Shown: positions 1 to 64,000, counted from the stretch's first letter. The stretch: 64,000 nt of DNA from Leptolyngbya iicbica LK (GCF_004212215.1 NZ_QVFV01000001.1:568814-632813), one strand, 5' to 3'. Notes: a model not told the origin generated them from the sequence alone. Program-made: numbers and translations.

Positions 1-193
1 GGTCGGCGCGGCTAGCGGTGACATACATTTTGGCCCGCACGGACCCGCCCATCATGCCGTGGGGGGCCGTATCGATTAAAATCTGTCCCCGTCGCAGGGC
101 GGCGGCTTGCTGCTCTGACTTGACGCGGGCCTGATTGCCAAACAAGAGTTGGGGTCGCCGAGAAGCGGTGATAAGCGATGCGCTACTGACCAT
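1..193 (-). CDS. Partial CDS, N-terminal 64 residues; possible SRPBCC (polyketide cyclase-like) protein
   Basis: An open frame reads leftward from an ATG at 191-193 and runs off the left edge, so only about 64 residues are visible. The segment ALRRGQILID followed by VRAKMYVTAS resembles the start of cyanobacterial SRPBCC/START-type lipid-binding proteins, where a 'LRxGEVLV...V.V.AS...W' pattern leads into the helix-grip domain. The domain itself lies outside the window, so this is an inference from a short motif. No signal peptide is evident. It could equally be an unrelated protein. Confidence 0.4.
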   Translation of the reverse strand, partial: MVSSASLITASRRPQLLFGNQARVKSEQQAAALRRGQILIDTAPHGMMGGSVRAKMYVTASRAD

Positions 194-954
194 AAATCTT
201 CAGCTCCCAATAATAAATAGGCAAGTTTGGCGGAGGGCGCGCGGAGAGAATTGCGGATGAAGATAGTCGTAGTATCCCCTAAACGACATAAAAATTAGCA
301 GAAGTCGAGCGAAATCAAGATGAAGTTTCTAATAAGTTCAACCGCGAAATTAACGGAGCAACGTAAATTTACGCCCTAGATTTCAGGGATAACCGCTGGT
401 TGCCTCGTCCCGATACCGTGCAAATACGTGATTATCGGCTTAGCCATCATCATCCCGTCACCGCCCACCGTGTATACACAGGACTACGGGTGAGTCGCAC
501 TCAAGGCATCAGATGCCTCTCGGCTAGTATCGAGTCTACGCGACCCACAGATGCAATGGCCCCCTAGGTGGCGCGGCGTTTGACCCATGCTACCGCGCAC
601 CCAAATTTTCGGCCTTGCCAAAGTGCTGGTTTCCGACATGCCCATCGGGAATACGCAAGCGTCCGACTCGGTTTAAGCGATCGCTGAGCCCATACCAGTT
701 GCCGGAGGCGATCGCGGCTCGGCACAAATTACTCAGCAAATGGACGTCTCATTCGGAAAAGTGTTTGCTAAAGTGTCAGAGCTGAAATGCGTCTGGGATC
801 AGATGGGCGGCAAGATGAGCGGGCAAAACCGGGACCTTGCCTCCAGGCCCCCATCGCGATCGCGGGCTCAGGCCCGATCCAGCTGGGGCTCGCCCATCGG
901 GCACACCTGAGATCATTCCCGGCACCTCCCTCCACTGCTGTAACTCGCGGCATT
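194..954. other. Long intergenic region with no recognised gene
   Basis: About 760 bases separate the leftward partial gene from the DUF3352 gene. Short frames here overlap others and lack family resemblance. There is a small hairpin (GGCATCAGATGCC near 505) and a palindrome around 361-372 (ACGTAAATTTACG). Both flanking promoters probably lie here. I see no RNA gene. Confidence 0.5.
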
Positions 955-2796
955 ATGTTTGCAAAAAAACCGCCTCTTGTTGTCACGATTGGAACCACCA
1001 GCTTGCTGCTATTAGCCGGAGCGTTGGCCTACGGCGGCTTGCGGTGGCGCACCCTGCAAGCACGGGGCCTGCCAGCGGGGGTGAGGGCTGTGCCCCAGTC
1101 AGCCGTCGCGGCAGTGACCCTGTCCACCAATCCCGAGCAGTGGGATCAGATGCGGCAGTTTGGCACCCCCGAGACCCAAGCCACCTTTGACCAAAAGCTG
1201 GCGGAGTGGCGAGATCGCTGGCTGCGCCAATATGACCTTTCCTTTGCTGCCGACATTGCCCCCTGGGTGGGGCCAGAAGTCACGCTTGCGTGGGTGCCCC
1301 CCAATGCCGCCAGTTCGGACGCCGACCCCGGCGAGAACCTGGTCGGGGGGGAACAGCGGCTACTTTTGCTGCCGATCGCCGATCCAGAGGCCGCCCAAAT
1401 TTCGGCCGCAGCGTTGCCCCTGGCCGCCACCGATGACAACTCAATTGAGTATCGCGGCGTTACCTTACATCAATTAGCATCCCCCGAAGCGGCGACTGAC
1501 ACGGTGTTTGTGGGCCTGCTGGGCACTCGCCTGATTCTCGTCGCCGAGGATGAAACCGTCGCTCAGCAAGCGATTGATGCCTACAAAGGGGGCAAAAATC
1601 TGGCCGACCTGGCGGAATATCGCCGCTCATTTGAGCAGATCGGCGTGACCCAAGCGTTCAGCAAACTGTACGTCAACATTCCCGCTGCGACGCGCTTGCT
1701 GGCCCAAACCTCACAACCCACGTTGCCCAGCACCCTGATCGAAAGCTTTCAAGAAACGCGCGGCCTGGCGGCGACGATCACCCTCGAAACGCAAGGGCTA
1801 CAAGTCCGAAGTACCAGTTGGTTTGGTGAAGACAGCGATCGCACCTACGTGAATACCAACGTACCCGCCCAACTGCCCGACTATGTGCCCCGCGACACCC
1901 TCGTATTTGCTTCCGGGGGCAACTTTCAGCAGTTTTGGCAAGACCTCAGCGATCGCCGCAATTGGGGCGCTTTGACCGCCCTGAACCCCGACAACTTATC
2001 GCTGGCGCTGCAAGGCAGCACGGGGCTCACCCTGTCAGAAGATTTGCTGCCCTGGCTGCAGGGCGAGTTTGCCCTGGCGCTGGTGCCCCCTTCCATGGAC
2101 CGCGTGCAGGATGATGCCACGCCCCTGCCCAACCCGAGTTTGGTAGCGCTGGCCCAGGTGAGCGATCGCCTCGCCGCTGAGCAAGCCTTTGCCCAACTGG
2201 ATGACGTGGTAGAAAACCGCTATCGCTTTACCATCAGCGACGAGTCCGCTGGCGAAGTGGAATTAGTCCGCTGGACTTCGCCCTTCGAGTCCACCATGCT
2301 GTCGCGCGGATGGTTGGATAGCAGCATCGCGTTTTTGGCCCTGGGGGTCGGGACGGATGAAACGATCGTGCCCCAGCCGCGTCGCTCCCTAGCCCAGTCG
2401 CCGCTGTTTCAACTCACAACTGGCGATGCACCCTATCCCAACAACGGTTACTTTTTCGTCAACCTCAAGGCGCTGACCCAAACCGAAGGTAATTTGTTTG
2501 TACCTGATTTACCCGTCGAAAATCAGGGAGTCTTGAAGGCGATCGAAGCCCTCGGCGTGACCGCCACCGTACTCGATGAGCAACGTTTGCGGTATGACTT
2601 GTATCTGGTCTTGACGCGGGGCAATCGACCGGGACCATTGCCGAGCAGTCCAGCGGCAGAGTCCAGCGAGTCGCCGGCCAGCGAATCACCGGAAGCCGGG
2701 ACTGAAGCCACTGAAGAAAGCGAATCCACTGAACCGTCAGAGGCAGAATCATCCCCCGCTGATGCGGCCCCCTCAGACCCTCCCGCCAACGAATAG
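955..2796 (+). CDS. DUF3352 domain protein, membrane-anchored, with acidic C-terminal tail
   Basis: A protein of about 613 residues, typical of the cyanobacterial DUF3352 family of unknown function. I place the start at the ATG at 955, which puts a hydrophobic segment (residues about 8-28) at the N-terminus as a signal anchor. The frame is open upstream to 787, but that extension has no anchor and looks non-coding. The body alternates 'AF.QL'/'VA.DE..A..AI' segments typical of the family and is probably extracytoplasmic. The last ~50 residues are a Ser/Glu/Pro-rich low-complexity tail ending in DPPANE. It stands alone, with no operon partner. Confidence 0.75.
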   Translation: MFAKKPPLVVTIGTTSLLLLAGALAYGGLRWRTLQARGLPAGVRAVPQSAVAAVTLSTNPEQWDQMRQFGTPETQATFDQKLAEWRDRWLRQYDLSFAADIAPWVGPEVTLAWVPPNAASSDADPGENLVGGEQRLLLLPIADPEAAQISAAALPLAATDDNSIEYRGVTLHQLASPEAATDTVFVGLLGTRLILVAEDETVAQQAIDAYKGGKNLADLAEYRRSFEQIGVTQAFSKLYVNIPAATRLLAQTSQPTLPSTLIESFQETRGLAATITLETQGLQVRSTSWFGEDSDRTYVNTNVPAQLPDYVPRDTLVFASGGNFQQFWQDLSDRRNWGALTALNPDNLSLALQGSTGLTLSEDLLPWLQGEFALALVPPSMDRVQDDATPLPNPSLVALAQVSDRLAAEQAFAQLDDVVENRYRFTISDESAGEVELVRWTSPFESTMLSRGWLDSSIAFLALGVGTDETIVPQPRRSLAQSPLFQLTTGDAPYPNNGYFFVNLKALTQTEGNLFVPDLPVENQGVLKAIEALGVTATVLDEQRLRYDLYLVLTRGNRPGPLPSSPAAESSESPASESPEAGTEATEESESTEPSEAESSPADAAPSDPPANE

Positions 2797-3195
2797 GCAC
2801 CCTCTCGGGGAAAACCTCGCCCCTCACGGTGGGATGCCTCCAGTTCGTGATGGATGGTATTGCTGCGGACTCAGCATCGTGCAACCCCCCGGTCGACGAC
2901 ATCTCCGCACCAGGTCGGGAACCGCTGAGACGGCGGCTTTCACATACTTAAGCCCCATCCCTTTTTCGACCATTCCTGTTGCAGCCACGGCCTGAGCGCT
3001 GGTGGCCTCATGACAGTCGTTCGGCATAATGCGATGAATCGTGACCGCGTAGAACCCAGGCACCGCAATTGGGGACTCTATGAACAGACTCAGCCGCACC
3101 GATCGCGGAATATCTATCGGTTAGCCGATTCTCAGAAGCGGTGCTTTACTTAAGTTAATATTTAGATTCTCTTTTGGATTAGGGGCAACGCTGCC
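2797..3195. other. Intergenic region upstream of the NADH dehydrogenase gene
   Basis: About 400 bases without a credible gene. It contains one member (about 2919-2937) of a dispersed repeat related to GCCGTCTCGGCTGTTC, in reverse orientation. The AT-rich stretch at 3150-3180, just before the downstream start, probably carries the promoter. Confidence 0.45.
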
Positions 3196-4467
3196 ATGAC
3201 TATCCGCTCCCCATCCCCCCAGCGCGATCGCATCGTCATTATTGGCGCGGGTTTTGGCGGCTTTCAGGCGGCGCAGTCTTTGGCTGGGGCCGCTGCAGAA
3301 GTCTTGTTAATTGACCGCAATAACTACCACACGTTCGTGCCGCTGCTCTATCAGGTCGCGACCGCCCAGCTAGAGCCCAGTCTGGTGGCGTATCCCGTGC
3401 GGACCAAGCTGCGGGGCATGCACAATGTGCGCTTTTTGCAGGCCGAGGTCAAGCGCGTCGATTTTCATCACAAGCTGGTGGATTTAGGGGACAACCTGAT
3501 TCCGTATGACTATTTAGTCGTCGCAACGGGGGCGACCTTTCACGACTATGGCGTGCCAGGCGTCGCCGAACATGCCTTTACGCTCAAGAGTTTGCGCGAT
3601 GCGTTGCGACTGCGTAATCACGTGCTCCAGTGTTGTGAGCAAGCGGCGTTTACGAGCGATGACCAAGAACGTCAGCGACTGATGACGTTTGCGATCGTGG
3701 GGGGCGGCGCAACTGGCGTCGAGCTGGCGGGCGCCCTGGCCGAATGGCTGCGGGGAGCCGTGCGTCGCGATTTTCCAGAGTTAACGAACTGGGGCCGCGT
3801 GGTGCTGTTGCAATCAGGTTCTAGCTTGTTGCCTGAGTTTTCGCAGCGGTTAGGCAACTACACCCATCGCCACCTCGGGCGGTTAGGCGTGCAGGTTCAT
3901 CTCAATGCCAAGGTGACGGCGTGCTCTGACCAGGGGATTGAGTTGTCTGACGGTGACGCGATCGCGGCTGCCACCGTGGTGTGGGCGGCTGGGGTCACGG
4001 CAAATCCTCCGACGCTGGCCCAGCCCAGCCATCAAAAAGCCAAGGGCAAACTGGCACTGCGAGAGACGCTGCAACTCGTTGAGCATGACAACGTGTATGC
4101 AATCGGCGATGTGGCCTACTTTGAGCAGTCTGGTGAGGCCTTGGCTGGTGTCGCCCCCGCAGCCTTGCAGCAAGGAGTCGCGGTAGCGCGTAATCTGCGG
4201 CGACAACTGGCTAGCGAGTCGCCCCGTCCCTTTCGCTATCTGAATAAAGGACGCTTGGCGATCATCGGCGGCTACGGCGGGGTCGGGTCAGTGCTGGGGA
4301 TCAACTTTGGCGGCTGGCTGGCCTGGTTGATGTGGCTGTTGGTGCATGTGGTTTATCTGCCAGGGTATCGGAGCCGACTTTTGGTCTTGCTCACCTGGGT
4401 GCAAAACTACATCATGGGCGATCGCGCCCTGCGTCAGCTATCGGCCCAGACTTATTTCAAGTCTTGA
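3196..4467 (+). CDS. ndb: Type II NAD(P)H dehydrogenase (NDH-2), FAD-dependent
   Basis: A 423-residue single-subunit, non-proton-pumping NADH:quinone oxidoreductase. Two dinucleotide-binding folds are visible: GAGFGG at residues 17-22 for FAD and IVGGGATGVELAG near 165-178 for NADH. The 'YAIGDVA' FAD-contacting motif follows near residue 300. A hydrophobic C-terminal stretch around 370-392 (GGWLAWLMWLLVHVVYLPG) is the usual membrane anchor. It would pass electrons from NAD(P)H to plastoquinone in the thylakoid or plasma membrane and help set the redox poise. Cyanobacteria usually have several paralogues; I cannot assign which one this is. Confidence 0.9.
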   Translation: MTIRSPSPQRDRIVIIGAGFGGFQAAQSLAGAAAEVLLIDRNNYHTFVPLLYQVATAQLEPSLVAYPVRTKLRGMHNVRFLQAEVKRVDFHHKLVDLGDNLIPYDYLVVATGATFHDYGVPGVAEHAFTLKSLRDALRLRNHVLQCCEQAAFTSDDQERQRLMTFAIVGGGATGVELAGALAEWLRGAVRRDFPELTNWGRVVLLQSGSSLLPEFSQRLGNYTHRHLGRLGVQVHLNAKVTACSDQGIELSDGDAIAAATVVWAAGVTANPPTLAQPSHQKAKGKLALRETLQLVEHDNVYAIGDVAYFEQSGEALAGVAPAALQQGVAVARNLRRQLASESPRPFRYLNKGRLAIIGGYGGVGSVLGINFGGWLAWLMWLLVHVVYLPGYRSRLLVLLTWVQNYIMGDRALRQLSAQTYFKS

Positions 4468-4524
4468 GCCGTCAAAGATGGAAACCTGGCTTGAATTGTT
4501 TGCAGTGTTATTGAGGTATCTTCG

Positions 4525-4938
4525 ATGAAATATTTACCCTTAGTGGCTCGTATTGCGTTAGCCCTAGTGTTTCTGAATGCAGGCATTAAGCATTTGATGG
4601 GCTTTTCGGGATTTGCTGACATGATTGGTCAGACTTTGCCGCTGGCTCCGCTACTCGCGATCGGCACGATTGTGTTTCAACTATTAGGAGCGGCTTCTTT
4701 GATTTTTGGCTACAAAGTCAACATTGGAGCCACCCTCTTAATTTTGTTCCTGATTCCGGCGACGCTGATTTATCACAATCCACTGGTAGACAGTGCTGAA
4801 TTAACTGCCTTTCTCAAGAACTTAGGTCTGATTGGCGGCCTATTGTTGGTGATTTACATAGGAGCAGGAGCCGCAAGTGTCGATGGTCAAACTAAGCGAC
4901 CTGAGCAGCCCCGAGAAATGACGCCTTCGGGACGTTAA
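4525..4938 (+). CDS. DoxX family membrane protein
   Basis: A 137-residue protein with four hydrophobic helices, matching the DoxX family in length and pattern: 'ARIALALVFLNAGIKHL' at the N-terminus and 'LLILFLIPATLIYHNPL' in the middle. It begins 57 bases after the NDH-2 gene on the same strand and may be cotranscribed with it. DoxX proteins are small membrane proteins linked to redox or sulfur metabolism in some bacteria; their function in cyanobacteria is not settled. A strong intrinsic terminator lies about 155 bases downstream, which would end an NDH-2/DoxX transcript. Confidence 0.85.
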   Translation: MKYLPLVARIALALVFLNAGIKHLMGFSGFADMIGQTLPLAPLLAIGTIVFQLLGAASLIFGYKVNIGATLLILFLIPATLIYHNPLVDSAELTAFLKNLGLIGGLLLVIYIGAGAASVDGQTKRPEQPREMTPSGR

Positions 4939-5094
4939 TAGCGATGGTTAATGGTGTCTTTGCGGTGATCGTAAGCGCACCATTTATTTAGGGATTGAGG
5001 CATTCAAGAACGATTGACTCATCCCTCTTTGAGGAGCACCATTTTATTGACTAACCAGCCTTAGATGGCTCACTCAAATTCTCAATAATCTCAG

Positions 5095-5133
5095 AATCCT
5101 GCTTCTCAATGCCTGTTGGAAGCAGGATTTTTT
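5095..5133 (+). terminator. Rho-independent terminator downstream of the DoxX gene
   Basis: An 11-bp perfect stem, AATCCTGCTTC (5095-5105) with GAAGCAGGATT (5119-5129), and a 13-base loop, followed by TTTT. It lies about 155 bases after the DoxX stop codon and before the MscS gene, so it probably ends the NDH-2/DoxX transcript. The rest of 4939-5282 holds no credible gene. Confidence 0.85.
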
Positions 5134-5282
5134 ATTCTTAGAATCATCGACTGATCTAACCATTGAAAAGTCTAATGCAGATCATGAAATCTATCCTTTA
5201 GAGGATTAATTCAGGGGCTGTCTAGCCTTTAATAGCTTTTGGCGTATACATCAAACACAACGTAAAAGAAGGACAATTATCG

Positions 5283-6101
5283 ATGCAAGAGATTCCCGAA
5301 TATCTGCAAACTGCAGTTGATATGATTACGCGGTTGGGCCTGAATGTATTGGCGGCGATCGCGATTTTTATTGTCGGGCGATGGATTGCAAAAGCCGTGC
5401 GACGGTTCTTTCGTCGGATGTTGAGCAAAAATAATACCGACCCCACGCTGGCTAGCTTTACCGCCAATCTCGCCTATTATTCAGCCCTCACGGTAACCAT
5501 CATCGCAGCCCTCAGTCGGGTTGGGGTGCAAACGGCTTCACTAGTGGCCGTTGTCGGTGCGGCGGGTCTCGCGATCGGCCTCGCGTTAGAAGGATCGCTG
5601 GCAAACTTTGCAGCAGGCGTCTTACTCATTTTATTTCGTCCCTTTAAGGTCGGTGACTTTGTGGAAGCAGCGGGCGTAGTCGGAACCGTGCAAGAAATTC
5701 AACTCTTTTCCACTCGACTGAAAACCCCAGAAGGCAAGCGCGTAATCTTGCCAAATTCCATGGTGACAGGCGATAAAATTGTCAATAATTCTGCCGAAGG
5801 TACGCTGCGGGTCGATATGGTAATTGGCGTTTCCTATGATGCGGATATTGACCAGACTCGACAGATCATTACTGAGGTGGTCGAGGCTGATCCCTATGTT
5901 TTAAGTGACCCGGCACCGATTGTTCGCGTCACCGAATTGGCTGATAGTAGCGTCAACTTTGCAGTGCGTCCGTGGACGGAAGCTGCCCACTATTTAGATG
6001 TCTATTTCAACGTGCAGGAAAACGTGAAAAAGCGGCTAGATGCTGAAGGAATCTCGATTCCATTCCCCCAACAGGAAATTCGCCTGTTTCAGCAAAACTA
6101 A
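5283..6101 (+). CDS. mscS: Small-conductance mechanosensitive channel, MscS family
   Basis: A 272-residue protein, close to the size of E. coli MscS. It has three N-terminal membrane helices. The pore-lining third helix is recognisable as 'GLAIGLALEGSLANFAAG', followed by the family signature 'LLILFRPFKVGDFVEAAG'. The cytoplasmic beta domain ('VQEIQLFSTRLKTPEGKRVILPNS') and the alpha/beta cage domain follow. It would open on membrane tension and release solutes during hypo-osmotic shock. Its own promoter should lie in 5134-5282, since a terminator separates it from the gene upstream. Confidence 0.93.
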   Translation: MQEIPEYLQTAVDMITRLGLNVLAAIAIFIVGRWIAKAVRRFFRRMLSKNNTDPTLASFTANLAYYSALTVTIIAALSRVGVQTASLVAVVGAAGLAIGLALEGSLANFAAGVLLILFRPFKVGDFVEAAGVVGTVQEIQLFSTRLKTPEGKRVILPNSMVTGDKIVNNSAEGTLRVDMVIGVSYDADIDQTRQIITEVVEADPYVLSDPAPIVRVTELADSSVNFAVRPWTEAAHYLDVYFNVQENVKKRLDAEGISIPFPQQEIRLFQQN

Positions 6102-6206
6102 GTTGAGCAAATGGAAGGCCTTTCAGTTTTTCGAATGCTCCGAATTTTCCCATTCCTTTTGCCAGCATTCAATTGCTGATTGCCAAAAGTGTGGGTGTAA
6201 CCGTGA

Positions 6207-6256
6207 AAAGTCCCACCGCCTCACAGCATCAAGTGCTGGGGAAACAGTGGGACTTT
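6207..6256. terminator. Nested hairpin between convergent genes, possible bidirectional terminator
   Basis: An outer 10-bp perfect stem pairs AAAGTCCCAC (6207-6216) with GTGGGACTTT (6247-6256). Inside it sits a second hairpin, CAGCA-TCAAG-TGCTG. It lies between the rightward MscS gene and the leftward zinc-ribbon gene, about 105 and 95 bases from their stops. The end sequences are A- and T-rich in both directions, which suits a bidirectional terminator, but there is no long T run. A small structured RNA is the alternative. Confidence 0.45.
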
Positions 6257-6350
6257 AAAGTGTCAAAAATGGTGGAATTAATGAGTGACCCGGCGATGGG
6301 CAACGGCGGTGACTTTGGCCGATCAAGCGCTCAGAAGAAAACAGCGATCG

Positions 6351-6782
6351 CTAATTTTCGTCATCTCCCGGGGGCAGCACTTCCACCGAAACGTCGACGG
6401 CCTCGCCGGAGCGATTGCCATCGGTCACATCCACAGCATTCACTTCCACCGTTCCCTCAGGCGTAAAGCGAGCAAACCCTTGCTTACTTACTTGCAGTTG
6501 GGTACGGCAGTTAGGACATACGGTTTGCGTGTTTCGGATGCCCGCTAACTGGGTCTCACACACCGGACAGTTGCCTTCGATTAGATTGCGCTTGAGCCAC
6601 CAGCGAAAGCCAAAATAGGCCAACACAGGCGTCACCAAAATCAACACGACGATGAAGGCGATCGATTTCACAATCCAACCCAAGCCGATCGCACTGAGCA
6701 GCCACACGACCCCCAGCACAGTGAGCCAGCAGCCCAGCCCAGAAAAGTTGATTTGATAGTTATTGGATCCTTGTGGATACAC
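6351..6782 (-). CDS. Membrane protein with C-terminal zinc ribbon, unknown function
   Basis: A 143-residue protein starting at a GTG (6782). Residues about 14-34 and 37-58 form two hydrophobic helices. They are followed by a CPVC...CPNC zinc-ribbon knuckle pair (Cys 72, 75, 89, 92) and an acidic C-terminal region. The four cysteines are the only clear functional signature. Proteins of this shape are common and uncharacterised in cyanobacteria; the ribbon may bind zinc on the cytoplasmic side. It converges on the MscS gene and has no operon partner here. Confidence 0.7.
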   Translation of the reverse strand: MYPQGSNNYQINFSGLGCWLTVLGVVWLLSAIGLGWIVKSIAFIVVLILVTPVLAYFGFRWWLKRNLIEGNCPVCETQLAGIRNTQTVCPNCRTQLQVSKQGFARFTPEGTVEVNAVDVTDGNRSGEAVDVSVEVLPPGDDEN

Positions 6783-6939
6783 GCTACTGTCCTCATGCCA
6801 CGGCGGGCGTCTGATCGCGACGCAGTGCCCTCAAGGCGCAGGCCCGATCTCAGGAAGGGCGATCGCGCTGACGGCTAGTTTATAGCCTAGTTCACATTGT
6901 TGTGGGGCGAGCGGTGGGATGTCCGAACGTTAAGGAAGC

Positions 6940-7017
6940 GTGGGTGGGTGGTGGAGTGGGTGGGTGTGAGGGTGTGAGGGGGGTTGGGTGGCAGGGTGGT
7001 TGGGTGTGAGGGTGAGG
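6940..7017. repeat. G-rich imperfect repeat tract
   Basis: Imperfect tandem units of GTGGGTGGGTG / GTGAGGGTGTGAGG on the + strand. Several runs of three or more G occur at short spacing, so G-quadruplex formation is possible on this strand. Related tracts occur at 24466-24530 and 48600-48700, and on the opposite strand at 34116-34170. The rest of the spacer 6783-7271 holds one dispersed-repeat copy (7077-7092) and no gene I recognise. Confidence 0.55.
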
Positions 7018-7076
7018 AAAATGGTTCAGCAAAGGCAATAACCGGACAAAAGCGGGGGGTTGAATGAGTTGGCACG

Positions 7077-7092
7077 GCCGTCTCGGCGGTTC
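7077..7092 (+). repeat. Dispersed repeat GCCGTCTCGGcgGTTC
   Basis: A near-copy of a 16-base repeat also found at 26921-26936 and 50997-51012 (GCCGTCTCGGCTGTTC) and, inverted, at 2919-2937. All copies lie in intergenic DNA. Together with flanking bases the 50992 copy forms a GAACAGCCG/CGGCTGTTC hairpin. Confidence 0.55.
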
Positions 7093-7271
7093 ATCAACAG
7101 GTACATTTATTCATCCACAGGCATATGTCTGCTTAAATCACTGTCCCGGCTGTCTCAAGACGGCGGGCGGACATTACGCTTCGTTACTAAGTGGCGGTGG
7201 GGATGGGGTGAGCCTCGCGATCGCTCGAATCGTTGAGTAAATTGGTGAAGACGTTGTTTGGCGAGTGGGTG

Positions 7272-7868
7272 ATGGCAGAGGCCTCCTCCATCCAGCAAAG
7301 TAGCTTGCCCTGGCAATTGCGGCAGGCGGGTAAAAATCTGTCGGAATGGATTCAGTTGCGGCTGTCGCAATGGGAAGCAGAAGACACTGGCCCCCCGCCA
7401 AACTTTGAATTTCCGGCTTGGTTAGGGCAATTTTTATTCTGGCTATTGGTCATCGGGGTGGTCGGCTGGTTGGCGTGGTTGATCGTGCAATTGTTGGATA
7501 ACTATCTCGGAGAGCGGAGCGATCGCCCCGCATCGCCCAAAGTTGACTTTATTCCCCCCCCCGAACAACACACCGTGGCGGCTTGGCTGCGGCGTGCCCA
7601 GCAGTTTGAGCGCGAGGGCAACTGGCGCGAGGCCTGTCGGGCGTTATACATGGCGGCTTTGCAACTGCTCCACGATCGCGAGTGGATTCCCCATCAACCG
7701 AGCCGCACCGATGGTGAGTATTTGCGCGCCGTTCAAACGTTGCAGCGCCCCCGCCCGCTACAAATGCTGATTCGCACCCACGAGCGATCGCTGTTTGGCG
7801 GCGAGCCCCTAGCGGCGGATAACGTTCAGCGCTGTCGCCAAGCCTATGAGGAGATTGCCCAGCGATGA
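7272..7868 (+). CDS. DUF4129 domain membrane protein
   Basis: About 198 residues from the ATG at 7272. The frame is open to a TTG at 7233, which would add 13 residues. One membrane helix (about residues 53-75, FLFWLLVIGVVGWLAWLIVQ) precedes a cytoplasmic DUF4129 domain with a typical 'A..LR.A.Q.ERE.NWREACRALYMAALQLLHDREWIP' pattern. It overlaps the next gene by ATGA. DUF4129, DUF4350, MoxR and DUF58 proteins form a common conserved cluster thought to act with a MoxR chaperone on membrane or secreted targets; the precise role is unknown. Confidence 0.8.
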   Translation: MAEASSIQQSSLPWQLRQAGKNLSEWIQLRLSQWEAEDTGPPPNFEFPAWLGQFLFWLLVIGVVGWLAWLIVQLLDNYLGERSDRPASPKVDFIPPPEQHTVAAWLRRAQQFEREGNWREACRALYMAALQLLHDREWIPHQPSRTDGEYLRAVQTLQRPRPLQMLIRTHERSLFGGEPLAADNVQRCRQAYEEIAQR

Positions 7869-8992
7869 GTGCCGTCCCCCTGTTGAAAAATCGCTACGTG
7901 CGCCTGGCGATCGTGGCGCTGGTGTTGCTGTTTTTCGGACTGGTGTTACTCGCGCCCGCCACCGGACAAAAGACCAGCGGCTCGACCTATAACCGCGCCC
8001 CCGAGGGCTATTTGGGCTGGTATGCCTATATGGAAACCCAGGGCACGCCAGTGCAGCGCTGGCGGCGGCCAGTGGCGGAGTTGCTAGAGCAGCCGTCCGG
8101 GGATGGCCCGCAAACCTTGATCCGTATTTATCCCGGTATGGTGGACGCTTACCAAGCGTGGGATCGCAACTGGCTGGATCCTTGGTTAGCCGCGGGCAAC
8201 ACATTCATCGCCCTAGGCGTGGATGCCGCGATAGTTGAAGCCCCCTTTACGTCGCGACTGGCGAGCGAGTTTGGGGAGGTGGTGATCAAAACTCGGCGGC
8301 GAACCAACCTGGCCATGAATAGCGATCGCAACCTATTGGGCGATGCCTACGGGGCCGTCGTGTGGGAGCGAACGGATAACGAAAATGGGCGCTTTGTGGT
8401 GGCCCTGACGCCGCACCTGGCGGCGAATGCGTACCAAGCAGAACCGGGCAACTACGCTTTTTTGGCCGACCTAGCGGCCCAGGCGGGCGGCCCCATTTGG
8501 GTGGATGAATACCTGCACGGCTTTAAGGAAGCGGATGTCATTGTCGCCGAAACGGTCAACACCTGGGGCGCGTACCTGGCCCGCACGCCCGTCAAAATTG
8601 CGTTGATTCAAATGGCCATCGTGCTAGCGATTTTCTTGCTGGCGCAAAATCGGCGGTTGGGCAATCTCTCCACCGTCAAACGCCCCCCGGTGGATAACAG
8701 CCAAGCTTATATTGAGGCGCTGGCAGCAGTGTTGCACAAGGCAGAAAGCACGGCCTTTCTGGTGGCGATGCTGACCAAAGCGGAGCGATCGCGGTTGCAA
8801 GCGGCCCTCGGCTTTCACACGGCCAATATTGACGACCGCACCTTGCAAGACGCCTGGACCCAGCAAACGGGCCAATCGCCAGACCTACTGACATCGTTGA
8901 CGGCTCCCCCTTCCCCCACCAAAGGGGCAGATACCGCCCTCAAGCGTTGGCTCGAAACCTTGCACCGCATTCGCCAAACGCCCATTCGCTAG
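7865..8992 (+). CDS. DUF4350 domain membrane protein
   Basis: A 375-residue protein. An N-terminal helix (about residues 13-32) anchors a large extracytoplasmic DUF4350 region, recognisable from 'SGSTYNRAPEGYLGWYAYME' onward. A second helix near 244-262 (ALIQMAIVLAIFLLAQNRR) returns to a cytoplasmic tail. The start ATG overlaps the stop of the DUF4129 gene (ATGA), so the two are translationally coupled, and moxR follows after 58 bases. The trio is therefore one operon. The biochemical function is unknown; the gene order supports partnership with MoxR. Confidence 0.82.
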   Translation: MSAVPLLKNRYVRLAIVALVLLFFGLVLLAPATGQKTSGSTYNRAPEGYLGWYAYMETQGTPVQRWRRPVAELLEQPSGDGPQTLIRIYPGMVDAYQAWDRNWLDPWLAAGNTFIALGVDAAIVEAPFTSRLASEFGEVVIKTRRRTNLAMNSDRNLLGDAYGAVVWERTDNENGRFVVALTPHLAANAYQAEPGNYAFLADLAAQAGGPIWVDEYLHGFKEADVIVAETVNTWGAYLARTPVKIALIQMAIVLAIFLLAQNRRLGNLSTVKRPPVDNSQAYIEALAAVLHKAESTAFLVAMLTKAERSRLQAALGFHTANIDDRTLQDAWTQQTGQSPDLLTSLTAPPSPTKGADTALKRWLETLHRIRQTPIR

Positions 8993-9050
8993 TCTTAGCG
9001 ATTACCCGTCGTACCGATTACAATCAGTTGTCTCTCTTCAGGCCGCCTTT

Positions 9051-10001
9051 ATGAATGATCTCCAAGGGCAAATTCGTCAAATTGGTCAAACCCTGAGCCA
9101 AGTGGTGGTAGGGCAAACCGACGTGATTGATCAACTGCTGGTGGCCCTGCTATCCGGGGGGCACGTCATTTTAGAAGGCGTCCCGGGCACAGGCAAAACC
9201 CTGATGGTCAAGGTCTTGGCGCGGCTGATTCAGGCGGACTTTTGTCGCATTCAGTTGACGCCCGACATCTTGCCCTCCGACATCCTGGGCACAAATGTGT
9301 TTGACCTCAACACCCGCGACTTCACCCTCAAAAAAGGCCCTGTTTTTACCCAAGTCTTACTCGCCGACGAGGTCAACCGCACCCCGCCAAAAACCCAGGC
9401 CGCCCTGCTCGAAGCGATGGAAGAGCAGCAGGTCACCCTGGACGGCACCGGCCACACGCTGCCCGATCTCTTTTGGGTCATCGCCACCCAAAACTCCCTC
9501 GAATTTGAAGGCACCTATCCCTTGCCTGAGGCTCAGCTCGATCGCTTCCTCTTCAAACTGTTGGTCAACTATCCCGACCCCCAAGCCGAAAAGCAGATGC
9601 TGAAAAATACCCAGTCTGGATTTGAAGCACGGCGCCTCAATATCCAAAACCTCAAAGCGATCGCCAGCGAAAAGGCCATCCTCGCGGCGCGGCAAGCGGT
9701 GAAACAAATCAAAGTCGAAGAGCAAATTTTGGACTATCTGCTCGCCCTCACTCAAAAAACCCGCCAGTCTCGCGATCTCTCCCTCGGCGCGTCGCCCCGG
9801 TCTTCGGTGAGTTGGTTGCAGGCCAGCAAAGCCCATGCCTGGCTACATGGCCAAGACTATGTCACCCCCGACAATGTGAAAGCGATCGCCCCACCCCTCT
9901 TGCGCCACCGCCTGATTCTCGGCCCCGAAGCCCAGCTCGATGGCCTCACCACCGACGCCGTCATCACTGCGTTGCTCCAACAAGTGCCCGTTCCTCGATG
10001 A
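9051..10001 (+). CDS. moxR: MoxR family AAA+ ATPase
   Basis: A 316-residue AAA+ ATPase with Walker A GVPGTGKT (about residues 43-50), Walker B LLADEVNR (about 102-109), sensor 1 'WVIATQNSLEFEGTYPLPEAQLDRF' and the C-terminal lid with 'GASPRSSVSWL'. MoxR ATPases act as chaperones for maturation of enzymes and secreted or membrane complexes, usually with a DUF58 protein. Here the DUF58 partner is about 14.6 kb away. The last ~110 bases of this gene recur at 11722-11832 as a separate fragment encoding the same C-terminal residues. Confidence 0.93.
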   Translation: MNDLQGQIRQIGQTLSQVVVGQTDVIDQLLVALLSGGHVILEGVPGTGKTLMVKVLARLIQADFCRIQLTPDILPSDILGTNVFDLNTRDFTLKKGPVFTQVLLADEVNRTPPKTQAALLEAMEEQQVTLDGTGHTLPDLFWVIATQNSLEFEGTYPLPEAQLDRFLFKLLVNYPDPQAEKQMLKNTQSGFEARRLNIQNLKAIASEKAILAARQAVKQIKVEEQILDYLLALTQKTRQSRDLSLGASPRSSVSWLQASKAHAWLHGQDYVTPDNVKAIAPPLLRHRLILGPEAQLDGLTTDAVITALLQQVPVPR

Positions 10002-10715
10002 AGGGAATACAAGTGGATGACATCAGAACCGTATTAATGGGCGAATAGTGTAATGGTACGGCAGAGTGAATAGATGAATGGGCTGGCAAGCGCCCTCATG
10101 TTGTGCCGCTGCTGTCAGAACGCCCTGAAAATTTCTCGTTTGACCGCCGCCGTCAAAATCACGCTGGCCTGGCGCTCTCAAAAACGTCCAAGCTGTCTGC
10201 GATCACCCTGCAGACTCTCTAGTTCTATGGGCTCAAGCATTCCCAAAAGTTCCATGTGCCCGACTCGCAGAGCCCGTCCGAAACAGTCGATAGACGGCTG
10301 ATCTGTCCTCGGCAGGCATGCGGAAAAGCCATTGCAATGCCCCTGCCGGGAGACTGCTAATGCTTACACATAGCAAGTCAGCCCTTGCGTAATAATACAT
10401 AGGATATTGTGTGTCTCCTCCCAAAAAAACGGACATTTTCAGTACTTGTTTTTGGCCTACAGTAAAGTTCCAGAGCCTTTCAATAAAGTTTCGCCAAAGC
10501 TGACTGTAGTTTCATGGGCAAAGCCAGACTGAGGTATTAATTTGGATGTGTTGTTTTTAAGTAGAAATACTTTTCTGAGTGTTCGATTTTTTCAGGAATG
10601 TGTGACTTACAGTCAAGCAACTAGGTACGGTGCATCGACAGCTACCTGAACCGATTCGGTCGCATCTAACTTATCTACTCAACTCAACACTGATTTTTTG
10701 TTCAAGGAGACTTCC
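10002..10715. other. Long 5' region of the PEP-CTERM gene, no recognised gene
   Basis: About 710 bases that are distinctly more AT-rich towards the right end (10440-10690). Short frames are present but have no recognisable features. An inverted pair CTACAGT (10457-10463) / ACTGTAG (10503-10509) lies in the probable promoter region. The 3' end of the region carries the AAGGAGA ribosome site for the next gene. A D-arm-like stretch near 10040 does not fold as a tRNA. Confidence 0.45.
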
Positions 10716-11471
10716 ATGCCATCACTATCTATGCTCTCGAAGGCTTGTGGGGCGATCGCAACAGTGGCAATGCTGACTACGGCATTGTCTTCCACAGCCA
10801 ACGCTCAGGTCAATTTCGGCAGGTCTAGCGATGGACCAGGCGCGAGCTTGCAAGAGCAACTCGACGCACTAAACGCCGGCATTGATACGGAGAATGATGA
10901 GTCGGGTGCCGAAACCTTCCAAACGATTGGTAAAGGGGTGCGGTCATTTCTATTGTTTGAGATTGCTGGTTTTGCTCCCTTTAATACCGTTGGTATTTAC
11001 AACAGCAACGGTGACATGAAAGAACTATTTACTGGAGCTGATGGCAACGATGGGGCGACTCGCTCTCGAAGAATTGGCAAAAATGAATTGTCCAATGATG
11101 GTTTCGACCAATTCGGTATGTATCTGACCAATAAAAGAGGGCAGACTTTCTACTCTGAAGTTTCTAAAAATAGTGACGGTCATGATTACTTTCTAGCTTA
11201 TCAGGGGTCTGGGCAGCGGCTGGAAAACATTGACGGTGACTTAAATCCCAATAAAAATGGTGATCAGACTCGAATTCGCCTGAAAACTACCGACTACTTA
11301 TTTGCTTGGGAAGATCTTCCCTGGTCTAGCTCAGATAAAGACTACAACGACTTTGTCGGCATCATCCGCAATGTTGAAGTGTCAGAAGATGTTCCCGAAC
11401 CTGCTAGCATGCTGGGCTTGGCAGTCGTTGCTGGAGGGGCCATTGCCCTCCGTCGTCGTCAAACAGCTTAA
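10716..11471 (+). CDS. PEP-CTERM sorted exported protein with DUF4114 domain
   Basis: About 251 residues from the ATG at 10716, preceded by AAGGAG at 10704-10709; the frame also opens at a TTG at 10698. An N-terminal signal peptide ends near 'SSTANAQ'. The middle holds a DUF4114 domain with the Asp/Asn-rich motif 'YNDFVGII'. The C-terminus is a classic PEP-CTERM sorting tag: VPEPAS, a hydrophobic helix, and RRRQTA. Exosortase would cleave the tag, so the protein is probably surface or extracellular-matrix bound. It sits between the intact moxR and a displaced moxR 3' fragment, so it looks like inserted cargo. Confidence 0.88.
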   Translation: MPSLSMLSKACGAIATVAMLTTALSSTANAQVNFGRSSDGPGASLQEQLDALNAGIDTENDESGAETFQTIGKGVRSFLLFEIAGFAPFNTVGIYNSNGDMKELFTGADGNDGATRSRRIGKNELSNDGFDQFGMYLTNKRGQTFYSEVSKNSDGHDYFLAYQGSGQRLENIDGDLNPNKNGDQTRIRLKTTDYLFAWEDLPWSSSDKDYNDFVGIIRNVEVSEDVPEPASMLGLAVVAGGAIALRRRQTA

Positions 11472-11507
11472 AGTGTTGACTGATCGATCCCTCTATTAAC
11501 AACTGTA

Positions 11508-11542
11508 AAGAGTTGAGCCACAAAATGGCTCAACTCTTTTTT
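11508..11542 (+). terminator. Rho-independent terminator of the PEP-CTERM gene
   Basis: The stem AAGAGTTGAGCCA (11508-11520) pairs perfectly with TGGCTCAACTCTT (from 11526) across a CAAAA loop, and a T run follows to 11542. It starts 36 bases after the stop codon. Confidence 0.93.
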
Positions 11543-11721
11543 TACACAATTCAGGTATTTCGCGGCGAATATAGCCGCACTCAATCTTTACGCACTGATT
11601 TCACTGTTGGGGTGGGGCTTGTAGGTGCTGGATGCTTCAAGCAGCGAACTCTTAGTTAGACCATACAATTGCTTGCAGAGTATCGCTCTCTGTAATGCGT
11701 AAGAACAGCGTTCCCCAATTA

Positions 11722-11832
11722 CCCCACCCCTCGCGCCACCGCCTCATTCTCGGCCCCGAAGCCCAGCTCGATGGCCTCACCACCGACGCCGTTATCACCG
11801 CACTACTTCAACAGGTGCCTGTGCCTCGCTAA
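11722..11832 (+). pseudogene. Displaced duplicate of the moxR 3' end
   Basis: These bases match the last ~110 bases of moxR (9889-10001). From 'cgccaccgc' onward they encode exactly the same 32 C-terminal residues (RHRLILGPEAQLDGL through QQVPVPR) and then a stop. The first half differs by one or two bases. The final ~40 bases differ at about ten positions, nearly all silent. Two bases are missing just before this stretch, and homology stops abruptly at 11722. The fragment is therefore a non-functional gene tail, left by a duplication or by insertion of the intervening 1.7 kb. Confidence 0.88.
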
Positions 11833-12483
11833 TCGTCATGTCCCTGAGACAGAGGCACCCGGTCCCTTGGCCTTAGCCACAGGGTATCGGGGCACCCGGT
11901 CCCTGCCGGATGCCTGGAGCGATCGGTTGGGGCTATTTTCAGCGCAATGGTCCACGACGCGATCGCGCTACTCCAAAGCGATCAAAAGGGGAATCTTGTG
12001 GGGGCGGAGGGACCGGGTCCCTTGTGCTTGGCTTAGCAGTATCGTCCTTGCCTACAAAGGGACCCGGTCCCTCGTGAGAGGTTTACTTGAAAGCAGTTTC
12101 AGCGATCACAGACCGCATGCAGCACCGCTCAAGTTATCGCCAGCACCCTACCCGTCTCCTCAAACCCTTGGCTAGCCTCGCCGGATTTCCTTAGCCCCAA
12201 AAAAACAAATGATGCCCCGCAATGGACACCTTCAACTGATGGCACAAGGTTCGGTCAAAACGTCGGTTGGTAATTTCTAGGCTAAAAACCGAGTCGCCAC
12301 CCAGCTTTTCATCAGCATTGTTCTGAACAAATGAATGGAAAGTTTAAGCGACCAACTGACTGTTTGGGTCGGTCATTTTCGCATGTCTGCGGTTCATTGA
12401 CCTGGCGACATGCAAGGCATCTGCCCTGCGGGGCGATCGCCCCATCTTGTCCTTTTTGTTGATTCAGGAGAACTCCAAAACCT
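11833..12483. other. Intergenic region upstream of the dynamin-like gene, with palindromic repeats
   Basis: About 650 bases with no credible gene. It carries four copies of a GGGACCCGGTCCC-type palindrome between 11854 and 12071, annotated separately. The segment 12180-12460 is lower in GC and probably holds the promoter for the dynamin-like gene. A good ribosome site (AGGAG at 12467-12471) precedes that gene. Confidence 0.5.
11854..12071. repeat. Four copies of a GGGACCCGGTCCC palindrome
   Basis: Copies lie at 11854-11866 (GGCACCCGGTCCC), 11891-11903 (GGCACCCGGTCCC), 12009-12021 (GGGACCGGGTCCC) and 12059-12071 (GGGACCCGGTCCC). The last two are perfect inverted repeats and the first two have one changed arm base. 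Spacing is irregular (37, 118 and 50 bases), which argues against a simple tandem array and for repeated insertion or a set of protein-binding or hairpin sites. Confidence 0.75.
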
Positions 12484-14655
12484 ATGAGCTACAAAGCCGA
12501 AAGCTTCATTCAAGACTTAGAAAAAGTCGCCGCTACGCGCCAGGAATTTGCGGGTCATTTAGCCGCGATGGCCACGACTTTAGAAGCCTCTGAACAGCTA
12601 GAAAACGCCTCTGGCAAACTCGGCCTGAGTCCCATCATTGCCGACCTCAATACGGCCAGCCAAAACCTGTCATCAGAAGTCTTTCGGCTGCTGGTGCTGG
12701 GGGATATGAAGCGGGGCAAAAGCACCTTCCTCAACGCCTTGATGGGGGAAAATCTGTTGCCCACCGACGTGAACCCCTGCACCGCTGTGCTCACGATTTT
12801 GCGCTACGGTCCCGAAAAGCGGGTGACGGTGCATTTCAATGACGATCGCACCCCCGAGACCCTTTCCTTTGACGCCTTTAAGCAGCGCTACACCATCCGT
12901 CCCGACCAGGCCAAAAAGCTGGAAGATGAGGGCACCCTCGCCTTCCCCAATGTGGACTACGCCGTGGTGGAATATCCTCTCACGCTGTTGGAAAAAGGCG
13001 TCGAAATTGTTGATAGCCCGGGTCTCAACGATACCGAAGCCCGCAACCAGCTCACCCTGGATTACGTTAACAATTGCCACGCCATTCTGTTCGTACTCAG
13101 CGCCACCCAGCAGTTCACCCTAAGCGAGCAGCGCTATCTCGACAACTACATTAAGGATCGGGGGCTGACCGTCTTTTTCCTGATCAACGCCTGGGACGAA
13201 ATCCGCAATCGCCTGGTAGACCCCGACGACGAGGCCGAATTGCAAGAGACGGAAGCCCGCGTGCGGCAGGTGTTTCGCACGAACTTGGAGCCGTATTGCC
13301 AGCTCGATGGGGAAGATCTGTATGCCGATCGCACCTTTGAAATCTCCTCACTGCCCGCCCTGCGTCAGCGGCTGAAGGGCGAGGACGGTTCCTTAGAAGG
13401 CACGGGGTTTGGCGAATTCATGCCCGCCCTCACCACATTTTTGACTAAAGAACGGGCGATCGCGGAACTGCGCCAGGCCAAACTGCTAGCCCGCCAGGCC
13501 TATCGCACCACCCATGAAGCGATCGAGCGGCGCATTCCCCTGCTGAGCCACGACATCGACGAACTGCGAGACAAGATTTGGTCCGTGCAGCCGGAGTTTG
13601 AGCAGCTGGTGGTGATTCGCGACGAATTCAAAGACGAAATCCGCGTGATTGGGGAACGCAAGGCGGGGGAAATCACCACCTCGTTTCGGGAGTTTTTAGT
13701 GGGCCTGGATGAAACCTTTGAGGCCGATTTCGTCCGCTACCAGCCCGAACTCAAGTTTTTGGACTTCCTGCGGCAGCAAAAGCGCAAGGAATTTGAAGCC
13801 GCGCTCAAAACCGCGTTCGAGCAGTATCTCATCGACAAAATCACCGCCTGGAGCAAAGATGCCCAGCGCGACATCGATCAGGCCTTTATCGAGCTGGCCC
13901 ACAGCGCCTTTAAGCATGGCGAATCTTACGGCCACCTGACGGACCAGATCAACCAGAAGCTCACCGGCCAGCGCGTGGTGAATCGGGCGCACCTCAGCCC
14001 CGAAGACAACTCTCCCGGCTGGGCCAAGTGGGCCGTGGGGCTCTATGCGCTAACCACCGGGGATGTGGGGGCGATCGCCATGGCTGGCACGGGCCTATTC
14101 AACTGGCGGCAGGTGCTCATGAATCTCGTGGGAGCCACCGCCATCACCGTGGGCTTTGCCCTGTTGACCGACATCTTCTTGGGACCGTTGGGCATGGCCC
14201 TCGCCGGACTCGGCTTGAGCAGTTGGACGACGGAACAAGCCCGCCGCAAGGTGCTCGCCACCATGAAGCAGGAACTCACCAGCCTGTTACCCCAAGTGGC
14301 TCAGGAGCAATCCTTTGTGGTGTATCAAGTGGTGAAGGAATGCTTTGAGACCTATCAGCAAGATGTGGTCAAGCGCATGAATGAAGACATCGCCGCCCGC
14401 AAGACGGAACTGAATGATCTGATAAAGCAAAAGGAAACCCACGAGATTGACCGCGAAGGCGAAATCCAGCGACTCAATCAACTGGATGATGAGGTCTTAG
14501 CGCAGTCGCACCAGGTGGCCGATGCCTATGATCAGGTGCTGGGCATTCACGTACCGGAAGTCGCCGCCGACCTGGAAGCTGAGCCGGTTGACGCGGTGCC
14601 GGAAGCCGATGAGGCGATCGCACATCAAGAGGTGCTGACTGCCACTGCGGTATAG
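12484..14655 (+). CDS. Bacterial dynamin-like GTPase
   Basis: A 723-residue large GTPase of the dynamin superfamily. The P-loop GDMKRGKS is at residues 73-80, the G2 threonine region is 'NPCTAVLT', and G3 is DSPGLNDT near 177. A long helical region follows the GTPase core. A hydrophobic paddle at about 545-585 (ITVGFALLTDIFLGPLGMALAGLGL) matches the membrane-inserting tip of BDLPs. A C-terminal coiled coil precedes an acidic tail. Such proteins bind and reshape lipid membranes on GTP hydrolysis; Nostoc BDLP is the studied example. It has no adjacent BDLP partner and appears monocistronic. Confidence 0.9.
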   Translation: MSYKAESFIQDLEKVAATRQEFAGHLAAMATTLEASEQLENASGKLGLSPIIADLNTASQNLSSEVFRLLVLGDMKRGKSTFLNALMGENLLPTDVNPCTAVLTILRYGPEKRVTVHFNDDRTPETLSFDAFKQRYTIRPDQAKKLEDEGTLAFPNVDYAVVEYPLTLLEKGVEIVDSPGLNDTEARNQLTLDYVNNCHAILFVLSATQQFTLSEQRYLDNYIKDRGLTVFFLINAWDEIRNRLVDPDDEAELQETEARVRQVFRTNLEPYCQLDGEDLYADRTFEISSLPALRQRLKGEDGSLEGTGFGEFMPALTTFLTKERAIAELRQAKLLARQAYRTTHEAIERRIPLLSHDIDELRDKIWSVQPEFEQLVVIRDEFKDEIRVIGERKAGEITTSFREFLVGLDETFEADFVRYQPELKFLDFLRQQKRKEFEAALKTAFEQYLIDKITAWSKDAQRDIDQAFIELAHSAFKHGESYGHLTDQINQKLTGQRVVNRAHLSPEDNSPGWAKWAVGLYALTTGDVGAIAMAGTGLFNWRQVLMNLVGATAITVGFALLTDIFLGPLGMALAGLGLSSWTTEQARRKVLATMKQELTSLLPQVAQEQSFVVYQVVKECFETYQQDVVKRMNEDIAARKTELNDLIKQKETHEIDREGEIQRLNQLDDEVLAQSHQVADAYDQVLGIHVPEVAADLEAEPVDAVPEADEAIAHQEVLTATAV

Positions 14656-14694
14656 CCGGGTGCGGGAGCTAAATCACGCTCCCGCGCAAGTTAC

Positions 14695-14754
14695 AAAAAA
14701 TCTCTGGAATGACGGCATCGCAAAGCTAGCGTGCCTCGCTTCCAGGGATTTTTT
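14695..14754 (+). terminator. Rho-independent terminator after the dynamin-like gene
   Basis: The long stem AAAAAATCTCTGGAA (14695-14709) pairs with TTCCAGGGATTTTTT (14740-14754) with a single G-T pair, and the T run forms the end of the stem. A second GC-rich hairpin without a T run (GCGGGAGC/GCTCCCGC, 14662-14685) lies just upstream. Together they would stop transcription about 40-100 bases after the stop codon. The rest of 14755-14951 shows no gene I trust. Confidence 0.85.
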
Positions 14755-14951
14755 AATGTCTAAAACGATTGCTCCAATCGACAGGGCATGACGACTGCTC
14801 TGATCCTGATGAGCAGGACTTTAGTGGCTTGGAAGGGTTTGAGGCGATCGCTGGACACATACCGGGCTGGCGAGGCCGTCAATGGGTTGAGCGGTGAACA
14901 AATTTTAGCGATTAGAATTGGGCTAGCGGATCGTCGAACAAGGTTACTGGC

Positions 14952-15530
14952 ATGTCTGGTCTTCCCATGGTTTTGAGTCTGGATCAGGTGGAATTGACTG
15001 ATGAGCAGTTCTACCGATTGTGTGAAGCGAATCCCAACACCCCCTTAGAACGATCTGCTGCAGGAGCGTTGGTAATTATGTCGCCAGTTGGGGGAGAAAG
15101 CGGAGAACGAGAAGCTAATTTGATCACCGATTTAGCGCTCTGGAATCGACAGTCTAAATTGGGCAAAGTGTTTAGCTCGTCGACGTTGTTCAAACTGCCA
15201 GGCGGCGGCGATCGCTCGCCCGATGCGGCTTGGATAGAAAGCTCTCGGTGGGAAGCCTTATCGCCGGAAGAGAAGGCCGGATTTCCCCCGATCTGTCCTG
15301 ATTTTGTGATTGAGCTGCGGTCTAAGACGGATGCTTTGCCGCCGTTGCAGGAAAAAATGGCCGAGTATTTAGCCAGTGGTCTACGGTTGGGCTGGTTGAT
15401 TAATCCCCAGGGACAAGAAGTTGAGATTTACCGACCGGCAGCCATTGCTGAAGCAGTTCCCTTCCCGGCTCGCTTGTCTGGGGAAGAGATTTTGCCTGGA
15501 TTTGAGCTGACTTGGCCGTTGCCGGATTAG
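14952..15530 (+). CDS. Uma2 family protein (DUF820, PD-(D/E)XK-like fold)
   Basis: A 192-residue Uma2 protein. Family marks are 'ELTDEQFYRLCEANP' at the N-terminus, the 'SPVGGESGEREANLITDLALWN' helix, 'DRSPDAAWI', the nuclease-like core 'FVIELRSKTD' (E-x-K pattern) and 'LGWLINPQGQEVEIYRP'. The fold is that of restriction-type endonucleases. Cyanobacteria carry many copies, often in accessory regions, and their role is unproven. It begins the accessory stretch that runs to 21.2 kb. Two more intact Uma2 genes and one fragment occur in this window. Confidence 0.88.
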   Translation: MSGLPMVLSLDQVELTDEQFYRLCEANPNTPLERSAAGALVIMSPVGGESGEREANLITDLALWNRQSKLGKVFSSSTLFKLPGGGDRSPDAAWIESSRWEALSPEEKAGFPPICPDFVIELRSKTDALPPLQEKMAEYLASGLRLGWLINPQGQEVEIYRPAAIAEAVPFPARLSGEEILPGFELTWPLPD

Positions 15531-15871
15531 GTTAATCTTCCAGCAATTTCCTCCTCTCAATAATCGATGCAGATTGCTTGCAAACCTTCAGAAGTGGCTG
15601 GGATGATGCCGCCAAGGCTTTGAAGCCAGGGGTGAGAGTGGGCGATCTCACACTCCATTTCTGACAGTGCGATCGCGCGGGGTGGCAGGTGGAGCTTGAG
15701 GAGCAGAGGTTGGCTGTGGGGAAGTAGGGTGGGCAGTGCCCACTTGGGTCATCTCTTTTTAATTAGTTTTAATGTACTATATTTGTGTATATGTTCTCTA
15801 ATTAATTGTCTCGAACGCTGCCTGGCAGGGAAATATTTGTAGTGAAGATATGCGTTATGGAGACATGAAGG
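15531..15871. other. Intergenic region at the left border of the AT-rich TcmP island
   Basis: Composition changes sharply near 15740 from GC-rich to AT-rich. Just before that lies a perfect palindrome, GTGGGCAGTGCCCAC (15729-15743), of a kind that recurs in cyanobacterial spacers. The segment 15755-15840 is very AT-rich and probably contains the promoter. No gene is evident. Confidence 0.5.
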
Positions 15872-17257
15872 ATGGGGCGCTCTAAACTCCATTGGAGTGC
15901 TGATGGCAATCAAATGCCTATAATCAGCCCTCACACTCTAGCAAAGCATCAAATTTTGTCAGAATATATAGAACACCTTATCCTGACGCTTTACGGCAAA
16001 GTCTATCCTCGAGGAGTAGAAACTTTCACTTTAATAGACGGTTTTTGTGGCGGCGGCATCTATGAAGAAGAGGCTGCACAAAAAAAGTTGAAAGGTTCAC
16101 CGATTCTCATGATCGAAGCCGTTCGGAAAGCATTCAGGCAAGCGAAAAAGCGGCAATCCCTTAATGTCAGATATGTTTTTGTGGATGCCGGAAAAGAGCA
16201 TGTTCAATGCCTGAAAAATCATTCTATGTCCTATTGGGGATTAGAGAATTTAATAGATGGAGAAAAACACCTGACCCAAGGAGAGGAATCCACCTTAACT
16301 GAACAGTGTGAATTCATAATAGGCGATTTTGAGAAATGTAGTGATTACTGTATAACCATTGCAAGTTTACGAAAGGGGCATTCTTTTTTCTTGCTAGATC
16401 CAGCAGGTTGGGACGACGTTTCAGTAGCAACGATGAGGAAGATAAATGATACCCCGGGCTCTGAAATCTTATACACCCACATGATTGGTCAACTTAAGAG
16501 ATTTGTTATCGGCAAGTATGGTAAAAACAAAGAAAAATTCGAAAGAACACTTGAGGGAGAAGGCTACTATAAAAAATCAAATTTGGAGAGCCTAGATCGA
16601 GTTGGAGAGCAGATGTATCTCCGCAACGAAACAGCAAGATTGTTTCGTGAAAAAGGTTTTTCACATTTAAATCCACACAAGAAGCACTTAATAACTTTTG
16701 CTTTGATTCCTAGAGGCAAAACTCAAGTTTTATATTATTTGATCCATATGTCTAGGCATATAACAGCCCTTGAAGTTATCAAGGAAAGGTTTTGTGAGTC
16801 TAACAGCTTAGACTATCAATACCAGTATGAAGTTTATGGTTATGGGTTCCGCACTTTTGACATCACTAAAAGCAAAGGTCAGCTTCTATTAGAACCAAGT
16901 CTGTATGAGGAAGAATACAGTACGCTTACAATAAATGTTGATCGTGAACATAAAGATTGGCGGCTTTTCATAAAGAAATTTGACGAGCAAATCGCAGACT
17001 TGATTTATCAAAATCAAGATGGGATAACCTTTATGGAAATTTGCCAAAAAATTGGACAATTTAATCCTGCCAGTAGAAATATGTATGAGCAGTACATAAA
17101 TTTTCTTAGGGATAATGGGGATGTAGAAGTGCTGAATTCTAAAGGAGAGATCCTTACTCAGAAAACTGTTCGACTTCGTAGGCGAGATGTAATTAGGGTC
17201 TCAGGCAGGTCTTATTTTCAAGGATCTCTGCTCTATAGTAGTCGTTTCTTTAATTGA
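15872..17257 (+). CDS. tcmP: Three-Cys-motif partner protein TcmP-like
   Basis: A 461-residue protein matching the TcmP family: the N-terminus 'SPHTLAKHQILSEYIEHLI', then 'FTLIDGFCGGGIY' near residues 50-63, which looks like a Rossmann/SAM-binding motif I. 'FFLLDPAGWDDV' near 170 resembles a DPxG motif IV. A winged-helix-like C-terminus ('GITFMEICQKIG...NMYEQYINFLRDNG') follows. The family is named for regular pairing with a radical-SAM protein carrying a three-cysteine motif, and that partner begins 12 bases downstream. GGAGA precedes the start. Codon use and composition are clearly more AT-rich than the flanks, suggesting transfer. Methyltransferase-like activity is an inference. Confidence 0.85.
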   Translation: MGRSKLHWSADGNQMPIISPHTLAKHQILSEYIEHLILTLYGKVYPRGVETFTLIDGFCGGGIYEEEAAQKKLKGSPILMIEAVRKAFRQAKKRQSLNVRYVFVDAGKEHVQCLKNHSMSYWGLENLIDGEKHLTQGEESTLTEQCEFIIGDFEKCSDYCITIASLRKGHSFFLLDPAGWDDVSVATMRKINDTPGSEILYTHMIGQLKRFVIGKYGKNKEKFERTLEGEGYYKKSNLESLDRVGEQMYLRNETARLFREKGFSHLNPHKKHLITFALIPRGKTQVLYYLIHMSRHITALEVIKERFCESNSLDYQYQYEVYGYGFRTFDITKSKGQLLLEPSLYEEEYSTLTINVDREHKDWRLFIKKFDEQIADLIYQNQDGITFMEICQKIGQFNPASRNMYEQYINFLRDNGDVEVLNSKGEILTQKTVRLRRRDVIRVSGRSYFQGSLLYSSRFFN

Positions 17258-17269
17258 CTTGGAGGGTGA

Positions 17270-18268
17270 ATGGCTAATATAACTGGCCGCGAAGAAATTG
17301 TTAACCCACTTCAAAAAAGCTCCCTTAATAAGAAAGGTCTTTGTGACTATGTCATAAATGTTGCTTCAGGTTGTCTGCATGGTTGCACGTTCTGCTATGT
17401 TCCTTCAACTCCAGCAATTAGAACAAAACAAATGCAGCTTAAAAGTAAAGGAGTAAATGATCCTCAAATAGAGTGGGGAAAATATTTATTTATAAGGGAT
17501 GAGATACCGAAAAAGCTTGACAACATATTAAGTCGAAAAAAGAAATGGGTGTCAACTTTAGCTGGAAAAGGAGTTGTACTTTTGTGCTCTGGGACTGATC
17601 CCTACCAGAATCAAACAACAGCAAAAATCACTCGTGAAGTAATACAAATATTACTCAAATATGACAAGCGCGTTAGGATTTTAACCCGAAGTCCATTGTG
17701 GTTAAAAGATTTAGATCTATTAGTTCATCCGAATGTAACAGTGGGTATGAGCATTCCTGCTATTAATGATGAATTAATGAAACGTATAGAACCATTCGCT
17801 CCACCTACTTCCTTGCGTTACCAAGCGCTGTTAGAAGGGGCAGCGGCAGGTTGTCGCCTATACGCTGCTATTGCACCTACTCCGCCACAAATGGGCTTTG
17901 AGGATTTCTTGACACACCTTGGTTTGTTGATGCAAATCAAGCCAGAGGTTTTGTTCTGGGAGCCGATTAATGCAAGAGGCACGAATGGTAAAAGGATGCT
18001 TTTAGCAGGTTTAGAATTTGCCAATTCAATAATGAATAAGACTTCTTGGGCAGAAAACTTTCTCAGACAGTGGGAACAGATAGAACATGCCAGTCAAGTA
18101 TTAGGTTGTATGGATCTCCTACATATTTGGGCAGATCGCGAACTGGAAGGTGTTGTAGACAAAGATATCTTGAATTATTGGTGGTATAAACCTACTGTAG
18201 AGAATTGGGAAACGGAAGTCTTTCAATATTCTGACGAATCTCGTCCAATTCTGAAGAGAAGTAGTTAG
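17270..18268 (+). CDS. Radical SAM protein, SPL/DUF5131-like (three-Cys motif), TcmP partner
   Basis: A 332-residue protein with a CX3CX2C iron-sulfur motif (C35, C39, C42 in SGCLHGCTFCYVP), which would ligate a [4Fe-4S] cluster and cleave S-adenosylmethionine. 'CSGTDPYQNQTTAKITREVIQILLKY' and 'RILTRSPLWLKDLDLL' resemble the spore-photoproduct-lyase/Rv2578c-like and phage Gp37/Gp68 (DUF5131) radical SAM group. GGAGG at 17260-17264 precedes the start, and the gene follows tcmP after 12 bases, so the two form an operon. The substrate is unknown; nucleic acid is a guess from distant relatives. It is AT-rich like its partner. Confidence 0.85.
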   Translation: MANITGREEIVNPLQKSSLNKKGLCDYVINVASGCLHGCTFCYVPSTPAIRTKQMQLKSKGVNDPQIEWGKYLFIRDEIPKKLDNILSRKKKWVSTLAGKGVVLLCSGTDPYQNQTTAKITREVIQILLKYDKRVRILTRSPLWLKDLDLLVHPNVTVGMSIPAINDELMKRIEPFAPPTSLRYQALLEGAAAGCRLYAAIAPTPPQMGFEDFLTHLGLLMQIKPEVLFWEPINARGTNGKRMLLAGLEFANSIMNKTSWAENFLRQWEQIEHASQVLGCMDLLHIWADRELEGVVDKDILNYWWYKPTVENWETEVFQYSDESRPILKRSS

Positions 18269-18485
18269 TTTTGGTATTCAAGCTTTATAAAGTTTGGATT
18301 GTTTTTTCTTCAAGGACATAGATTTATTTAAAGCTTAATAGCAATATGATTAGCACCATTTCTGGCGCAAGTCAGTAAATCAACAAATACAATCGCATGG
18401 CGCGATTCACTTCAGAGGATGATTGGGCAGTTTGCAGGCGACCACCATTCGTTACGCACAGTAATCGAGACGAGATGCTTCTCCA
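18269..18485. other. Right border of the AT-rich island, no gene
   Basis: The AT-rich composition continues to about 18380 and then returns to the local GC-rich background. No gene, terminator or clear repeat is visible. The Uma2 fragment starts at 18486. Confidence 0.45.
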
Positions 18486-18780
18486 TTAAACACTCTCGCG
18501 AGGCTTCAAGAGTTGGGCAACATTGAGCGACAGTGCTGGAAATTGGGGCGAGGTGAGGGTGTCGCTGCCCGTGAGTTCCTGCGCCTCATACAGCCCATCC
18601 ACCAGCGTCAACACCGTCACCAGTCGCGGCTGGGGTCAATAATCCAATACTCCCCAATGCCCCGTGTCGCATACTCCGATCGCTTATAGCGATAATCGCG
18701 ATCCTCATTCACCTTTCCCGGCGACACCACCTCCACCACCAACAGCGGCGCAGGCATCTCCTCCGCGATCGTGCTGCGGC
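18486..18780 (-). pseudogene. Uma2 3' fragment (displaced duplicate)
   Basis: About 290 bases match the 3' half of the intact Uma2 gene at 19760-20329 in the same orientation, at roughly 85-90% identity by eye. A one-base deletion near 18630 (CACCAGTCGC here, CACCCGATCGC in the intact gene) breaks the frame. Homology stops abruptly at about 18780. A stop lies in frame at 18486. It is a dead fragment. The intact copy lies beyond the DUF433/DUF5615 pair. Confidence 0.88.
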
Positions 18781-19095
18781 CCTTTGTGAGATTGCTGATT
18801 GCCCCTCGGAGATATTAGCGCCAACGCGATGGAGGGTCAGGGTGATTGTCGTTAACCATAGTTTGAAATTAGAACTCGGCAGAGCGATCGCTTTTCAGGG
18901 CTGGTGTAAAACGATGGGAGTAGAGTGAGATCGCTTCCACCCCTACTTTTACACCGAAACTCGGTAGCGCGGTCTTGCTATTAGGCCCGAGACGAAAAGC
19001 TTGTAGCAACTGAAGCCAACCAAAAATTTACGTTCTCCGGTCGGCATTAAGCCTGCGAGTGCCACAATAGATTTAAGCGATCGGCAAGACCCATC
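18781..19095. repeat. Spacer with left copy of a 42-base direct repeat flanking the toxin-antitoxin pair
   Basis: Bases 18884-18925 (gcgatcgcttttcagggctgg...gatgggag) recur at 19705-19745 with five or six differences. The two copies bracket the DUF433/DUF5615 gene pair in direct orientation. The rest of this spacer has no gene; it presumably contains the toxin-antitoxin promoter. Confidence 0.75.
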
Positions 19096-19344
19096 ATGAC
19101 CCGCGAAGAACTCCTATCTCGCATTTCCATTAACCCCAACATTTGCTTTGGCAAGCCCTGCATCCGGGGACATCGGATTTGGGCATCGCTGATTTTAGAC
19201 TTTCTCGCTAGCGGCACCGCAATCGCCGAAATCTTAGCCGACTATCCCGAACTCGAAGAAGCGGATATCTACGCCTGCCTCGCCTATGGCGCAGAAATGA
19301 GCCGCGAGCGATACCTGGATATTCCGCTAGAGGCTAGCGCGTGA
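19096..19344 (+). CDS. DUF433 antitoxin (VapB45-like)
   Basis: An 82-residue DUF433 protein: 'ISINPNICFGKPCIRGHRIWASLILDFLASG' is the family hallmark and 'ILADYPELEEADIYACLAYGAE' the second conserved block, a winged-helix DNA-binding fold. It overlaps the downstream DUF5615 gene by GTGA, the usual arrangement of this VapBC45-type module. The protein should neutralise the toxin and repress the operon. Direct repeats flank the pair. Confidence 0.92.
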   Translation: MTREELLSRISINPNICFGKPCIRGHRIWASLILDFLASGTAIAEILADYPELEEADIYACLAYGAEMSRERYLDIPLEASA

Positions 19345-19703
19345 GGCTCAAGCTAGATGAAAACATTGGCCAACGAGGAGTGACCCTGCTCAAGCAAGCC
19401 GGACACGACGTAGCAACAGTCGTCGAACAAGGATTAGCGTCTACCCCTGACGACAACTTGATTGAAGTTTGTCGGCAAGAGCAGCGTTGTCTGGTATCGC
19501 TCGACCTTGATTTTAGGTGTCTCCTGCGGTTCAAGCCTGCCGATTACTGCGGCATTGCCATTCTCCGGTTGCCCCCGCGTCCCGAGCCTCAAGATTTACT
19601 GGATACCTTGAAAACGTTGATAGGTGGCCTAGAGCGCGAGAAAATCACGGGCAAACTGTGGACAGTCCAGAAAGGCAGAATTCGCATTTATCAAGAAGAG
19701 TAG
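19341..19703 (+). CDS. DUF5615 PIN-like toxin (VapC45-like)
   Basis: A 120-residue PIN-like protein starting at the GTG at 19341 that overlaps the antitoxin stop. The acidic active-site residues are visible in 'LKLDENI', 'STPDDNLIEVC' and 'VSLDLDFR', matching the Mut7-C/PIN-like DUF5615 family. It is a predicted RNase toxin neutralised by the DUF433 protein. Length is normal and no disruption is visible, so the module looks intact. Confidence 0.9.
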   Translation: MRLKLDENIGQRGVTLLKQAGHDVATVVEQGLASTPDDNLIEVCRQEQRCLVSLDLDFRCLLRFKPADYCGIAILRLPPRPEPQDLLDTLKTLIGGLEREKITGKLWTVQKGRIRIYQEE

Positions 19704-19704
19704 C

Positions 19705-19745
19705 GCGATCGCCTTTCAGGGCTAGGTGAAACGATGGGAGTGGGG
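19705..19745. repeat. Right copy of the 42-base direct repeat flanking the toxin-antitoxin pair
   Basis: It matches 18884-18925 in direct orientation. It begins two bases after the toxin stop codon and ends about 14 bases before the 3' end of the intact Uma2 gene. Confidence 0.75.
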
Positions 19746-19759
19746 AGCGTTCTCTCCCT

Positions 19760-20329
19760 TCACGACTCCCCACGCGGATTCAAGATCTGGGCAACATCAA
19801 GCGACAATCCTGGAAATTGGGGCGAGGTGAGCGTGTCACTGACCATTAATTCCTGTGCCTCATACAGCCCATCCACCAGCGTCAAAACCGTCACCCGATC
19901 GCGGCTGGGGTCAACAATCCAATACTCGCCAATGCGCCGCGCCGCATACTGCGATCGCTTGTAGCGATAATCGCGATCCTCATTTACCTTCCCCGGCGAC
20001 ACCACCTCCACCACCAACAGCGGCGCAGGCATCTCCTCCGTAATGGTGCTACGAGATTGACCTTGCAGCGCTAAAACCAGATCCTCTCCCAACACCATCA
20101 AGTCGGGAATTCGCACGCGCCCCGACACCACCAATTCCGTTCGCCCTTGACGTACCCAGTCAAAGGGAAATCGCCGCAACAGCTGAGCCACCAAATAGCT
20201 AGCAATCACGACATTTTCTTCGCTCTCGGGTGGCAGCTCAACAATTTCTCCATCCACAAACTCGCAGCGACTTTCCGGGCCAGCTTCCAGGCTCAGAAAA
20301 TCCGCCAGCGTCAATTTCGTAGTGAGCAT
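19760..20329 (-). CDS. Uma2 family protein (DUF820)
   Basis: A 189-residue Uma2 protein with 'LTLADFLSLEAGPESRCEFVDGEIVEL', the 'RVRIPDLMVL' block, the core 'PLLVVEVVSPGK' and 'GEYWIVDPSRDRVTVLTLVDGLYEA'. The PD-(D/E)XK-like fold suggests a nuclease ancestor. It differs clearly from the Uma2 proteins at 14.9 and 29.3 kb. Its 3' half has a decayed duplicate at 18486-18780. It lies between two toxin-antitoxin modules and probably has its own promoter in 20330-20456. Confidence 0.88.
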   Translation of the reverse strand: MLTTKLTLADFLSLEAGPESRCEFVDGEIVELPPESEENVVIASYLVAQLLRRFPFDWVRQGRTELVVSGRVRIPDLMVLGEDLVLALQGQSRSTITEEMPAPLLVVEVVSPGKVNEDRDYRYKRSQYAARRIGEYWIVDPSRDRVTVLTLVDGLYEAQELMVSDTLTSPQFPGLSLDVAQILNPRGES

Positions 20330-20359
20330 GACCCCGCATCCTCATCTGTGTCAGTGGCT

Positions 20360-20413
20360 CTATTCTACCGTCACGCTTTTCGCCAGGCTGCGCAGCTGCT
20401 CCCCGTCTAAGCT
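20360..20413 (-). pseudogene. Displaced remnant of the glmS 3' end
   Basis: On the minus strand this reads SLDGEQLRSLAKSVTVE followed by TAG. It aligns with the last 17 residues of the intact glmS (GLDVDQPRNLAKSVTVE). The 21 bases ctattcta[c]gtcacgctttt at 20360-20380 match the glmS end at 21223-21243 with one difference, and similarity decays upstream. The remnant and the intact glmS end bracket the HepT/MntA pair as direct repeats. Confidence 0.82.
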
Positions 20414-20456
20414 GGGTCGAGCAAACCTGTCACGTTTTCAATCGCCAGCGATCGCC

Positions 20457-20804
20457 TTACTCCGAACTCTCTGCAAACTGCTGCGCCAGGCTCAGCAGTG
20501 CTGGCTTTATGACCGGCAGATCACGCTCGATCACCGACCAAACCTCATTCATATCCACGCTCAAATAATCGTGAATGAGCACATCACGAAAGCCTGCCAT
20601 TTGCCGCCAGGGAATCTCTGCATGATCCCGCTTCACTGTTTCTGAAAGTCGTTTAGTGGCCTCACCGATAATCTCAAAATTCCGAATGACCGCATCCTGC
20701 ATCATGGAATTGTCCATAAAAGCGGCCTTGCCCTCAGTCACATAGCTCTCAATGCGCTGAATGCATTCCAAAATATTGCTGAGATACAGTCCATCGTCTC
20801 TCAT
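20457..20804 (-). CDS. hepT: HepT-like HEPN ribonuclease toxin
   Basis: A 115-residue HEPN-domain protein (DUF86). The active site RX4HXY is present as RDVLIHDY, and the 'FEIIGEATKRLSETVKRDHAEIPWRQMAGFRDVLIH' block is diagnostic. HEPN toxins cleave RNA. In the studied HepT/MntA systems the partner nucleotidyltransferase adds AMP to the tyrosine of this motif and so inactivates the toxin. Its ATG overlaps the stop of the upstream MntA gene (ATGA). The pair sits directly downstream of glmS. Confidence 0.92.
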   Translation of the reverse strand: MRDDGLYLSNILECIQRIESYVTEGKAAFMDNSMMQDAVIRNFEIIGEATKRLSETVKRDHAEIPWRQMAGFRDVLIHDYLSVDMNEVWSVIERDLPVIKPALLSLAQQFAESSE

Positions 20805-21124
20805 AGTCGAACGGCATCCTGCATGACCCGATCTTTGATCCGTGCGTGCAAAGCTGACGGCGTCGCCACATCCACCGATCGCCCCAACAAATCGGCCAAG
20901 TCTTGCATCAGACCAATATGATCCAGCAGACTTCGCCCCGGTTCCAGGTCTACCAGCAGGTCAATATCACTCTCGGCATTGGCTTCACCTCGCGCCACTG
21001 AGCCAAACACCCGAATATTACTGGCGCCATACTTCTCCGCAATTTCGAGAATCTTGGGCTTTTGGCTTTGTAGCGTTTCCAACAGCGTCGTCATCAGCTG
21101 AAACCCACTAACATGCAACAGCAT
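20801..21124 (-). CDS. mntA: MntA-like minimal nucleotidyltransferase antitoxin
   Basis: About 107 residues; the ATG ten residues in (21094, MTTLLETL) is an equally good start and fits family length better. The catalytic motif is GSVARGEANAESDIDLLVDLE: GS, then DxD on adjacent strand residues. This minimal nucleotidyltransferase is expected to AMPylate the adjacent HEPN toxin. The pair is bracketed by the intact glmS end and a glmS 3' remnant, which suggests the module arrived as a unit. Confidence 0.92.
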   Translation of the reverse strand: MLLHVSGFQLMTTLLETLQSQKPKILEIAEKYGASNIRVFGSVARGEANAESDIDLLVDLEPGRSLLDHIGLMQDLADLLGRSVDVATPSALHARIKDRVMQDAVRL

Positions 21125-21222
21125 TGGGAAATTAGCGATCGCTTTTTCACCCCCCCCAATCCGCCGACTCAGCCCTGGCTGATGACGTGAGGCAAGTTAG
21201 CGATCGCCGATTTTCAACATCC

Positions 21223-23121
21223 CTATTCTACTGTCACGCTTTTGGCGAGATTACGAGGCTGATCGACATCCAGACCGCGACGGGCGGCGATGTGATACGC
21301 CAGCAATTGCAGGGGAATCACCGTGAGAATCGGCGACAGCAGCTCATCCACCGGGGGCACCGGCAGCAACGAGTTAAAGGTGAATTCCGCCTCCTCATCG
21401 TTCAAGGGCACCACACCGATGAGCTGGGCATCGCGGGCCTTCGCTTCCTGAGCGTTAGAGAGCACCTTGTCGTAGACGGTGCCGGGCATGGCGATCGCCA
21501 CCACCGGCACCTTGGCATCCAGCAGCGCGATCGGGCCGTGCTTCATTTCCCCAGCGGGGTAGCCTTCCGCATGGATGTAGCTGATTTCCTTCAGCTTCAG
21601 CGCCCCTTCCAGCGCAATGGGGAAGTTGATGCCCCGACCGAGGAAGATGAAATCCTGGGTTTCGCTGAAGTTATGGGCCAGCTCTTCGATGTAGCGCTCC
21701 TGGCTTTCCAGCACCGCTTCGATTTGCCCTGGCATCTGCCGTAACTCTTCGATGATCTGCTCAATGCGTTCTGGTTTCAGCGTTTGGCGACGGTAGGCCA
21801 AATCGAGCGCCAGGAAGTAGAACGCCATCACCTGGGCGATGAAGGTTTTCGTCGCCGCGACCCCAATTTCAATTCCCGCGTGGGTGTCGATGATGTGAGG
21901 CACGAGCCGCGCCAGGGAACTCTCGGGCCGATTGGTGATGCCTAACATGCGGGGAGCCAGGGCCAAATCTTCGGTCGCTTGGCGACGCTTTTGTTCCATT
22001 TCCAGCGCGGCGAGGGTGTCGGCGGTTTCGCCGGACTGGGTGACACCGATGGTGAGGGTATGGCGGGTCAGCGGCGAGGGCGAATAGCGAAACTCTGACG
22101 CATACTGCACCATCGTGGGAATGCCCGCGAGCTGCTCAATCAGGTATTTGCCCACGAGGCTGGCGTGCCAACTGGTGCCGCAGGCGACGATTTGCACATG
22201 CTCTAGGTCGGTGAACAGGTCGTCAGCCAGGCCCAAGGTGACTGGATTAGTGTCGCGATCGCTCGACCACGTCGTGTCCAAATAGGTTTCGACACAGGTG
22301 CGCACGACTCCCGGCTGCTCGTAGATTTCCTTGAGCATGAAGTGCTTGAAGCCCTGCTTTTCCACCATGATCGGGTTCCAGTTGAGGGAAAAGGGGCGCT
22401 TTTTGAGGCGATCGCCCGCAAAGGTATACACCTCGACCCCCAGCGGCGTCAGCTTCGCCAGTTCGCCATTTTCTAACGGCAGCACGGCGCGGGTGTGGGG
22501 CACGATCGCGGGCGTATCCGACGCGCAGAAAAATTCCCCTTGCCCAAAGCCGATAATCAACGGCGCTTGCTGCCGCACCACGATCAGGTCATCGGGATAG
22601 TCCGCATTGATCACCGCCAGGGCAAACGCCCCTTCCAGCTGGTTCACACTAATGCGTACTGCTTCAAAAAAGGGATTATCTTCGATGGAATCCGCCGCTG
22701 AAAGCTGCTTCATGTTTTCGGCAATCAGGTGGGGAATCACCTCCGTATCGGTGTCAGAGCGGAACTCGTGGCCCTTAGCTTTCAGCGTTTCCCGCAGTTC
22801 GCGATAGTTTTCGACAATGCCGTTTTGCACCACCGCGATGCGCCGATGAGTATCCGTGTGAGGGTGGGCGTTATACTCCTCAGGCTTACCGTGGGTGGCC
22901 CAGCGGGTGTGACCAATGCCCAGCCGCGCCGGATTTTCCATCCCCGCCAATTTATCCGCCAAATTCTGGAGCTTGCCTTTGGCCCGCACACATTCCAGCT
23001 CCCCTTCGAGCACGGTGGCGAGCCCGGCGGAGTCATAGCCGCGATACTCCAGCTTTTGGAGCCCTTCCATCAAGATGTCGCTAGCGGGGCGCGTGCCAAT
23101 GTAACCAACGATGCCACACAT
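21223..23121 (-). CDS. glmS: Glutamine--fructose-6-phosphate aminotransferase (isomerising)
   Basis: A 632-residue enzyme making glucosamine-6-phosphate from fructose-6-phosphate and glutamine, the entry step to peptidoglycan and lipopolysaccharide amino sugars. The N-terminus is MCGIVGYIG, with catalytic Cys2 of the glutamine amidotransferase domain (about 2-220). Two SIS sugar-isomerase domains follow, including 'VACGTSWHASLVGKYL' and 'ITQSGETADTLAAL'-type phosphosugar loops. The C-terminus is DQPRNLAKSVTVE, the conserved end recognised by Tn7 TnsD in other bacteria. AAGGAGCAACTTCT precedes the ATG. Cytoplasmic. Confidence 0.97.
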   Translation of the reverse strand: MCGIVGYIGTRPASDILMEGLQKLEYRGYDSAGLATVLEGELECVRAKGKLQNLADKLAGMENPARLGIGHTRWATHGKPEEYNAHPHTDTHRRIAVVQNGIVENYRELRETLKAKGHEFRSDTDTEVIPHLIAENMKQLSAADSIEDNPFFEAVRISVNQLEGAFALAVINADYPDDLIVVRQQAPLIIGFGQGEFFCASDTPAIVPHTRAVLPLENGELAKLTPLGVEVYTFAGDRLKKRPFSLNWNPIMVEKQGFKHFMLKEIYEQPGVVRTCVETYLDTTWSSDRDTNPVTLGLADDLFTDLEHVQIVACGTSWHASLVGKYLIEQLAGIPTMVQYASEFRYSPSPLTRHTLTIGVTQSGETADTLAALEMEQKRRQATEDLALAPRMLGITNRPESSLARLVPHIIDTHAGIEIGVAATKTFIAQVMAFYFLALDLAYRRQTLKPERIEQIIEELRQMPGQIEAVLESQERYIEELAHNFSETQDFIFLGRGINFPIALEGALKLKEISYIHAEGYPAGEMKHGPIALLDAKVPVVAIAMPGTVYDKVLSNAQEAKARDAQLIGVVPLNDEEAEFTFNSLLPVPPVDELLSPILTVIPLQLLAYHIAARRGLDVDQPRNLAKSVTVE

Positions 23122-23426
23122 AGAAGTTGCTCCTTATCTATGAACGATGACGCCAACGCAGAGAGGGAGACCAGAACGGCAGTCGTGACTGCGATCGCCT
23201 CTTTGCCCAACTGTACGGACTGGAGTGAATTCCGTATGGGTGTGAATGATACAACTTATCTGCCCAGGGCGGGGGGCAATTCGGCTGGAAAGGCGTGAAC
23301 CCAACGAACCGTGACGAATTTTACCCCAAGTGCAAAATCCGCCTTAGGCAGCGGGCATGTTGAAACCGGGAGCGGGGTAAGCCATGCCCCTAGCAACCGC
23401 TGCACTCAACTGTAAAAGGAGTCACC
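23122..23426. other. Divergent intergenic region between glmS and the oxidoreductase gene
   Basis: About 305 bases carrying both divergent promoters and the two ribosome sites (AAGGAGC for glmS, AAAGGAGT at 23416-23423 for the next gene). No further gene or clear structured RNA is visible. Confidence 0.45.
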
Positions 23427-24470
23427 ATGACCCGCGATCGCATGCGACTGGCGCAATTTGGCGTGGGGCGCTGGGGCAATCATCTGCTCCGCAACTTTTT
23501 AGCCTTAGAGTCTGTTGACGTGGTCGCTGTCGTGGAACCGCGAACCGCCCAGCACGCTACCATTCGCGACAAGTTTCACCTGACCCCAGAGTTCAACCTC
23601 ACGGCGGATGCTGAGGCAGTGTTGGCAGATCCCGCTGTGGATGCCGTGGCGATCGCTACCCCCGCCGCCACCCACTACCCTCTCATCAAAACCGCCCTCA
23701 AAAATGGCAAACACGTGCTCGCCGAAAAGCCCCTGACCCTCGACGTGGCTGAGTGTGAGGAACTGTGCCAACTCGCTGCCGCTCATGGCGTGCAGTTGGT
23801 CATTGACCATACTTACTTATTTCATCCCGTTGTACGGCAGGGGTTGGCGGTCTTGAGTGAGCAACCGTTGGGCACGCTGCGCTACGGCTACGCCACCCGC
23901 ACCAATCTCGGCCCCGTGCGCCCCGATGTCGATGCCCTGTGGGATTTGTCCATTCACGACATCACCATCTTTAATCACTGGCTGGGCGAAACGCCGATCG
24001 CCGTCACCGCTCAGGGACAAATCTGGCTCCAGGGCAATCGCGCTTCACAGCGGCTGTTTCCCACGGGCTTGGCCGATGTCGCCTGGTTGCGGCTGTTCTA
24101 CCCCAGCGGTTTTGAGGCGACGATTCACGTCAGTTGGGCCAACCCCGACAAGCAAAGAAGACTGGGCATGGTGGGCGATCGCGGCACCTTGATTTTTGAC
24201 GAAATGCAGGCTGACGCCCCCCTGGTTTTGAAACGCGGCGAATTTACCCCCGACGGCATCTATTTTGTCCCCACCAATCTGGCGCAAGAGGCGATCGACA
24301 TTCCCCCCAGCGAACCGCTGAAACAGGTCTGCGAGCACTTCATCGACTGCGTTACGCAGCAGCAACCCTCGTTAATTTCCTCCGGCCCTGTGGGGACGGA
24401 CTTGGTCAAGGTACTGGTGGCACTGTCGCGATCGCTGAACCAAGCCGGGCAGCGAGTGGCGGTGGAGTAG
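23427..24470 (+). CDS. Gfo/Idh/MocA family NAD(P)-dependent oxidoreductase
   Basis: A 347-residue protein. The N-terminal Rossmann fold begins with 'LAQFGVGRWGNHLLRNF', and 'GKHVLAEKPLTL' near residue 100 is the family EKP motif. The C-terminal alpha/beta domain contains 'DLSIHDITIFNHWLGE' with the conserved histidine. Members oxidise or reduce sugars and sugar nucleotides. The specific substrate cannot be told; amino-sugar metabolism is conceivable given divergent glmS, but that is only context. AAAGGAG supports the start. Confidence 0.88.
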   Translation: MTRDRMRLAQFGVGRWGNHLLRNFLALESVDVVAVVEPRTAQHATIRDKFHLTPEFNLTADAEAVLADPAVDAVAIATPAATHYPLIKTALKNGKHVLAEKPLTLDVAECEELCQLAAAHGVQLVIDHTYLFHPVVRQGLAVLSEQPLGTLRYGYATRTNLGPVRPDVDALWDLSIHDITIFNHWLGETPIAVTAQGQIWLQGNRASQRLFPTGLADVAWLRLFYPSGFEATIHVSWANPDKQRRLGMVGDRGTLIFDEMQADAPLVLKRGEFTPDGIYFVPTNLAQEAIDIPPSEPLKQVCEHFIDCVTQQQPSLISSGPVGTDLVKVLVALSRSLNQAGQRVAVE

Positions 24471-24530
24471 GTGGGTGTGAGGGTGGTTGGGTAGCTGAGT
24501 GGTTGGGTGGCTGAGTGGCTGGGTAGGTGA
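24466..24530. repeat. G-rich imperfect repeat tract
   Basis: Units of GTGGGTGTGAGGGTGGTTGGGTGGCTGAGTGG run from the oxidoreductase stop codon into the spacer, followed by a C-rich stretch (CCCCCTCGCTCCCCTAGCCCCC). Similar to the tracts at 6940-7017, 34116-34170 and 48600-48700. Confidence 0.5.
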
Positions 24531-24609
24531 TGAGTGCCCCCTCGCTCCCCTAGCCCCCTCGCTCCTCCACTCCCTATGTCATCTTGGTAGCAGTCTTGAG
24601 AACACAGTG

Positions 24610-25770
24610 ATGAGTCGGTTATTGCAAACGTGGCTGAATGGGCTGGAATCTCGGTGGGTGGCTCCGGCGTACTCGGGCGGGGTATTGCTGGGGCTGGCGA
24701 TCGCGCTCTTGGGGGCGGCGGTCAACAGTATGGCGGGGTGGCTCTATGCCATGGGGGGCGTGATGATCGCGATCGCCCTGATCAACATTTGGGGAGCTCC
24801 CCGCAGCTTGCAGGGTCTACAAGTCCATCGCCAACCGATTCGGCCCATCAGCGCTGGAGAACCGCTCACCGCTGAAATCACGATCGACAATCCCACCCCC
24901 CAGGCCAAGGTGCTGCTGCAAGTGCGGGATCAGCTGCCGGCCGCCCTCGGTCCCCTGCCCGAAACTGCGATCGCCACCCTAGCACCGCATCAGTCCCACA
25001 CCTGGACTTACACCATCACGCCGACCCAGCGCGGCATTTATCACTGGGAGACGGTGACGTTACGCACCGCCGCGCCCTTTGGGCTGTTCTGGTGTCAGCG
25101 ATCGCGCCCCGCTGCCACCCATGCCACCGTTTATCCGCAAATTTTGCCCCTCACCCGCTGCCCGCTAATTGACCAGATGGGCATCGCCGAAGGCCCCCGA
25201 TGGCAAGCCTATCGTCAAGCCCAGCAAGCCACCCAGGGGTTGACGCGGGCCATGCGGCCCTATCGCTGGGGCGACCCTACCCGGTTGATTCACTGGCGGA
25301 CTAGTGCCCGCTATGGTGACCTGCGCGTCCGCGAACTGGAGGAGCAAACCGCCGATAATCAGGTGCTGATTGGGCTGGATACCCGCGATCGCTGGTCCCC
25401 AGAAGCCTTTGAAGCCGCCGTCATCGCTGCTGCCAGCCTTTATATTTACAGTCTGCGGCAGCAACTCACCGTCGCCCTGTGGCTGCCCCACACGGGTCTA
25501 TTGCAAAATCGCCACACCGTGCTCTCGGCCCTCGCCGAAGTGATGCCCGGTCAGCCCCAGACCCAGCGCCTCCCCGCCCAACCGTTGATCTGGCTCGGCA
25601 CGCCGACCCCGCCCCAGTTGCCGCTGGGCAGTGTCTGGGTGCAATGGCCCGCAGCGACCAACGCCAATCCGGCCCTGGCGGCGACCCCCACCTTGACGAT
25701 CGCCTCCGAAACGCCGCTGGCGGATCAACTTGCCGCCAATTTGCCAGGAACCATGGCCGCGTCTCGGTGA
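24610..25770 (+). CDS. DUF58 domain membrane protein
   Basis: About 386 residues from the ATG at 24610. The frame is open to 24499, but that part overlaps a G/C-rich repeat tract and looks non-coding. Two adjacent N-terminal helices (about residues 18-36 and 41-60) precede an extracytoplasmic-like beta domain. The DUF58 signature 'MRPYRWGDPTRLIHWRTSARYGDLRVREL' then leads into a von Willebrand A-like region. DUF58 proteins are normally encoded with MoxR ATPases. Here the moxR operon is about 14.6 kb upstream, so the functional unit is split. Confidence 0.88.
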   Translation: MSRLLQTWLNGLESRWVAPAYSGGVLLGLAIALLGAAVNSMAGWLYAMGGVMIAIALINIWGAPRSLQGLQVHRQPIRPISAGEPLTAEITIDNPTPQAKVLLQVRDQLPAALGPLPETAIATLAPHQSHTWTYTITPTQRGIYHWETVTLRTAAPFGLFWCQRSRPAATHATVYPQILPLTRCPLIDQMGIAEGPRWQAYRQAQQATQGLTRAMRPYRWGDPTRLIHWRTSARYGDLRVRELEEQTADNQVLIGLDTRDRWSPEAFEAAVIAAASLYIYSLRQQLTVALWLPHTGLLQNRHTVLSALAEVMPGQPQTQRLPAQPLIWLGTPTPPQLPLGSVWVQWPAATNANPALAATPTLTIASETPLADQLAANLPGTMAASR

Positions 25771-25858
25771 GATTGATTCCCCGAGTCACCGCTGTGCCAT
25801 GTGACAGAATCAGCAACTTCGATTACCGTTTGGGCAAATTAGCGCTCCCATCGCCATC

Positions 25859-26353
25859 ATGTCAAAAGTTAAGTCAATCAGTGCGGGACTGCTGCTTTTG
25901 CTGGGATTTTGGTGTCTTGGCAGAGCCGTGGAAATGGGGCTCAACCGCAACCCCAATGTGCTCGACAAGCGCGAAACTATCGCGGCAGGCTTGCTCCTGG
26001 GCATCCCTGCGATGACGGGCGGTGGCTGGCTCTGGTGGGATGTGCGACGTCAGCAGCGCCAGCAGGCCGATCGCCGACTGCGCCAGATTTTCTTTCACCT
26101 CGTCCAGACCCGACATGGGCAAGTGACCCCGCTACAGTTGGCGATGGCCGCACAACTCGATGGCGAGGCGGCTAATGCTTACTTGCGCGATCGCAGCGTG
26201 GAATTTAACGCCACGTTTGAAGTGGATGACGTCGGCAATATCCTCTACTGCTTTCCCCTAGCGCCCCCCGCAACTCGACCTAACGCTGCGCCCTTCACCG
26301 ATATCGTGCCCTCTTCATTGCCGCCCCATTCCCCCCATAACTCGGCACAATAA
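25859..26353 (+). CDS. Small two-helix membrane protein, unknown function
   Basis: A 164-residue protein. Two hydrophobic segments (about residues 8-27 and 42-60) form a hairpin. Then comes a soluble domain, 'RRLRQIFFHLVQTRHGQVTPLQLAMAAQLDGEAANAYLRDRSVEFNATFEVDD', that looks like a small winged-helix. Membrane-anchored proteins of this design are common in cyanobacteria and uncharacterised. It follows the DUF58 gene by 88 bases and may be cotranscribed. I do not recognise a specific family. Confidence 0.65.
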   Translation: MSKVKSISAGLLLLLGFWCLGRAVEMGLNRNPNVLDKRETIAAGLLLGIPAMTGGGWLWWDVRRQQRQQADRRLRQIFFHLVQTRHGQVTPLQLAMAAQLDGEAANAYLRDRSVEFNATFEVDDVGNILYCFPLAPPATRPNAAPFTDIVPSSLPPHSPHNSAQ

Positions 26354-26396
26354 TGTGAGTATCCCACTGTGGTGACGTGACGTATCGGAGTGCTCT

Positions 26397-26864
26397 ATGA
26401 CGGCGACCCCTGACGCAAATCCGCCCCATCCCCTGCTCACAGCGGCGGCGATCGCCGCCCTGCCCGAACAGATCTTTGGGCATCCCCTCAACGAAAATGC
26501 GGTACGCCACACGCGATCGCTCGCTGGCACCACGGGCTGCTTACATTTAGGCATTTACCTGGTGCGAGTGGAACCCGGCCACCATTCCACGGAATATCAC
26601 TGCCATCGGGGCGAAGAAGAATTTCTCTACATTCTCTCGGGGCGCGGCATCGCGACGATTGATGACGAAACCTTTGAGGTGGCCGCGGGCGACTTCATGG
26701 GCTTTCGCCCCGATAGCCCCGCCCACGATATGCACAATCCCTTTGACGAAGATTTGGTCTACCTGATGGGCGGCTATGACCTCGACTACGACGTCGTGGA
26801 GTATCCCCGTCAGGGCACCCGCATGTATCGCCTGGGCGATCGCCGCACCTACGAACCGATGTAA
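26397..26864 (+). CDS. Cupin domain protein
   Basis: A 155-residue single-domain cupin. Motif 1 is visible as 'GHHSTEYHCHRGEEEFLYILSGRG', with metal-binding His and Glu residues, and motif 2 as 'GDFMGFRPDSPAHDMHNPFDED'. It probably binds a metal ion and a small ligand in the cytoplasm. The substrate is unknown. It lies 43 bases after the preceding gene. Confidence 0.85.
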   Translation: MTATPDANPPHPLLTAAAIAALPEQIFGHPLNENAVRHTRSLAGTTGCLHLGIYLVRVEPGHHSTEYHCHRGEEEFLYILSGRGIATIDDETFEVAAGDFMGFRPDSPAHDMHNPFDEDLVYLMGGYDLDYDVVEYPRQGTRMYRLGDRRTYEPM

Positions 26865-26920
26865 GCGGAGCAGGGAAGCGCCATCTTGCAGGATTGGCGA
26901 CGGCAGAAGAAGTTGGCACC

Positions 26921-26936
26921 GCCGTCTCGGCTGTTC
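26921..26936 (+). repeat. Dispersed repeat GCCGTCTCGGCTGTTC
   Basis: Identical to 50997-51012 and nearly identical to 7077-7092. It lies in the spacer between the cupin gene and the convergent mutarotase gene. Confidence 0.6.
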
Positions 26937-27086
26937 TCTGTGAGACTTTGAATTTAGGAGACCTCCGGAAACACGTATGTCCGGTCACGGTGCATGACGC
27001 TGCGCTCATGACACCCTACGCGCGGGAAATTCTTTTCCAGAGATCTCCTGACTGGGTCAGAACTCGGGTTTATATCATCCTGGTTT

Positions 27087-27989
27087 CTAAGCTGCGATCG
27101 CATAGGTTACGGCTAGGCGAAACTCGCCTTGGGCGGGCACCGTCACCACATCATCCGCCGCATTCGTCGTTTCTACACAGACGAAATGTTGGTAAGCGTC
27201 GTCAGTTAAGTCGCCCGACTTTGCCGAAACGTCGAGCCAGGGATTCCACACCACCGCAGTCTGGTTGCCTGTGGAAGTAATGCGAATTTGCCGATTTAGC
27301 GCTTTGTCCTCAATCACTAACTCCGCCGGGACGTTTTGATAAATGCGATCCACTTCTGCCGCGATCGCCAGTGGACCTGACTGGGGCTTCACCGTACCGC
27401 CATCCACCTTGTCGATGTAAGTGGTGCCATCGAGGCCAAGCACCGTGGTTTGGGTAATGTCGCCCACGGTGAAGTAAGTATGCAGCGCTTGAGTGATATC
27501 AAAGGGGCGATCGCTCAAATTCCGACTCACCAGCGCCAGTGCCAGCGTGTTGCCCACGGTAATCTCAATTTCCAGCGCAAAGGCATAGGGCCACAGCTCT
27601 CGGGTATCCTCTGCGTCGCCAAAGCCCAACACCACTTGCGTTGCGCCACTGGGCAATGCCTCCGTCCGCTTAATTTCCCAAAGCCGATTGCGAGCAAAGC
27701 CATGATTCGGGCGACCCAACCCCTGCGGATCAGGGCCAAACCAGGGCCAGCAAATCGGCGTGCCGCCTTTAATCGCTTTCCCCACCTGGTAGTAGGCGTT
27801 ATCGCTCACAAACAAGAGGTCGCGGCTAGCATTGCGAGGTTTGAACGCCAGCACCTGGCCGCCATAGAGCGAAATCAACGCCGTTGCCTGGGTATTGGCC
27901 ACCTCCAGGTAAGGCCAGCCGCCTGTGCCTTCGAGGATCTTCACCTGCCCGGCAAGGCCGTAGTCCTGATTGAGTTGCGCCAAATTCAT
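27087..27989 (-). CDS. D-hexose-6-phosphate mutarotase / aldose 1-epimerase family
   Basis: About 300 residues from the ATG at 27989 (MNLAQLNQDYGL); an in-frame ATG at 28004 adds five residues. It has the galactose-mutarotase beta-sandwich fold, seen in 'GGTPICWPWFGPDPQGLGRPNHGFARNRLWEI' with the substrate-contacting Arg and His, and in 'ALHTYFTVGDI'. 'VVWNPWLDVSAKSGDLTDDAYQHFVCVET' carries the catalytic glutamate, as in YeaD-type glucose-6-phosphate 1-epimerases. It interconverts anomers of hexose-6-phosphates in the cytoplasm. Confidence 0.9.
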   Translation of the reverse strand: MNLAQLNQDYGLAGQVKILEGTGGWPYLEVANTQATALISLYGGQVLAFKPRNASRDLLFVSDNAYYQVGKAIKGGTPICWPWFGPDPQGLGRPNHGFARNRLWEIKRTEALPSGATQVVLGFGDAEDTRELWPYAFALEIEITVGNTLALALVSRNLSDRPFDITQALHTYFTVGDITQTTVLGLDGTTYIDKVDGGTVKPQSGPLAIAAEVDRIYQNVPAELVIEDKALNRQIRITSTGNQTAVVWNPWLDVSAKSGDLTDDAYQHFVCVETTNAADDVVTVPAQGEFRLAVTYAIAA

Positions 27990-28134
27990 CACGCCCATCC
28001 TCATATCTGCCGTTCTATTAAACCGCAGCCAGATTAAGACACAACCAACCTTGTGCTACTCGCTGACAATTTCCTCTAGGTTAAAATTGGCGCATTCAGT
28101 CGCAACTCGTTGCTCTGTAAAGGAGACAACCGTC

Positions 28135-29199
28135 ATGTATCCCCCTTTTGATGCGGCTCCCACCGAAGCCCGAGTCCAACGGTTTTGGGAACTGGGCGCC
28201 AGTTTTGGGATGGAGCGCAACGCTTACCACAATTATTTGAATGAGATCGTTAGCGATCGCTACGCGCTGATCAATGGTCTCCAAATCTTGCGGGATGAGT
28301 TGCAATTCGCCGCCGCCAGTGAAACCGACGTGAAAGCCTGCGGGGCCGACATGAGTTTGCCCAGCGTGGTGACAACGCTGGCTTACACCAACTGCGGCGA
28401 TCGCGTCCATCAGGGCGAGGCGACGAAACGCTATCGCGATGTGGTGGCGGCGCGGTTTGCCACGATGTCAGAAATTGGCGAGCTCAAGCTGGAAGCCTTT
28501 TTTCCAGCGGGGGGTGGCACAGACAATGGCGCGACTTTGGCCCACGTCACCGTCGCCCACGAACTGGATGAAACTCTCAAGCGGCGGGTCTACGAGGGTA
28601 ATTCCCAGTCCATGTCGCTCGTGGCGATTGACCTGAAAACCCATGTCGGTCGCCTGCGGGAAAACGGTCAGCAGGTCTACGGCACAACCCGCGAGTCGCC
28701 CTGGCGCGAACCCCGTGCCGCCTGTGGTGCGATCGTGGGTGCCCTGACCCACTACGACCCCAACAATCTGATTCATCGTCGTATTCGCGATGACCTGCGC
28801 GAGCGCAATTTTCATTTCTTGTCGAATAATCAAATTTTGACGAAAGACGGGGTGGATATCACGATGGCGATCGCCTCCGTGTTGGTGGCGGTGCGGGGCA
28901 TTCGTGATACCGCGATGGCCGTCTCTCAGGAAATGGACGAACGGGGCCTGGCCCACCTCACCGCCAGCACCACGGTCAATCGACCGTCACGGGATGATCT
29001 CGTGATCTATCTCGCCCGTGCCACCGTTTTCAACGGCAAAATCCGCATCCAAAGTCTAGGCACTGAGGCAGATAAATACGGTGGTCGCCTGGTGGATTAT
29101 CGCGGCGAAAAGCGATTGCAGTTGTCCTACGGCGATTGGGATATGAACAACCTGCCAATCGAAGAGATTCCCTATCGGGTGCGATCGTCCGGGCTGTGA
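28135..29199 (+). CDS. Conserved protein of unknown function
   Basis: 354 residues from the ATG at 28135, with AAGGAG at 28120-28125. The frame is open upstream but overlaps the divergent gene's promoter. I do not recognise the family. The protein is soluble, with no signal peptide or membrane helix. Striking segments are 'ACGADMSLPSVVTTLAYTNCGDRVHQGEATKRYRD', 'FFPAGGGTDNGATLAHVTVAHELDET' and 'TSTTVNRPSRDDLVIYLARATVFNGKI'. Regular length and codon use indicate a real housekeeping-like gene. The long promoter spacer shared with the mutarotase gene suggests independent control. Confidence 0.7.
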   Translation: MYPPFDAAPTEARVQRFWELGASFGMERNAYHNYLNEIVSDRYALINGLQILRDELQFAAASETDVKACGADMSLPSVVTTLAYTNCGDRVHQGEATKRYRDVVAARFATMSEIGELKLEAFFPAGGGTDNGATLAHVTVAHELDETLKRRVYEGNSQSMSLVAIDLKTHVGRLRENGQQVYGTTRESPWREPRAACGAIVGALTHYDPNNLIHRRIRDDLRERNFHFLSNNQILTKDGVDITMAIASVLVAVRGIRDTAMAVSQEMDERGLAHLTASTTVNRPSRDDLVIYLARATVFNGKIRIQSLGTEADKYGGRLVDYRGEKRLQLSYGDWDMNNLPIEEIPYRVRSSGL

Positions 29200-29302
29200 T
29201 GTGGGTTTTGCCGGTTACCGGGCGTGAATATTTACCCCCCGCCTGACCAGTCCTGACTACACTAGTGGCAAAGGCGCAGACAGCGATCGCGAGCATCCAG
29301 CT

Positions 29303-29941
29303 ATGACCCTATCAACCTCACCAACTCAAACCGACACCTGGGTCAAAGCCACCTGGGATGACTTTGCGGCCCTGATGGATGACCCGCAGTACGAGGAAGG
29401 GCGCGGCTATTTTGACCACGGCTACATGAGGATTGAGATGGCGTCACTGGGTCGAGGACACGCCCGGCAGAATACTCTGATATCCCAATTGATAAGTATC
29501 TATGGCATGCTCCGAAACCTCCGCATCATTGGTTTGATGAATGGCAGCATTTATAAGCCTGGAGAGCGCGGCTGTCAGCCAGATATGGCCTTCTACATTG
29601 GGGATGATTTTCAGATTCCTCCTCAGGATAATGCGCCGATTGATGTCAATGTCTTTGGGCCACCAGCGTTAGCGATCGAGATCAGCGGCAGCACCTTTAA
29701 GGATGACTTGGGGGCAAAACGACTGCTGTATGAGCGCTTGGGCGTCGCGGAATATTGGGTGGTCAATGTAGCGGAGTACGATGTGATTGCCTTTGCCGTG
29801 GCTGACCAGCGTAGCGGCGAAGTTCAAACGTCTGAAGTTTTGCCAGGGCTAGAGATTGGCCTCGTGGAAGAGGCACTGCGGCGATCGCAAACCGCAGACG
29901 ACAGTACCCTCATGCGCTGGCTGATGGAAACCCTGCAATAA
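29303..29941 (+). CDS. Uma2 family protein (DUF820)
   Basis: A 212-residue Uma2 protein: 'ATWDDFAALMDDPQYEEGRGYFDHGYMRIEM', the middle helix with 'ARQNTLISQLISIYG', 'CQPDMAFYIGDD', the nuclease-like core 'PALAIEISGSTFKDDLGAKRLLYERLGVAEYWVVN' and a C-terminal 'VLPGLEIGLVEEAL'. The PD-(D/E)XK-like fold is inferred from the family. It stands next to a MntA/HepT pair, as the other Uma2 genes in this window stand near toxin-antitoxin genes. Confidence 0.9.
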   Translation: MTLSTSPTQTDTWVKATWDDFAALMDDPQYEEGRGYFDHGYMRIEMASLGRGHARQNTLISQLISIYGMLRNLRIIGLMNGSIYKPGERGCQPDMAFYIGDDFQIPPQDNAPIDVNVFGPPALAIEISGSTFKDDLGAKRLLYERLGVAEYWVVNVAEYDVIAFAVADQRSGEVQTSEVLPGLEIGLVEEALRRSQTADDSTLMRWLMETLQ

Positions 29942-30101
29942 TTCCGCTGCTCGTTGACACCCGGAAGGGAAACGGCGATCGCCTCCCCGCAGATTGGAAC
30001 AGTTCGCTCAGCGATTTAAGGAGGATATGATCAAATAAGACTGATATTCAGGCTCTTATCAATCAGCCATTAACTTGAAGTTCGGGGCCGGGACTAAGCT
30101 T

Positions 30102-30425
30102 ATGAAGCGATCACCCGTGATTAATCAGATTACGGAACAGCAAGCACAAATCGAGGCGCTGTGCCACCAGAACCAAGTCGCTCGTCTCGAACTCTTTGGT
30201 TCGGCCACAGATGAGCGTTTTGACCCGGCGACCAGCGACCTAGATTTTCTCGTCGAATTTGCCATTAATACACCTCAAGGTGCTGCCGATCGCTTTTTCG
30301 GCTTGAAAGCAGGACTCAGCGACTTGCTCGGTCGCACAATTGACTTGGTCGATCTCGCCACCATTGAAAATCCTTACTTTTTAGAGGCGATCGCCGCCAG
30401 CCGTCTGAAAATCTATGGAAATTGA
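30102..30425 (+). CDS. mntA: MntA-like nucleotidyltransferase antitoxin
   Basis: About 107 residues from the ATG at 30102 (MKRSPVINQ); a TTG nine codons upstream also opens the frame. The nucleotidyltransferase motif is LELFGSATDERFDPATSDLDFLVEF. It overlaps the HEPN gene by 11 bases, exactly as in the intact pair at 41.5 kb. It is expected to AMPylate and so silence its HEPN partner. No repeats were found around this pair. Confidence 0.9.
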   Translation: MKRSPVINQITEQQAQIEALCHQNQVARLELFGSATDERFDPATSDLDFLVEFAINTPQGAADRFFGLKAGLSDLLGRTIDLVDLATIENPYFLEAIAASRLKIYGN

Positions 30426-30753
30426 AGTCCGCAAATATCTATACGACATTCAGCAAGCCGGTCAGCTCATCACTGACTTTACTCAAGGGCAAACCTACGC
30501 CAGCTATCGAGCGAACCCAATGATGAAATCAGCGGTAGAGCGTCAATTTATCACGATTGGCGAAGCCCTCAACAAGGCTGTGAAACGAGACGTCAGCCTA
30601 AATGAGCAAATTTCCGATATTCGTAAAATTGTAGACTTTCGCAATATTTTGACCCACGGTTATACCAACATTGCTGATGTCGTGGTTTGGGATATTCTGC
30701 AAACCAGCCTGCCAAGACTCCTTCAAGAAGTGGAGCCGCTGCTGCATCAGTAG
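30415..30753 (+). CDS. hepT: HepT-like HEPN ribonuclease toxin
   Basis: A 112-residue HEPN protein with the active site RX4HXY as RNILTHGY and the conserved 'VERQFITIGEALNKAVKRD' helix. It is a predicted RNase regulated by the overlapping upstream MntA. This subtype (start MEIEVRKYLYDIQQAGQLI) differs from the two other HepT proteins in the window, so it is not a recent local copy. The module appears intact. Confidence 0.9.
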   Translation: MEIEVRKYLYDIQQAGQLITDFTQGQTYASYRANPMMKSAVERQFITIGEALNKAVKRDVSLNEQISDIRKIVDFRNILTHGYTNIADVVVWDILQTSLPRLLQEVEPLLHQ

Positions 30754-30970
30754 TGCTCGATGTTACAAACGTGTCTGCCCTAAATCTTTCGTGATGACTT
30801 GAAGGGCGATCGCACCGCCAATCACGCCGCCAGCACTCACGAATGGCCCTCTCGAAATCACCCCCCGTTGGATTGAAGTCCTTTCTGCGGGCACACTGTG
30901 ACTAAGGCTAGCCAGGACTATCCTCCAGCGGGTGCCGAGCTTTCGAGGTGTTCAGCAAGGAACTCAGGAG

Positions 30971-32107
30971 ATGACACAGCACTTGTCAATCAAACATGTG
31001 GGCCAATTGAAAGGGTGGCAGCATTGGCGCTATTGGCTGATGGCGTTAGGCACGACCGTCGTGCTGTTGTGGTTTGCCAACGTCGATGTGGCCCAAGCGC
31101 AAGGCACCTATCCAGCCTTTGAGCATCCCTATGTCAACGACTATGGCGAGATTTTGTCGCCAGAGCAAGAGGCCAATGTCGGTAGCCGTCTGGAACAGTT
31201 TCGGTCGGAGACGGGAGTACATGCTGTGCTGCTGACGGTCGATACCTTTGGCCGTTACGAAACCGGGGACAGCACCCTCGAAGCTTTCGCCACTAACCTT
31301 TTCAACACCTGGGGCATTGGTGACGCCACCCGCAACGACGGGATTTTGGTGTTGGTGGCACCGGGCGATCGCAAAGTGCGGATCGAAGTTGGGGCCGGGT
31401 ACGACAGTCAGGCCGACCAGACCGCCCAAACCATCATCGATAACGAAATGTTGCCCTACTTTCGCGACGGGCAAATGGCGGCGGGCGCGATCGCGGGTGT
31501 GAATGCGGTGACCCAATATTTTGCTCCTGGTGCTCCCCCGCCGTCATCGGGTGCCGCGTCTACTGCGGGTTCGGCCAGCAATTCCTCGGACAGTGGCGGC
31601 AACTTTTGGGCTGGCATCGTCGGCTTTTTGCTGATTCCCCTAACCGTGGCGGGAGGCATTGCACGGACAGTTTATGGCTGGTGGAATCGACGGCGATCGC
31701 GCCAGTGCCCCACCTGCAATACCGAGATGCGTCGCCTGTCCGAAAGCGAAGATGACCAATATCTTGATCCCGGTGAGCGGCGGGAAGAGTCCTTAAAATC
31801 GGTTGATTACGACGTTTGGCTCTGTCCGACCTGTGGCTACCACACGACGCTGTCCTACAACAGTCTGTTTTCGCGATACCAGTCTTGCCGTCAGTGTGGC
31901 CACAAAACGCTGTCAGAAAAGAGTCGCACCGTTGTGAGCCCGACTTACACCAGCACAGGCACCGCCGAAATCACCCAAGACTGTCAGCATTGCAGCTATC
32001 ACCAAGTCTTTAACCGCACCATTCCCCGCAAGCAGCGATCGAGTTCGAGTAGCAGTTCCAGCGGTGGCGGCAGTTCCTCCGGCGGCGGCGCTTCTGGCAG
32101 TTGGTAG
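30971..32107 (+). CDS. TPM domain protein with zinc ribbons and Ser/Gly-rich tail
   Basis: About 378 residues from the ATG at 30971. A signal or anchor segment (MALGTTVVLLWFANVDVAQAQG) leads into a TPM (TLP18.3/Psb32/MOLO-1) domain, recognised from 'VNDYGEILSPEQEANVGSRLEQFRSETGVHAVLLTVDT' and 'GILVLVAPGDRKVRIEVGAGYD'. A membrane helix follows (FWAGIVGFLLIPLTVAGGIAR). The C-terminal part has four CxxC pairs (CPTC, CPTC, CRQC, CQHC), suggesting two zinc ribbons, then a Ser/Gly run. TPM proteins are linked to photosystem II repair in chloroplasts; the role of this long version is unknown. Confidence 0.85.
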   Translation: MTQHLSIKHVGQLKGWQHWRYWLMALGTTVVLLWFANVDVAQAQGTYPAFEHPYVNDYGEILSPEQEANVGSRLEQFRSETGVHAVLLTVDTFGRYETGDSTLEAFATNLFNTWGIGDATRNDGILVLVAPGDRKVRIEVGAGYDSQADQTAQTIIDNEMLPYFRDGQMAAGAIAGVNAVTQYFAPGAPPPSSGAASTAGSASNSSDSGGNFWAGIVGFLLIPLTVAGGIARTVYGWWNRRRSRQCPTCNTEMRRLSESEDDQYLDPGERREESLKSVDYDVWLCPTCGYHTTLSYNSLFSRYQSCRQCGHKTLSEKSRTVVSPTYTSTGTAEITQDCQHCSYHQVFNRTIPRKQRSSSSSSSSGGGSSSGGGASGSW

Positions 32108-32143
32108 CGCCGCCCAGCAGCCCCTGACCAGCGTTGGGTGATA

Positions 32144-33034
32144 CTACCGCACCGCTGACGAAGCAGTCCCCAGCCCCGCATATAGTTGAGCGACGGCAGT
32201 AATGTTCTGGGAACCATGCCCCTGGGCGATCGCCCGTTGAAAAATCTGCTGTGTGGCGATCGCGGTCGGCAACTCAGTTTCCACCGATTGCGCCGCCGCC
32301 AGGGTATATCGCAAGTCTTTTTCGACTAAATCAATGGGGAAAAGCGGGGCATGTTTCTCTGCCACTATCAACCCACCGGCTCCTTTGGCAGCGGGGCTAA
32401 GCACGGGCGTATTGCCAAGACACGCCATCGCTTGAGCCTGGTCTAGTCCCTGTTGGGTAAGGAATGCCAGCACTTCTGCCAGAGCCGCCACCTGAATGCC
32501 GAAGAGGGCATTCACCGCTAGCTTCATCGCCATGCCTTGTCCAATCGTGCCGACGTGCTGCACTGAGCCAGATTTGGACAAAAGCGGGGTCACTTGCTGG
32601 AGAATTTGGGCATCGCCCCCGACGAGATAAATTAGCGTGCCAGCCTCAGCTTGGGGACGTGAACCGACCACCGGAGCATCTAAAAACGCAGCTCCCACTT
32701 GCTGAATGTGACTGGCCAGTTGCTTCGTCCAATCAACGGTAAGCGTGCTGGAGGTAATTGCGATCGCCCCCGGCTGCAAGCCATGGATGGCTCCAGTCTG
32801 CGGCGCTAGCCACACCTCGCGAGAGGCGTCATCATCCGTCACCATGCTGATCACGACATCGGCCTGCGCGGCGGCAGCCTTGGGCGTGGCGGCAGCGATC
32901 GCCCCTTGCTCAATGAGCAGTTGGGCCTGATCAGCCGTGCGATTGTAAACCACGAGGGGATACCCGGCTTGCAGCAGGTTTTGGGCAATGCGTGCGCCCA
33001 TTGCACCGAGTCCTAAAAAGGCGATGGTTGTCAT
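32144..33034 (-). CDS. Beta-hydroxyacid dehydrogenase family NAD(P)-dependent oxidoreductase
   Basis: About 296 residues from the ATG at 33034; a 9-codon longer start at 33061 is possible. It has the N-terminal Rossmann motif 'IAFLGLGAMGARIAQNLLQAGYPLVVYNRT' and the substrate motif 'LDAPVVGSRPQAEAGTL'. The catalytic lysine is in 'GQGMAMKLAVNALFG'. It belongs with 3-hydroxyisobutyrate dehydrogenase, tartronate semialdehyde reductase and glyoxylate/succinic semialdehyde reductases. It is divergent from a LysR regulator at 33204, which may control it. Confidence 0.9.
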   Translation of the reverse strand: MTTIAFLGLGAMGARIAQNLLQAGYPLVVYNRTADQAQLLIEQGAIAAATPKAAAAQADVVISMVTDDDASREVWLAPQTGAIHGLQPGAIAITSSTLTVDWTKQLASHIQQVGAAFLDAPVVGSRPQAEAGTLIYLVGGDAQILQQVTPLLSKSGSVQHVGTIGQGMAMKLAVNALFGIQVAALAEVLAFLTQQGLDQAQAMACLGNTPVLSPAAKGAGGLIVAEKHAPLFPIDLVEKDLRYTLAAAQSVETELPTAIATQQIFQRAIAQGHGSQNITAVAQLYAGLGTASSAVR

Positions 33035-33203
33035 GCTTACTTTCTCTATATGTTTGACCATCAGAGTTTAGTTAATGAATAAACTTCAATAAAGACTGAA
33101 AATGTCATGATACTCTTGCGTATCTTGCACGAATCAGATCTGACTGCTGTAATGAAGCAATGCTCGCCCCTGGGCTGACCACGAAAGTTTGGTCAGGATT
33201 GCG

Positions 33204-34103
33204 ATGGACATATCGACTCTGGATGTTTTTGTTGAGGTGATGCGGCAGGGCAGTTTTGCAGCAGTCGCGCGCGATCGCAACGTTGACCCTTCTTCAATCT
33301 CCCGCACGATCGCTGGCTTAGAAACCGAGTTGGGCATTCGCCTGTTTCAACGCACAACCCGGCGCTTGTCACCCACAGAAGCAGGGACCACTTACTTTGA
33401 ACGGATAGAACCGCTGCTGGCCGAAATGCAGCAGGCGATCGCGATCGCGACGGATATCTCCGGCCAACCCCAGGGTACTCTGCGGGTGACCGCCTCTGTC
33501 TCCTTTGGACAGCGATGTTTGGTGCCCTTGCTACCCGCTTTTCGGCAGCAATATCCGGACTTGGCGGTGGAACTGCTGCTGACCGATGCCGTAGTCGATC
33601 TTCTAGCTGAGCGAATTGATGTCGCCATTCGGTTGGGCATCTTGGCGGATTCTTCTCTAATTGCTCAACGGCTCATGCCCACCCATTACCGGGTCTGTGC
33701 CAGCCCGCAGTATTTAGCTGAGCACGGACAGCCTCAGCAACCTGGCGACATTGCCCAACACGAATGCTTGCGGTTTCCCCTCTCCGGCTTTCGCTCCCGC
33801 TGGCTGTTCAAGGATGCGGCAGGAAGCCTGAGTGAGATTCCGGTTCACGGAAGCGTGGTGATTTCCAATGCGTTGGCCTTGCAACAATGTGCGATCGCGG
33901 GACTCGGGTTAGCCCTACTTCCCAACTGGCTGATCGATCACGAGTTGCGCTCAGGAGACTTGGTCGATGTCTTTCCCACCCATCAAGTCACCGCCACTGA
34001 GTTCAACACCGCCGCTTGGTTAGTATTACCGTCTCGTTCCTATCAGCCCCGTAAAGTACAGGTGTTTCTCGAATTTCTCCAGCAGTCCAGGCCAAGGGCC
34101 TAA
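33204..34103 (+). CDS. LysR family transcriptional regulator
   Basis: About 299 residues from the ATG at 33204; an upstream TTG at 33189 is less likely. The N-terminal winged helix-turn-helix is clear ('LDVFVEVMRQGSFAAVARDRNVDPSSISRTIAGLETELGIRLFQRTTRRLSPTEAG'), and a periplasmic-binding-like effector domain follows. It is read away from the dehydrogenase at 32144-33034 with a 170-base shared spacer, the usual LysR target layout. The effector is unknown. Confidence 0.93.
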   Translation: MDISTLDVFVEVMRQGSFAAVARDRNVDPSSISRTIAGLETELGIRLFQRTTRRLSPTEAGTTYFERIEPLLAEMQQAIAIATDISGQPQGTLRVTASVSFGQRCLVPLLPAFRQQYPDLAVELLLTDAVVDLLAERIDVAIRLGILADSSLIAQRLMPTHYRVCASPQYLAEHGQPQQPGDIAQHECLRFPLSGFRSRWLFKDAAGSLSEIPVHGSVVISNALALQQCAIAGLGLALLPNWLIDHELRSGDLVDVFPTHQVTATEFNTAAWLVLPSRSYQPRKVQVFLEFLQQSRPRA

Positions 34104-34115
34104 CAAAAACCGTAA

Positions 34116-34170
34116 TCCCCGTTCCCCCGCTCCCTCGCCCCTCCGCTCCCTGACTCCCCCTCACCTATCC
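34116..34170. repeat. C-rich tract (G-rich on the minus strand)
   Basis: CCCCGTTCCCCCGCTCCCTCGCCCCTCCGCTCCCTGACTCCCCC. It is the reverse complement in style of the G-rich tracts elsewhere in the window. Confidence 0.5.
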
Positions 34171-34300
34171 ACGCCACACAGCAACAGCACGAGCACTTGA
34201 TTTCAGCTTCGTTACAAAAAGCCGCAACGACCCCCAAAAAGAGCGCAAAGCGGGAAAGCTATAGTGAAACCATGTGATCCCCTGAGTTGGCGCTGCGCTG

Positions 34301-36283
34301 ATGACATCAGGGACAGATGACGCCGCCGTTGCAACCCTGGATATGGCTATGAATGACTTCTTCAAAGGCTTTGAACAACTCTTAGAACTCGCCAAAACGC
34401 TGGAAGAAAAAGCCGAAAACGGAGAACTGAAGACCGACATTCGGGTCAATGCGCGGGGGCTAGGCAACATTCCCCGACAGGGCAACATTCCGGATATTGG
34501 CGTCTCCCGCATTCGGACACCAGGCACCGGGGACGATGACGACAGCGGCATCAGTGAAGAGGTCATTGTCACGCCGCCGCCAGCCGACACGGGGAAGAGT
34601 CCCGATGCGACTGACGCTTCAGAGAACCCGACTACCGCTGCAGCCTCGCCCCAATCTCCAGCCCAAACGCCGTCCAAAGCCACCCCCAAAGCTCCCGAAA
34701 TGCCTTCGCTCAAAGATGTGGGGGGCCTAGCAGCGGTCATTCAAGAGCTGAAGGAGCTGATCGAAATTCCCCTCAAGCGGCCCGATGTATTGACGCAGTT
34801 GGGATTGGAGCCGCCTCGGGGTGTGATGCTGGTGGGGCCGCCGGGCACGGGCAAAACCCTGACGGCCCGATCGCTGGCGGAAGAATTGGGCGTCAGCTAT
34901 ATCGCGATCGTCGGCCCCGAAATCATGGGCAAATACTATGGAGAGGCGGAAGGTCGCCTGCGCAAGGTGTTTGAAAAAGCAGCGAAGTCGGCCCCCTGTC
35001 TCATCTTCATTGATGAAATCGACAGTCTGGCCCCCGATCGCAGCAAAGTAGAGGGGGAAGTTGAAAAACGACTCGTGGCGCAACTCCTCAGCTTGATGGA
35101 TGGTTTTGCCAAAACCCAAGGGGTTGTGGTGCTGGCGGCGACGAATCAGCCGAACCACATCGACCCCGCCTTGCGCCGTCCCGGACGCCTCGATCGCGAA
35201 GTGCATTTTCGGGTGCCCGATCGCGACGGGCGGCTAGAGATTCTGAAAATTCAAACTCGCGAGATGCCACTGGATGGCACGGTGAGTTTAGAGGCGATCG
35301 CGGATGTGGCGGTGGGCATGGTGGGGGCCGACCTCAAAGCCCTGTGTCAAAAGGCCGCTTATCTGGCTCTGCGCCGACAGGTGCCTGCCCTCAGCGATCC
35401 CATTCCGCCCGATCTGCATGTTTCCCAGGCCGACTTTGCCGCTGCGCTGAAGGAAATCAAGCCCTCGGTGCTGCGATCGGTAGAGGTGGAATCGCCCAAA
35501 GTCGCCTGGGACGACATCGGCGGTTTAGAAAATGCCAAGCGCACCCTGCAAGAGTCGGTGGAAGGGGTGCTGCTGTATCCCGAGCTATATCAACAAACGG
35601 GAGCTACCGCGCCGCGCGGGATTCTGCTCTGGGGGCCACCGGGAACGGGCAAAACCCTGCTCGCCAAAGCTGTCGCCGCCCAAGCTCGCGCCAACTTCAT
35701 CGCGGTCAATGGGCCAGAATTGATGAGCCGTTGGGTGGGCGCTGCCGAACAAGCTGTGCGCGAATTGTTCATCAAGGCGCGACAGGCTGCGCCCTGCGTG
35801 GTGTTCATTGATGAAATCGACACCCTGGCTCCCGCCCGAGGACAGTATCAAGGCGATTCGGGGGTGAGCGATCGCGTGGTCGGCCAACTGCTCACCGAAC
35901 TCGACGGCCTGCAAGAGAGCACCGATGTGCTGCTAGTGGGGGCCACCAATCGCCGTAGTGCCCTTGATCCGGCGTTGTTGCGGGCAGGTCGCCTAGATCT
36001 GCAAATCGAGGTGGACTTGCCGACAGAGGAAAGTCGCTTGGCGATTTTGCAAGTGCATAACAGCGATCGCCCTCTCGAAGGCGTTGACTTAGCGGCTTTA
36101 GCCGCCCAAACCGACGGCTGGAATGGGGCCGACCTCGCTCTGCTCAGCAACCAGGCCGCCCTCGAAGCCATTCGGGAATATCGGGCCTCTGGGGCCGACG
36201 ATCCGTCGCAAATTCACATTCAGCCTCAACACTTCCAGGCCGCCTTAGACGCTTTGCAAAAACAAAAGCAGAACAAAGGTTAA
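34301..36283 (+). CDS. Cdc48/p97-like AAA+ ATPase with two ATPase domains
   Basis: A 660-residue protein. An N-terminal region of ~140 residues has a short coiled-coil-like helix and a Pro/Ala-rich linker. Two AAA modules follow: Walker A GPPGTGKT near residues 178-185 and 444-451, Walker B FIDEID near 236 and 502, with arginine fingers 'RRPGRLDREV' and 'LRAGRLDLQI'. The fold matches Cdc48/VCP unfoldases, but the N domain is not the canonical one. The segment 'NGELKTDIRVNARGLGNIP' is unlike Cdc48-N. It would form a hexamer that remodels proteins in the cytoplasm. The true start could be the ATG at 34343 or 34349. Confidence 0.9.
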   Translation: MTSGTDDAAVATLDMAMNDFFKGFEQLLELAKTLEEKAENGELKTDIRVNARGLGNIPRQGNIPDIGVSRIRTPGTGDDDDSGISEEVIVTPPPADTGKSPDATDASENPTTAAASPQSPAQTPSKATPKAPEMPSLKDVGGLAAVIQELKELIEIPLKRPDVLTQLGLEPPRGVMLVGPPGTGKTLTARSLAEELGVSYIAIVGPEIMGKYYGEAEGRLRKVFEKAAKSAPCLIFIDEIDSLAPDRSKVEGEVEKRLVAQLLSLMDGFAKTQGVVVLAATNQPNHIDPALRRPGRLDREVHFRVPDRDGRLEILKIQTREMPLDGTVSLEAIADVAVGMVGADLKALCQKAAYLALRRQVPALSDPIPPDLHVSQADFAAALKEIKPSVLRSVEVESPKVAWDDIGGLENAKRTLQESVEGVLLYPELYQQTGATAPRGILLWGPPGTGKTLLAKAVAAQARANFIAVNGPELMSRWVGAAEQAVRELFIKARQAAPCVVFIDEIDTLAPARGQYQGDSGVSDRVVGQLLTELDGLQESTDVLLVGATNRRSALDPALLRAGRLDLQIEVDLPTEESRLAILQVHNSDRPLEGVDLAALAAQTDGWNGADLALLSNQAALEAIREYRASGADDPSQIHIQPQHFQAALDALQKQKQNKG

Positions 36284-36501
36284 GCCCGCTGTGGGATGGG
36301 GCAAGCCCCGACCCGACCTTAGAAAACACCGCTATTTGAGCGGCAGTCGGCGATGTCTGCTCAATCGCGGCGTTTTCAGTTGGTTGTTCAATTGAGGGAA
36401 AAATTTCTAGCAGCGTAAATAGAGTTTTGCTTAAAAACAGCGATCGCCTCGACTTCTGGACTTACCATTGATGTCGCTTTGACATCCGGGAGTTCTTAAC
36501 T

Positions 36502-37191
36502 ATGACTGACGCACCAGTACAACTGCTCATTGCGAGCTTCAATGATGAAAAGTCGGCCAAAGAGGCCATGCAGACGTTGCGAGCGGCCAAACGCCAACAT
36601 CTCATCGGCATCCAAAAGGCGGCGGTATTGCGCCGCAACGAGAAAGGGAAACTGCGCATTGCCGAACTGAAAGATTTTCAAGCCAAGACGGGGGCCAAGT
36701 GGGGCGGGGCCTTGGGGGCCGCGATCGGTTTAGTCACTGGCCCTGGCATTATTGCGGCGGGGGCTACTGGCGCAGTCATTGGGGCACTCGCTAACAAGCT
36801 CAAAAAGTCGGGCTTTGCCAAAGACCGGATGAAAATCTTGGGTGAGGCGCTGCCACCAGGAACGTCAGCGATCGTGGCGGTGATTGAGTATACCTGGGTG
36901 GCGGACCTGCAAGCGGCGATGGAAGAAGTCGGTGCCACGGTAATGACCGAGGCACTGCAACGGGACATCGCGGATCAGCTCGAAGCCGGGCGCGAAGTAG
37001 CTTACACGGCCTTTGTCTCGGAAGGAGGCATGGCTGCCGGGCGACTGTCGGCGGGGGAATCGGATATTGAAATTGCCGGATTCCTGGCGGATGATGAGTC
37101 GATTGAATTTGTCGAAGCGGGCATTTCACTAGATGCGCTGGACGTTGAGTTCGAGCCAGCCGCCGAAACCGAGGAGGAAGCAGGGGTTTAG
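36502..37191 (+). CDS. DUF1269 family protein
   Basis: A 229-residue DUF1269 protein: 'VQLLIASFNDEKSAKEAMQTLRAAKRQHLIGIQKAAVLRRNEKGKLRIAE' is the family N-terminus. A glycine-rich membrane-seeking stretch follows ('GAALGAAIGLVTGPGIIAAGATGAVIGALANKL'), and the C-terminus is acidic. The function is unknown. It follows the Cdc48-like gene by 218 bases on the same strand, and GGGAG precedes the start. Confidence 0.85.
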   Translation: MTDAPVQLLIASFNDEKSAKEAMQTLRAAKRQHLIGIQKAAVLRRNEKGKLRIAELKDFQAKTGAKWGGALGAAIGLVTGPGIIAAGATGAVIGALANKLKKSGFAKDRMKILGEALPPGTSAIVAVIEYTWVADLQAAMEEVGATVMTEALQRDIADQLEAGREVAYTAFVSEGGMAAGRLSAGESDIEIAGFLADDESIEFVEAGISLDALDVEFEPAAETEEEAGV

Positions 37192-37782
37192 AGCCTGGGT
37201 TCGGGATGCCGAGAAACCCGGTTTCGCAGGCGGCAACCAGGCAACCTTGGGGAATCGCGAATTCCGTAACCAGGTTGCTGTACCGATGTTTGAGGTCGCA
37301 TCACGCTGAGCGCGATCGCAGTTAGCGGCATGACTCCCTAAAAGTCTGGTTGCCCTGCAAATACTCCCTTCAGGGCTAATCCTGTAGGGGTTTTCCAGAG
37401 TATCGATCTTGCGAGTTCCGCGAGCCCACCCGCAAGTAAACTGCGGGCTAATGTGGGAAGTCCACTGAAGTGGACTCAATCGCCAAAACCCTGACTCAAC
37501 CCGGCGTTAACCCATTTCAATGGGTTTGTTCTGTGAGCCCGCAATTCATTCGCGGGCGGGGCGGGCAGGTGATCAGTCCAGCAGATTGAGAGGCCTATTC
37601 TCCCCATCAAACGGGAAATTTAAAAACCCTACAGGATTAGCCTTCAGGGGACGGATCCCTTATCGGCTCAATCAGGATCGTCAAGCACCGTCCAAGCGAC
37701 CCGTCCCCTAGCACCTGCACGACAGGGCCCCTTTGATCGCTGTGAGTGGTGCGTCACTCTAGTTTTTCAACGTAGACGCGAC
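37192..37782. repeat. Palindrome-rich intergenic repeat island
   Basis: About 590 bases between convergent genes are filled with inverted repeats: GAAACCCGGTTTC (37213-37225), CCCGCA/TGCGGG (37429-37447), AGTCCACT-GA-AGTGGACT (37459-37476), AACCCATT-TC-AATGGGTT (37509-37526) and GCCCGC/GCGGGC (37537-37557). A longer pair, roughly CTTCAGGGCTAATCCTGTAG (37369-37388) and its complement near 37631-37648, brackets the inner hairpins. Short palindromes of these types are widespread in cyanobacterial spacers. No gene is visible. Confidence 0.8.
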
Positions 37783-39189
37783 CTAGATTCCCCGTTCGGC
37801 AGGAATTTTGCCGGACTGCACCGCTTGGGCTAACTGCTCATAATCGCGCTCGATTTGGTCAGCATAGGCGATCGCAAATTGGGCGATCGCCTCAGCGAAT
37901 TTGTCACTTTTACCTATGTAGCCACAGGTGGTGGCGGCATCCCCGGTGCGAGCATGGGCACGGGCCAGCGTCCAGCTACAGAGCTCCAGATAGGTTTCTA
38001 AACCCTTGTCGTCGAGATCTGCCACCTCCACAGAGCCCTTCATATCCTTCAGTTGTCGCCAGTAATAATCCACCTCGGTGCGGGAACTGCGGTGCCAGCC
38101 GAGAAAGATATCACTCACAGTCTGCATCAAAGTTTGTCCTGTCACGACCCGCTCGGCATGGGTGTCGTAAGTATGCGCGGGCAAAAACGGTTCCAGCACT
38201 GATGCACCCGCTTCTTTAAGTTGCAAAATGAGGGCATCGTCTTCGCCCCCTTGGCCTTCGAGCAGCACGATTAAGCAGCGGGTGCCCACACTACCGATGC
38301 CGCCGACCCGGAGTGCCCCATCAGCAATGCGATAACGACTCAACAAAAATTGTCGCTCTTTGGACAAACTGCCTAAATAGCCGTGCCAGTTGGCCTCAAT
38401 GGTGGCGCGCAGTTCATCCGGAGAGCGGTCAAAATCGCCCAACACTTCATGATACGTATCGGCTCTTAAAGGGACTAATAACGGCGGTTCGCTGATGAAC
38501 CGTCGCCGTCCGTCTGCTTGGGTGGTGAGCTTTTCCAGGGTTTGGGCTTGGGTGCGCTGACGGGCTTTTTCCACCATTTCTTGCGCAGTTTTTTGCCCCC
38601 GCTTGGAAGAGGCGTCTTTGAATAGATCGAGCATGTACTCAGCGTCGATGTGGTAGTACCACATCTCCAAAGTCGTGTGGTCATCGAAGTATTGCATGGC
38701 CTTTTGATAGGCTCGCCCCACAGCCTTGGCCAGGTCACGATTGTCAGCGTCTTTGCAGCCATTCGATCGCCCCGCCAACACCCCACTCGCCGCCAGGCGC
38801 TTCACATCCCATTCCCACGGGCCAGGATACACTTCGTCAAAGTCGTTGATGTCGAAGATCAGGTTGCGCTCGGGGGTAGCAAACACGCCGAAATTGCACA
38901 GATGGGCGTCACCACAAAGCATGGCGTTAATGCCCGACACCGGAGTCGGGGCCAAGTCGGCGGCCATGACTCCGGCTGACCCGCGAAAGTAAGCAAACGG
39001 CGACTCGACCATGCGGCCATATTTGATCGGGATGAGGTGGGGCAAGCGATCGCGATCGCTTGCTTGCAACCGCTCTAAAGGGTCGACTCGGTTCGTTGCG
39101 GGTGACCAGTCACCGTGGCGGCTACGACTAACTTTTTCGCGCAATGCCTTGCCCTGGTCATATTTCTCGGCACGCGTAGGGGTGGCCAT
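37783..39189 (-). CDS. DUF2252 family protein
   Basis: A 468-residue DUF2252 protein of normal length. Diagnostic segments are 'LIPIKYGRMVESPFAYFRGSAGVMAADLA', 'CGDAHLCNFGVFATPERNLIFDINDFDEVYPGPWEWDVKRLAAS' (kinase-like HxxN and D motifs), and 'RCLIVLLEGQGGEDDALILQLKEAG'. The fold is distantly kinase-like; the substrate is unknown. Cytoplasmic, and it appears monocistronic. Confidence 0.93.
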   Translation of the reverse strand: MATPTRAEKYDQGKALREKVSRSRHGDWSPATNRVDPLERLQASDRDRLPHLIPIKYGRMVESPFAYFRGSAGVMAADLAPTPVSGINAMLCGDAHLCNFGVFATPERNLIFDINDFDEVYPGPWEWDVKRLAASGVLAGRSNGCKDADNRDLAKAVGRAYQKAMQYFDDHTTLEMWYYHIDAEYMLDLFKDASSKRGQKTAQEMVEKARQRTQAQTLEKLTTQADGRRRFISEPPLLVPLRADTYHEVLGDFDRSPDELRATIEANWHGYLGSLSKERQFLLSRYRIADGALRVGGIGSVGTRCLIVLLEGQGGEDDALILQLKEAGASVLEPFLPAHTYDTHAERVVTGQTLMQTVSDIFLGWHRSSRTEVDYYWRQLKDMKGSVEVADLDDKGLETYLELCSWTLARAHARTGDAATTCGYIGKSDKFAEAIAQFAIAYADQIERDYEQLAQAVQSGKIPAERGI

Positions 39190-39400
39190 GGGGGTGCAGG
39201 AAAGGAAAAGAATTAGCGCTATGGTAGCGCTTTACTCTGCCTCTTTTTCACGTCCCGTGTCGTGATGTCAACGAGCGAAGAGGGGACAGGGCGATCGCGG
39301 CTAGCCCCCTCACATGGGGAAGGCGATACCTTGTGGTGATCGCTCAATTCAAATGACCTTAGCGTTTAATAGAAACGTCCTGCTAAGTTAGCTCTGACGG

Positions 39401-40519
39401 ATGCCCTCGATATTTATCTCTTATCGCCGAAGCGATAGTTCTGCCGATGCCGGGCGTGTTTACGATCGATTAGCAGTCCACTTTGGAAAACGGGCTGTGT
39501 TTAAAGATGTAGATGACATTCCACCAGGAGTAGACTTTCGCGATTACCTGAACGACACGTTGAGCCAGTGCCAGATACTATTGGCTATCATCGGCCCAGA
39601 CTGGCTCAATGCAAAAGACGCCCAAGGTCGACGGCGAATAGACAATTCTAATGATTGGGTAAGGGCTGAAATTGAAGAAGCTCTGCGACGACCGACCATG
39701 ATAGTGGTGCCGTTGTTGGTGAGTAACGCCGATATGCCCGGGGTAGATGAACTGCCCAATGGGTTGAAAGATTTGGCCTATCGCAACTATCGGCAAGCTC
39801 GCCCTGATCCAGATTTTAATAAGGATATGGATCGGCTCATCAGAGGGCTAGAGCAGCATATGGGCAAGCCTCGCTTGTTGCTACCGTTACATATGCCTGC
39901 TGAAGGTAAATCAAGACTGTCGCGACAGCAATTCCTAAAGTGGACTGGACTAGGGGGAGTTGGCTTGCTGTCGATTTTAGGGATACGGCCAATTCTAAAA
40001 ACACTTGCTCCAACGAGTACGCCAATTCCTACTGAACTTAGCCAGTTAGAGGAATATCTGCAAGCTCGACAATGGCAGGAGGCGGATCAGGAAACTCTCG
40101 ATGTTATGCTGCGCCTATCCAACCGCGAGGAGGTTGGCCGGTTGACTGAAGCTGACTTGCAAGGTTTTTCCTGCGAGATACTACAAGGGATAGACCAACT
40201 TTGGATTGCAGCCAGCGACGGCAAGTTTGGTTTCAGCGTACAACACAGAATCTATACCTCAATGTGTGCCGAGGTTGCAACGGCGGCAGCAATAAATCAA
40301 GACTCCTATCTATGTTTTGCTGATCGGGTTGGGTGGACGAGGGTCTGGGACACTGAGCAGGATGATGTACAGGTAGCCTACAGCCTTGATTCACCCGTCG
40401 GACACCTACCCTGGAAAGTGCTTTGTGGTTCTGGTTCTGAATACTGCGATGCCTCTCGTGATGAGCTGAATCGCTATGGGGCACTTCAATCTCGCCTTGC
40501 CAGTTGCCCAAAAGTTTAA
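39401..40519 (+). CDS. TIR domain - membrane helix - GUN4 domain fusion
   Basis: A 372-residue protein. Residues 1-150 are a TIR domain: 'IFISYRRSDSSADAGRVYDRLA', 'FKDVDDIPPGVDFRDYL', 'LLAIIGPDWL', and W86-x3-E90 in 'NDWVRAEIEEAL', where the glutamate sits at the place of the NADase catalytic residue. A hydrophobic helix spans about 179-197. Residues 213-365 are a GUN4-like domain: 'LEEYLQARQWQEADQETLDVMLRL', 'EILQGIDQLWIAASDGKFGFSVQHRIY'. GUN4 binds porphyrins and regulates magnesium chelatase. The fusion suggests a membrane-tethered sensor coupling tetrapyrrole state to a TIR output; that is inference. Confidence 0.88.
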   Translation: MPSIFISYRRSDSSADAGRVYDRLAVHFGKRAVFKDVDDIPPGVDFRDYLNDTLSQCQILLAIIGPDWLNAKDAQGRRRIDNSNDWVRAEIEEALRRPTMIVVPLLVSNADMPGVDELPNGLKDLAYRNYRQARPDPDFNKDMDRLIRGLEQHMGKPRLLLPLHMPAEGKSRLSRQQFLKWTGLGGVGLLSILGIRPILKTLAPTSTPIPTELSQLEEYLQARQWQEADQETLDVMLRLSNREEVGRLTEADLQGFSCEILQGIDQLWIAASDGKFGFSVQHRIYTSMCAEVATAAAINQDSYLCFADRVGWTRVWDTEQDDVQVAYSLDSPVGHLPWKVLCGSGSEYCDASRDELNRYGALQSRLASCPKV

Positions 40520-40539
40520 TTAAAACTCTTTTTGAGTCC

Positions 40540-40656
40540 TCACTCGCATGCTAACAACCTTGCTGAGAGTTCAAGACTAGTATTCGACGGCATAAATCTC
40601 AATATTTCCTGAGCCGCTTGTTGGATATCTTGCACCGATTGTTGATCACGCGACAT
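40540..40656 (-). pseudogene. Truncated HepT-like gene (N-terminal 38 residues only)
   Basis: On the minus strand an ATG at 40656 opens MSRDQQSVQDIQQAAQEILR and continues to a TGA at 40540-40542. The start matches the intact HepT at 41462 (MSRDQEALVDILEAIKLILQ) and overlaps the upstream MntA by the same 11 bases. The HEPN active-site region is missing. It is the stump of a HEPN toxin gene, which leaves the adjacent MntA without an intact partner. Confidence 0.82.
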
Positions 40657-40984
40657 GAAGCACCTGTGCCGTACCTAGAATTTCCCGTCGCCGTCGCTCA
40701 TTGTGACTCTGTTTAATGGATTGCTTCGTCGTCACGTCCACTTCTCGCTCAATCAGCTTTTCTAACTCATCTTTGATGCGTACTAAAGCCAGCAAGCCCT
40801 TGGTTTTGCCAGGAAAATATGAAATCAAAATGTCAATGTCGCTGCTAGCCGAAAAGGCATCGCGCAGGACTGAGCCAAACAGTAACAATTCAGCGATATC
40901 CCACCGCTGACAAAATGCCGCTAGCTCGGCGGGGGTAATGCCTAAGCGCTGATAAAGGTTGATTTGAGACGTTGAAGCAGGCAT
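40646..40984 (-). CDS. mntA: Orphan MntA-like nucleotidyltransferase
   Basis: A 112-residue minimal nucleotidyltransferase with LLFGSVLRDAFSASSDIDILISY. The first ~45 residues (MPASTSQINLYQRLGITPAELAAFCQRW) and about 60 bases upstream are nearly identical to the MntA at 41452-41790, while the C-terminal half is quite different. Its HepT partner is truncated. It is either a relic of an inactivated module or retained as a free antitoxin able to act on the neighbouring HepT. Confidence 0.88.
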   Translation of the reverse strand: MPASTSQINLYQRLGITPAELAAFCQRWDIAELLLFGSVLRDAFSASSDIDILISYFPGKTKGLLALVRIKDELEKLIEREVDVTTKQSIKQSHNERRRREILGTAQVLHVA

Positions 40985-41126
40985 CTAGTCGCAGCCAAAA
41001 GTTGCTCCCTCATTGTATCGCTGCATTCCTGACGGGGCGATCGCTCCACCAGAGGGGTGACGGTCTCCTCTACCAACGGGCAAAATGTGATGCTGTGGAG
41101 CAGACTTGAGGAGAGCACCGTTAGGG

Positions 41127-41462
41127 CTAATCAGCGGCAACTAGCGGTTCAAGGTCGGTCAACAATTGCGGCAAGTCTCTTTGAATGACTCCCCAAACAT
41201 CCTCGAAATCAACCTCATCGTAGTTATGGGTGATCACATCCCGCATACCAGCCATTTGCCTCCAAGGAATGGCGGGATGCTGTAAACGAAACTCGTTGGA
41301 AAGCCGCTTTGTGGCCTCACCGATGATCGTGATCCGGCGCAAGATGGCATCCTGCTTTTCAACATTGGCCGCAAGGGTCTCAAAATCTTGACCTGCCGCG
41401 TACTGCAAGATGAGCTTAATGGCCTCCAGGATATCCACCAAAGCTTCTTGATCACGCGACAT
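41127..41462 (-). CDS. hepT: HepT-like HEPN ribonuclease toxin
   Basis: A 111-residue HEPN protein with RX4HXY as RDVITHNY and 'RRITIIGEATKRLSNEFRLQHPAIPWRQMAGMRDVITH', a close relative of the HepT near glmS (same 'IPWRQMAG.RDV' block). It overlaps its upstream MntA by 11 bases. A predicted RNase toxin; the module looks intact. Confidence 0.92.
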   Translation of the reverse strand: MSRDQEALVDILEAIKLILQYAAGQDFETLAANVEKQDAILRRITIIGEATKRLSNEFRLQHPAIPWRQMAGMRDVITHNYDEVDFEDVWGVIQRDLPQLLTDLEPLVAAD

Positions 41463-41790
41463 AGATAACCTGGGCTGAATCCAAAATATGACGGCGACGG
41501 AGCCAGTTGCGGCTTTGCACGATCGCGGTTTTACTCACCAAATCCACCGGACGATGCAGCAGCGTTTCTAGCTCTTCCTGCATCTGCATTTTTTCAAACA
41601 ACCCTCGTTGAGCCGTTGGCAGGTACGTCACCAGCACATCAACATCGCTATGTTCAGAAAAGTCATCCCGCAACACGGAGCCAAACAGCGATAGCTCTGC
41701 CACTTGCCACCGCTGACAAAATGTCGCTAGCTCAGCGGGGGTGATCCCTAAGCGCTGATAAATGTTGACTTGAGACGTTGAAGCAGGCAT
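41452..41790 (-). CDS. mntA: MntA-like nucleotidyltransferase antitoxin
   Basis: 112 residues from the ATG at 41790 (MPASTSQVNIYQRLG). The frame is open further upstream, but the duplicate at 40646-40984 fixes this start. The catalytic motif is SLFGSVLRDDFSEHSDVDVLVTY. It is expected to AMPylate the overlapping HepT. The N-terminal half and upstream ~60 bases match the copy 0.8 kb away, which marks a tandem duplication. Confidence 0.92.
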   Translation of the reverse strand: MPASTSQVNIYQRLGITPAELATFCQRWQVAELSLFGSVLRDDFSEHSDVDVLVTYLPTAQRGLFEKMQMQEELETLLHRPVDLVSKTAIVQSRNWLRRRHILDSAQVIYVA

Positions 41791-41934
41791 CGGGTCGCAG
41801 CAAGAAGTTGCTTCCTCATTGTATCGCTGCATTCCTGACGGGGCGATCGCACCACGGGGGCAGTTCCACCAGTGCGCTATCGCAGACATCATCATTGGCA
41901 ATACCGCCCCCCAAAGTTTCCAGGTGACGATCCC

Positions 41935-43449
41935 CTAGCCTTTGAGGCGATCGCACAAATGGTCGCCCACTCGGAGCGCATTGGCCATGATGGTCAACGC
42001 TGGCCCCACGGCGGGACAGGACGGGAAAAAGCTGCCATCAACGACGTACAGATTATCGATATCGTGGGTGCGGCAGTGGGTGTCGAGCACGGAGGTTGTC
42101 GGGTCGGTGCCCATGCGGCAAGTGCCGAGCTGATAGCCCACGACGCTGAGCGGCGCTTCGCCCCGGGGAAAGATAGAGTTGCTTTTGACGGTATCGGTGG
42201 TCAATTCCAGCTTTTTAAGCACTTCAATCCACTGGTAGACGAGGCGATCGTGGGCCTCAAAGTTGTTGGGCTCAAACTCAAAGCGGAGTTTGCCCTTGAG
42301 CCGCTGAACGCGATTGTTGGGATCGGGCAGCATCCCTGTTTGCGCCCACCAGCCGATCGATTTCACCGCTAGCCCCATTAACCGATTACCCGGCAATACC
42401 TGAGCCAGCACCGAAAGTAGCGGCGGCGATTCGGCAAAGACGATATCCCGCAGCAGACCACCGCTATTTTCGATGTGGCCCATCGGATACTCGTAATCGC
42501 GGTTGCCCCAATAAAAATCATTCACGCTAACCGTGCGAGGAAACTCACCCGAGTTCTTACCAGCCGCTTTTTCGACGATGACGGTGAGCTTTTGCTTCAT
42601 CAGGTGGCGGCCCACCAGGTCAGAGCTGTTGGCCAGACCGTGGGGATGGCAGTCATTGGCCGAGTCGAGCAGCAGCATAGCCGAATTGACGGCCCCGCAA
42701 GCCAGCACCACAATATCTGCACTGAACATAATGGTTTGGCGGCCCACCTCGGCCTGCACCCCTTTGATCGCCTTGCCTGAAGGATCCGTATGGAGGGCAA
42801 CGACCTGGGCCGACGTTTTGAGGGTGACGTTGTCATGCTTCAGCGCCAAATCAATGCCGAACACCTCGGCATCGCCCGTGGGGTCATCATCCTGACGGGT
42901 CAGGCTCAGGGGCAAGGGGGCCGGATTTAACCCTTGATGGCTCAACCCTTCGATAATCGGCTGCATCAGCGGCTCATGGTCGATCGCCGGAAACGGATAT
43001 TCTCCACTGTGTTCGGGTTCCGTGGGATCGCCTGTAGCACTGCCGTGCACCTGATAAAGCTGCTCGGCGGCGGTGTAGTAAGGCTCTAAATCGGCGTATT
43101 GAAAGGGCCACTCCGGGGCGATGCCCTCTTGATGGGGCACGGCGGTAAAGTCGCGATCGCGCATCCGCATCAGGGATGCTGAATAAATCTTGGTATTGCC
43201 CCCCACCGCGTAATTGGTCTGCGGCGAAAACGGCTCCCCTTCCTGGTCGTACCACTGCTCTGGCGCGTGATACCGCTCCTTTTTAAAGACATCCACATCA
43301 GCGCGATTTTGTTCGGACAGGGCCATGCGATCGCCCCGCTCCAAAATCAAAATCCGCTTGCCCGTCGGGGCCAGCTTTTGCGCCAGAGTCCCGCCCCCGG
43401 CCCCGGTGCCCACAATGATGATGTCGTAATGCTGGTCATCAATAATCAT
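41935..43449 (-). CDS. GMC family FAD-dependent oxidoreductase
   Basis: A 504-residue protein. An N-terminal FAD motif is present (DIIIVGTGAGGGTLAQKLAPTGKRILILERG), with 'NYAVGGNTKIYSASLMRMR' and 'IVVLACGAVNSAMLLLDSA'. The C-terminal block 'LGTCRMGTDPTTSVLDTHCRTHDIDNLYVVDGSFFPSCPAVGPALTIMANALRVGDHL' is characteristic of the glucose-methanol-choline family. Members oxidise alcohols and sugars; the substrate here is unknown. It lies 10 bases after the PD-(D/E)XK-like gene on the same strand, so it may be read from the same transcript. Confidence 0.92.
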   Translation of the reverse strand: MIIDDQHYDIIIVGTGAGGGTLAQKLAPTGKRILILERGDRMALSEQNRADVDVFKKERYHAPEQWYDQEGEPFSPQTNYAVGGNTKIYSASLMRMRDRDFTAVPHQEGIAPEWPFQYADLEPYYTAAEQLYQVHGSATGDPTEPEHSGEYPFPAIDHEPLMQPIIEGLSHQGLNPAPLPLSLTRQDDDPTGDAEVFGIDLALKHDNVTLKTSAQVVALHTDPSGKAIKGVQAEVGRQTIMFSADIVVLACGAVNSAMLLLDSANDCHPHGLANSSDLVGRHLMKQKLTVIVEKAAGKNSGEFPRTVSVNDFYWGNRDYEYPMGHIENSGGLLRDIVFAESPPLLSVLAQVLPGNRLMGLAVKSIGWWAQTGMLPDPNNRVQRLKGKLRFEFEPNNFEAHDRLVYQWIEVLKKLELTTDTVKSNSIFPRGEAPLSVVGYQLGTCRMGTDPTTSVLDTHCRTHDIDNLYVVDGSFFPSCPAVGPALTIMANALRVGDHLCDRLKG

Positions 43450-43459
43450 GCCGATTTTC

Positions 43460-44116
43460 CTATGAGGACAAGAACTTGAGCCGCTGCATTAAATCTTCTA
43501 CAGGAGACTCAAAGAGTGAAGAGTCAAATTCCTTAGAAAGATGTGCTGGCCAAGCGTCTTTCAAAAAACAAAAAAACTTTCTATGTTCAATAGAAACATT
43601 TTGTTCACCAAAGCCTGACCAGTTGCAACCCGTCATCACGAAAACCAGAAACTGAGCATCAGGGAAAACCTCCTTCAGACTCTTTTCGCGCTCTTCAAAA
43701 TGTTGTTTCCAGTTATTCCGAAGCCAGCCAAGCTGAGTTTTACACTCAATAATTGCGAGCAGTTCACCATCTTTCCAAATGCTTATATCTGGTCTAATAG
43801 CGTTTCTCTTCCGCTTGACAGGAAGCTCAGAGCTGATTTCGAAATCCAAAGCCTCCACATCATTAAAAATCCGGAGCAGAAAAAGCACGGACTCAACGAA
43901 GAAATCTGCACCTGCTTGTGCAACTCGCTTCCCAAGAAACTTTTTGATTGTGTCCTGAGCACAATAGAATGCTTGCAACCTATTAATGAGAACTCCTGAA
44001 TATTCATACTCATCAATAGACAGAGATGAATCTTTCATATTCATGTAAGAACTCTCAAGAGCCAAGGCAAGGCTATCTAGGAGATCAGCATAATCATCAG
44101 CCGGAACTTTAACCAT
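43460..44116 (-). CDS. PD-(D/E)XK nuclease-like protein, AT-rich
   Basis: A 218-residue protein I cannot name. The segment 'IRPDISIWKDGELLAIIECKTQLGW' fits a PD-(D/E)XK nuclease core: PD, a strand, then ExK. A mostly helical N-terminal half precedes it. Composition is visibly more AT-rich than both neighbours, suggesting recent acquisition. Its ATG shares one base with the stop of the oxidase subunit III gene (TAATG), so it would be translationally coupled to the oxidase operon. A restriction or defence enzyme is possible; no methyltransferase partner is present. Confidence 0.72.
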   Translation of the reverse strand: MVKVPADDYADLLDSLALALESSYMNMKDSSLSIDEYEYSGVLINRLQAFYCAQDTIKKFLGKRVAQAGADFFVESVLFLLRIFNDVEALDFEISSELPVKRKRNAIRPDISIWKDGELLAIIECKTQLGWLRNNWKQHFEEREKSLKEVFPDAQFLVFVMTGCNWSGFGEQNVSIEHRKFFCFLKDAWPAHLSKEFDSSLFESPVEDLMQRLKFLSS

Positions 44117-44751
44117 TACTTCCAGACGTAAATCAGAATGAACAAAATAATCCAGATCACATCGACGAAGTGCCAGAAGATAGACGTGGCATTGACGCCA
44201 TATTCACCCCCCGCGTAATTATTGGGAATGAACGATCGCCCCAGCATGACCCCCTGCAACAACACCCCCGTCAGCACGTGCAATCCGTGGAAGCCCGTCA
44301 ACAGATAAAACGTGCCGCCGAAAAGGCCATCCTTAAAGCCAAAGGGCAAATGCATCCATTCCACGGCCTGACCAAATAGGAAGAAACTGCCCATCGCCAT
44401 GGTCAGCAACCAGAAAATCCGGAAACCCCACAGATTCTCCTTGTGCAGAAACCGCTCGGCAAAGTAAATCACAAAGCTGCTGGACACCAACACAATCGTG
44501 TTGATGAGCGGTTCGCGAATCTCTAACCCCTCAAACCCAGCCGGATACCACTCCGCCGAGGTCTGCTTGTAGACGATATAGCCCACAAAAAAGCTCAGGA
44601 AAATCACACTTTCCGACAGCAAGAAGACAATAAAGCCAAACATGCGATTGTCTTCTTCTTCATGCTCGCCAGCGTGAACAGTGGCCACTTCGAGGGATTG
44701 ATCAACGTTCGTTGTGCTCACGGGGTCACTCCTTCTCAGATGCGTTTGCAA
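44116..44751 (-). CDS. ctaE: Heme-copper oxidase subunit III (ARTO-type)
   Basis: A 211-residue protein with five membrane helices, typical of cyanobacterial subunit III: 'RMFGFIVFLLSESVIFLSFFVGYIVY', 'FYLLTGFHGLHVLTGVLLQGVMLGRSF' and 'ATSIFWHFVDVIWIILFILIYVWK'. It overlaps the 3' end of ctaD by about 26 bases if the ATG at 44751 is used; a GTG a few codons in (VSTTNVDQ) is an alternative start. It is the last oxidase gene of the operon. The PD-(D/E)XK-like gene begins on its stop codon. Confidence 0.93.
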   Translation of the reverse strand: MQTHLRRSDPVSTTNVDQSLEVATVHAGEHEEEDNRMFGFIVFLLSESVIFLSFFVGYIVYKQTSAEWYPAGFEGLEIREPLINTIVLVSSSFVIYFAERFLHKENLWGFRIFWLLTMAMGSFFLFGQAVEWMHLPFGFKDGLFGGTFYLLTGFHGLHVLTGVLLQGVMLGRSFIPNNYAGGEYGVNATSIFWHFVDVIWIILFILIYVWK

Positions 44752-46390
44752 TCAGCGGTTCGTCACTGCCATAGCCATAGGGCCGCGACACCACCACGGG
44801 AATTTCGTCAAAATTTTCGTGGGGCGGCGGGGAAGACACGAGCCATTCCAGCCCGATCGCCCGCCAGGGATTGTCCCCCGCTTCTGGTCCCCGGGCCCAA
44901 GAGCTCAGCATGTTCAGCAAAAAGGGAATCGTCGAAACCCCTAGTAGGAAACCGCCCAGACTGGCCAGCACATTCCAAAAGGCAAACTCCGGGTCATAGG
45001 ACGCCACCCGTCGCGGCATCCCCATCAGCCCCGCCGGATGCATGGGGAAAAAGTTCAAATTCGCGCCGATAAAGGTCAGCACAAAGTGCAATTTGCCCAA
45101 GCCCTCGTAATACATGCGCCCCGTCATCTTGGGGAACCAGTGGTAAATCGCGGCGTAAAAGCCCATCACCACCGCGCCGTAAATCACATAGTGGAAGTGG
45201 CCCACCACAAAGTAGGTGTTGTTGACGTGAATATCGAAGGGAGCCGACGCCAGCATGATGCCCGTGATGCCCGCAAACACCCACATAATCAAGCCGCCCA
45301 GAGCAAACAGCATTGGCGTATTCAGGCGAATTTTGCCGCCCCACACCGTCGCCACCCAGGCAAATACCTTGATGCCCGTGGGAATGGAAATCGTCATGGT
45401 GGTGAACATGAACAGCATCCGCATCCAGCCGGGGGTGCCGCTGGCAAACATATGGTGTACCCACACAATGCCGCTGAGTCCGGTAATCACCAACGACGAC
45501 ACCGCCACGACGGGATAGCCAAAGAGGGGCTTCCGCGCGTAGACGGGGAAGATTTCGGAGAATACGCCGAAAATCGGCAGGATGATCACATACACCGCCG
45601 GGTGAGAGTAGAACCAGAAAAAGTGCTGATACAGCACCGGGTCGCCGCCCAGTTCCGGATTAAAGAAACTGGTGCCCACCGTCAGGTCAAACAGCAGCAT
45701 CACCGCACCCGCCGTCAGCGCCGGGAGACCAAAGAGCTGAATCAACTGCGCCGCCAGCACCGTCCAGCAAAAGACGGGCATTTTGAACCAGCCCATGCCC
45801 GGTGCCCGCATCCGAAAAATGGTGGTGACAATATTGACTGCCCCCATGATGGAAGAAATGCCGGAGAGGGCCACGGCCAAAATCCACAGAGATTGGCCGT
45901 TGATCAGATTACCCGTCGGATTTTGCAAGCTCACGGGGGGATAGGCCCACCAGCCCGACTGCGAGGGGCCACCGGGGACGAAGAAACTCGCGGTGAGGAT
46001 AACGCCAAACACCGGCACGAGCCAAAACGCCGCCGCATTCAACCGGGGAAAGGCCATATCCCGCGCGCCGATCATCAGCGGGACGAGATAGTTCGCCAAC
46101 CCGTTCAGCATGGGAAAGGTCCACATGAACAGCATCAACGTGCCATGCATGGTGAACAGGCCGTTGTAGACGGTGCGATCGACCAAATCGGCTTCGGGTG
46201 TCAGCAACTCGCCCCGCATCACCATCGCCAGTAAGCCCGCGAATAAGAAAAACACGAACGCCGTGACGATGTATTGAATGCCAATCACCTTGTGGTCAGT
46301 GCTGAAGGTGAAAAAGCGCTTCCAGTTGTCTGGCGCACCGGGTTGAGGCTGCAAGCTCGGCTGTAGCGCCTCCATAGATGCGTTACTCAT
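44726..46390 (-). CDS. ctaD: Heme-copper oxidase subunit I (ARTO-type)
   Basis: About 554 residues from the ATG at 46390, which overlaps the end of ctaC by 8 bases. Upstream codons in the same frame lie inside ctaC and are not used. Twelve helices and the heme/CuB ligands are recognisable: 'NGLFTMHGTLMLFMWTFP' (heme a ligand), 'WFYSHPAVYVIILPIFGVFSEI' (CuB His), 'VHHMFASGTP' (CuB His pair) and 'NTYFVVGHFHYVIYGAV' (heme ligands). It reduces oxygen to water. Operon: DUF2231, DUF2231, ctaC, ctaD, ctaE. Confidence 0.96.
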   Translation of the reverse strand: MSNASMEALQPSLQPQPGAPDNWKRFFTFSTDHKVIGIQYIVTAFVFFLFAGLLAMVMRGELLTPEADLVDRTVYNGLFTMHGTLMLFMWTFPMLNGLANYLVPLMIGARDMAFPRLNAAAFWLVPVFGVILTASFFVPGGPSQSGWWAYPPVSLQNPTGNLINGQSLWILAVALSGISSIMGAVNIVTTIFRMRAPGMGWFKMPVFCWTVLAAQLIQLFGLPALTAGAVMLLFDLTVGTSFFNPELGGDPVLYQHFFWFYSHPAVYVIILPIFGVFSEIFPVYARKPLFGYPVVAVSSLVITGLSGIVWVHHMFASGTPGWMRMLFMFTTMTISIPTGIKVFAWVATVWGGKIRLNTPMLFALGGLIMWVFAGITGIMLASAPFDIHVNNTYFVVGHFHYVIYGAVVMGFYAAIYHWFPKMTGRMYYEGLGKLHFVLTFIGANLNFFPMHPAGLMGMPRRVASYDPEFAFWNVLASLGGFLLGVSTIPFLLNMLSSWARGPEAGDNPWRAIGLEWLVSSPPPHENFDEIPVVVSRPYGYGSDEPLIANASEKE

Positions 46391-47315
46391 AAGATTCCTC
46401 GTCTGAACTGGCGTAATTGACAACGGGCGGAGCGGCAGGTTCGACTGTGGCCCAACCTCCACCGTTGGGATTTTGGCGCGATCGCTGATATTCCCGATAG
46501 GCGCGGTTTTGGGCCGGAGTGGGCGATTGGGCTGCAGCAATCGCCAGCCAATCTTGATAATCGGCCTCCGACTCGACCACTACGACGGATTGATTCGCGG
46601 CAAAGTAGGTGCCGCTGTAGTCAGAGTCCCGCAGCCGATAGCGCCCTTCGCGAATGGGGGTAAATTCGAAGTCGATCTCGCGCCCGGGAATGATGTCCTG
46701 CTTGATGCGAAAGGCCGGGACAAAGAAGCCGTGCAGCACATCTTCCGATGACAGCTTCAGGTTCGCCCGCTGGTTCACCGGCAAATGGAGTTCGGTGCTG
46801 CTGACCGCTTGCTCGGGGTAGTAAAATTCCCAGGCCCACTGCCGCGCTCGCACTTCAATCGGGTCGGTTTTGACCACCTCAGTGGTCATGGGAGCCGCAT
46901 TGGCCGTCGCCATGCCCAACGCCTTGGGGCCGATGTCGCCCAAAATTTTCATGCCGTCGTAGGTCTGGTAACTGGCAAACGCCACCCCGACGATCACGAT
47001 GGAGGGAACGACCGTCCAGATGACTTCGAGTTTGAGGTTGCCCTCAATCGGCGGGCCATCACTGGTGTCGTACTTGGGGGCCCGCTGAAAAATCATGGAG
47101 TAGATCAGCGTACCGACGACGCCAAAAAAGATCAGGCTGCCGATGGTGGTCATCAGACAAAACAGGTCATCCACCAGCATCGACTCGGCGGAGGCTTGGG
47201 GGGGTAGCCAGCGATAAGACTGCTGACCAATCCAAATGCTGAGCAGGGTGTCGGCGATCGCCAACCCGATCACGACCAAAATCCAACGTTGTTTAAACCA
47301 GCGTTGATAAAACAT
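46383..47315 (-). CDS. ctaC: Heme-copper oxidase subunit II lacking the CuA site (ARTO-type)
   Basis: A 310-residue subunit II with two N-terminal helices and the cupredoxin domain ('RARQWAWEFYYPEQ', 'SSEDVLHGFFVPAFRIKQDIIPGREIDFEF'). The canonical CuA loop with two cysteines is absent: 'RLRDSDYSGTYFAANQSVVVVE' occupies its place, and the only cysteine lies in a membrane helix. This is the known hallmark of the cyanobacterial alternative respiratory terminal oxidase, which is thought to use a quinol rather than cytochrome c. It overlaps ctaD by 8 bases (ATGAGTAA). Confidence 0.94.
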   Translation of the reverse strand: MFYQRWFKQRWILVVIGLAIADTLLSIWIGQQSYRWLPPQASAESMLVDDLFCLMTTIGSLIFFGVVGTLIYSMIFQRAPKYDTSDGPPIEGNLKLEVIWTVVPSIVIVGVAFASYQTYDGMKILGDIGPKALGMATANAAPMTTEVVKTDPIEVRARQWAWEFYYPEQAVSSTELHLPVNQRANLKLSSEDVLHGFFVPAFRIKQDIIPGREIDFEFTPIREGRYRLRDSDYSGTYFAANQSVVVVESEADYQDWLAIAAAQSPTPAQNRAYREYQRSRQNPNGGGWATVEPAAPPVVNYASSDEESYE

Positions 47316-47328
47316 GGTTTCCTAAAAA

Positions 47329-47952
47329 TCAAAACTTGATCAGAACATTCAGCAGCTGGGTATTCGGGTCGAGCCCCTCATACAGCAAGCGATCGGCGGT
47401 CACATGAACGCCAAAGTCGCCGCCCAAGTGCGCGCCTAACGTGCCTTGCAAAAACATCAGCACAAAGATGCCCAGCCCGGCTAGCAGATAGCTCCATTGC
47501 ACCTGTCGCGCCCGATCAGCTCGCCACACATAGCGCTGAAAGCCACGCCAAATCGTCATCCCGACAATCAAACCGAGCAGCACCACGCCGCCGACGCCGT
47601 GCCAGATCATCGTATCCATCGCGCCCAAGCCCCAGGGACTCACGACATCCATCGGCGGCTGCGCCAAGATGATTTCGTAAAAGCCCGCAGCAACGGTAAA
47701 AAACGTGATGATGGCCGCGGCCAACATGTTGAACCAGCCCACGTCATACAAATTGGAACTTTGGACGGGAATCGCCAAGAACTTAAAGATGGGCTTTTCT
47801 AGCGGGTACAGGGCCGCCACAATATCGAAGGCGATCGCCAAAATAAACAATCCCAGCGTCAAATGCACCAGATTGGGGTGAATCGGAATGCTGTAGGGCA
47901 AGCCATTAGCCGCCGCGATCGCCGTTGGCCCAGAGAGTAAACAGTTCATCAC
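47329..47952 (-). CDS. DUF2231 family membrane protein in the oxidase operon
   Basis: A 207-residue protein with four or five membrane helices and the family motif 'IPIHPNLVHLTLGLFILAIAFDIVAALYP'. The paired histidines in 'HPNLVH' and 'WHGVGGVVLL' could ligate heme, as suggested for DUF2231 proteins. It lies 13 bases upstream of ctaC and overlaps the preceding DUF2231 gene by 4 bases, so it is part of the ARTO operon. Its role may be electron input or assembly; unproven. Confidence 0.88.
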   Translation of the reverse strand: MMNCLLSGPTAIAAANGLPYSIPIHPNLVHLTLGLFILAIAFDIVAALYPLEKPIFKFLAIPVQSSNLYDVGWFNMLAAAIITFFTVAAGFYEIILAQPPMDVVSPWGLGAMDTMIWHGVGGVVLLGLIVGMTIWRGFQRYVWRADRARQVQWSYLLAGLGIFVLMFLQGTLGAHLGGDFGVHVTADRLLYEGLDPNTQLLNVLIKF

Positions 47953-48449
47953 AGCACCCCTCCCCGCGTCGCCTCAACGACCGGTTCACTATGCAGGCCA
48001 TAAACCCAGACCAACTTATCGCCGAGGTAAATCTGGAACAGCACCAAGGCGAGTAAAACGCCGTTGAAGCCGACGTAGGCGACCGGGAGCGAATCTTTGC
48101 TGCGGAGCCGGATGATGTAGCGCCAGCCCGTAATGACGGACAAAATTCCTGAGAGCGACCAGCCGATCAACGTGTGCAGGTTCAAATCACCGACCGCCGC
48201 TGAATACGGTAATGCCAACCCCGCTTCAATTTGACCAAAGATCACGGCCACAAAAATCCAGGTGGTGGCGGCGAAGATATTCCACCAACCCACTTCTAGC
48301 AGGCGCGGATTTTTTGTAAAAAAGCCAATGGCATCACACACAATGGCAAACAACACCATCGCAATCACAAAATGCACCACGATGGGGTGAATCGTGTCGG
48401 GGTAAGGCAGATTGTGACTGTTGAGGGGTGGGAGTAAATTGTCGAGCAC
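47949..48449 (-). CDS. DUF2231 family membrane protein, first gene of the oxidase operon
   Basis: About 166 residues from a GTG at 48449, which has AGGAG six bases upstream. An in-frame ATG at 48530 would add 27 residues of unrelated-looking sequence. Motif: 'LPYPDTIHPIVVHFVIAMVLFAIVCDAIGFF', with the same HPxxxH signature as the next gene, plus 'LHTLIGWSLSGILSVITGWRYI'. It is the paralogous partner of the following DUF2231 protein; the two probably act together in the thylakoid or plasma membrane. Confidence 0.88.
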   Translation of the reverse strand: MLDNLLPPLNSHNLPYPDTIHPIVVHFVIAMVLFAIVCDAIGFFTKNPRLLEVGWWNIFAATTWIFVAVIFGQIEAGLALPYSAAVGDLNLHTLIGWSLSGILSVITGWRYIIRLRSKDSLPVAYVGFNGVLLALVLFQIYLGDKLVWVYGLHSEPVVEATRGGVL

Positions 48450-48599
48450 AAATTTCTCCTGAGAGAGCGCGTCTAAAGGGTAACAACAGTGGCGCTGATC
48501 ATGCAGCGGCAACCACCGTCGACCTTCCACAGAGATCTAACCGTGACAATTTAGTGAGCCCCAGCTTTCCTCAGCAAAAATTAAGGTTCCACGGCAGAA

Positions 48600-48700
48600 A
48601 AAGTGGGGGAAGGGGAGCAAGGGAGTGGAGAAGAAGGGGATTAGGGGAGTGAGGGGCAGAGGAGTAGGGGAACCGGGGAGCAGGAGAGCCGGGTGCTGGG
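48600..48700. repeat. G-rich imperfect repeat tract upstream of the oxidase operon
   Basis: GGGGAAGGGGAGCAAGGGAGTGGAGAAGAAGGGG... through GGGGAACCGGGGAGC. Purine-rich with many runs of three or four G on the + strand. It lies between the FutC-type gene and the oxidase operon, which is read away from it. Confidence 0.5.
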
Positions 48701-48736
48701 TGGCGAGCATTCGAGCGATCGCATTTCTCTCGGCGG

Positions 48737-49804
48737 CTACGACATCGCAAACATCTGAGGCTGGTTTAGATCAACCTGGGCGGTGACGGTTTGGCCAACT
48801 TCTAAGCGATCGCGGGTCGCGGTGCGGGCGTACAAAATATCGTTGGTGGCGGTGGTCAGGGTGTAGCGATATTCACGACCGAGAAATTGGCGATCGCGCA
48901 CCACTAAATTCCCCGCCGGATCGGGCCGCAGTTGCAGATCTTCCTGGCGCACCATCAGTTCCGCGATCGCGGCAGCGGGAGCCGCCGCGTCCACCGCAAA
49001 CGAGCCGAGCACGGTTTTCCAAACGTTGCCGTGGCGCTCCGCCCGGAGAAAGTTGGCCTGAGTGACAAACCCCGCGACAAAGCGCGAGCTGGGGTAGCGA
49101 TAAATGTCTTCGGGGGTGCCGAACTGCTCGACCTGACCGGAGCGCATCACCGCTAAACTGTCGGAAATCGAGAGGGCTTCTTCCTGGTCGTGGGTGACAA
49201 AAATGCCCGATGCGCCAACGCCTTTGAGAATGTCGCGCACCTCTTGCCGCAGATACAGCCGCACCTGCACATCCAGATTGCTAAACGGTTCATCCAGCAA
49301 AATGAGAGAAGGGCGAGGCGCGATCGCCCGGGCTAGGGCCACTCGCTGCTGTTGGCCGCCCGAGAGTTCATGGGGAAAGCGCTTTTCAAAGCCCTGCAGA
49401 CCGACGAGGGCGATCGCCCGCGTGGCTTCTTCGCGAATTTGTCCGGCTGCCAGTTTGCCCCGACGCACTTGAGTCTTCAGTCCAAAGGCAACGTTGTCGA
49501 GTACGCACAGATGGGGAAACAGCGCATAATCCTGAAAGACGACGCCTACGTCGCGACGTTCGGGGGGCACCCACACCGGCCCGTCACAAATGGGGTGTCC
49601 GGCCAAGTCGATGGTGCCGTGCTGGGGACGCTCAAACCCCGCAATCAGTCGCAGCAGCGTGGTTTTGCCACAGCCCGACGGTCCCAGCAGTCCCAACAAA
49701 TCGCCTTGGTGTAGCACCAGGCTCACCTGATCCACCGCCGGAGCCGCTTGACCCGCAAATTGCTTGGTTAGGGCATCTAGTTTCAGAATGACAGGGAGAT
49801 CCAT
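48737..49804 (-). CDS. futC: ABC transporter ATP-binding protein, iron/thiamine (FutC/FbpC) type
   Basis: A 355-residue ATPase: Walker A GPSGCGKTT near residue 43, Q-loop 'VFQDYALFPHLCVLDNVAFGL', signature LSGGQQQR, Walker B ILLDEPFSNLD, and a C-terminal TOBE-like domain with 'FVAGFVTQANFLRAE'. The subgroup covers ferric iron (FutC/FbpC), thiamine and similar importers. No permease or binding protein lies nearby, as with dispersed fut genes in Synechocystis. The gene symbol is by similarity only. It is adjacent to the ARTO operon. Confidence 0.85.
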   Translation of the reverse strand: MDLPVILKLDALTKQFAGQAAPAVDQVSLVLHQGDLLGLLGPSGCGKTTLLRLIAGFERPQHGTIDLAGHPICDGPVWVPPERRDVGVVFQDYALFPHLCVLDNVAFGLKTQVRRGKLAAGQIREEATRAIALVGLQGFEKRFPHELSGGQQQRVALARAIAPRPSLILLDEPFSNLDVQVRLYLRQEVRDILKGVGASGIFVTHDQEEALSISDSLAVMRSGQVEQFGTPEDIYRYPSSRFVAGFVTQANFLRAERHGNVWKTVLGSFAVDAAAPAAAIAELMVRQEDLQLRPDPAGNLVVRDRQFLGREYRYTLTTATNDILYARTATRDRLEVGQTVTAQVDLNQPQMFAMS

Positions 49805-50005
49805 AGGGCGGCGATCGCTCAGATAGCGGCTTTATTGCGAATAATACTCAACAAATCATACGATAGGTCGCCGCCTGGTCGGTCAGCAACTTACCCAGCT
49901 GGGAGGTCGTAGTCATTGATACCTGCCGACTGGCTAATGGCTCCGACCGCTGACTAGCGAATTGATTAGACTAAGTGCAGACTTCCTCGTAGCGGATTGA
50001 TTGCT

Positions 50006-50968
50006 ATGCCTACCTATCCCGGAATTAGCCGCGACGCCTTTCGCCACCCCCTCGACCAACAAGCGGAAGCCGCCCTGCGCGCCTTCCCCGGATTCGACCT
50101 TGTTGCCCGCAAGTTTGTGGAATTTATGTATGAACGGCCGCAGCTAGTGTCGCTCATGGGCAATAACGTGCAGGTCGGGCCGCAGCAATATGCCACGCTT
50201 TACCAAATGTTTCGGGAGTGTGTGCAGGCGCTGGATGTGCAGCCCATGCCGAACCTGTTTGTGGCCCAAAATCCGCAGGTCAACGCCTATTCCATCGGCG
50301 AAGAAAACCCTTGCGTGGTCGTCAACACGGGACTGCTGGACTTGCTGAGTGATGACGAAATTCGCGCGGTGATGGCCCATGAGTTAGGTCACATCAAATG
50401 TGGTCATACGACTCTGACGCAGATGGCAATTTGGGCGATGAATACGGCAACCATCGTCGGCGAACTCACCTTTGGCATTGGCAATATGGTCAGTACGGGC
50501 CTGATCTACGCCTTTTATGAGTGGCGACGGATGGCTGAGCTGTCGTGCGATCGCGCGGCCTTACTCGCCACTGACGACTGGCAACTGGTCGGCAATACCA
50601 TGATGCGCATCTCGGGCGGTAGCAGTCGCTTTGCCCATGAGTTGAACTTTGCCGCCTTTGAAAAACAGGCCAGCGACTACCAAAACTTAGACGAAGACGG
50701 CTTGAGTCAGGTCTACAAGTTTCTGCTCTACAACGGTGGCGGCGCGGGGCCGATGCTCAGCCATCCCTTCCCCGTTGACCGCCTCACCTATCTCAAGTCT
50801 TGGGCACACTCGGACGACTATGCCCAGATCAAAGCCGGGAATTATCGGCGCTCAGACACTCAAGGCACCGTCGATGTTGAGCCCAGTCCTGCGGTCAGCG
50901 AAATCGATCGCCTGCGCCAAGAACTCGTCGATCTCCAGCGCGAACTCGACCGTTTACGTCGCGCCTAA
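50006..50968 (+). CDS. M48 family metallopeptidase
   Basis: 320 residues from the ATG at 50006 (MPTYPGISRD); an in-frame TTG at 49997 is less likely. The zinc motif is HELGH at about residues 125-129 in 'AVMAHELGHIKCGHTTL', and the third ligand lies in 'RRMAELSCDRAALLAT'. Short hydrophobic stretches near the active site are weak membrane segments. The C-terminus is a coiled coil ('IDRLRQELVDLQRELDRLRRA'). This group is related to HtpX/Ste24 proteases; the substrate is unknown. Confidence 0.9.
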   Translation: MPTYPGISRDAFRHPLDQQAEAALRAFPGFDLVARKFVEFMYERPQLVSLMGNNVQVGPQQYATLYQMFRECVQALDVQPMPNLFVAQNPQVNAYSIGEENPCVVVNTGLLDLLSDDEIRAVMAHELGHIKCGHTTLTQMAIWAMNTATIVGELTFGIGNMVSTGLIYAFYEWRRMAELSCDRAALLATDDWQLVGNTMMRISGGSSRFAHELNFAAFEKQASDYQNLDEDGLSQVYKFLLYNGGGAGPMLSHPFPVDRLTYLKSWAHSDDYAQIKAGNYRRSDTQGTVDVEPSPAVSEIDRLRQELVDLQRELDRLRRA

Positions 50969-50991
50969 GGAATTGGAATTAAATTAAGTGT

Positions 50992-51033
50992 GAACAGCCG
51001 TCTCGGCTGTTCAAGAGCAGGCAAGATGCCTGC
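50992..51033. repeat. Pair of hairpin repeats after the M48 gene
   Basis: Two adjacent perfect hairpins: GAACAGCCG-TCT-CGGCTGTTC (50992-51012) and GCAGGCA-AGA-TGCCTGC (51017-51033). The first contains the dispersed 16-mer GCCGTCTCGGCTGTTC. They lie 24 bases after the M48 stop codon, before the convergent DUF1348 gene, and could also act in transcription termination. Confidence 0.75.
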
Positions 51034-51113
51034 CCGACAAAACTTGGATTTTATAAAATCCTGATTCCTAAGCATCGGCATTGGTCGAGCCCACTGCAGT
51101 TGCCCAGATGGGG

Positions 51114-51593
51114 CTATTCAGGCGAGTTAATCAGACCAGGGTGGTCGTCGGGACGGGGGGCCGAGGCATCCCAAAAGAAGCGGCGATCGCTCTCCTCAAT
51201 CGGGCGATCGTTGATGCTGGCTTCGCGACGGCGCATCAGACCCGCCTCATCAAATTCCCAATTCTCATTACCGTAGGCGCGATACCACTGCCCCGCATCA
51301 TCGTGCCATTCGTACTGAAAGCGGACGGCAATGCGGTTGTCGCCAAAGGCCCACATTTCTTTCACCAGGCGGTAGTCCAGTTCTTTGTCCCACTTGCGGC
51401 GCAGGAAGGCGCGAATGGCTTCCCGGCCCTGGAAAATTTCGGCTCGGTTGCGCCAAAAACTGTCTTCGGTATAGGCCATCGCCACGCGATCGGGGTCGCG
51501 GCTATTCCAGGCATTTTCCGCCATGCGCACTTTCGCGATCGCAATTTCCCGCGTGAAGGGCGGCACTAATTTGGGGGCCGGGGTCGTCATCAC
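51114..51593 (-). CDS. DUF1348 (NTF2-like, SnoaL-like) protein
   Basis: A 159-residue protein matching DUF1348: '[73 protein letters not shown]' and '[24 protein letters not shown]'. The NTF2-like cone fold suits ligand binding or lactone-type enzymes; the function is unknown. It lies about 100 bases downstream of the HupE gene on the same strand and converges with the M48 gene. Confidence 0.9.
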
Positions 51594-51699
51594 AAATCTC
51601 CAAAATCAACTCACAAAAAAGGCTGCCAGCGCTTTGCCAACAGCCTCTGAACTAGGGGGTAGAAACCCATTCAACTCAACACATCTAGCCGTAAAAAAA

Positions 51700-52362
51700 T
51701 TAACCGAGAAACACGCCGGAGAGGAAAGCCGCCCCAACGCCTGCCAAGGCAAAGCCCGCAAACCGCAGGTTTAAAGTGCTGCCTTCCGCCTTGCCTATGA
51801 GTTGCTTAGCCACACCGTAAGCGCCAACTGCGATCGCCGTCTGAATAATCGCGAAGCCTGCCAGGTAAGCCAACACGGCATCCATACCTGCGCCAATCAC
51901 CGCTTCACCATAGGCATAACCGTGGAACAGCCCGGCAAACGCCGCCAAGCCGACGACGACAGCTGTCTTGGGCGGTTCGCGCATGGCCAGCAACGCGCCA
52001 AACACCAGAACAGAGGCCGAAATCACCAATTCCGCTGCGGGCAAATCAATAGCCATCAGATGGAGCACAGTACCTACCATCGAAACCAGCACGAACCCGA
52101 TGGGAATTAGTAAACCGCCACCCATGACAGCGGCCAACAAACCTGCGGTAATCACAAAAGCTAAATGATCCAGGCCAATCACAGGGTGACCCAGGCCAGA
52201 TAAAAAGCCTTGAATCGCGTTGTTTGGAGTTTCACCGCCAAACGGGTGGTGAGCCAGAGCCGGCGTCGCCACCAGCATCAACCCAACCGTCGCCACCAAC
52301 CCCAAACTACCGAGCTTTACCATCGCTGGCGACACCGCCGCTTTAGACCATAACTGTCGCAT
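51700..52362 (-). CDS. HupE/UreJ family metal transporter
   Basis: About 220 residues from the ATG at 52362 (MRQLWSKAAVS). The frame extends upstream to 52422, which overlaps cynS. An N-terminal signal-like helix is followed by 'HHPFGGETPNNAIQGFLSGLGHPVIGLDHLAFVI', the HupE/UreJ motif with metal-binding histidines, and 'FAGLFHGYAYGEAV'. Six helices are apparent. The family moves nickel or cobalt. It is the last gene of the cyanate cluster, with 53 bases after cynS; what metal it brings to that system is unclear. Confidence 0.9.
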   Translation of the reverse strand: MRQLWSKAAVSPAMVKLGSLGLVATVGLMLVATPALAHHPFGGETPNNAIQGFLSGLGHPVIGLDHLAFVITAGLLAAVMGGGLLIPIGFVLVSMVGTVLHLMAIDLPAAELVISASVLVFGALLAMREPPKTAVVVGLAAFAGLFHGYAYGEAVIGAGMDAVLAYLAGFAIIQTAIAVGAYGVAKQLIGKAEGSTLNLRFAGFALAGVGAAFLSGVFLG

Positions 52363-52415
52363 CTCTTTCCTCTCAGCAAAGTAATGAATAGCAAAAACCG
52401 ACAAAACCAAGGGTC

Positions 52416-52859
52416 TTACCACTTCTTATAGGGCAAGAATTTACCGCACATGATGACTTTGACGCGATCGCCCTTGGGATCCTCTTCTTTCTCAACATCG
52501 ATAGTGAAGTCGATCGCGCTCATAATGCCATCGCCAAACTTTTCATGTACCACAGTCTTGATGGGCATCCCATAGACCTGCATGATTTCGTAAAACCGAT
52601 AGATGAGCGGGTCGGTCGGAATCACCGGATCCAGAGAACCTTTGACGGGGCACTCAGTGAGGGGCTCAATGAAGGAGGGATCAGCGCCGATCGCTTCCAC
52701 AATCTTGGTCGCCTCTTCCTTCGAAGCACTGGCTTGCCGATAAATCACCGAGGCAATCCACACTTCGTCACAACCCACTTTGGCTTCCAAATCAGCAAAC
52801 GTGACCCCTGCGGCCTTCTTTGCTGCCAACAACTTTTCAGTAATTTCGGGAATTGCCAT
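52416..52859 (-). CDS. cynS: Cyanate hydratase (cyanase)
   Basis: A 147-residue cyanase of normal length. The catalytic residues are in place: Arg88 and Glu91 in '[14 protein letters not shown]' and Ser114 in '[12 protein letters not shown]'. The N-terminal helix-turn-helix-like dimerisation domain ('[22 protein letters not shown]') is present. It converts cyanate and bicarbonate to ammonia and CO2 in the cytoplasm as a homodecamer. It is encoded after the cyanate-type ABC transporter genes, so imported cyanate is used as a nitrogen source. Confidence 0.97.
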
Positions 52860-52920
52860 ATCTAGATCCTCTTAATACATCAGTCAAAAATCAAAAACTT
52901 ACTCGGCGGCCAGGGTTCTT

Positions 52921-53805
52921 TTAACCACTAATCCGCGCCTCTTCTACGGCCCGCGTTTCGCGATAGAGATGGCTTTCCATCTCGGCTTTGAGATCGTGAT
53001 AAGCCGGATGCTGATCAATGATTTCGCGGTTGCGGGGTCGGGGGAAGGGCACCTCCAACACCTCGTCAACACGGGCAGCGGGGCCCCGGGTCATCATGAC
53101 GATGCGATCGCTCAGCAGCAGCGCCTCTTCAATACTGTGGGTAATCATGATGACGGTCTTGCGCTCCTGTTCCCAGATGCGCTCAATCTCATCCTGCAAA
53201 AAGCCGCGCGTCAAAGCATCCAACGCCCCAAAGGGCTCATCCATCAGCAAGATTTGCGGACTAAACGCTAGGGCACGAGCAATGCCCACCCGCTGCCGCA
53301 TCCCGCCCGAAAGTTCATGGGGATGTTTCCTTTCCGCCCCGGTCAGCCCTACGAGTTGAATGTGCTCCTTGATCGCCCGATTCTTTTGCTTATCCGACCA
53401 TTTGGGGTACACGGTTTCAACGGCGAAACGAATGTTCTCCTCCACCGTCATCCACGGCATCAAGGCATAGTTCTGAAACACCATGCCGCGATCAGGACCA
53501 GGCCCAGTAATCGGATGGTTGTTGAACAAAATCTCGCCAGCGGTAATGTCTGACAATCCCGCAATCATGTTCAACAGGGTCGATTTGCCACAACCCGAAG
53601 GGCCAATGATGGACACAAAAGTATTGGGCTCAATGTCCAGACTAATGTTCTCGATCGCAACAAAATCTCTCGACTTTTTGCCAGCCAGCTTGCTGAACAG
53701 ATCCTTCTTGCCCCAAAAAACTTTGGAGACATTGCGAATCGACAATTGCGCGGTCGGCGAATACGTATCCACCGGAGTTGCTGAATTCACGGGTGCTACA
53801 CTCAC
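52921..53805 (-). CDS. cynD: Cyanate/nitrate-type ABC transporter ATP-binding protein
   Basis: A 294-residue ATPase of the NrtD/CynD/SsuB group: Walker [11 protein letters not shown]-loop '[22 protein letters not shown]', signature LSGGMRQR, Walker [18 protein letters not shown], and '[25 protein letters not shown]'. It overlaps the permease gene by 4 bases. Next to cynS, cyanate is the most likely substrate, although the group also carries nitrate, nitrite and bicarbonate. Confidence 0.92.
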
Positions 53806-54644
53806 GAGTTTCGACCAAATACGACAAATCTTTCTACTGCAGCAAAAATGCTGTCTAGAATGAGGCCGACGAGGCCAATGATGAAGATGGCAACCAAAAT
53901 ATTCGGGATATAAAGGTTATTCCACTCATTCCAAATGAAATAGCCGAGCCCGGTACCTAAGAGCATTTCCGCAGCGACAATCACCAACCAGGCAATCCCC
54001 ATGCTGATGCGCAGGCCCGACACGATGTTCGGCAGCGCCGCCGGAATGATCACCTTAAAGATTGTGCGCAAGCGAGAAGCGCCCAGGGTCTGGGCCACAT
54101 CGAGATAGTCTTTATCCACGTTGGCCACACCAAAGGCTGTATTAATCAGCGTTGGCCAGATGCTGGAAATAAAGATGATAAACACCCCAGTGATTTCGGA
54201 ATCTCGGAAGATGTAAAGCCCCAATGGCAACCAAGCCAGCGGCGAAATCGGTTTAAGCAACTGCACATAGGGGTTAAAGCCCTTGCGAGCGATGGAAGAG
54301 ATGCCCATCAAAATGCCCAGCGGCACTGCCACAATGGACGCTAAAAAATAGCCGATCGCTACTCGACGCAGGCTGATCAGTAGGTTCCAGCCAATGCCCA
54401 AATCGTTCGGTCCATTGTTAAAAAAAGGATTCGTGATCCACCACCAAAGTTCCGACAACGTTTCGGACGCGGTGGGCATGCCCTTGGCAAACCAGTCGGC
54501 TCGTGCCCCAATTTCCCAAAACAGGAGAAAGGCGATTAATGAACCTACAAAGAGTAGAAATGCCCTGACCCCCTCTGTGAAGAAGAGAGATTCCTTTTCA
54601 CCCCCGTAGTAGGGGATGGCCGTCTTCGTGTCGCTAACTGTCAT
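53802..54644 (-). CDS. cynB: Cyanate/nitrate-type ABC transporter permease
   Basis: A 280-residue permease with about six helices and the EAA loop '[32 protein letters not shown]', typical of the NrtB/CynB/TauC group. Other segments: '[20 protein letters not shown]' and '[12 protein letters not shown]'. It overlaps the ATPase gene (ATGA). It forms the membrane channel of the uptake system that feeds cyanase. Confidence 0.92.
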
Positions 54645-54803
54645 ACTCGATACCTCCTAACTCATACGACTGTTGGTCTATCAGCGTTCTCATCATTGGT
54701 TGGCGGCAGTTGGGTAAAAGCCGTGGTAACTCAGGGCTCGTCAGAACTGCACCGAGCTGTCCGCAAACTTTACCCAACCGACAACCTCAATGTCGACGCT
54801 GCA

Positions 54804-56447
54804 CTAGACGCCGTATTCGTCAATTTGCTGCTGCACATAGCCCGCGGGGTCTGCCGGATCGAAGGTGTCAAACATCAACTCTTCGGTGCGGTAGATCTCT
54901 TCCGGAGGTTCCTGACCCAACTCTTGCGCCAGTTCGCGAGCCAAGTCAGTCAAGAAAATGCCCTGCCCGACTTCGTCGTAGCCTTGCTCAGGAATGACCT
55001 GTGCAGCCATGCCATCGCCCTGCAAATCCCAGCGGACGAGCTGAGAAGAAATCCAGTTAGCGAAGCTCTGCCAGGGATACGGATCAAAGTCGATGCGATC
55101 GGGCACGCTCAGGGTGTTGCCATTGCCATCGTCAAAGTTACCCGTCAACACAGCTTCAACTACTTCCGTCGGCTGGTTGAGGAAGGCCCGCTCAGAAATC
55201 GCCTCAGCAATCTCAACGCGGTTAGCCGGGTCGCTGGCGTAGCCTGTCGCCTCGACAATCGCCTTATTGAGGGCGCGGAAGGTGTTGGGATTCGCGTCGA
55301 TCCACTCATCGCTGGCCGCAAATGCACAGCAGGGGTGTCCTGGCCAGAGTTCCTTGGTAATCATGTGGATGAAGCCCACTTCCTCATAAACCGCCCGCTG
55401 ATTGAACGGATCAGGCATGAGGTAAGCGTCGATGTCACCGGCCACCATCTGCGCAATACTGTCTGGCGGGGGAACGGGACGAATCTGCACATCTACATCG
55501 GGATCGATGCCGCCCGTCGCCAGGTAGTAGCGCAGCAGCAGGTTGTGCATGGAATAGGGGAAGGGCACCCCGAAGGTAAAGCCTCGGAAGTCGGCAGGGC
55601 CGTTGATGTTGCCCTTGTGGCGATTAGCGACGGTAATCGCCTGACCGTTAATGTTTTCGATGCTGGCCAGCTTCACCCCAAAGGAAGCGGAGCCTAAGCC
55701 CAAAGTCATCGCGATCGGCATAGGCGCGAGCATGTGGTAGGCGTCGAGTTCACCCGCGATCGCGGAGTCACGCACGGCCCCCCAACTGGGCATCTTCACC
55801 ACGGTCGCATTCAGACCATGCTTTTCGTAGAACCCAAGCGGCTCTGACATGATGATGGGCGACGCACAGGTGATGGGAATGAAACCAATTTGCAGATCGG
55901 TTTTTTCCAAATTGGAGGTATCGACGGGTTCAGTGTCGTCCTCGGCAGCAGGTTCGCTGCCACCGCCGCCACCACAGCCTGCCAGAGTGACCAAGGCGGC
56001 CCCAACTGCCATATTGCGCATGAATTCGCGACGAGTCGCCCCGCTATTACGAATAGAGTCGTTGAAGAACAGTCCAGCTTGCGGGCCAAAGGCGGCAGCC
56101 AGCGCATTATCCAACCCGCCTGCCTGCTGACACAAGCCTAAAATCAACCGTTCGCGTCGAGGATCGCCCCGCCCTACCCGCTTCAGGAACAATGCTTTAC
56201 GCAGCTCGTGAGCATTCACCCCTTCTGCCGCGCGCAGCTGGTTTTGCTTGTAAACGCCCATTTTGACGAGGTCATCCACCATATCGAGCGGATCTTTGGG
56301 CATGGTCTGCATGAATTCCCAGTGATCCATGGTGGAGTGCGTGCCGCCACAAATAATGCACGCAAGTTCCAAATCGGAGAGTTCACCGCGATCGCAGTTG
56401 AGATTATTCCATCGCCGTGCGGTCTGTGTTGCTGAACCAAAAACCAT
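54804..56447 (-). CDS. cynA: Cyanate/nitrate-type ABC substrate-binding lipoprotein with long N-terminal extension
   Basis: 547 residues. The binding-protein fold of the NrtA/CynA/SsuA group begins near residue 185 ('DLQIGFIPITCASPIIMSEPLGFYEKHGL') and runs to the end. A twin-arginine/lipoprotein signal (RREFMRNMAVGAALVTLAGC) lies near residues 139-158, not at the N-terminus. The preceding ~138 residues are soluble, with a CIICGG motif and helices ('DPLDMVDDLVKMGVY', 'AHELRKALFLKRVGRGDPRRERL'). Either a start within this region is used or the extension is a separate cytoplasmic part. It precedes cynB by about 160 bases. Confidence 0.88.
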   Translation of the reverse strand: MVFGSATQTARRWNNLNCDRGELSDLELACIICGGTHSTMDHWEFMQTMPKDPLDMVDDLVKMGVYKQNQLRAAEGVNAHELRKALFLKRVGRGDPRRERLILGLCQQAGGLDNALAAAFGPQAGLFFNDSIRNSGATRREFMRNMAVGAALVTLAGCGGGGGSEPAAEDDTEPVDTSNLEKTDLQIGFIPITCASPIIMSEPLGFYEKHGLNATVVKMPSWGAVRDSAIAGELDAYHMLAPMPIAMTLGLGSASFGVKLASIENINGQAITVANRHKGNINGPADFRGFTFGVPFPYSMHNLLLRYYLATGGIDPDVDVQIRPVPPPDSIAQMVAGDIDAYLMPDPFNQRAVYEEVGFIHMITKELWPGHPCCAFAASDEWIDANPNTFRALNKAIVEATGYASDPANRVEIAEAISERAFLNQPTEVVEAVLTGNFDDGNGNTLSVPDRIDFDPYPWQSFANWISSQLVRWDLQGDGMAAQVIPEQGYDEVGQGIFLTDLARELAQELGQEPPEEIYRTEELMFDTFDPADPAGYVQQQIDEYGV

Positions 56448-56682
56448 ATTTGCTGCCTACCTATACCTAATTAACAACTCATCCAAACGCCGAAAACGCG
56501 GGAGCTGGCATGCATATTAACTATGAACAATACCAGCTCAATCCCAATCACACACTGGATCTTTTTTGGAACCCGATGGGATTTTCTTTGGGAATTTATG
56601 AAACACAGAAAAAAGCCTGGAAATAGTCGTGATCGATACAGAAGCCATTAATCACATCTTTTAAGGGAAGCATTCAGGACTC

Positions 56683-57480
56683 TCATTCTGTCCAGGATTC
56701 TTGTCGCCAAGCTTGGGGTGAGACGCCGTGAAACTGTCGAAATTGGCGGGTGAAATAACTGGAGTCGTTATAGCCGACTTGGGCCGCAATTTGTCTGATC
56801 GGCTGCTCCGAAGTCTTCAGGTACAGGCGAGCTTGGGCCATGCGTCGTTCAATAATCCAACGTTTAATGGTTAGGCCGGTTTCTTCTTGCACCAGGTTCG
56901 TTAAGTAAGCGGGAGAGTACCCCACTTCCTTCGCCACATCGCTCAGATTAATCGAGTCACAATAGTGATTTTCAATAAATTGAAAAACCCGAGCTAACTT
57001 CGGGCAGTCGGGGAAAATCGTCTTTTCTTCTATGGAATCAGGCGATTGCGTAGCGGTTGCGTCGTCCTCAATGCCGAATTTAGACTGCGATTGGATCGCG
57101 GTGGCGATCTCCGCATGGCGCTTGAGCCGAGAGGTGATAGCTGACAAAAACTGTTCCACCGTGCAGGGCTTGGTCAGGTAGTCATCAGCCCCCAATTCCA
57201 TGCCCCGGCGCAGATCAGCCATCGTGACTTTTGCTGTCAAAAATATTAGCGGAATAGCGGCTGTTAGGGGCGATCGCCGCAAAGTAGACAGCACCGAATA
57301 GCCATCCATATCCGGCATCATAATGTCGCAAACAACTAGGTCAGGATGACATTTTTGAGCAAGTTGAATCCCTTCAGAACCGTTACTAGCACCATAGGCT
57401 TTGAAACCTTCGAAGGTTAAGCACTTTACAAATATATTGCGAGTTTGTTGCTCGTCTTCGATCACAAGTACGGTGTTCAT
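56683..57480 (-). CDS. Response regulator with receiver and AraC-type DNA-binding domains
   Basis: About 265 residues from the ATG at 57480 (MNTVLVIEDEQ); a longer frame opens at 57507. The receiver domain has acidic residues in 'VIEDE', phospho-acceptor Asp52 in 'LVVCDIMMPDMDG', and Lys in 'FLTAKV'/'DYLTKPC'. The C-terminus is an AraC/XylS double helix-turn-helix ('LSDVAKEVGYSPAYLTNLVQEETGLTIKRWIIERRM', 'IRQIAAQVGYNDSSYFTRQFRQFHGVSPQAWRQ'). It lies directly upstream of cynA on the same strand, and a histidine kinase is divergent, so the two may form a two-component pair. Confidence 0.92.
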   Translation of the reverse strand: MNTVLVIEDEQQTRNIFVKCLTFEGFKAYGASNGSEGIQLAQKCHPDLVVCDIMMPDMDGYSVLSTLRRSPLTAAIPLIFLTAKVTMADLRRGMELGADDYLTKPCTVEQFLSAITSRLKRHAEIATAIQSQSKFGIEDDATATQSPDSIEEKTIFPDCPKLARVFQFIENHYCDSINLSDVAKEVGYSPAYLTNLVQEETGLTIKRWIIERRMAQARLYLKTSEQPIRQIAAQVGYNDSSYFTRQFRQFHGVSPQAWRQESWTE

Positions 57481-57507
57481 CGCCCTTCCAGCAGCTTGAA
57501 CAGTCAA

Positions 57508-57807
57508 CCAATTCCTGATAGCGTAAAACCCTTTTTTAAACGAAAATAATTCAACTTTCTAACCCCTGCGGAAACACAGCCGCAGCGGCACATCTGCGGG
57601 TCAGACACTACTTATAACCGAGCAATATTTTCTCTGCTCATACGAAAACAAGATTTTCGCTGTGGTGTTTATATGTCTCTTTAGTAATCTTTAAGAAGAT
57701 CAGCCGTAGTAGCTTAGGCTACAGTTCAACCTCAGGGCAACGATTTAAGACGATTGACGGTTGAGTGGGACGGTGTTGCCCGAAGCAATTTTGGCCGGGG
57801 TAGGCTT
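57508..57807. other. Divergent intergenic region between response regulator and kinase genes
   Basis: About 300 bases, AT-rich around 57620-57720, presumably carrying both divergent promoters. No gene or clear palindrome of NtcA type is seen. Confidence 0.4.
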
Positions 57808-59061
57808 ATGACAAACGACGATCAAAGCGCTGATCTGGCAAGGCAGCGATCGCGCCCTTCTCCCCTAGTTGAGCAAGAGCTGGAACAGTTACGTCGCCAG
57901 CATCAGCTCATTCTGAATGCCGTGGGCGAAGGGGTCTATGGTCTAGACCTGGACGGCAATGTGACCTTTGTCAATCCGGCGGCGGCGGCCATGATTGATT
58001 GGCCGGTGGAAGAGTTGATCGGCAAGTCTATGCACGCAGTGCTGCACCATTCCCATGTCGACGGCAGCCACTATCAGCGCGAAGATTGCCCCATTTACCA
58101 AGCCTTTCAGGATGGCAGTACGCGCCGGGTAGCCAATGAAGTGTTTTGGCGCAAAGACGGCACCAGTTTTCCGGTGGAATATATCAGTACGCCGATGCAC
58201 GACGAAGACGGGCAGTTGGTCGGGGCAGTGGTCACCTTTCGGGACATTACGAAACGCCGCTGGGCCGAAGCCATCTTGCAGCGCACCAATGAAGAATTGG
58301 AGCACAAGGTGCAGCAACGGACGGCCAAGCTGCGGGAGGCCAATCAGCAATTGCGAGAACTCAGCGAAATGCGATCGCGCTTCGTCGCCATGGTGTGTCA
58401 CGAATTTCGCAACCCATTGAATAACATCGCGTTGTCGGTCTCGTCCCTCAATCGCTATGAGACGCAACTTAGCGGGGCCGACAAAGCCGATTATCTGCTG
58501 GCCATCAACGACAATGTTGAGCGCATGACCCAAATGATCGATGACATTTTAGTAATCGGCAAAATTGAGGCCAAAGTGCTGGAGGTCTCGCCGCAGCCGC
58601 TAGAACTGGTGACCTTTTGTCAGGCATTACTGGCAGAGCGCGAATACCAGCGATCGCCTGCTCCCATCAAGTTTCATTGTCGCAGCCGTCAGCTGATGGC
58701 CCATCTTGACGAGCGACTGTTGCGGTCAATCCTCAGTAATTTGCTCTCGAACGCGATGCGCTACACGCCGGACGACAACCCTATCCGCTTGAAGTTAGCG
58801 AAGCGCCAAGACATCCTTATTTTGCAAGTCGAAGACGAGGGCATGGGCATCCCGCAGGCAGACAAGCGGTTACTGTTTGAGCCGTTTCATCGTGGGCGCA
58901 ATGTCAGCAACATTCCAGGTACAGGGCTCGGACTCAGCATCGTTAAGCAGTTTGTCGATTTGCAGCAGGGGACTTTGCAGGTAGTGAGCAAAGTCGGCCA
59001 GGGCAGCACGTTCACCGTGCGGCTTCCCCTCCGCCTAACGCCGTCCGTGTCCGTTCCTTAA
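57808..59061 (+). CDS. PAS domain sensor histidine kinase
   Basis: About 417 residues from the ATG at 57808; an upstream TTG at 57754 extends the frame. An N-terminal PAS domain ('LILNAVGEGVYGLDLDGNVTFVNPAAAAMIDWPVEELIGKSMHAVLHHS', with PAC-like 'GAVVTFRDITKRRWAE') leads into a coiled coil. The HisKA H-box is 'FVAMVCHEFRNPLNNIALSV'. The ATPase domain has the N box 'LLSNAMRYTP', G1 'DEGMGIPQ' and G2 'GTGLGLSIVKQFV'. No membrane helix, so a soluble sensor. It is divergent from the AraC-type response regulator, its likely partner. Confidence 0.93.
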   Translation: MTNDDQSADLARQRSRPSPLVEQELEQLRRQHQLILNAVGEGVYGLDLDGNVTFVNPAAAAMIDWPVEELIGKSMHAVLHHSHVDGSHYQREDCPIYQAFQDGSTRRVANEVFWRKDGTSFPVEYISTPMHDEDGQLVGAVVTFRDITKRRWAEAILQRTNEELEHKVQQRTAKLREANQQLRELSEMRSRFVAMVCHEFRNPLNNIALSVSSLNRYETQLSGADKADYLLAINDNVERMTQMIDDILVIGKIEAKVLEVSPQPLELVTFCQALLAEREYQRSPAPIKFHCRSRQLMAHLDERLLRSILSNLLSNAMRYTPDDNPIRLKLAKRQDILILQVEDEGMGIPQADKRLLFEPFHRGRNVSNIPGTGLGLSIVKQFVDLQQGTLQVVSKVGQGSTFTVRLPLRLTPSVSVP

Positions 59062-59314
59062 CTCTCTGGATGGCGCATTGAGCCATCGACTCGTGGCCGT
59101 CGGCGCTTCTGTGCACGGCAACGCAGGAGGTCGGGAGATGTCCGCCGTTATGGGCCACCGCGTTCTTAGGCGTTGCAGATTCGGTAAAAGTCGCCCTTAG
59201 CTTGAGTCTCCTCAATGCTTGCTGTCCATGAGACTCGGCACCAACCGAGGTCAAACTAGATTCAAACTGGGAGAAAGCTTTAGAGTAGAGGCGTGGTTTT
59301 TGCCCCCAGCGTTT

Positions 59315-59878
59315 ATGAATTCCCCTCCCAATAACCGTCTGAAGGATTTCACCCAGGGTATTTTGCTGATCGGCGTGTTACTGGTGCTACTGGGAATAGC
59401 CGCGATTGTGACCGCGATCCAGGCTCCGGGGTTCATTGGCTTCTTAATGTCGGGATTGTTTTTAGTCGCAGGGGGAGCTCGGCTAGTTTACAGTTGGCAG
59501 ACGCGCGCGGAACCGGGGTTTCGACTCAAGATCGGCACCGGTTTGCTGTATTTGGTGGCGAGCTACTTATTATTTACAGCGCTCCTGCAGCAATATTTAG
59601 CCCTATCAACTCTGTTGGGCATGATTTTGCTGCTGCAGGGGGTGCTGGAGTTTGCCGTGGCCAGACAGTTACCACCAGGAAATACGCGTCGCTGGTTTGT
59701 GGCGATGGGGGTAGGGGCAATGTTTTTGGGCGGCCTGTTGGTCAGCAGCTTCAAAATTACGCTGGCTTGGATCTTAGGATTGGTCGCGGCGTTGAGTCTG
59801 ATTTTGCCGGGGGGCTGGTTAATCTTCATTGCCTCCACGATGCAAACGGCGGATGCCCAGAAGTCGCGATCGCGTTAG
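59315..59878 (+). CDS. HdeD-like membrane protein
   Basis: About 187 residues from the ATG at 59315 (MNSPPNNRLKDF); a longer frame opens at 59219 but adds unrelated sequence. Six hydrophobic helices in the HdeD pattern: 'GILLIGVLLVLLGIAAIVTAIQ', 'GFLMSGLFLVAGGARLVYS', and so on to 'AALSLILPGGWLIFIAST'. The E. coli relative is linked to acid resistance; the role here is unknown. The gene stands alone. Confidence 0.8.
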   Translation: MNSPPNNRLKDFTQGILLIGVLLVLLGIAAIVTAIQAPGFIGFLMSGLFLVAGGARLVYSWQTRAEPGFRLKIGTGLLYLVASYLLFTALLQQYLALSTLLGMILLLQGVLEFAVARQLPPGNTRRWFVAMGVGAMFLGGLLVSSFKITLAWILGLVAALSLILPGGWLIFIASTMQTADAQKSRSR

Positions 59879-60193
59879 TTCCCCCCGCACATCTCTCCTG
59901 TTGGGCTGCCGAATTTTACGCGCAGACCGCTTGAGATGTACTGGCGCGCGGTTAGATGTTGACGGTTATTGTCGCTGCTCTCACGCATAACCGGACGGGC
60001 CGCGACGAGGAAAAGCGATCGCCCAGAAATAATTCTCCGTGGCATAGATTCTCTGGTTAAATGAGCACATCGGCAGCCTCAGTCTCCGCTTTGACAGTCT
60101 TGGCAAGACGTTTCTGACTTGTTCCATGTGACTCGCTCAAAATTGATTGCTGTGGGAGTCGCCCATTCATTCCAAAATTTATCCCCACGATTG
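59879..60193. other. Intergenic region upstream of the putative outer-membrane protein gene
   Basis: About 315 bases without a recognisable gene or repeat. The frame of the downstream gene is open from 60119, but the signal peptide begins only at the ATG at 60194. Confidence 0.4.
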
Positions 60194-61186
60194 ATGTTTA
60201 CACCGGGTCATCCTTTTTGTCTGCGCCTTGCCCTGCTCATGACCGTAGGCATGCCCATGACACTGGCGGCGAGCGCCTTCGCTGAAGTTCGACGGTTAGA
60301 TGCCGCTCCCAGCAATGCTCTCCCCCCCGCCTTGATGACCACCGCTACCGATTTACAGGCTGCCAGTCCGCCCGCGATCGCCCCACCCGATCCATCGTCC
60401 ACGCCGCTCAACCCTGCTTCAGCGCCTCCCGCCCCGGTCATCAATGTCGAAACCCTCACCCCAGCAGCGATCGACTATGAAACGGCGGGGAATACCTTGA
60501 ATGGCACAACAGATCCAGGCATGGCCCCGCCCGCCCGTCTCACTCCCGAGTTTGACGAGGCCGACTTTGAGCCACCCGAGCCGCTGAAACCAGCTGAAAT
60601 CCCTGATACCGTGCCCTTTGAGGTGGAGGATTACATTCCCGAACCGACCGGTCAATCTTTGGCCGAGGCTTCGCTCGAAGTCGCGACGCCCCCAGATGAC
60701 TTTATTCAATGGCGAGCCACCGCTTGGGGCGGATTTATGACGAATAACGACCTCGAAGAAAGTCTGACCTTTCAAGGCATTGAAGTCGAAGATTCCAGTA
60801 TTTTTGGCGCGGGCATTAGTCGCACATTAGCCGGGGGCAACACCGTCAAAATCGAGGGCGAATTGAACCTGCTGAAGCACTCCGGTCGCCAAAACCATTG
60901 GGAAGGCACAGCGGCTCTGGCGTTGCGTTGGGAATGGTCGCCGAGCTTGAGCATCGCCCTCATTGAAGGGGTGTCCTATGCGACGCTGCTGCCCGAAATC
61001 GAAGATGACAACAACACCGATGAGTCGCAATTTCTCAACTATCTGGCCCTAGAAATTGAATATCTGCACAGTTCGCAATGGGGCCTGGCGGGACGCATCC
61101 ACCACCGTAGTGGGGCGTATCGGCAGTTTGGCGATGCTGTCGGTGGCAGCAATGCCTACATCTTCGGCCTGCGTCGTCGGTTTTAA
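60194..61186 (+). CDS. Putative outer-membrane beta-barrel protein with signal peptide and proline-rich linker
   Basis: About 330 residues from the ATG at 60194 (an upstream in-frame ATG is at 60119). A signal peptide 'LRLALLMTVGMPMTLAASAFAEV' is followed by ~125 residues rich in Pro, Ala and Glu. A C-terminal domain of alternating hydrophobic strands follows ('TAWGGFMTNND', 'TLAGGNTVKIEGELNLLKHSG', 'GTAALALRWEWSPSLSIALIEGVSYATLL', 'NAYIFGLRRRF'). The final residue is Phe, as usual for BAM substrates. Outer-membrane insertion is inferred; the function is unknown. Confidence 0.7.
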   Translation: MFTPGHPFCLRLALLMTVGMPMTLAASAFAEVRRLDAAPSNALPPALMTTATDLQAASPPAIAPPDPSSTPLNPASAPPAPVINVETLTPAAIDYETAGNTLNGTTDPGMAPPARLTPEFDEADFEPPEPLKPAEIPDTVPFEVEDYIPEPTGQSLAEASLEVATPPDDFIQWRATAWGGFMTNNDLEESLTFQGIEVEDSSIFGAGISRTLAGGNTVKIEGELNLLKHSGRQNHWEGTAALALRWEWSPSLSIALIEGVSYATLLPEIEDDNNTDESQFLNYLALEIEYLHSSQWGLAGRIHHRSGAYRQFGDAVGGSNAYIFGLRRRF

Positions 61187-61394
61187 TTGCCCTCGCAGTC
61201 TGTCAGTCCCCGCGCATCGCTGACAGAAACCCAACTGCCAACGAGAGAATTTTGGGGCCAATGCCCGCAAATTCATCGGTCTGGCCTACGCTAGAGAGAT
61301 GTCTTTTTGCATGGCGTGGCATCTGCATCGCTTGATGGGATGAGGTCTGTGAAAGATAATTATTTCGTGCAAAAAATCACCCGTTTTATTGGCC

Positions 61395-64000
61395 GTGACT
61401 GACACCCAAAGCTACAAAGAAACCGTTCTGTTGCCGAAAACGACGTTTGACATGCGGGCTAACTCCGCCAAGCGGGAACCAGAAATTCAGGCATTTTGGC
61501 GCGAGCATCAGTTATATGAAAAGCTGGCTCAGCATAATCCGGGTGAGCCGTTTGTGCTGCATGATGGCCCGCCTTACGCGAACGGTTCGCTGCACATCGG
61601 CCATGCATTGAACAAAATCCTGAAAGACATCATCAACAAATATCAAATTCTGCGGGGGCGCAAAGTCCGCTACATCCCTGGTTGGGACTGTCACGGCCTG
61701 CCCATCGAGCTAAAGGTGTTGCAGAATATGGACGCGGAAGCACGCGCCAAACTGACCCCCATCAAGCTGCGCTACAAAGCCCGAGCCTTTGCCGAAAAAA
61801 CCATCAACGAACAGCGTGACAGCTTCAAACGCTATGGCGTTTGGGGTGATTGGGATGCGCCCTACATGACCCTGCAACCGGCCTATGAAGCAGCACAAAT
61901 CGCCGTCTTTGGTCAGATGTATCTGAAAGGGTACATCTATCGGGGTCTGAAATCGGTGCATTGGAGCCCCACCTCTCAAACCGCCTTGGCCGAAGCAGAG
62001 CTGGAATATCCCGAAGGGCATACGTCGCCGAGTATCTATGCAGCCTTTCCGATGGTCAAGGCCTCTGAGGCGGCGGCTCCGACCTTAGCGCCTTACCTGT
62101 CCGAACTCGGGGTGGCGATCTGGACGACGACACCATGGACGATTCCCGCCAATATGGCGGTGGCGCTCAATCCTGAATTGACCTACGCAGTGGTGGAGGT
62201 GGGGGCTGGTCAGCCCTTCAAATATTTGCTGATCGCGAAGGATTTGCGCGATCGCCTCAGCCAGGTCATGGGTACTGACTTAACGCTGAAGGCCGAGATT
62301 AAAGGCGCGGCTTTGGAAGGCAGCACCTATCGCCATCCCTTGCAAGATCATTTGCCCACAGATAAGCGCAGCGAAACGAGTCCGATTGTGATTGGCGGCG
62401 ATTACGTCACCACTGAATCCGGTACGGGCTTGGTGCATACCGCTCCGGGCCATGGGCAAGACGACTTTATCGTGGGGCAGCGCTATGGCTTGCCCGTGCT
62501 GTGTCCGGTGGATGAGCGCGGCACCATGACCGAGGAAGCCGGACCGTTTGCGGGCAAGAATGTGCTCAAAGACGCCAATCCGGCAGTCATCGAAGCTCTA
62601 GAGACGGCGGGCTCCCTGCTGAAGCAAGAAGACTACGTTCACAAATATCCCTACGATTGGCGCACCAAAAAGCCCACCATCTTCCGGGCGACAGAGCAGT
62701 GGTTTGCCTCCGTAGAAGGCTTTCGTGATGAAGCGCTGCAGGCGATTAAAGATGTCACCTGGATTCCGGCCCAGGGCGAGAACCGGATCACGCCGATGGT
62801 GAGCGATCGCGCCGACTGGTGTATCTCCCGCCAGCGGACGTGGGGCGTTCCCATCCCCGTGTTTTACGACGAGGAGACGGGCGAACCCCTGATCAACGAA
62901 GAGACACTGACCTACATTCAACAGCTTTTTGCGGAAAAGGGGTCGGATGCCTGGTGGGAGCTACCCGTCGAAGAGTTGCTGCCCGAACCCTATCGCAACA
63001 ACGGTCGCACCTATGTCAAAGGCATGGACACCATGGACGTGTGGTTTGACTCCGGTTCTTCTTGGGCGGCGGTGGCTCAGCAGCGCGAGGGCCTCAGCTA
63101 CCCCGTCGATATGTATCTGGAAGGGTCGGATCAGCACCGAGGCTGGTTCCAATCCAGTTTGCTGACCAGTGTGGCGGTAAATGGCCACGCCCCCTATCGG
63201 CAAGTGCTGACCCACGGCTTCACGCTCGATGAGCAGGGCCGCAAGATGAGCAAGTCGATCGGTAACGTGATCGATCCGCGCGTGGTGATCGAGGGCGGTA
63301 AGAATCAGAAAAAGGAACCGGCTTACGGAGCCGACGTGCTGCGGCTGTGGGTGTCTTCGGTGGATTATTCCTCGGACGTGCCGCTGGGCACCACGATTCT
63401 GAAGCAGATGGCCGATGTGTATCGCAAGATTCGCAACACGGCGCGGTTCCTGCTGGGCAATCTGCACGACTTTGATCCCGCGCAAGACGCTGTGGCCTAT
63501 GACGACATGCCGGAATTAGATCGGTATATGCTGCATCGTGTCACCGAAGTCTTTGACGAAGTGACGGATGCGTTCAACACGTATCAGTTCTTCCGCTTTT
63601 TCCAAACGGTGCAGAATTTCTGTGTGGTGGATCTGTCCAACTTTTATCTGGATGCGGCGAAAGATCGGCTGTACATCAGTGACGCTAATTCTCCCCGCCG
63701 TCGCAGTTGCCAAACGGTGCTGGCGGTGATCATCGAGAATCTGGCGCGGGCGATCGCTCCCGTCCTCTCCCACATGGCGGAGGATATCTGGCAAAACCTG
63801 CCCTATGCCGCCCCCACCCAATCCGTGTTTGAGGCGGGCTGGGTCAAGCTAGAAGAGACCTGGCGGCAACCTGACCTAGCGGGCAAATGGTCCCAACTGC
63901 GGGCCGTGCGTCAAGAAGTGAATAAAGTGCTGGAGCAAGCCCGGGCAGAGAAGGCGATCGGCTCTTCATTAGAGGCCAAGGTGCTGCTTTATGTGGCGGA
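61395..64000 (+). CDS. ileS: Isoleucyl-tRNA synthetase, 3' end beyond the window
   Basis: Read from a GTG at 61395 ([20 protein letters not shown]), the frame stays open to the right edge, about 868 codons; the family is usually ~950 residues, so the C-terminal part is missing. The class I motif HIGH is in '[11 protein letters not shown]', the KMSKS loop in '[10 protein letters not shown]' (around 63240-63270), and '[18 protein letters not shown]' is typical of IleS. The editing domain lies between. It charges tRNA-Ile with isoleucine in the cytoplasm. Confidence 0.95.

Follow-up and report, generated by a model that had tools for sequence, protein, structure and literature searches.

Gene organization and composition of the locus

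The 64,000-nucleotide stretch of Leptolyngbya iicbica LK DNA analyzed here (the window) belongs to a 5.7-Mb cyanobacterial genome that carries a single copy of the TcmP gene. This gene occupies positions 15872-17257 of the forward strand and encodes a protein of 461 amino acids matching the TIGR04474 profile (1.5e-36). It is followed on the same strand, at 17270-18268, by a gene encoding a 332-residue protein that matches Pfam Radical_SAM (8e-9), hereafter the rSAM protein. The original prediction, made from the sequence alone, described two co-directional genes 12 bases apart, with the motifs DGFCGGG and DPAG in the first product and SGCLHGCTFC in the second. All of these features were recovered, the motifs lying at residues 56-62 and 176-179 of TcmP and around C35, C39 and C42 of the rSAM protein, respectively. 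Within the intergenic gap, a Shine-Dalgarno-like GGAGG (17261-17265, forward strand) located just upstream of the rSAM ATG suggests that translation of the two genes may be coupled.

No other 2.4 kb of the window has a GC content as low as that of the pair. GC content is 38.6% in the TcmP gene and 39.5% in the rSAM gene versus 52-57% in genes nearby, in agreement with the AT richness relative to the flanks that had been pointed out initially, and third-position GC amounts to 35.5% and 32.1%, respectively. The AT-rich segment enclosing the pair, which we refer to as the cargo segment (15726-18406, no strand assigned, GC 38.7%), is delimited by the ends of blastn matches to two genomes of the same genus (L134 and L135), with borders that remain uncertain within 15617-15725 on the left and 18407-18495 on the right. 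To its left lies a Uma2 gene (14952-15530, forward strand; Pfam Uma2, 1.3e-43) with same-position counterparts in these two genomes. To its right lies a 3' fragment of a Uma2 gene (18407-18784, reverse strand), which matches the intact right-hand Uma2 region of both.

A DUF433 and DUF5615/PIN-like gene pair (19096-19703, forward strand) separates this fragment from an intact right-hand Uma2 gene recognized by Pfam (19760-20329, reverse strand), an arrangement suggestive of a duplicated right-hand Uma2 flanking a toxin-antitoxin module. The adjoining region at 20457-21124 (reverse strand) resembles a nucleotidyltransferase/HEPN toxin-antitoxin pair of the MntA-HepT type. Upstream, 12484-14655 (forward strand) encodes a bacterial dynamin-like protein with a weak PADLOC match to LeoA-like proteins, of which no close copy was found in the same-genus genomes searched. 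The Uma2 and toxin-antitoxin genes had been presented as the usual company of defense or modification systems. Uma2 and DUF433/DUF5615 neighbors are indeed present, but such company is weak evidence by itself because Uma2-like sequences are very common in this cyanobacterial family.

TcmP and its predicted active site

Assignment of the first gene to the TcmP family was confirmed by its TIGR04474 score of 126.7 bits over residues 20-305, for a curated cut-off of 53, and the protein is also homologous to component A of the PADLOC candidate system PDC-M30 (PDC-M30A; 2.8e-14). It comprises a class I methyltransferase-like domain (residues ~15-310) and a C-terminal winged helix-turn-helix (wHTH) domain (residues ~361-443). 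The window protein matches GMT-wHTH only weakly (0.0075); of 55 relatives, 28 do so at E<=0.05, the best value being 5.5e-10. An AlphaFold2 model built from a 55-sequence alignment (pLDDT 84) adopts a class I methyltransferase fold, for which the best PDB match is RlmJ (Foldseek, E 1e-5), the 23S rRNA m6A2030 methyltransferase. RsmD/RlmJ were also returned, weakly, by an independent profile search of PDB sequences, and other RNA methyltransferases such as TYW4 and CmoA are prominent among the fold matches. Comparison with a viral fold library was uninformative. The alignments used for structure prediction of TcmP, like those of the rSAM protein, exclude proteins from plasmid records.

TcmP and RlmJ share only 9-10% identity, a sequence match that is not significant, and hhalign against a single RlmJ sequence aligned motif I only (P 0.005). 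Nevertheless, TcmP possesses the DxxxGxG motif I, the GS motif and the acidic motif II residue of RlmJ, as well as counterparts of its catalytic aspartate and motif X lysine. Among the 55 sequences, the motif I residues D56, G60 and G62 are each conserved in 54, K25 in 53, and G75-S76, an acidic residue at position 105 and D176 in all. Based on motif order and fold match rather than on coordinate superposition, K25, S76, D105 and D176 correspond to K18, S100, E118 and D164 of RlmJ. In RlmJ, the K18A and D164A substitutions abolish activity, whereas S100 and E118 contact AdoMet (PMC3814359). RlmJ differs in that it bears an inserted helical subdomain, at a place where motif I and the GS motif of TcmP are only ~14 residues apart, and in that it lacks the C-terminal wHTH. 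Furthermore, motif IV reads DPAG in the window protein and DPFG in most relatives instead of the DPPY of RlmJ, and thereby departs from the D-P-P-[YF] pattern of RlmJ-type m6A methyltransferases; the methylated atom is uncertain for this reason.

We propose that TcmP would bind SAM and methylate an exocyclic base amine, most likely N6 of adenine, by an RlmJ-like mechanism. K25 and D176 would form the catalytic pair, S76 and D105 would hold the cofactor, and the C-terminal winged helix would grip the nucleic acid.

The radical-SAM partner

The second gene product belongs to the radical-SAM superfamily, as anticipated: it scores 36.3 bits against Pfam Radical_SAM (cut-off 29.5) and carries a CX3CX2C motif at residues 35-42, whose three cysteines are invariant in 67 sequences. 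By contrast, the gene does not encode DUF5131, the standard TcmP partner with which it had been associated, and represents a different rSAM family. A PADLOC scan of the window rSAM protein returned no match, including to PDC-M30B and PDC-M41B, whereas true DUF5131 proteins match PDC-M30B at 1e-54 to 1e-115. Together with the Pfam scans and an hhalign P of only 0.02 between DUF5131 and the window rSAM family, this rules out a standard TcmP-DUF5131 pair. The best NCBIfam matches are all below threshold. PA0069 and Rv2578c are the nearest named rSAM families by sequence and share the TDPYQ motif, but their scores (76 and 46 bits) fall far under the cut-offs of 360 and 430; the third is protein B of the "radical SAM mobile pair" (TIGR04470).

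The AlphaFold2 model of the rSAM protein (pLDDT 91.6) has spore photoproduct lyase (SPL; PDB 4fhc/4fhg) as its best PDB match (Foldseek E 5e-8, TM 0.58). The two proteins align collinearly by hhalign (P 4.6e-5) and have CX3CX2C in common, but they are only ~12-14% identical, and the window protein is partnered with a methyltransferase-like protein. Its scores lie below the SPL family cut-offs of both TIGR04070 (10.5 versus 400 bits) and PF20903 (12.8 versus 27 bits). Taken together, an RlmJ-nearest TcmP and an SPL-nearest partner support nucleic-acid modification, as first hypothesized, as the likely chemistry.

The hhalign register equates residue 155 of the window protein with residue 113 of the SPL fragment, whose sequence was read from the PDB match. 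Its gapless extension equates residue 106 with fragment residue 64 and places C106 on C140, the H-donor of SPL; scored by itself, this register ranks only third of ~275 (z 3.0). A MAFFT alignment of the rSAM proteins with SPL misplaced the C140 strand and was discarded in favor of the hhalign register. C106 is therewith a suggestive candidate for the counterpart of C140. Position 106 is a cysteine in all 41 cyanobacterial members and a serine in all 26 haloarchaeal members, 24 of which have a cysteine at position 111 of the same loop. Glycine replaces it in PA0069 and Rv2578c, the position being Gly or Ser across these two families, mobile pair protein B and a virus homolog. The archaeal Acidianus two-tailed virus encodes a homolog, ORF301 (L153:2369-3274), that is ~31% identical and has a serine there. 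The rSAM protein would generate a 5'-deoxyadenosyl radical and take a hydrogen from the base or sugar of the substrate of TcmP within an SPL-like barrel, a cysteine near C106 being a possible H-donor.

The tRNA and ribosomal methylthiotransferases MiaB, RimO and MtaB also figure among the rSAM fold matches. Along with RlmJ, TYW4, CmoA and other RNA methyltransferases on the TcmP side, they would suit a pair modifying host rRNA or tRNA, thereby protecting translation against ribosome- or tRNA-targeting toxins or antibiotics that invaders or competitors carry. We consider this scenario unlikely given that the top rSAM match, SPL, is a DNA enzyme, that TcmP has a wHTH in the stead of the helical subdomain of RlmJ, and that a DNA N6-methylase replaces TcmP as partner in one of the haloarchaeal loci described below.

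Association of the two genes across genomes

A scan of 84,980 genomes returned 61 loci encoding this rSAM protein, all in Cyanobacteria and Halobacteria, a host range that is partly by construction since the scan motifs were derived from these two groups and more distant hosts could be missed. The distribution is that of an accessory trait, the pair being carried by 11 of 386 cyanobacterial genomes. Counting the scan, the window and added records, a TcmP gene lies directly beside the rSAM gene in 57 loci, at a median distance of 63 nt and a maximum of 378. In cyanobacteria, the genes are divergent in 23 loci and co-directional in 19, while haloarchaeal loci include 8 convergent pairs, 4 co-directional pairs with TcmP first, 2 with rSAM first and 1 divergent pair. 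Adjacency maintained through four rearranged gene orders argues for a joint function, and the coupling of TcmP with the rSAM protein has probably been selected rather than merely inherited as a gene order. Protein distances of the two partners are also correlated, both overall (Mantel rho 0.51, p 0.001) and among the long cyanobacterial TcmPs (0.53, p 0.001).

The two groups of hosts share habitats of strong light, which, with SPL as the best fold match and a cysteine invariant among cyanobacterial members at the position of C140, could point to the repair of solar damage, the rSAM protein reversing a DNA photoproduct and TcmP acting as an accessory or recruiting factor. Yet this host range is in part imposed by the scan motifs, the C106 register ranks only third, and haloarchaeal members have a serine at 106, with the cysteine at 111 in most of them. 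A sparse and mobile distribution that extends to plasmids is poorly compatible with such a function, which would also leave the methyltransferase without a role. We regard solar-damage repair as improbable, the least credible of the readings considered here.

A few loci encode the rSAM protein without TcmP. In Halorientalis (L074:8934-11011), the start of the rSAM gene is overlapped by an Eco57I/N6-adenine methylase gene. The neighbor is a TIGR00027 methyltransferase in a second locus (L023) and a NucS-like nuclease matching PADLOC PDC-S11 in a third (L068).

Two other arrangements were observed. A contig classified as viral and devoid of TcmP (L148:562-9437; IMGVR_UViG_3300039308_000034) encodes an rSAM protein at 57% identity, adjoining two SGGKDS (DndC/PAPS-reductase-like) genes and an N6-methylase-like gene. 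Many haloarchaeal loci (L004, L005, L059-L073) contain two rSAM copies per TcmP, one or both of which bear an N-terminal CxxC...CxxC zinc-ribbon-like extension.

A slot of variable content and other genomic settings

In the two same-genus genomes, the flanking Uma2 genes are retained at 84-86% DNA identity (85-86% for the left Uma2) and the cargo segment is absent. In its place, one genome has genes for a TIR-domain protein and an FGE-sulfatase-like protein (L134:8129-9475, GC 40%) and the other a gene for a 911-residue NACHT-GUN4 protein (L135:1229-3964, GC 49%); in the window genome, the same slot holds the TcmP-rSAM pair (GC 39%). Genes of the TIR and NACHT kinds are characteristic of conflict systems in prokaryotes. 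The evidence for slot exchange comes from two genomes and was obtained with the Uma2 flanks, the dynamin gene being unsuitable as an empty-site marker since synteny with relatives is lost in the left region.

A second variable site lies downstream of pntB in Nostocaceae (L157-L176), where the pair is present in some genomes, adjoining pntB in several Nostoc genomes. Toxin-antitoxin or other genes occupy the site in 20 sampled relatives without the pair; it is rich in toxin-antitoxin modules, and an uncharacterized protein of 245 amino acids is an alternative occupant to the pair. Elsewhere, a pair on a Nostoc plasmid lies near the BREX genes BrxA, BrxL and PglZ. In Haladaptatus, genes for a helicase and a DUF1156 protein are found close to a pair.

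The defense setting put forward in the original prediction is thus supported at this locus, where the slot is exchanged with TIR and FGE or NACHT genes, but not as a general rule: a PADLOC and Pfam comparison of the 118 nearest neighbors of cyanobacterial pairs with 118 random genes of related genomes revealed no excess of defense genes. Because this coarse test reports recurrent families only and conflict genes also abound in the genomes used as control, it neither establishes nor rules out a role in defense.

Many pairs are borne by plasmids and lie near integrases, transposases and toxin-antitoxin genes, as might be expected if they served the maintenance of mobile elements, by modifying the element's own DNA to evade host restriction or to outcompete other elements. 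Against this stand the chromosomal copies retained beside pntB in several Nostoc genomes, and the fact that no TcmP was found in the phage records of the annotated collection. Such element maintenance or counter-defense seems to us quite unlikely.

Relation to known two-gene modules

TcmP owes its name to the DUF5131 "three-Cys" protein, from which the window rSAM protein differs. PADLOC candidates PDC-M30 and PDC-M41, which combine TcmP with DUF5131 ("phage Gp37/Gp68"), resemble the pair described here in their homologous A component, PDC-M41A being matched by a haloarchaeal TcmP, and in their organization as two-gene modules of a methyltransferase-like and an Fe-S or rSAM-like protein in mobile or defense surroundings. 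They differ in component B, a DUF5131 protein with CX6CX2C instead of CX3CX2C. Among 100 P. aeruginosa strains, 32 have a predicted PDC-M30, and 68.8% of these 32 were resistant to phage, a correlation only (PMC10855318). The literature found on TcmP, DUF5131 and the mobile pair consists of passing mentions that report neither function nor experiment.

The mobile pair provides a second point of comparison. Its protein B and the window rSAM protein are homologs along their length (hhalign E 5.5e-20), and its protein A is a relative of DUF5131 (hhalign E 2.7e-16). However, the window protein scores 43 bits for a TIGR04470 cut-off of 410, and its partner is TcmP instead of protein A. All three pairwise combinations therefore occur, namely TcmP with DUF5131, DUF5131-like A with rSAM-like B, and TcmP with rSAM. 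A triangle closed in this manner hints at components that can be exchanged within a single type of system, and the window pair is best read as a partner-swapped variant of PDC-M30 and PDC-M41.

Concluding remarks

The pair could tentatively be a two-enzyme nucleic-acid modification module, carried as accessory cargo of a defense type against invaders, a proposal to which we assign a little less than an even chance. It builds on the membership of TcmP in its family, the predicted folds of both proteins, the conservation of their residues, their adjacency despite reordering and the exchange of the slot with TIR and NACHT genes; from these we infer the use of SAM, methylation itself, a substrate common to both enzymes and the defense role. 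Nucleic acid marked or damaged by the two enzymes would impede the invader or, alternatively, would label self against another system. The methylase swap in Halorientalis, the SGGKDS neighbors on the virus-classified contig, the surroundings of the Nostoc plasmid and Haladaptatus pairs and the homology of TcmP to PDC-M30A count in favor of such a module. The absence of a nuclease from the pair, its position beside pntB in several Nostoc genomes, the coarse neighbor comparison and the divergent motif IV count against it.

A broader and more doubtful proposition is that TcmP, DUF5131 and the SPL-like rSAM protein are interchangeable within a single unrecognized class of two-enzyme immune systems, in which DNA or RNA would receive a modification that combines a methyl group with a change made by radical chemistry. 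The window would then represent its cyanobacterial and haloarchaeal TcmP-SPL form, with a chemistry new among defense systems.

TcmP proteins are widespread under a name that merely records their neighbor. A predicted methyltransferase fold, RlmJ-like residues and an SPL-like partner now provide TcmP with a specific chemical hypothesis that is open to testing. Known radical-SAM defense enzymes are the prokaryotic viperins, which act on nucleotides. If the pair does confer immunity, the modification of nucleic acid by a radical-SAM enzyme would add a new chemistry to defense.
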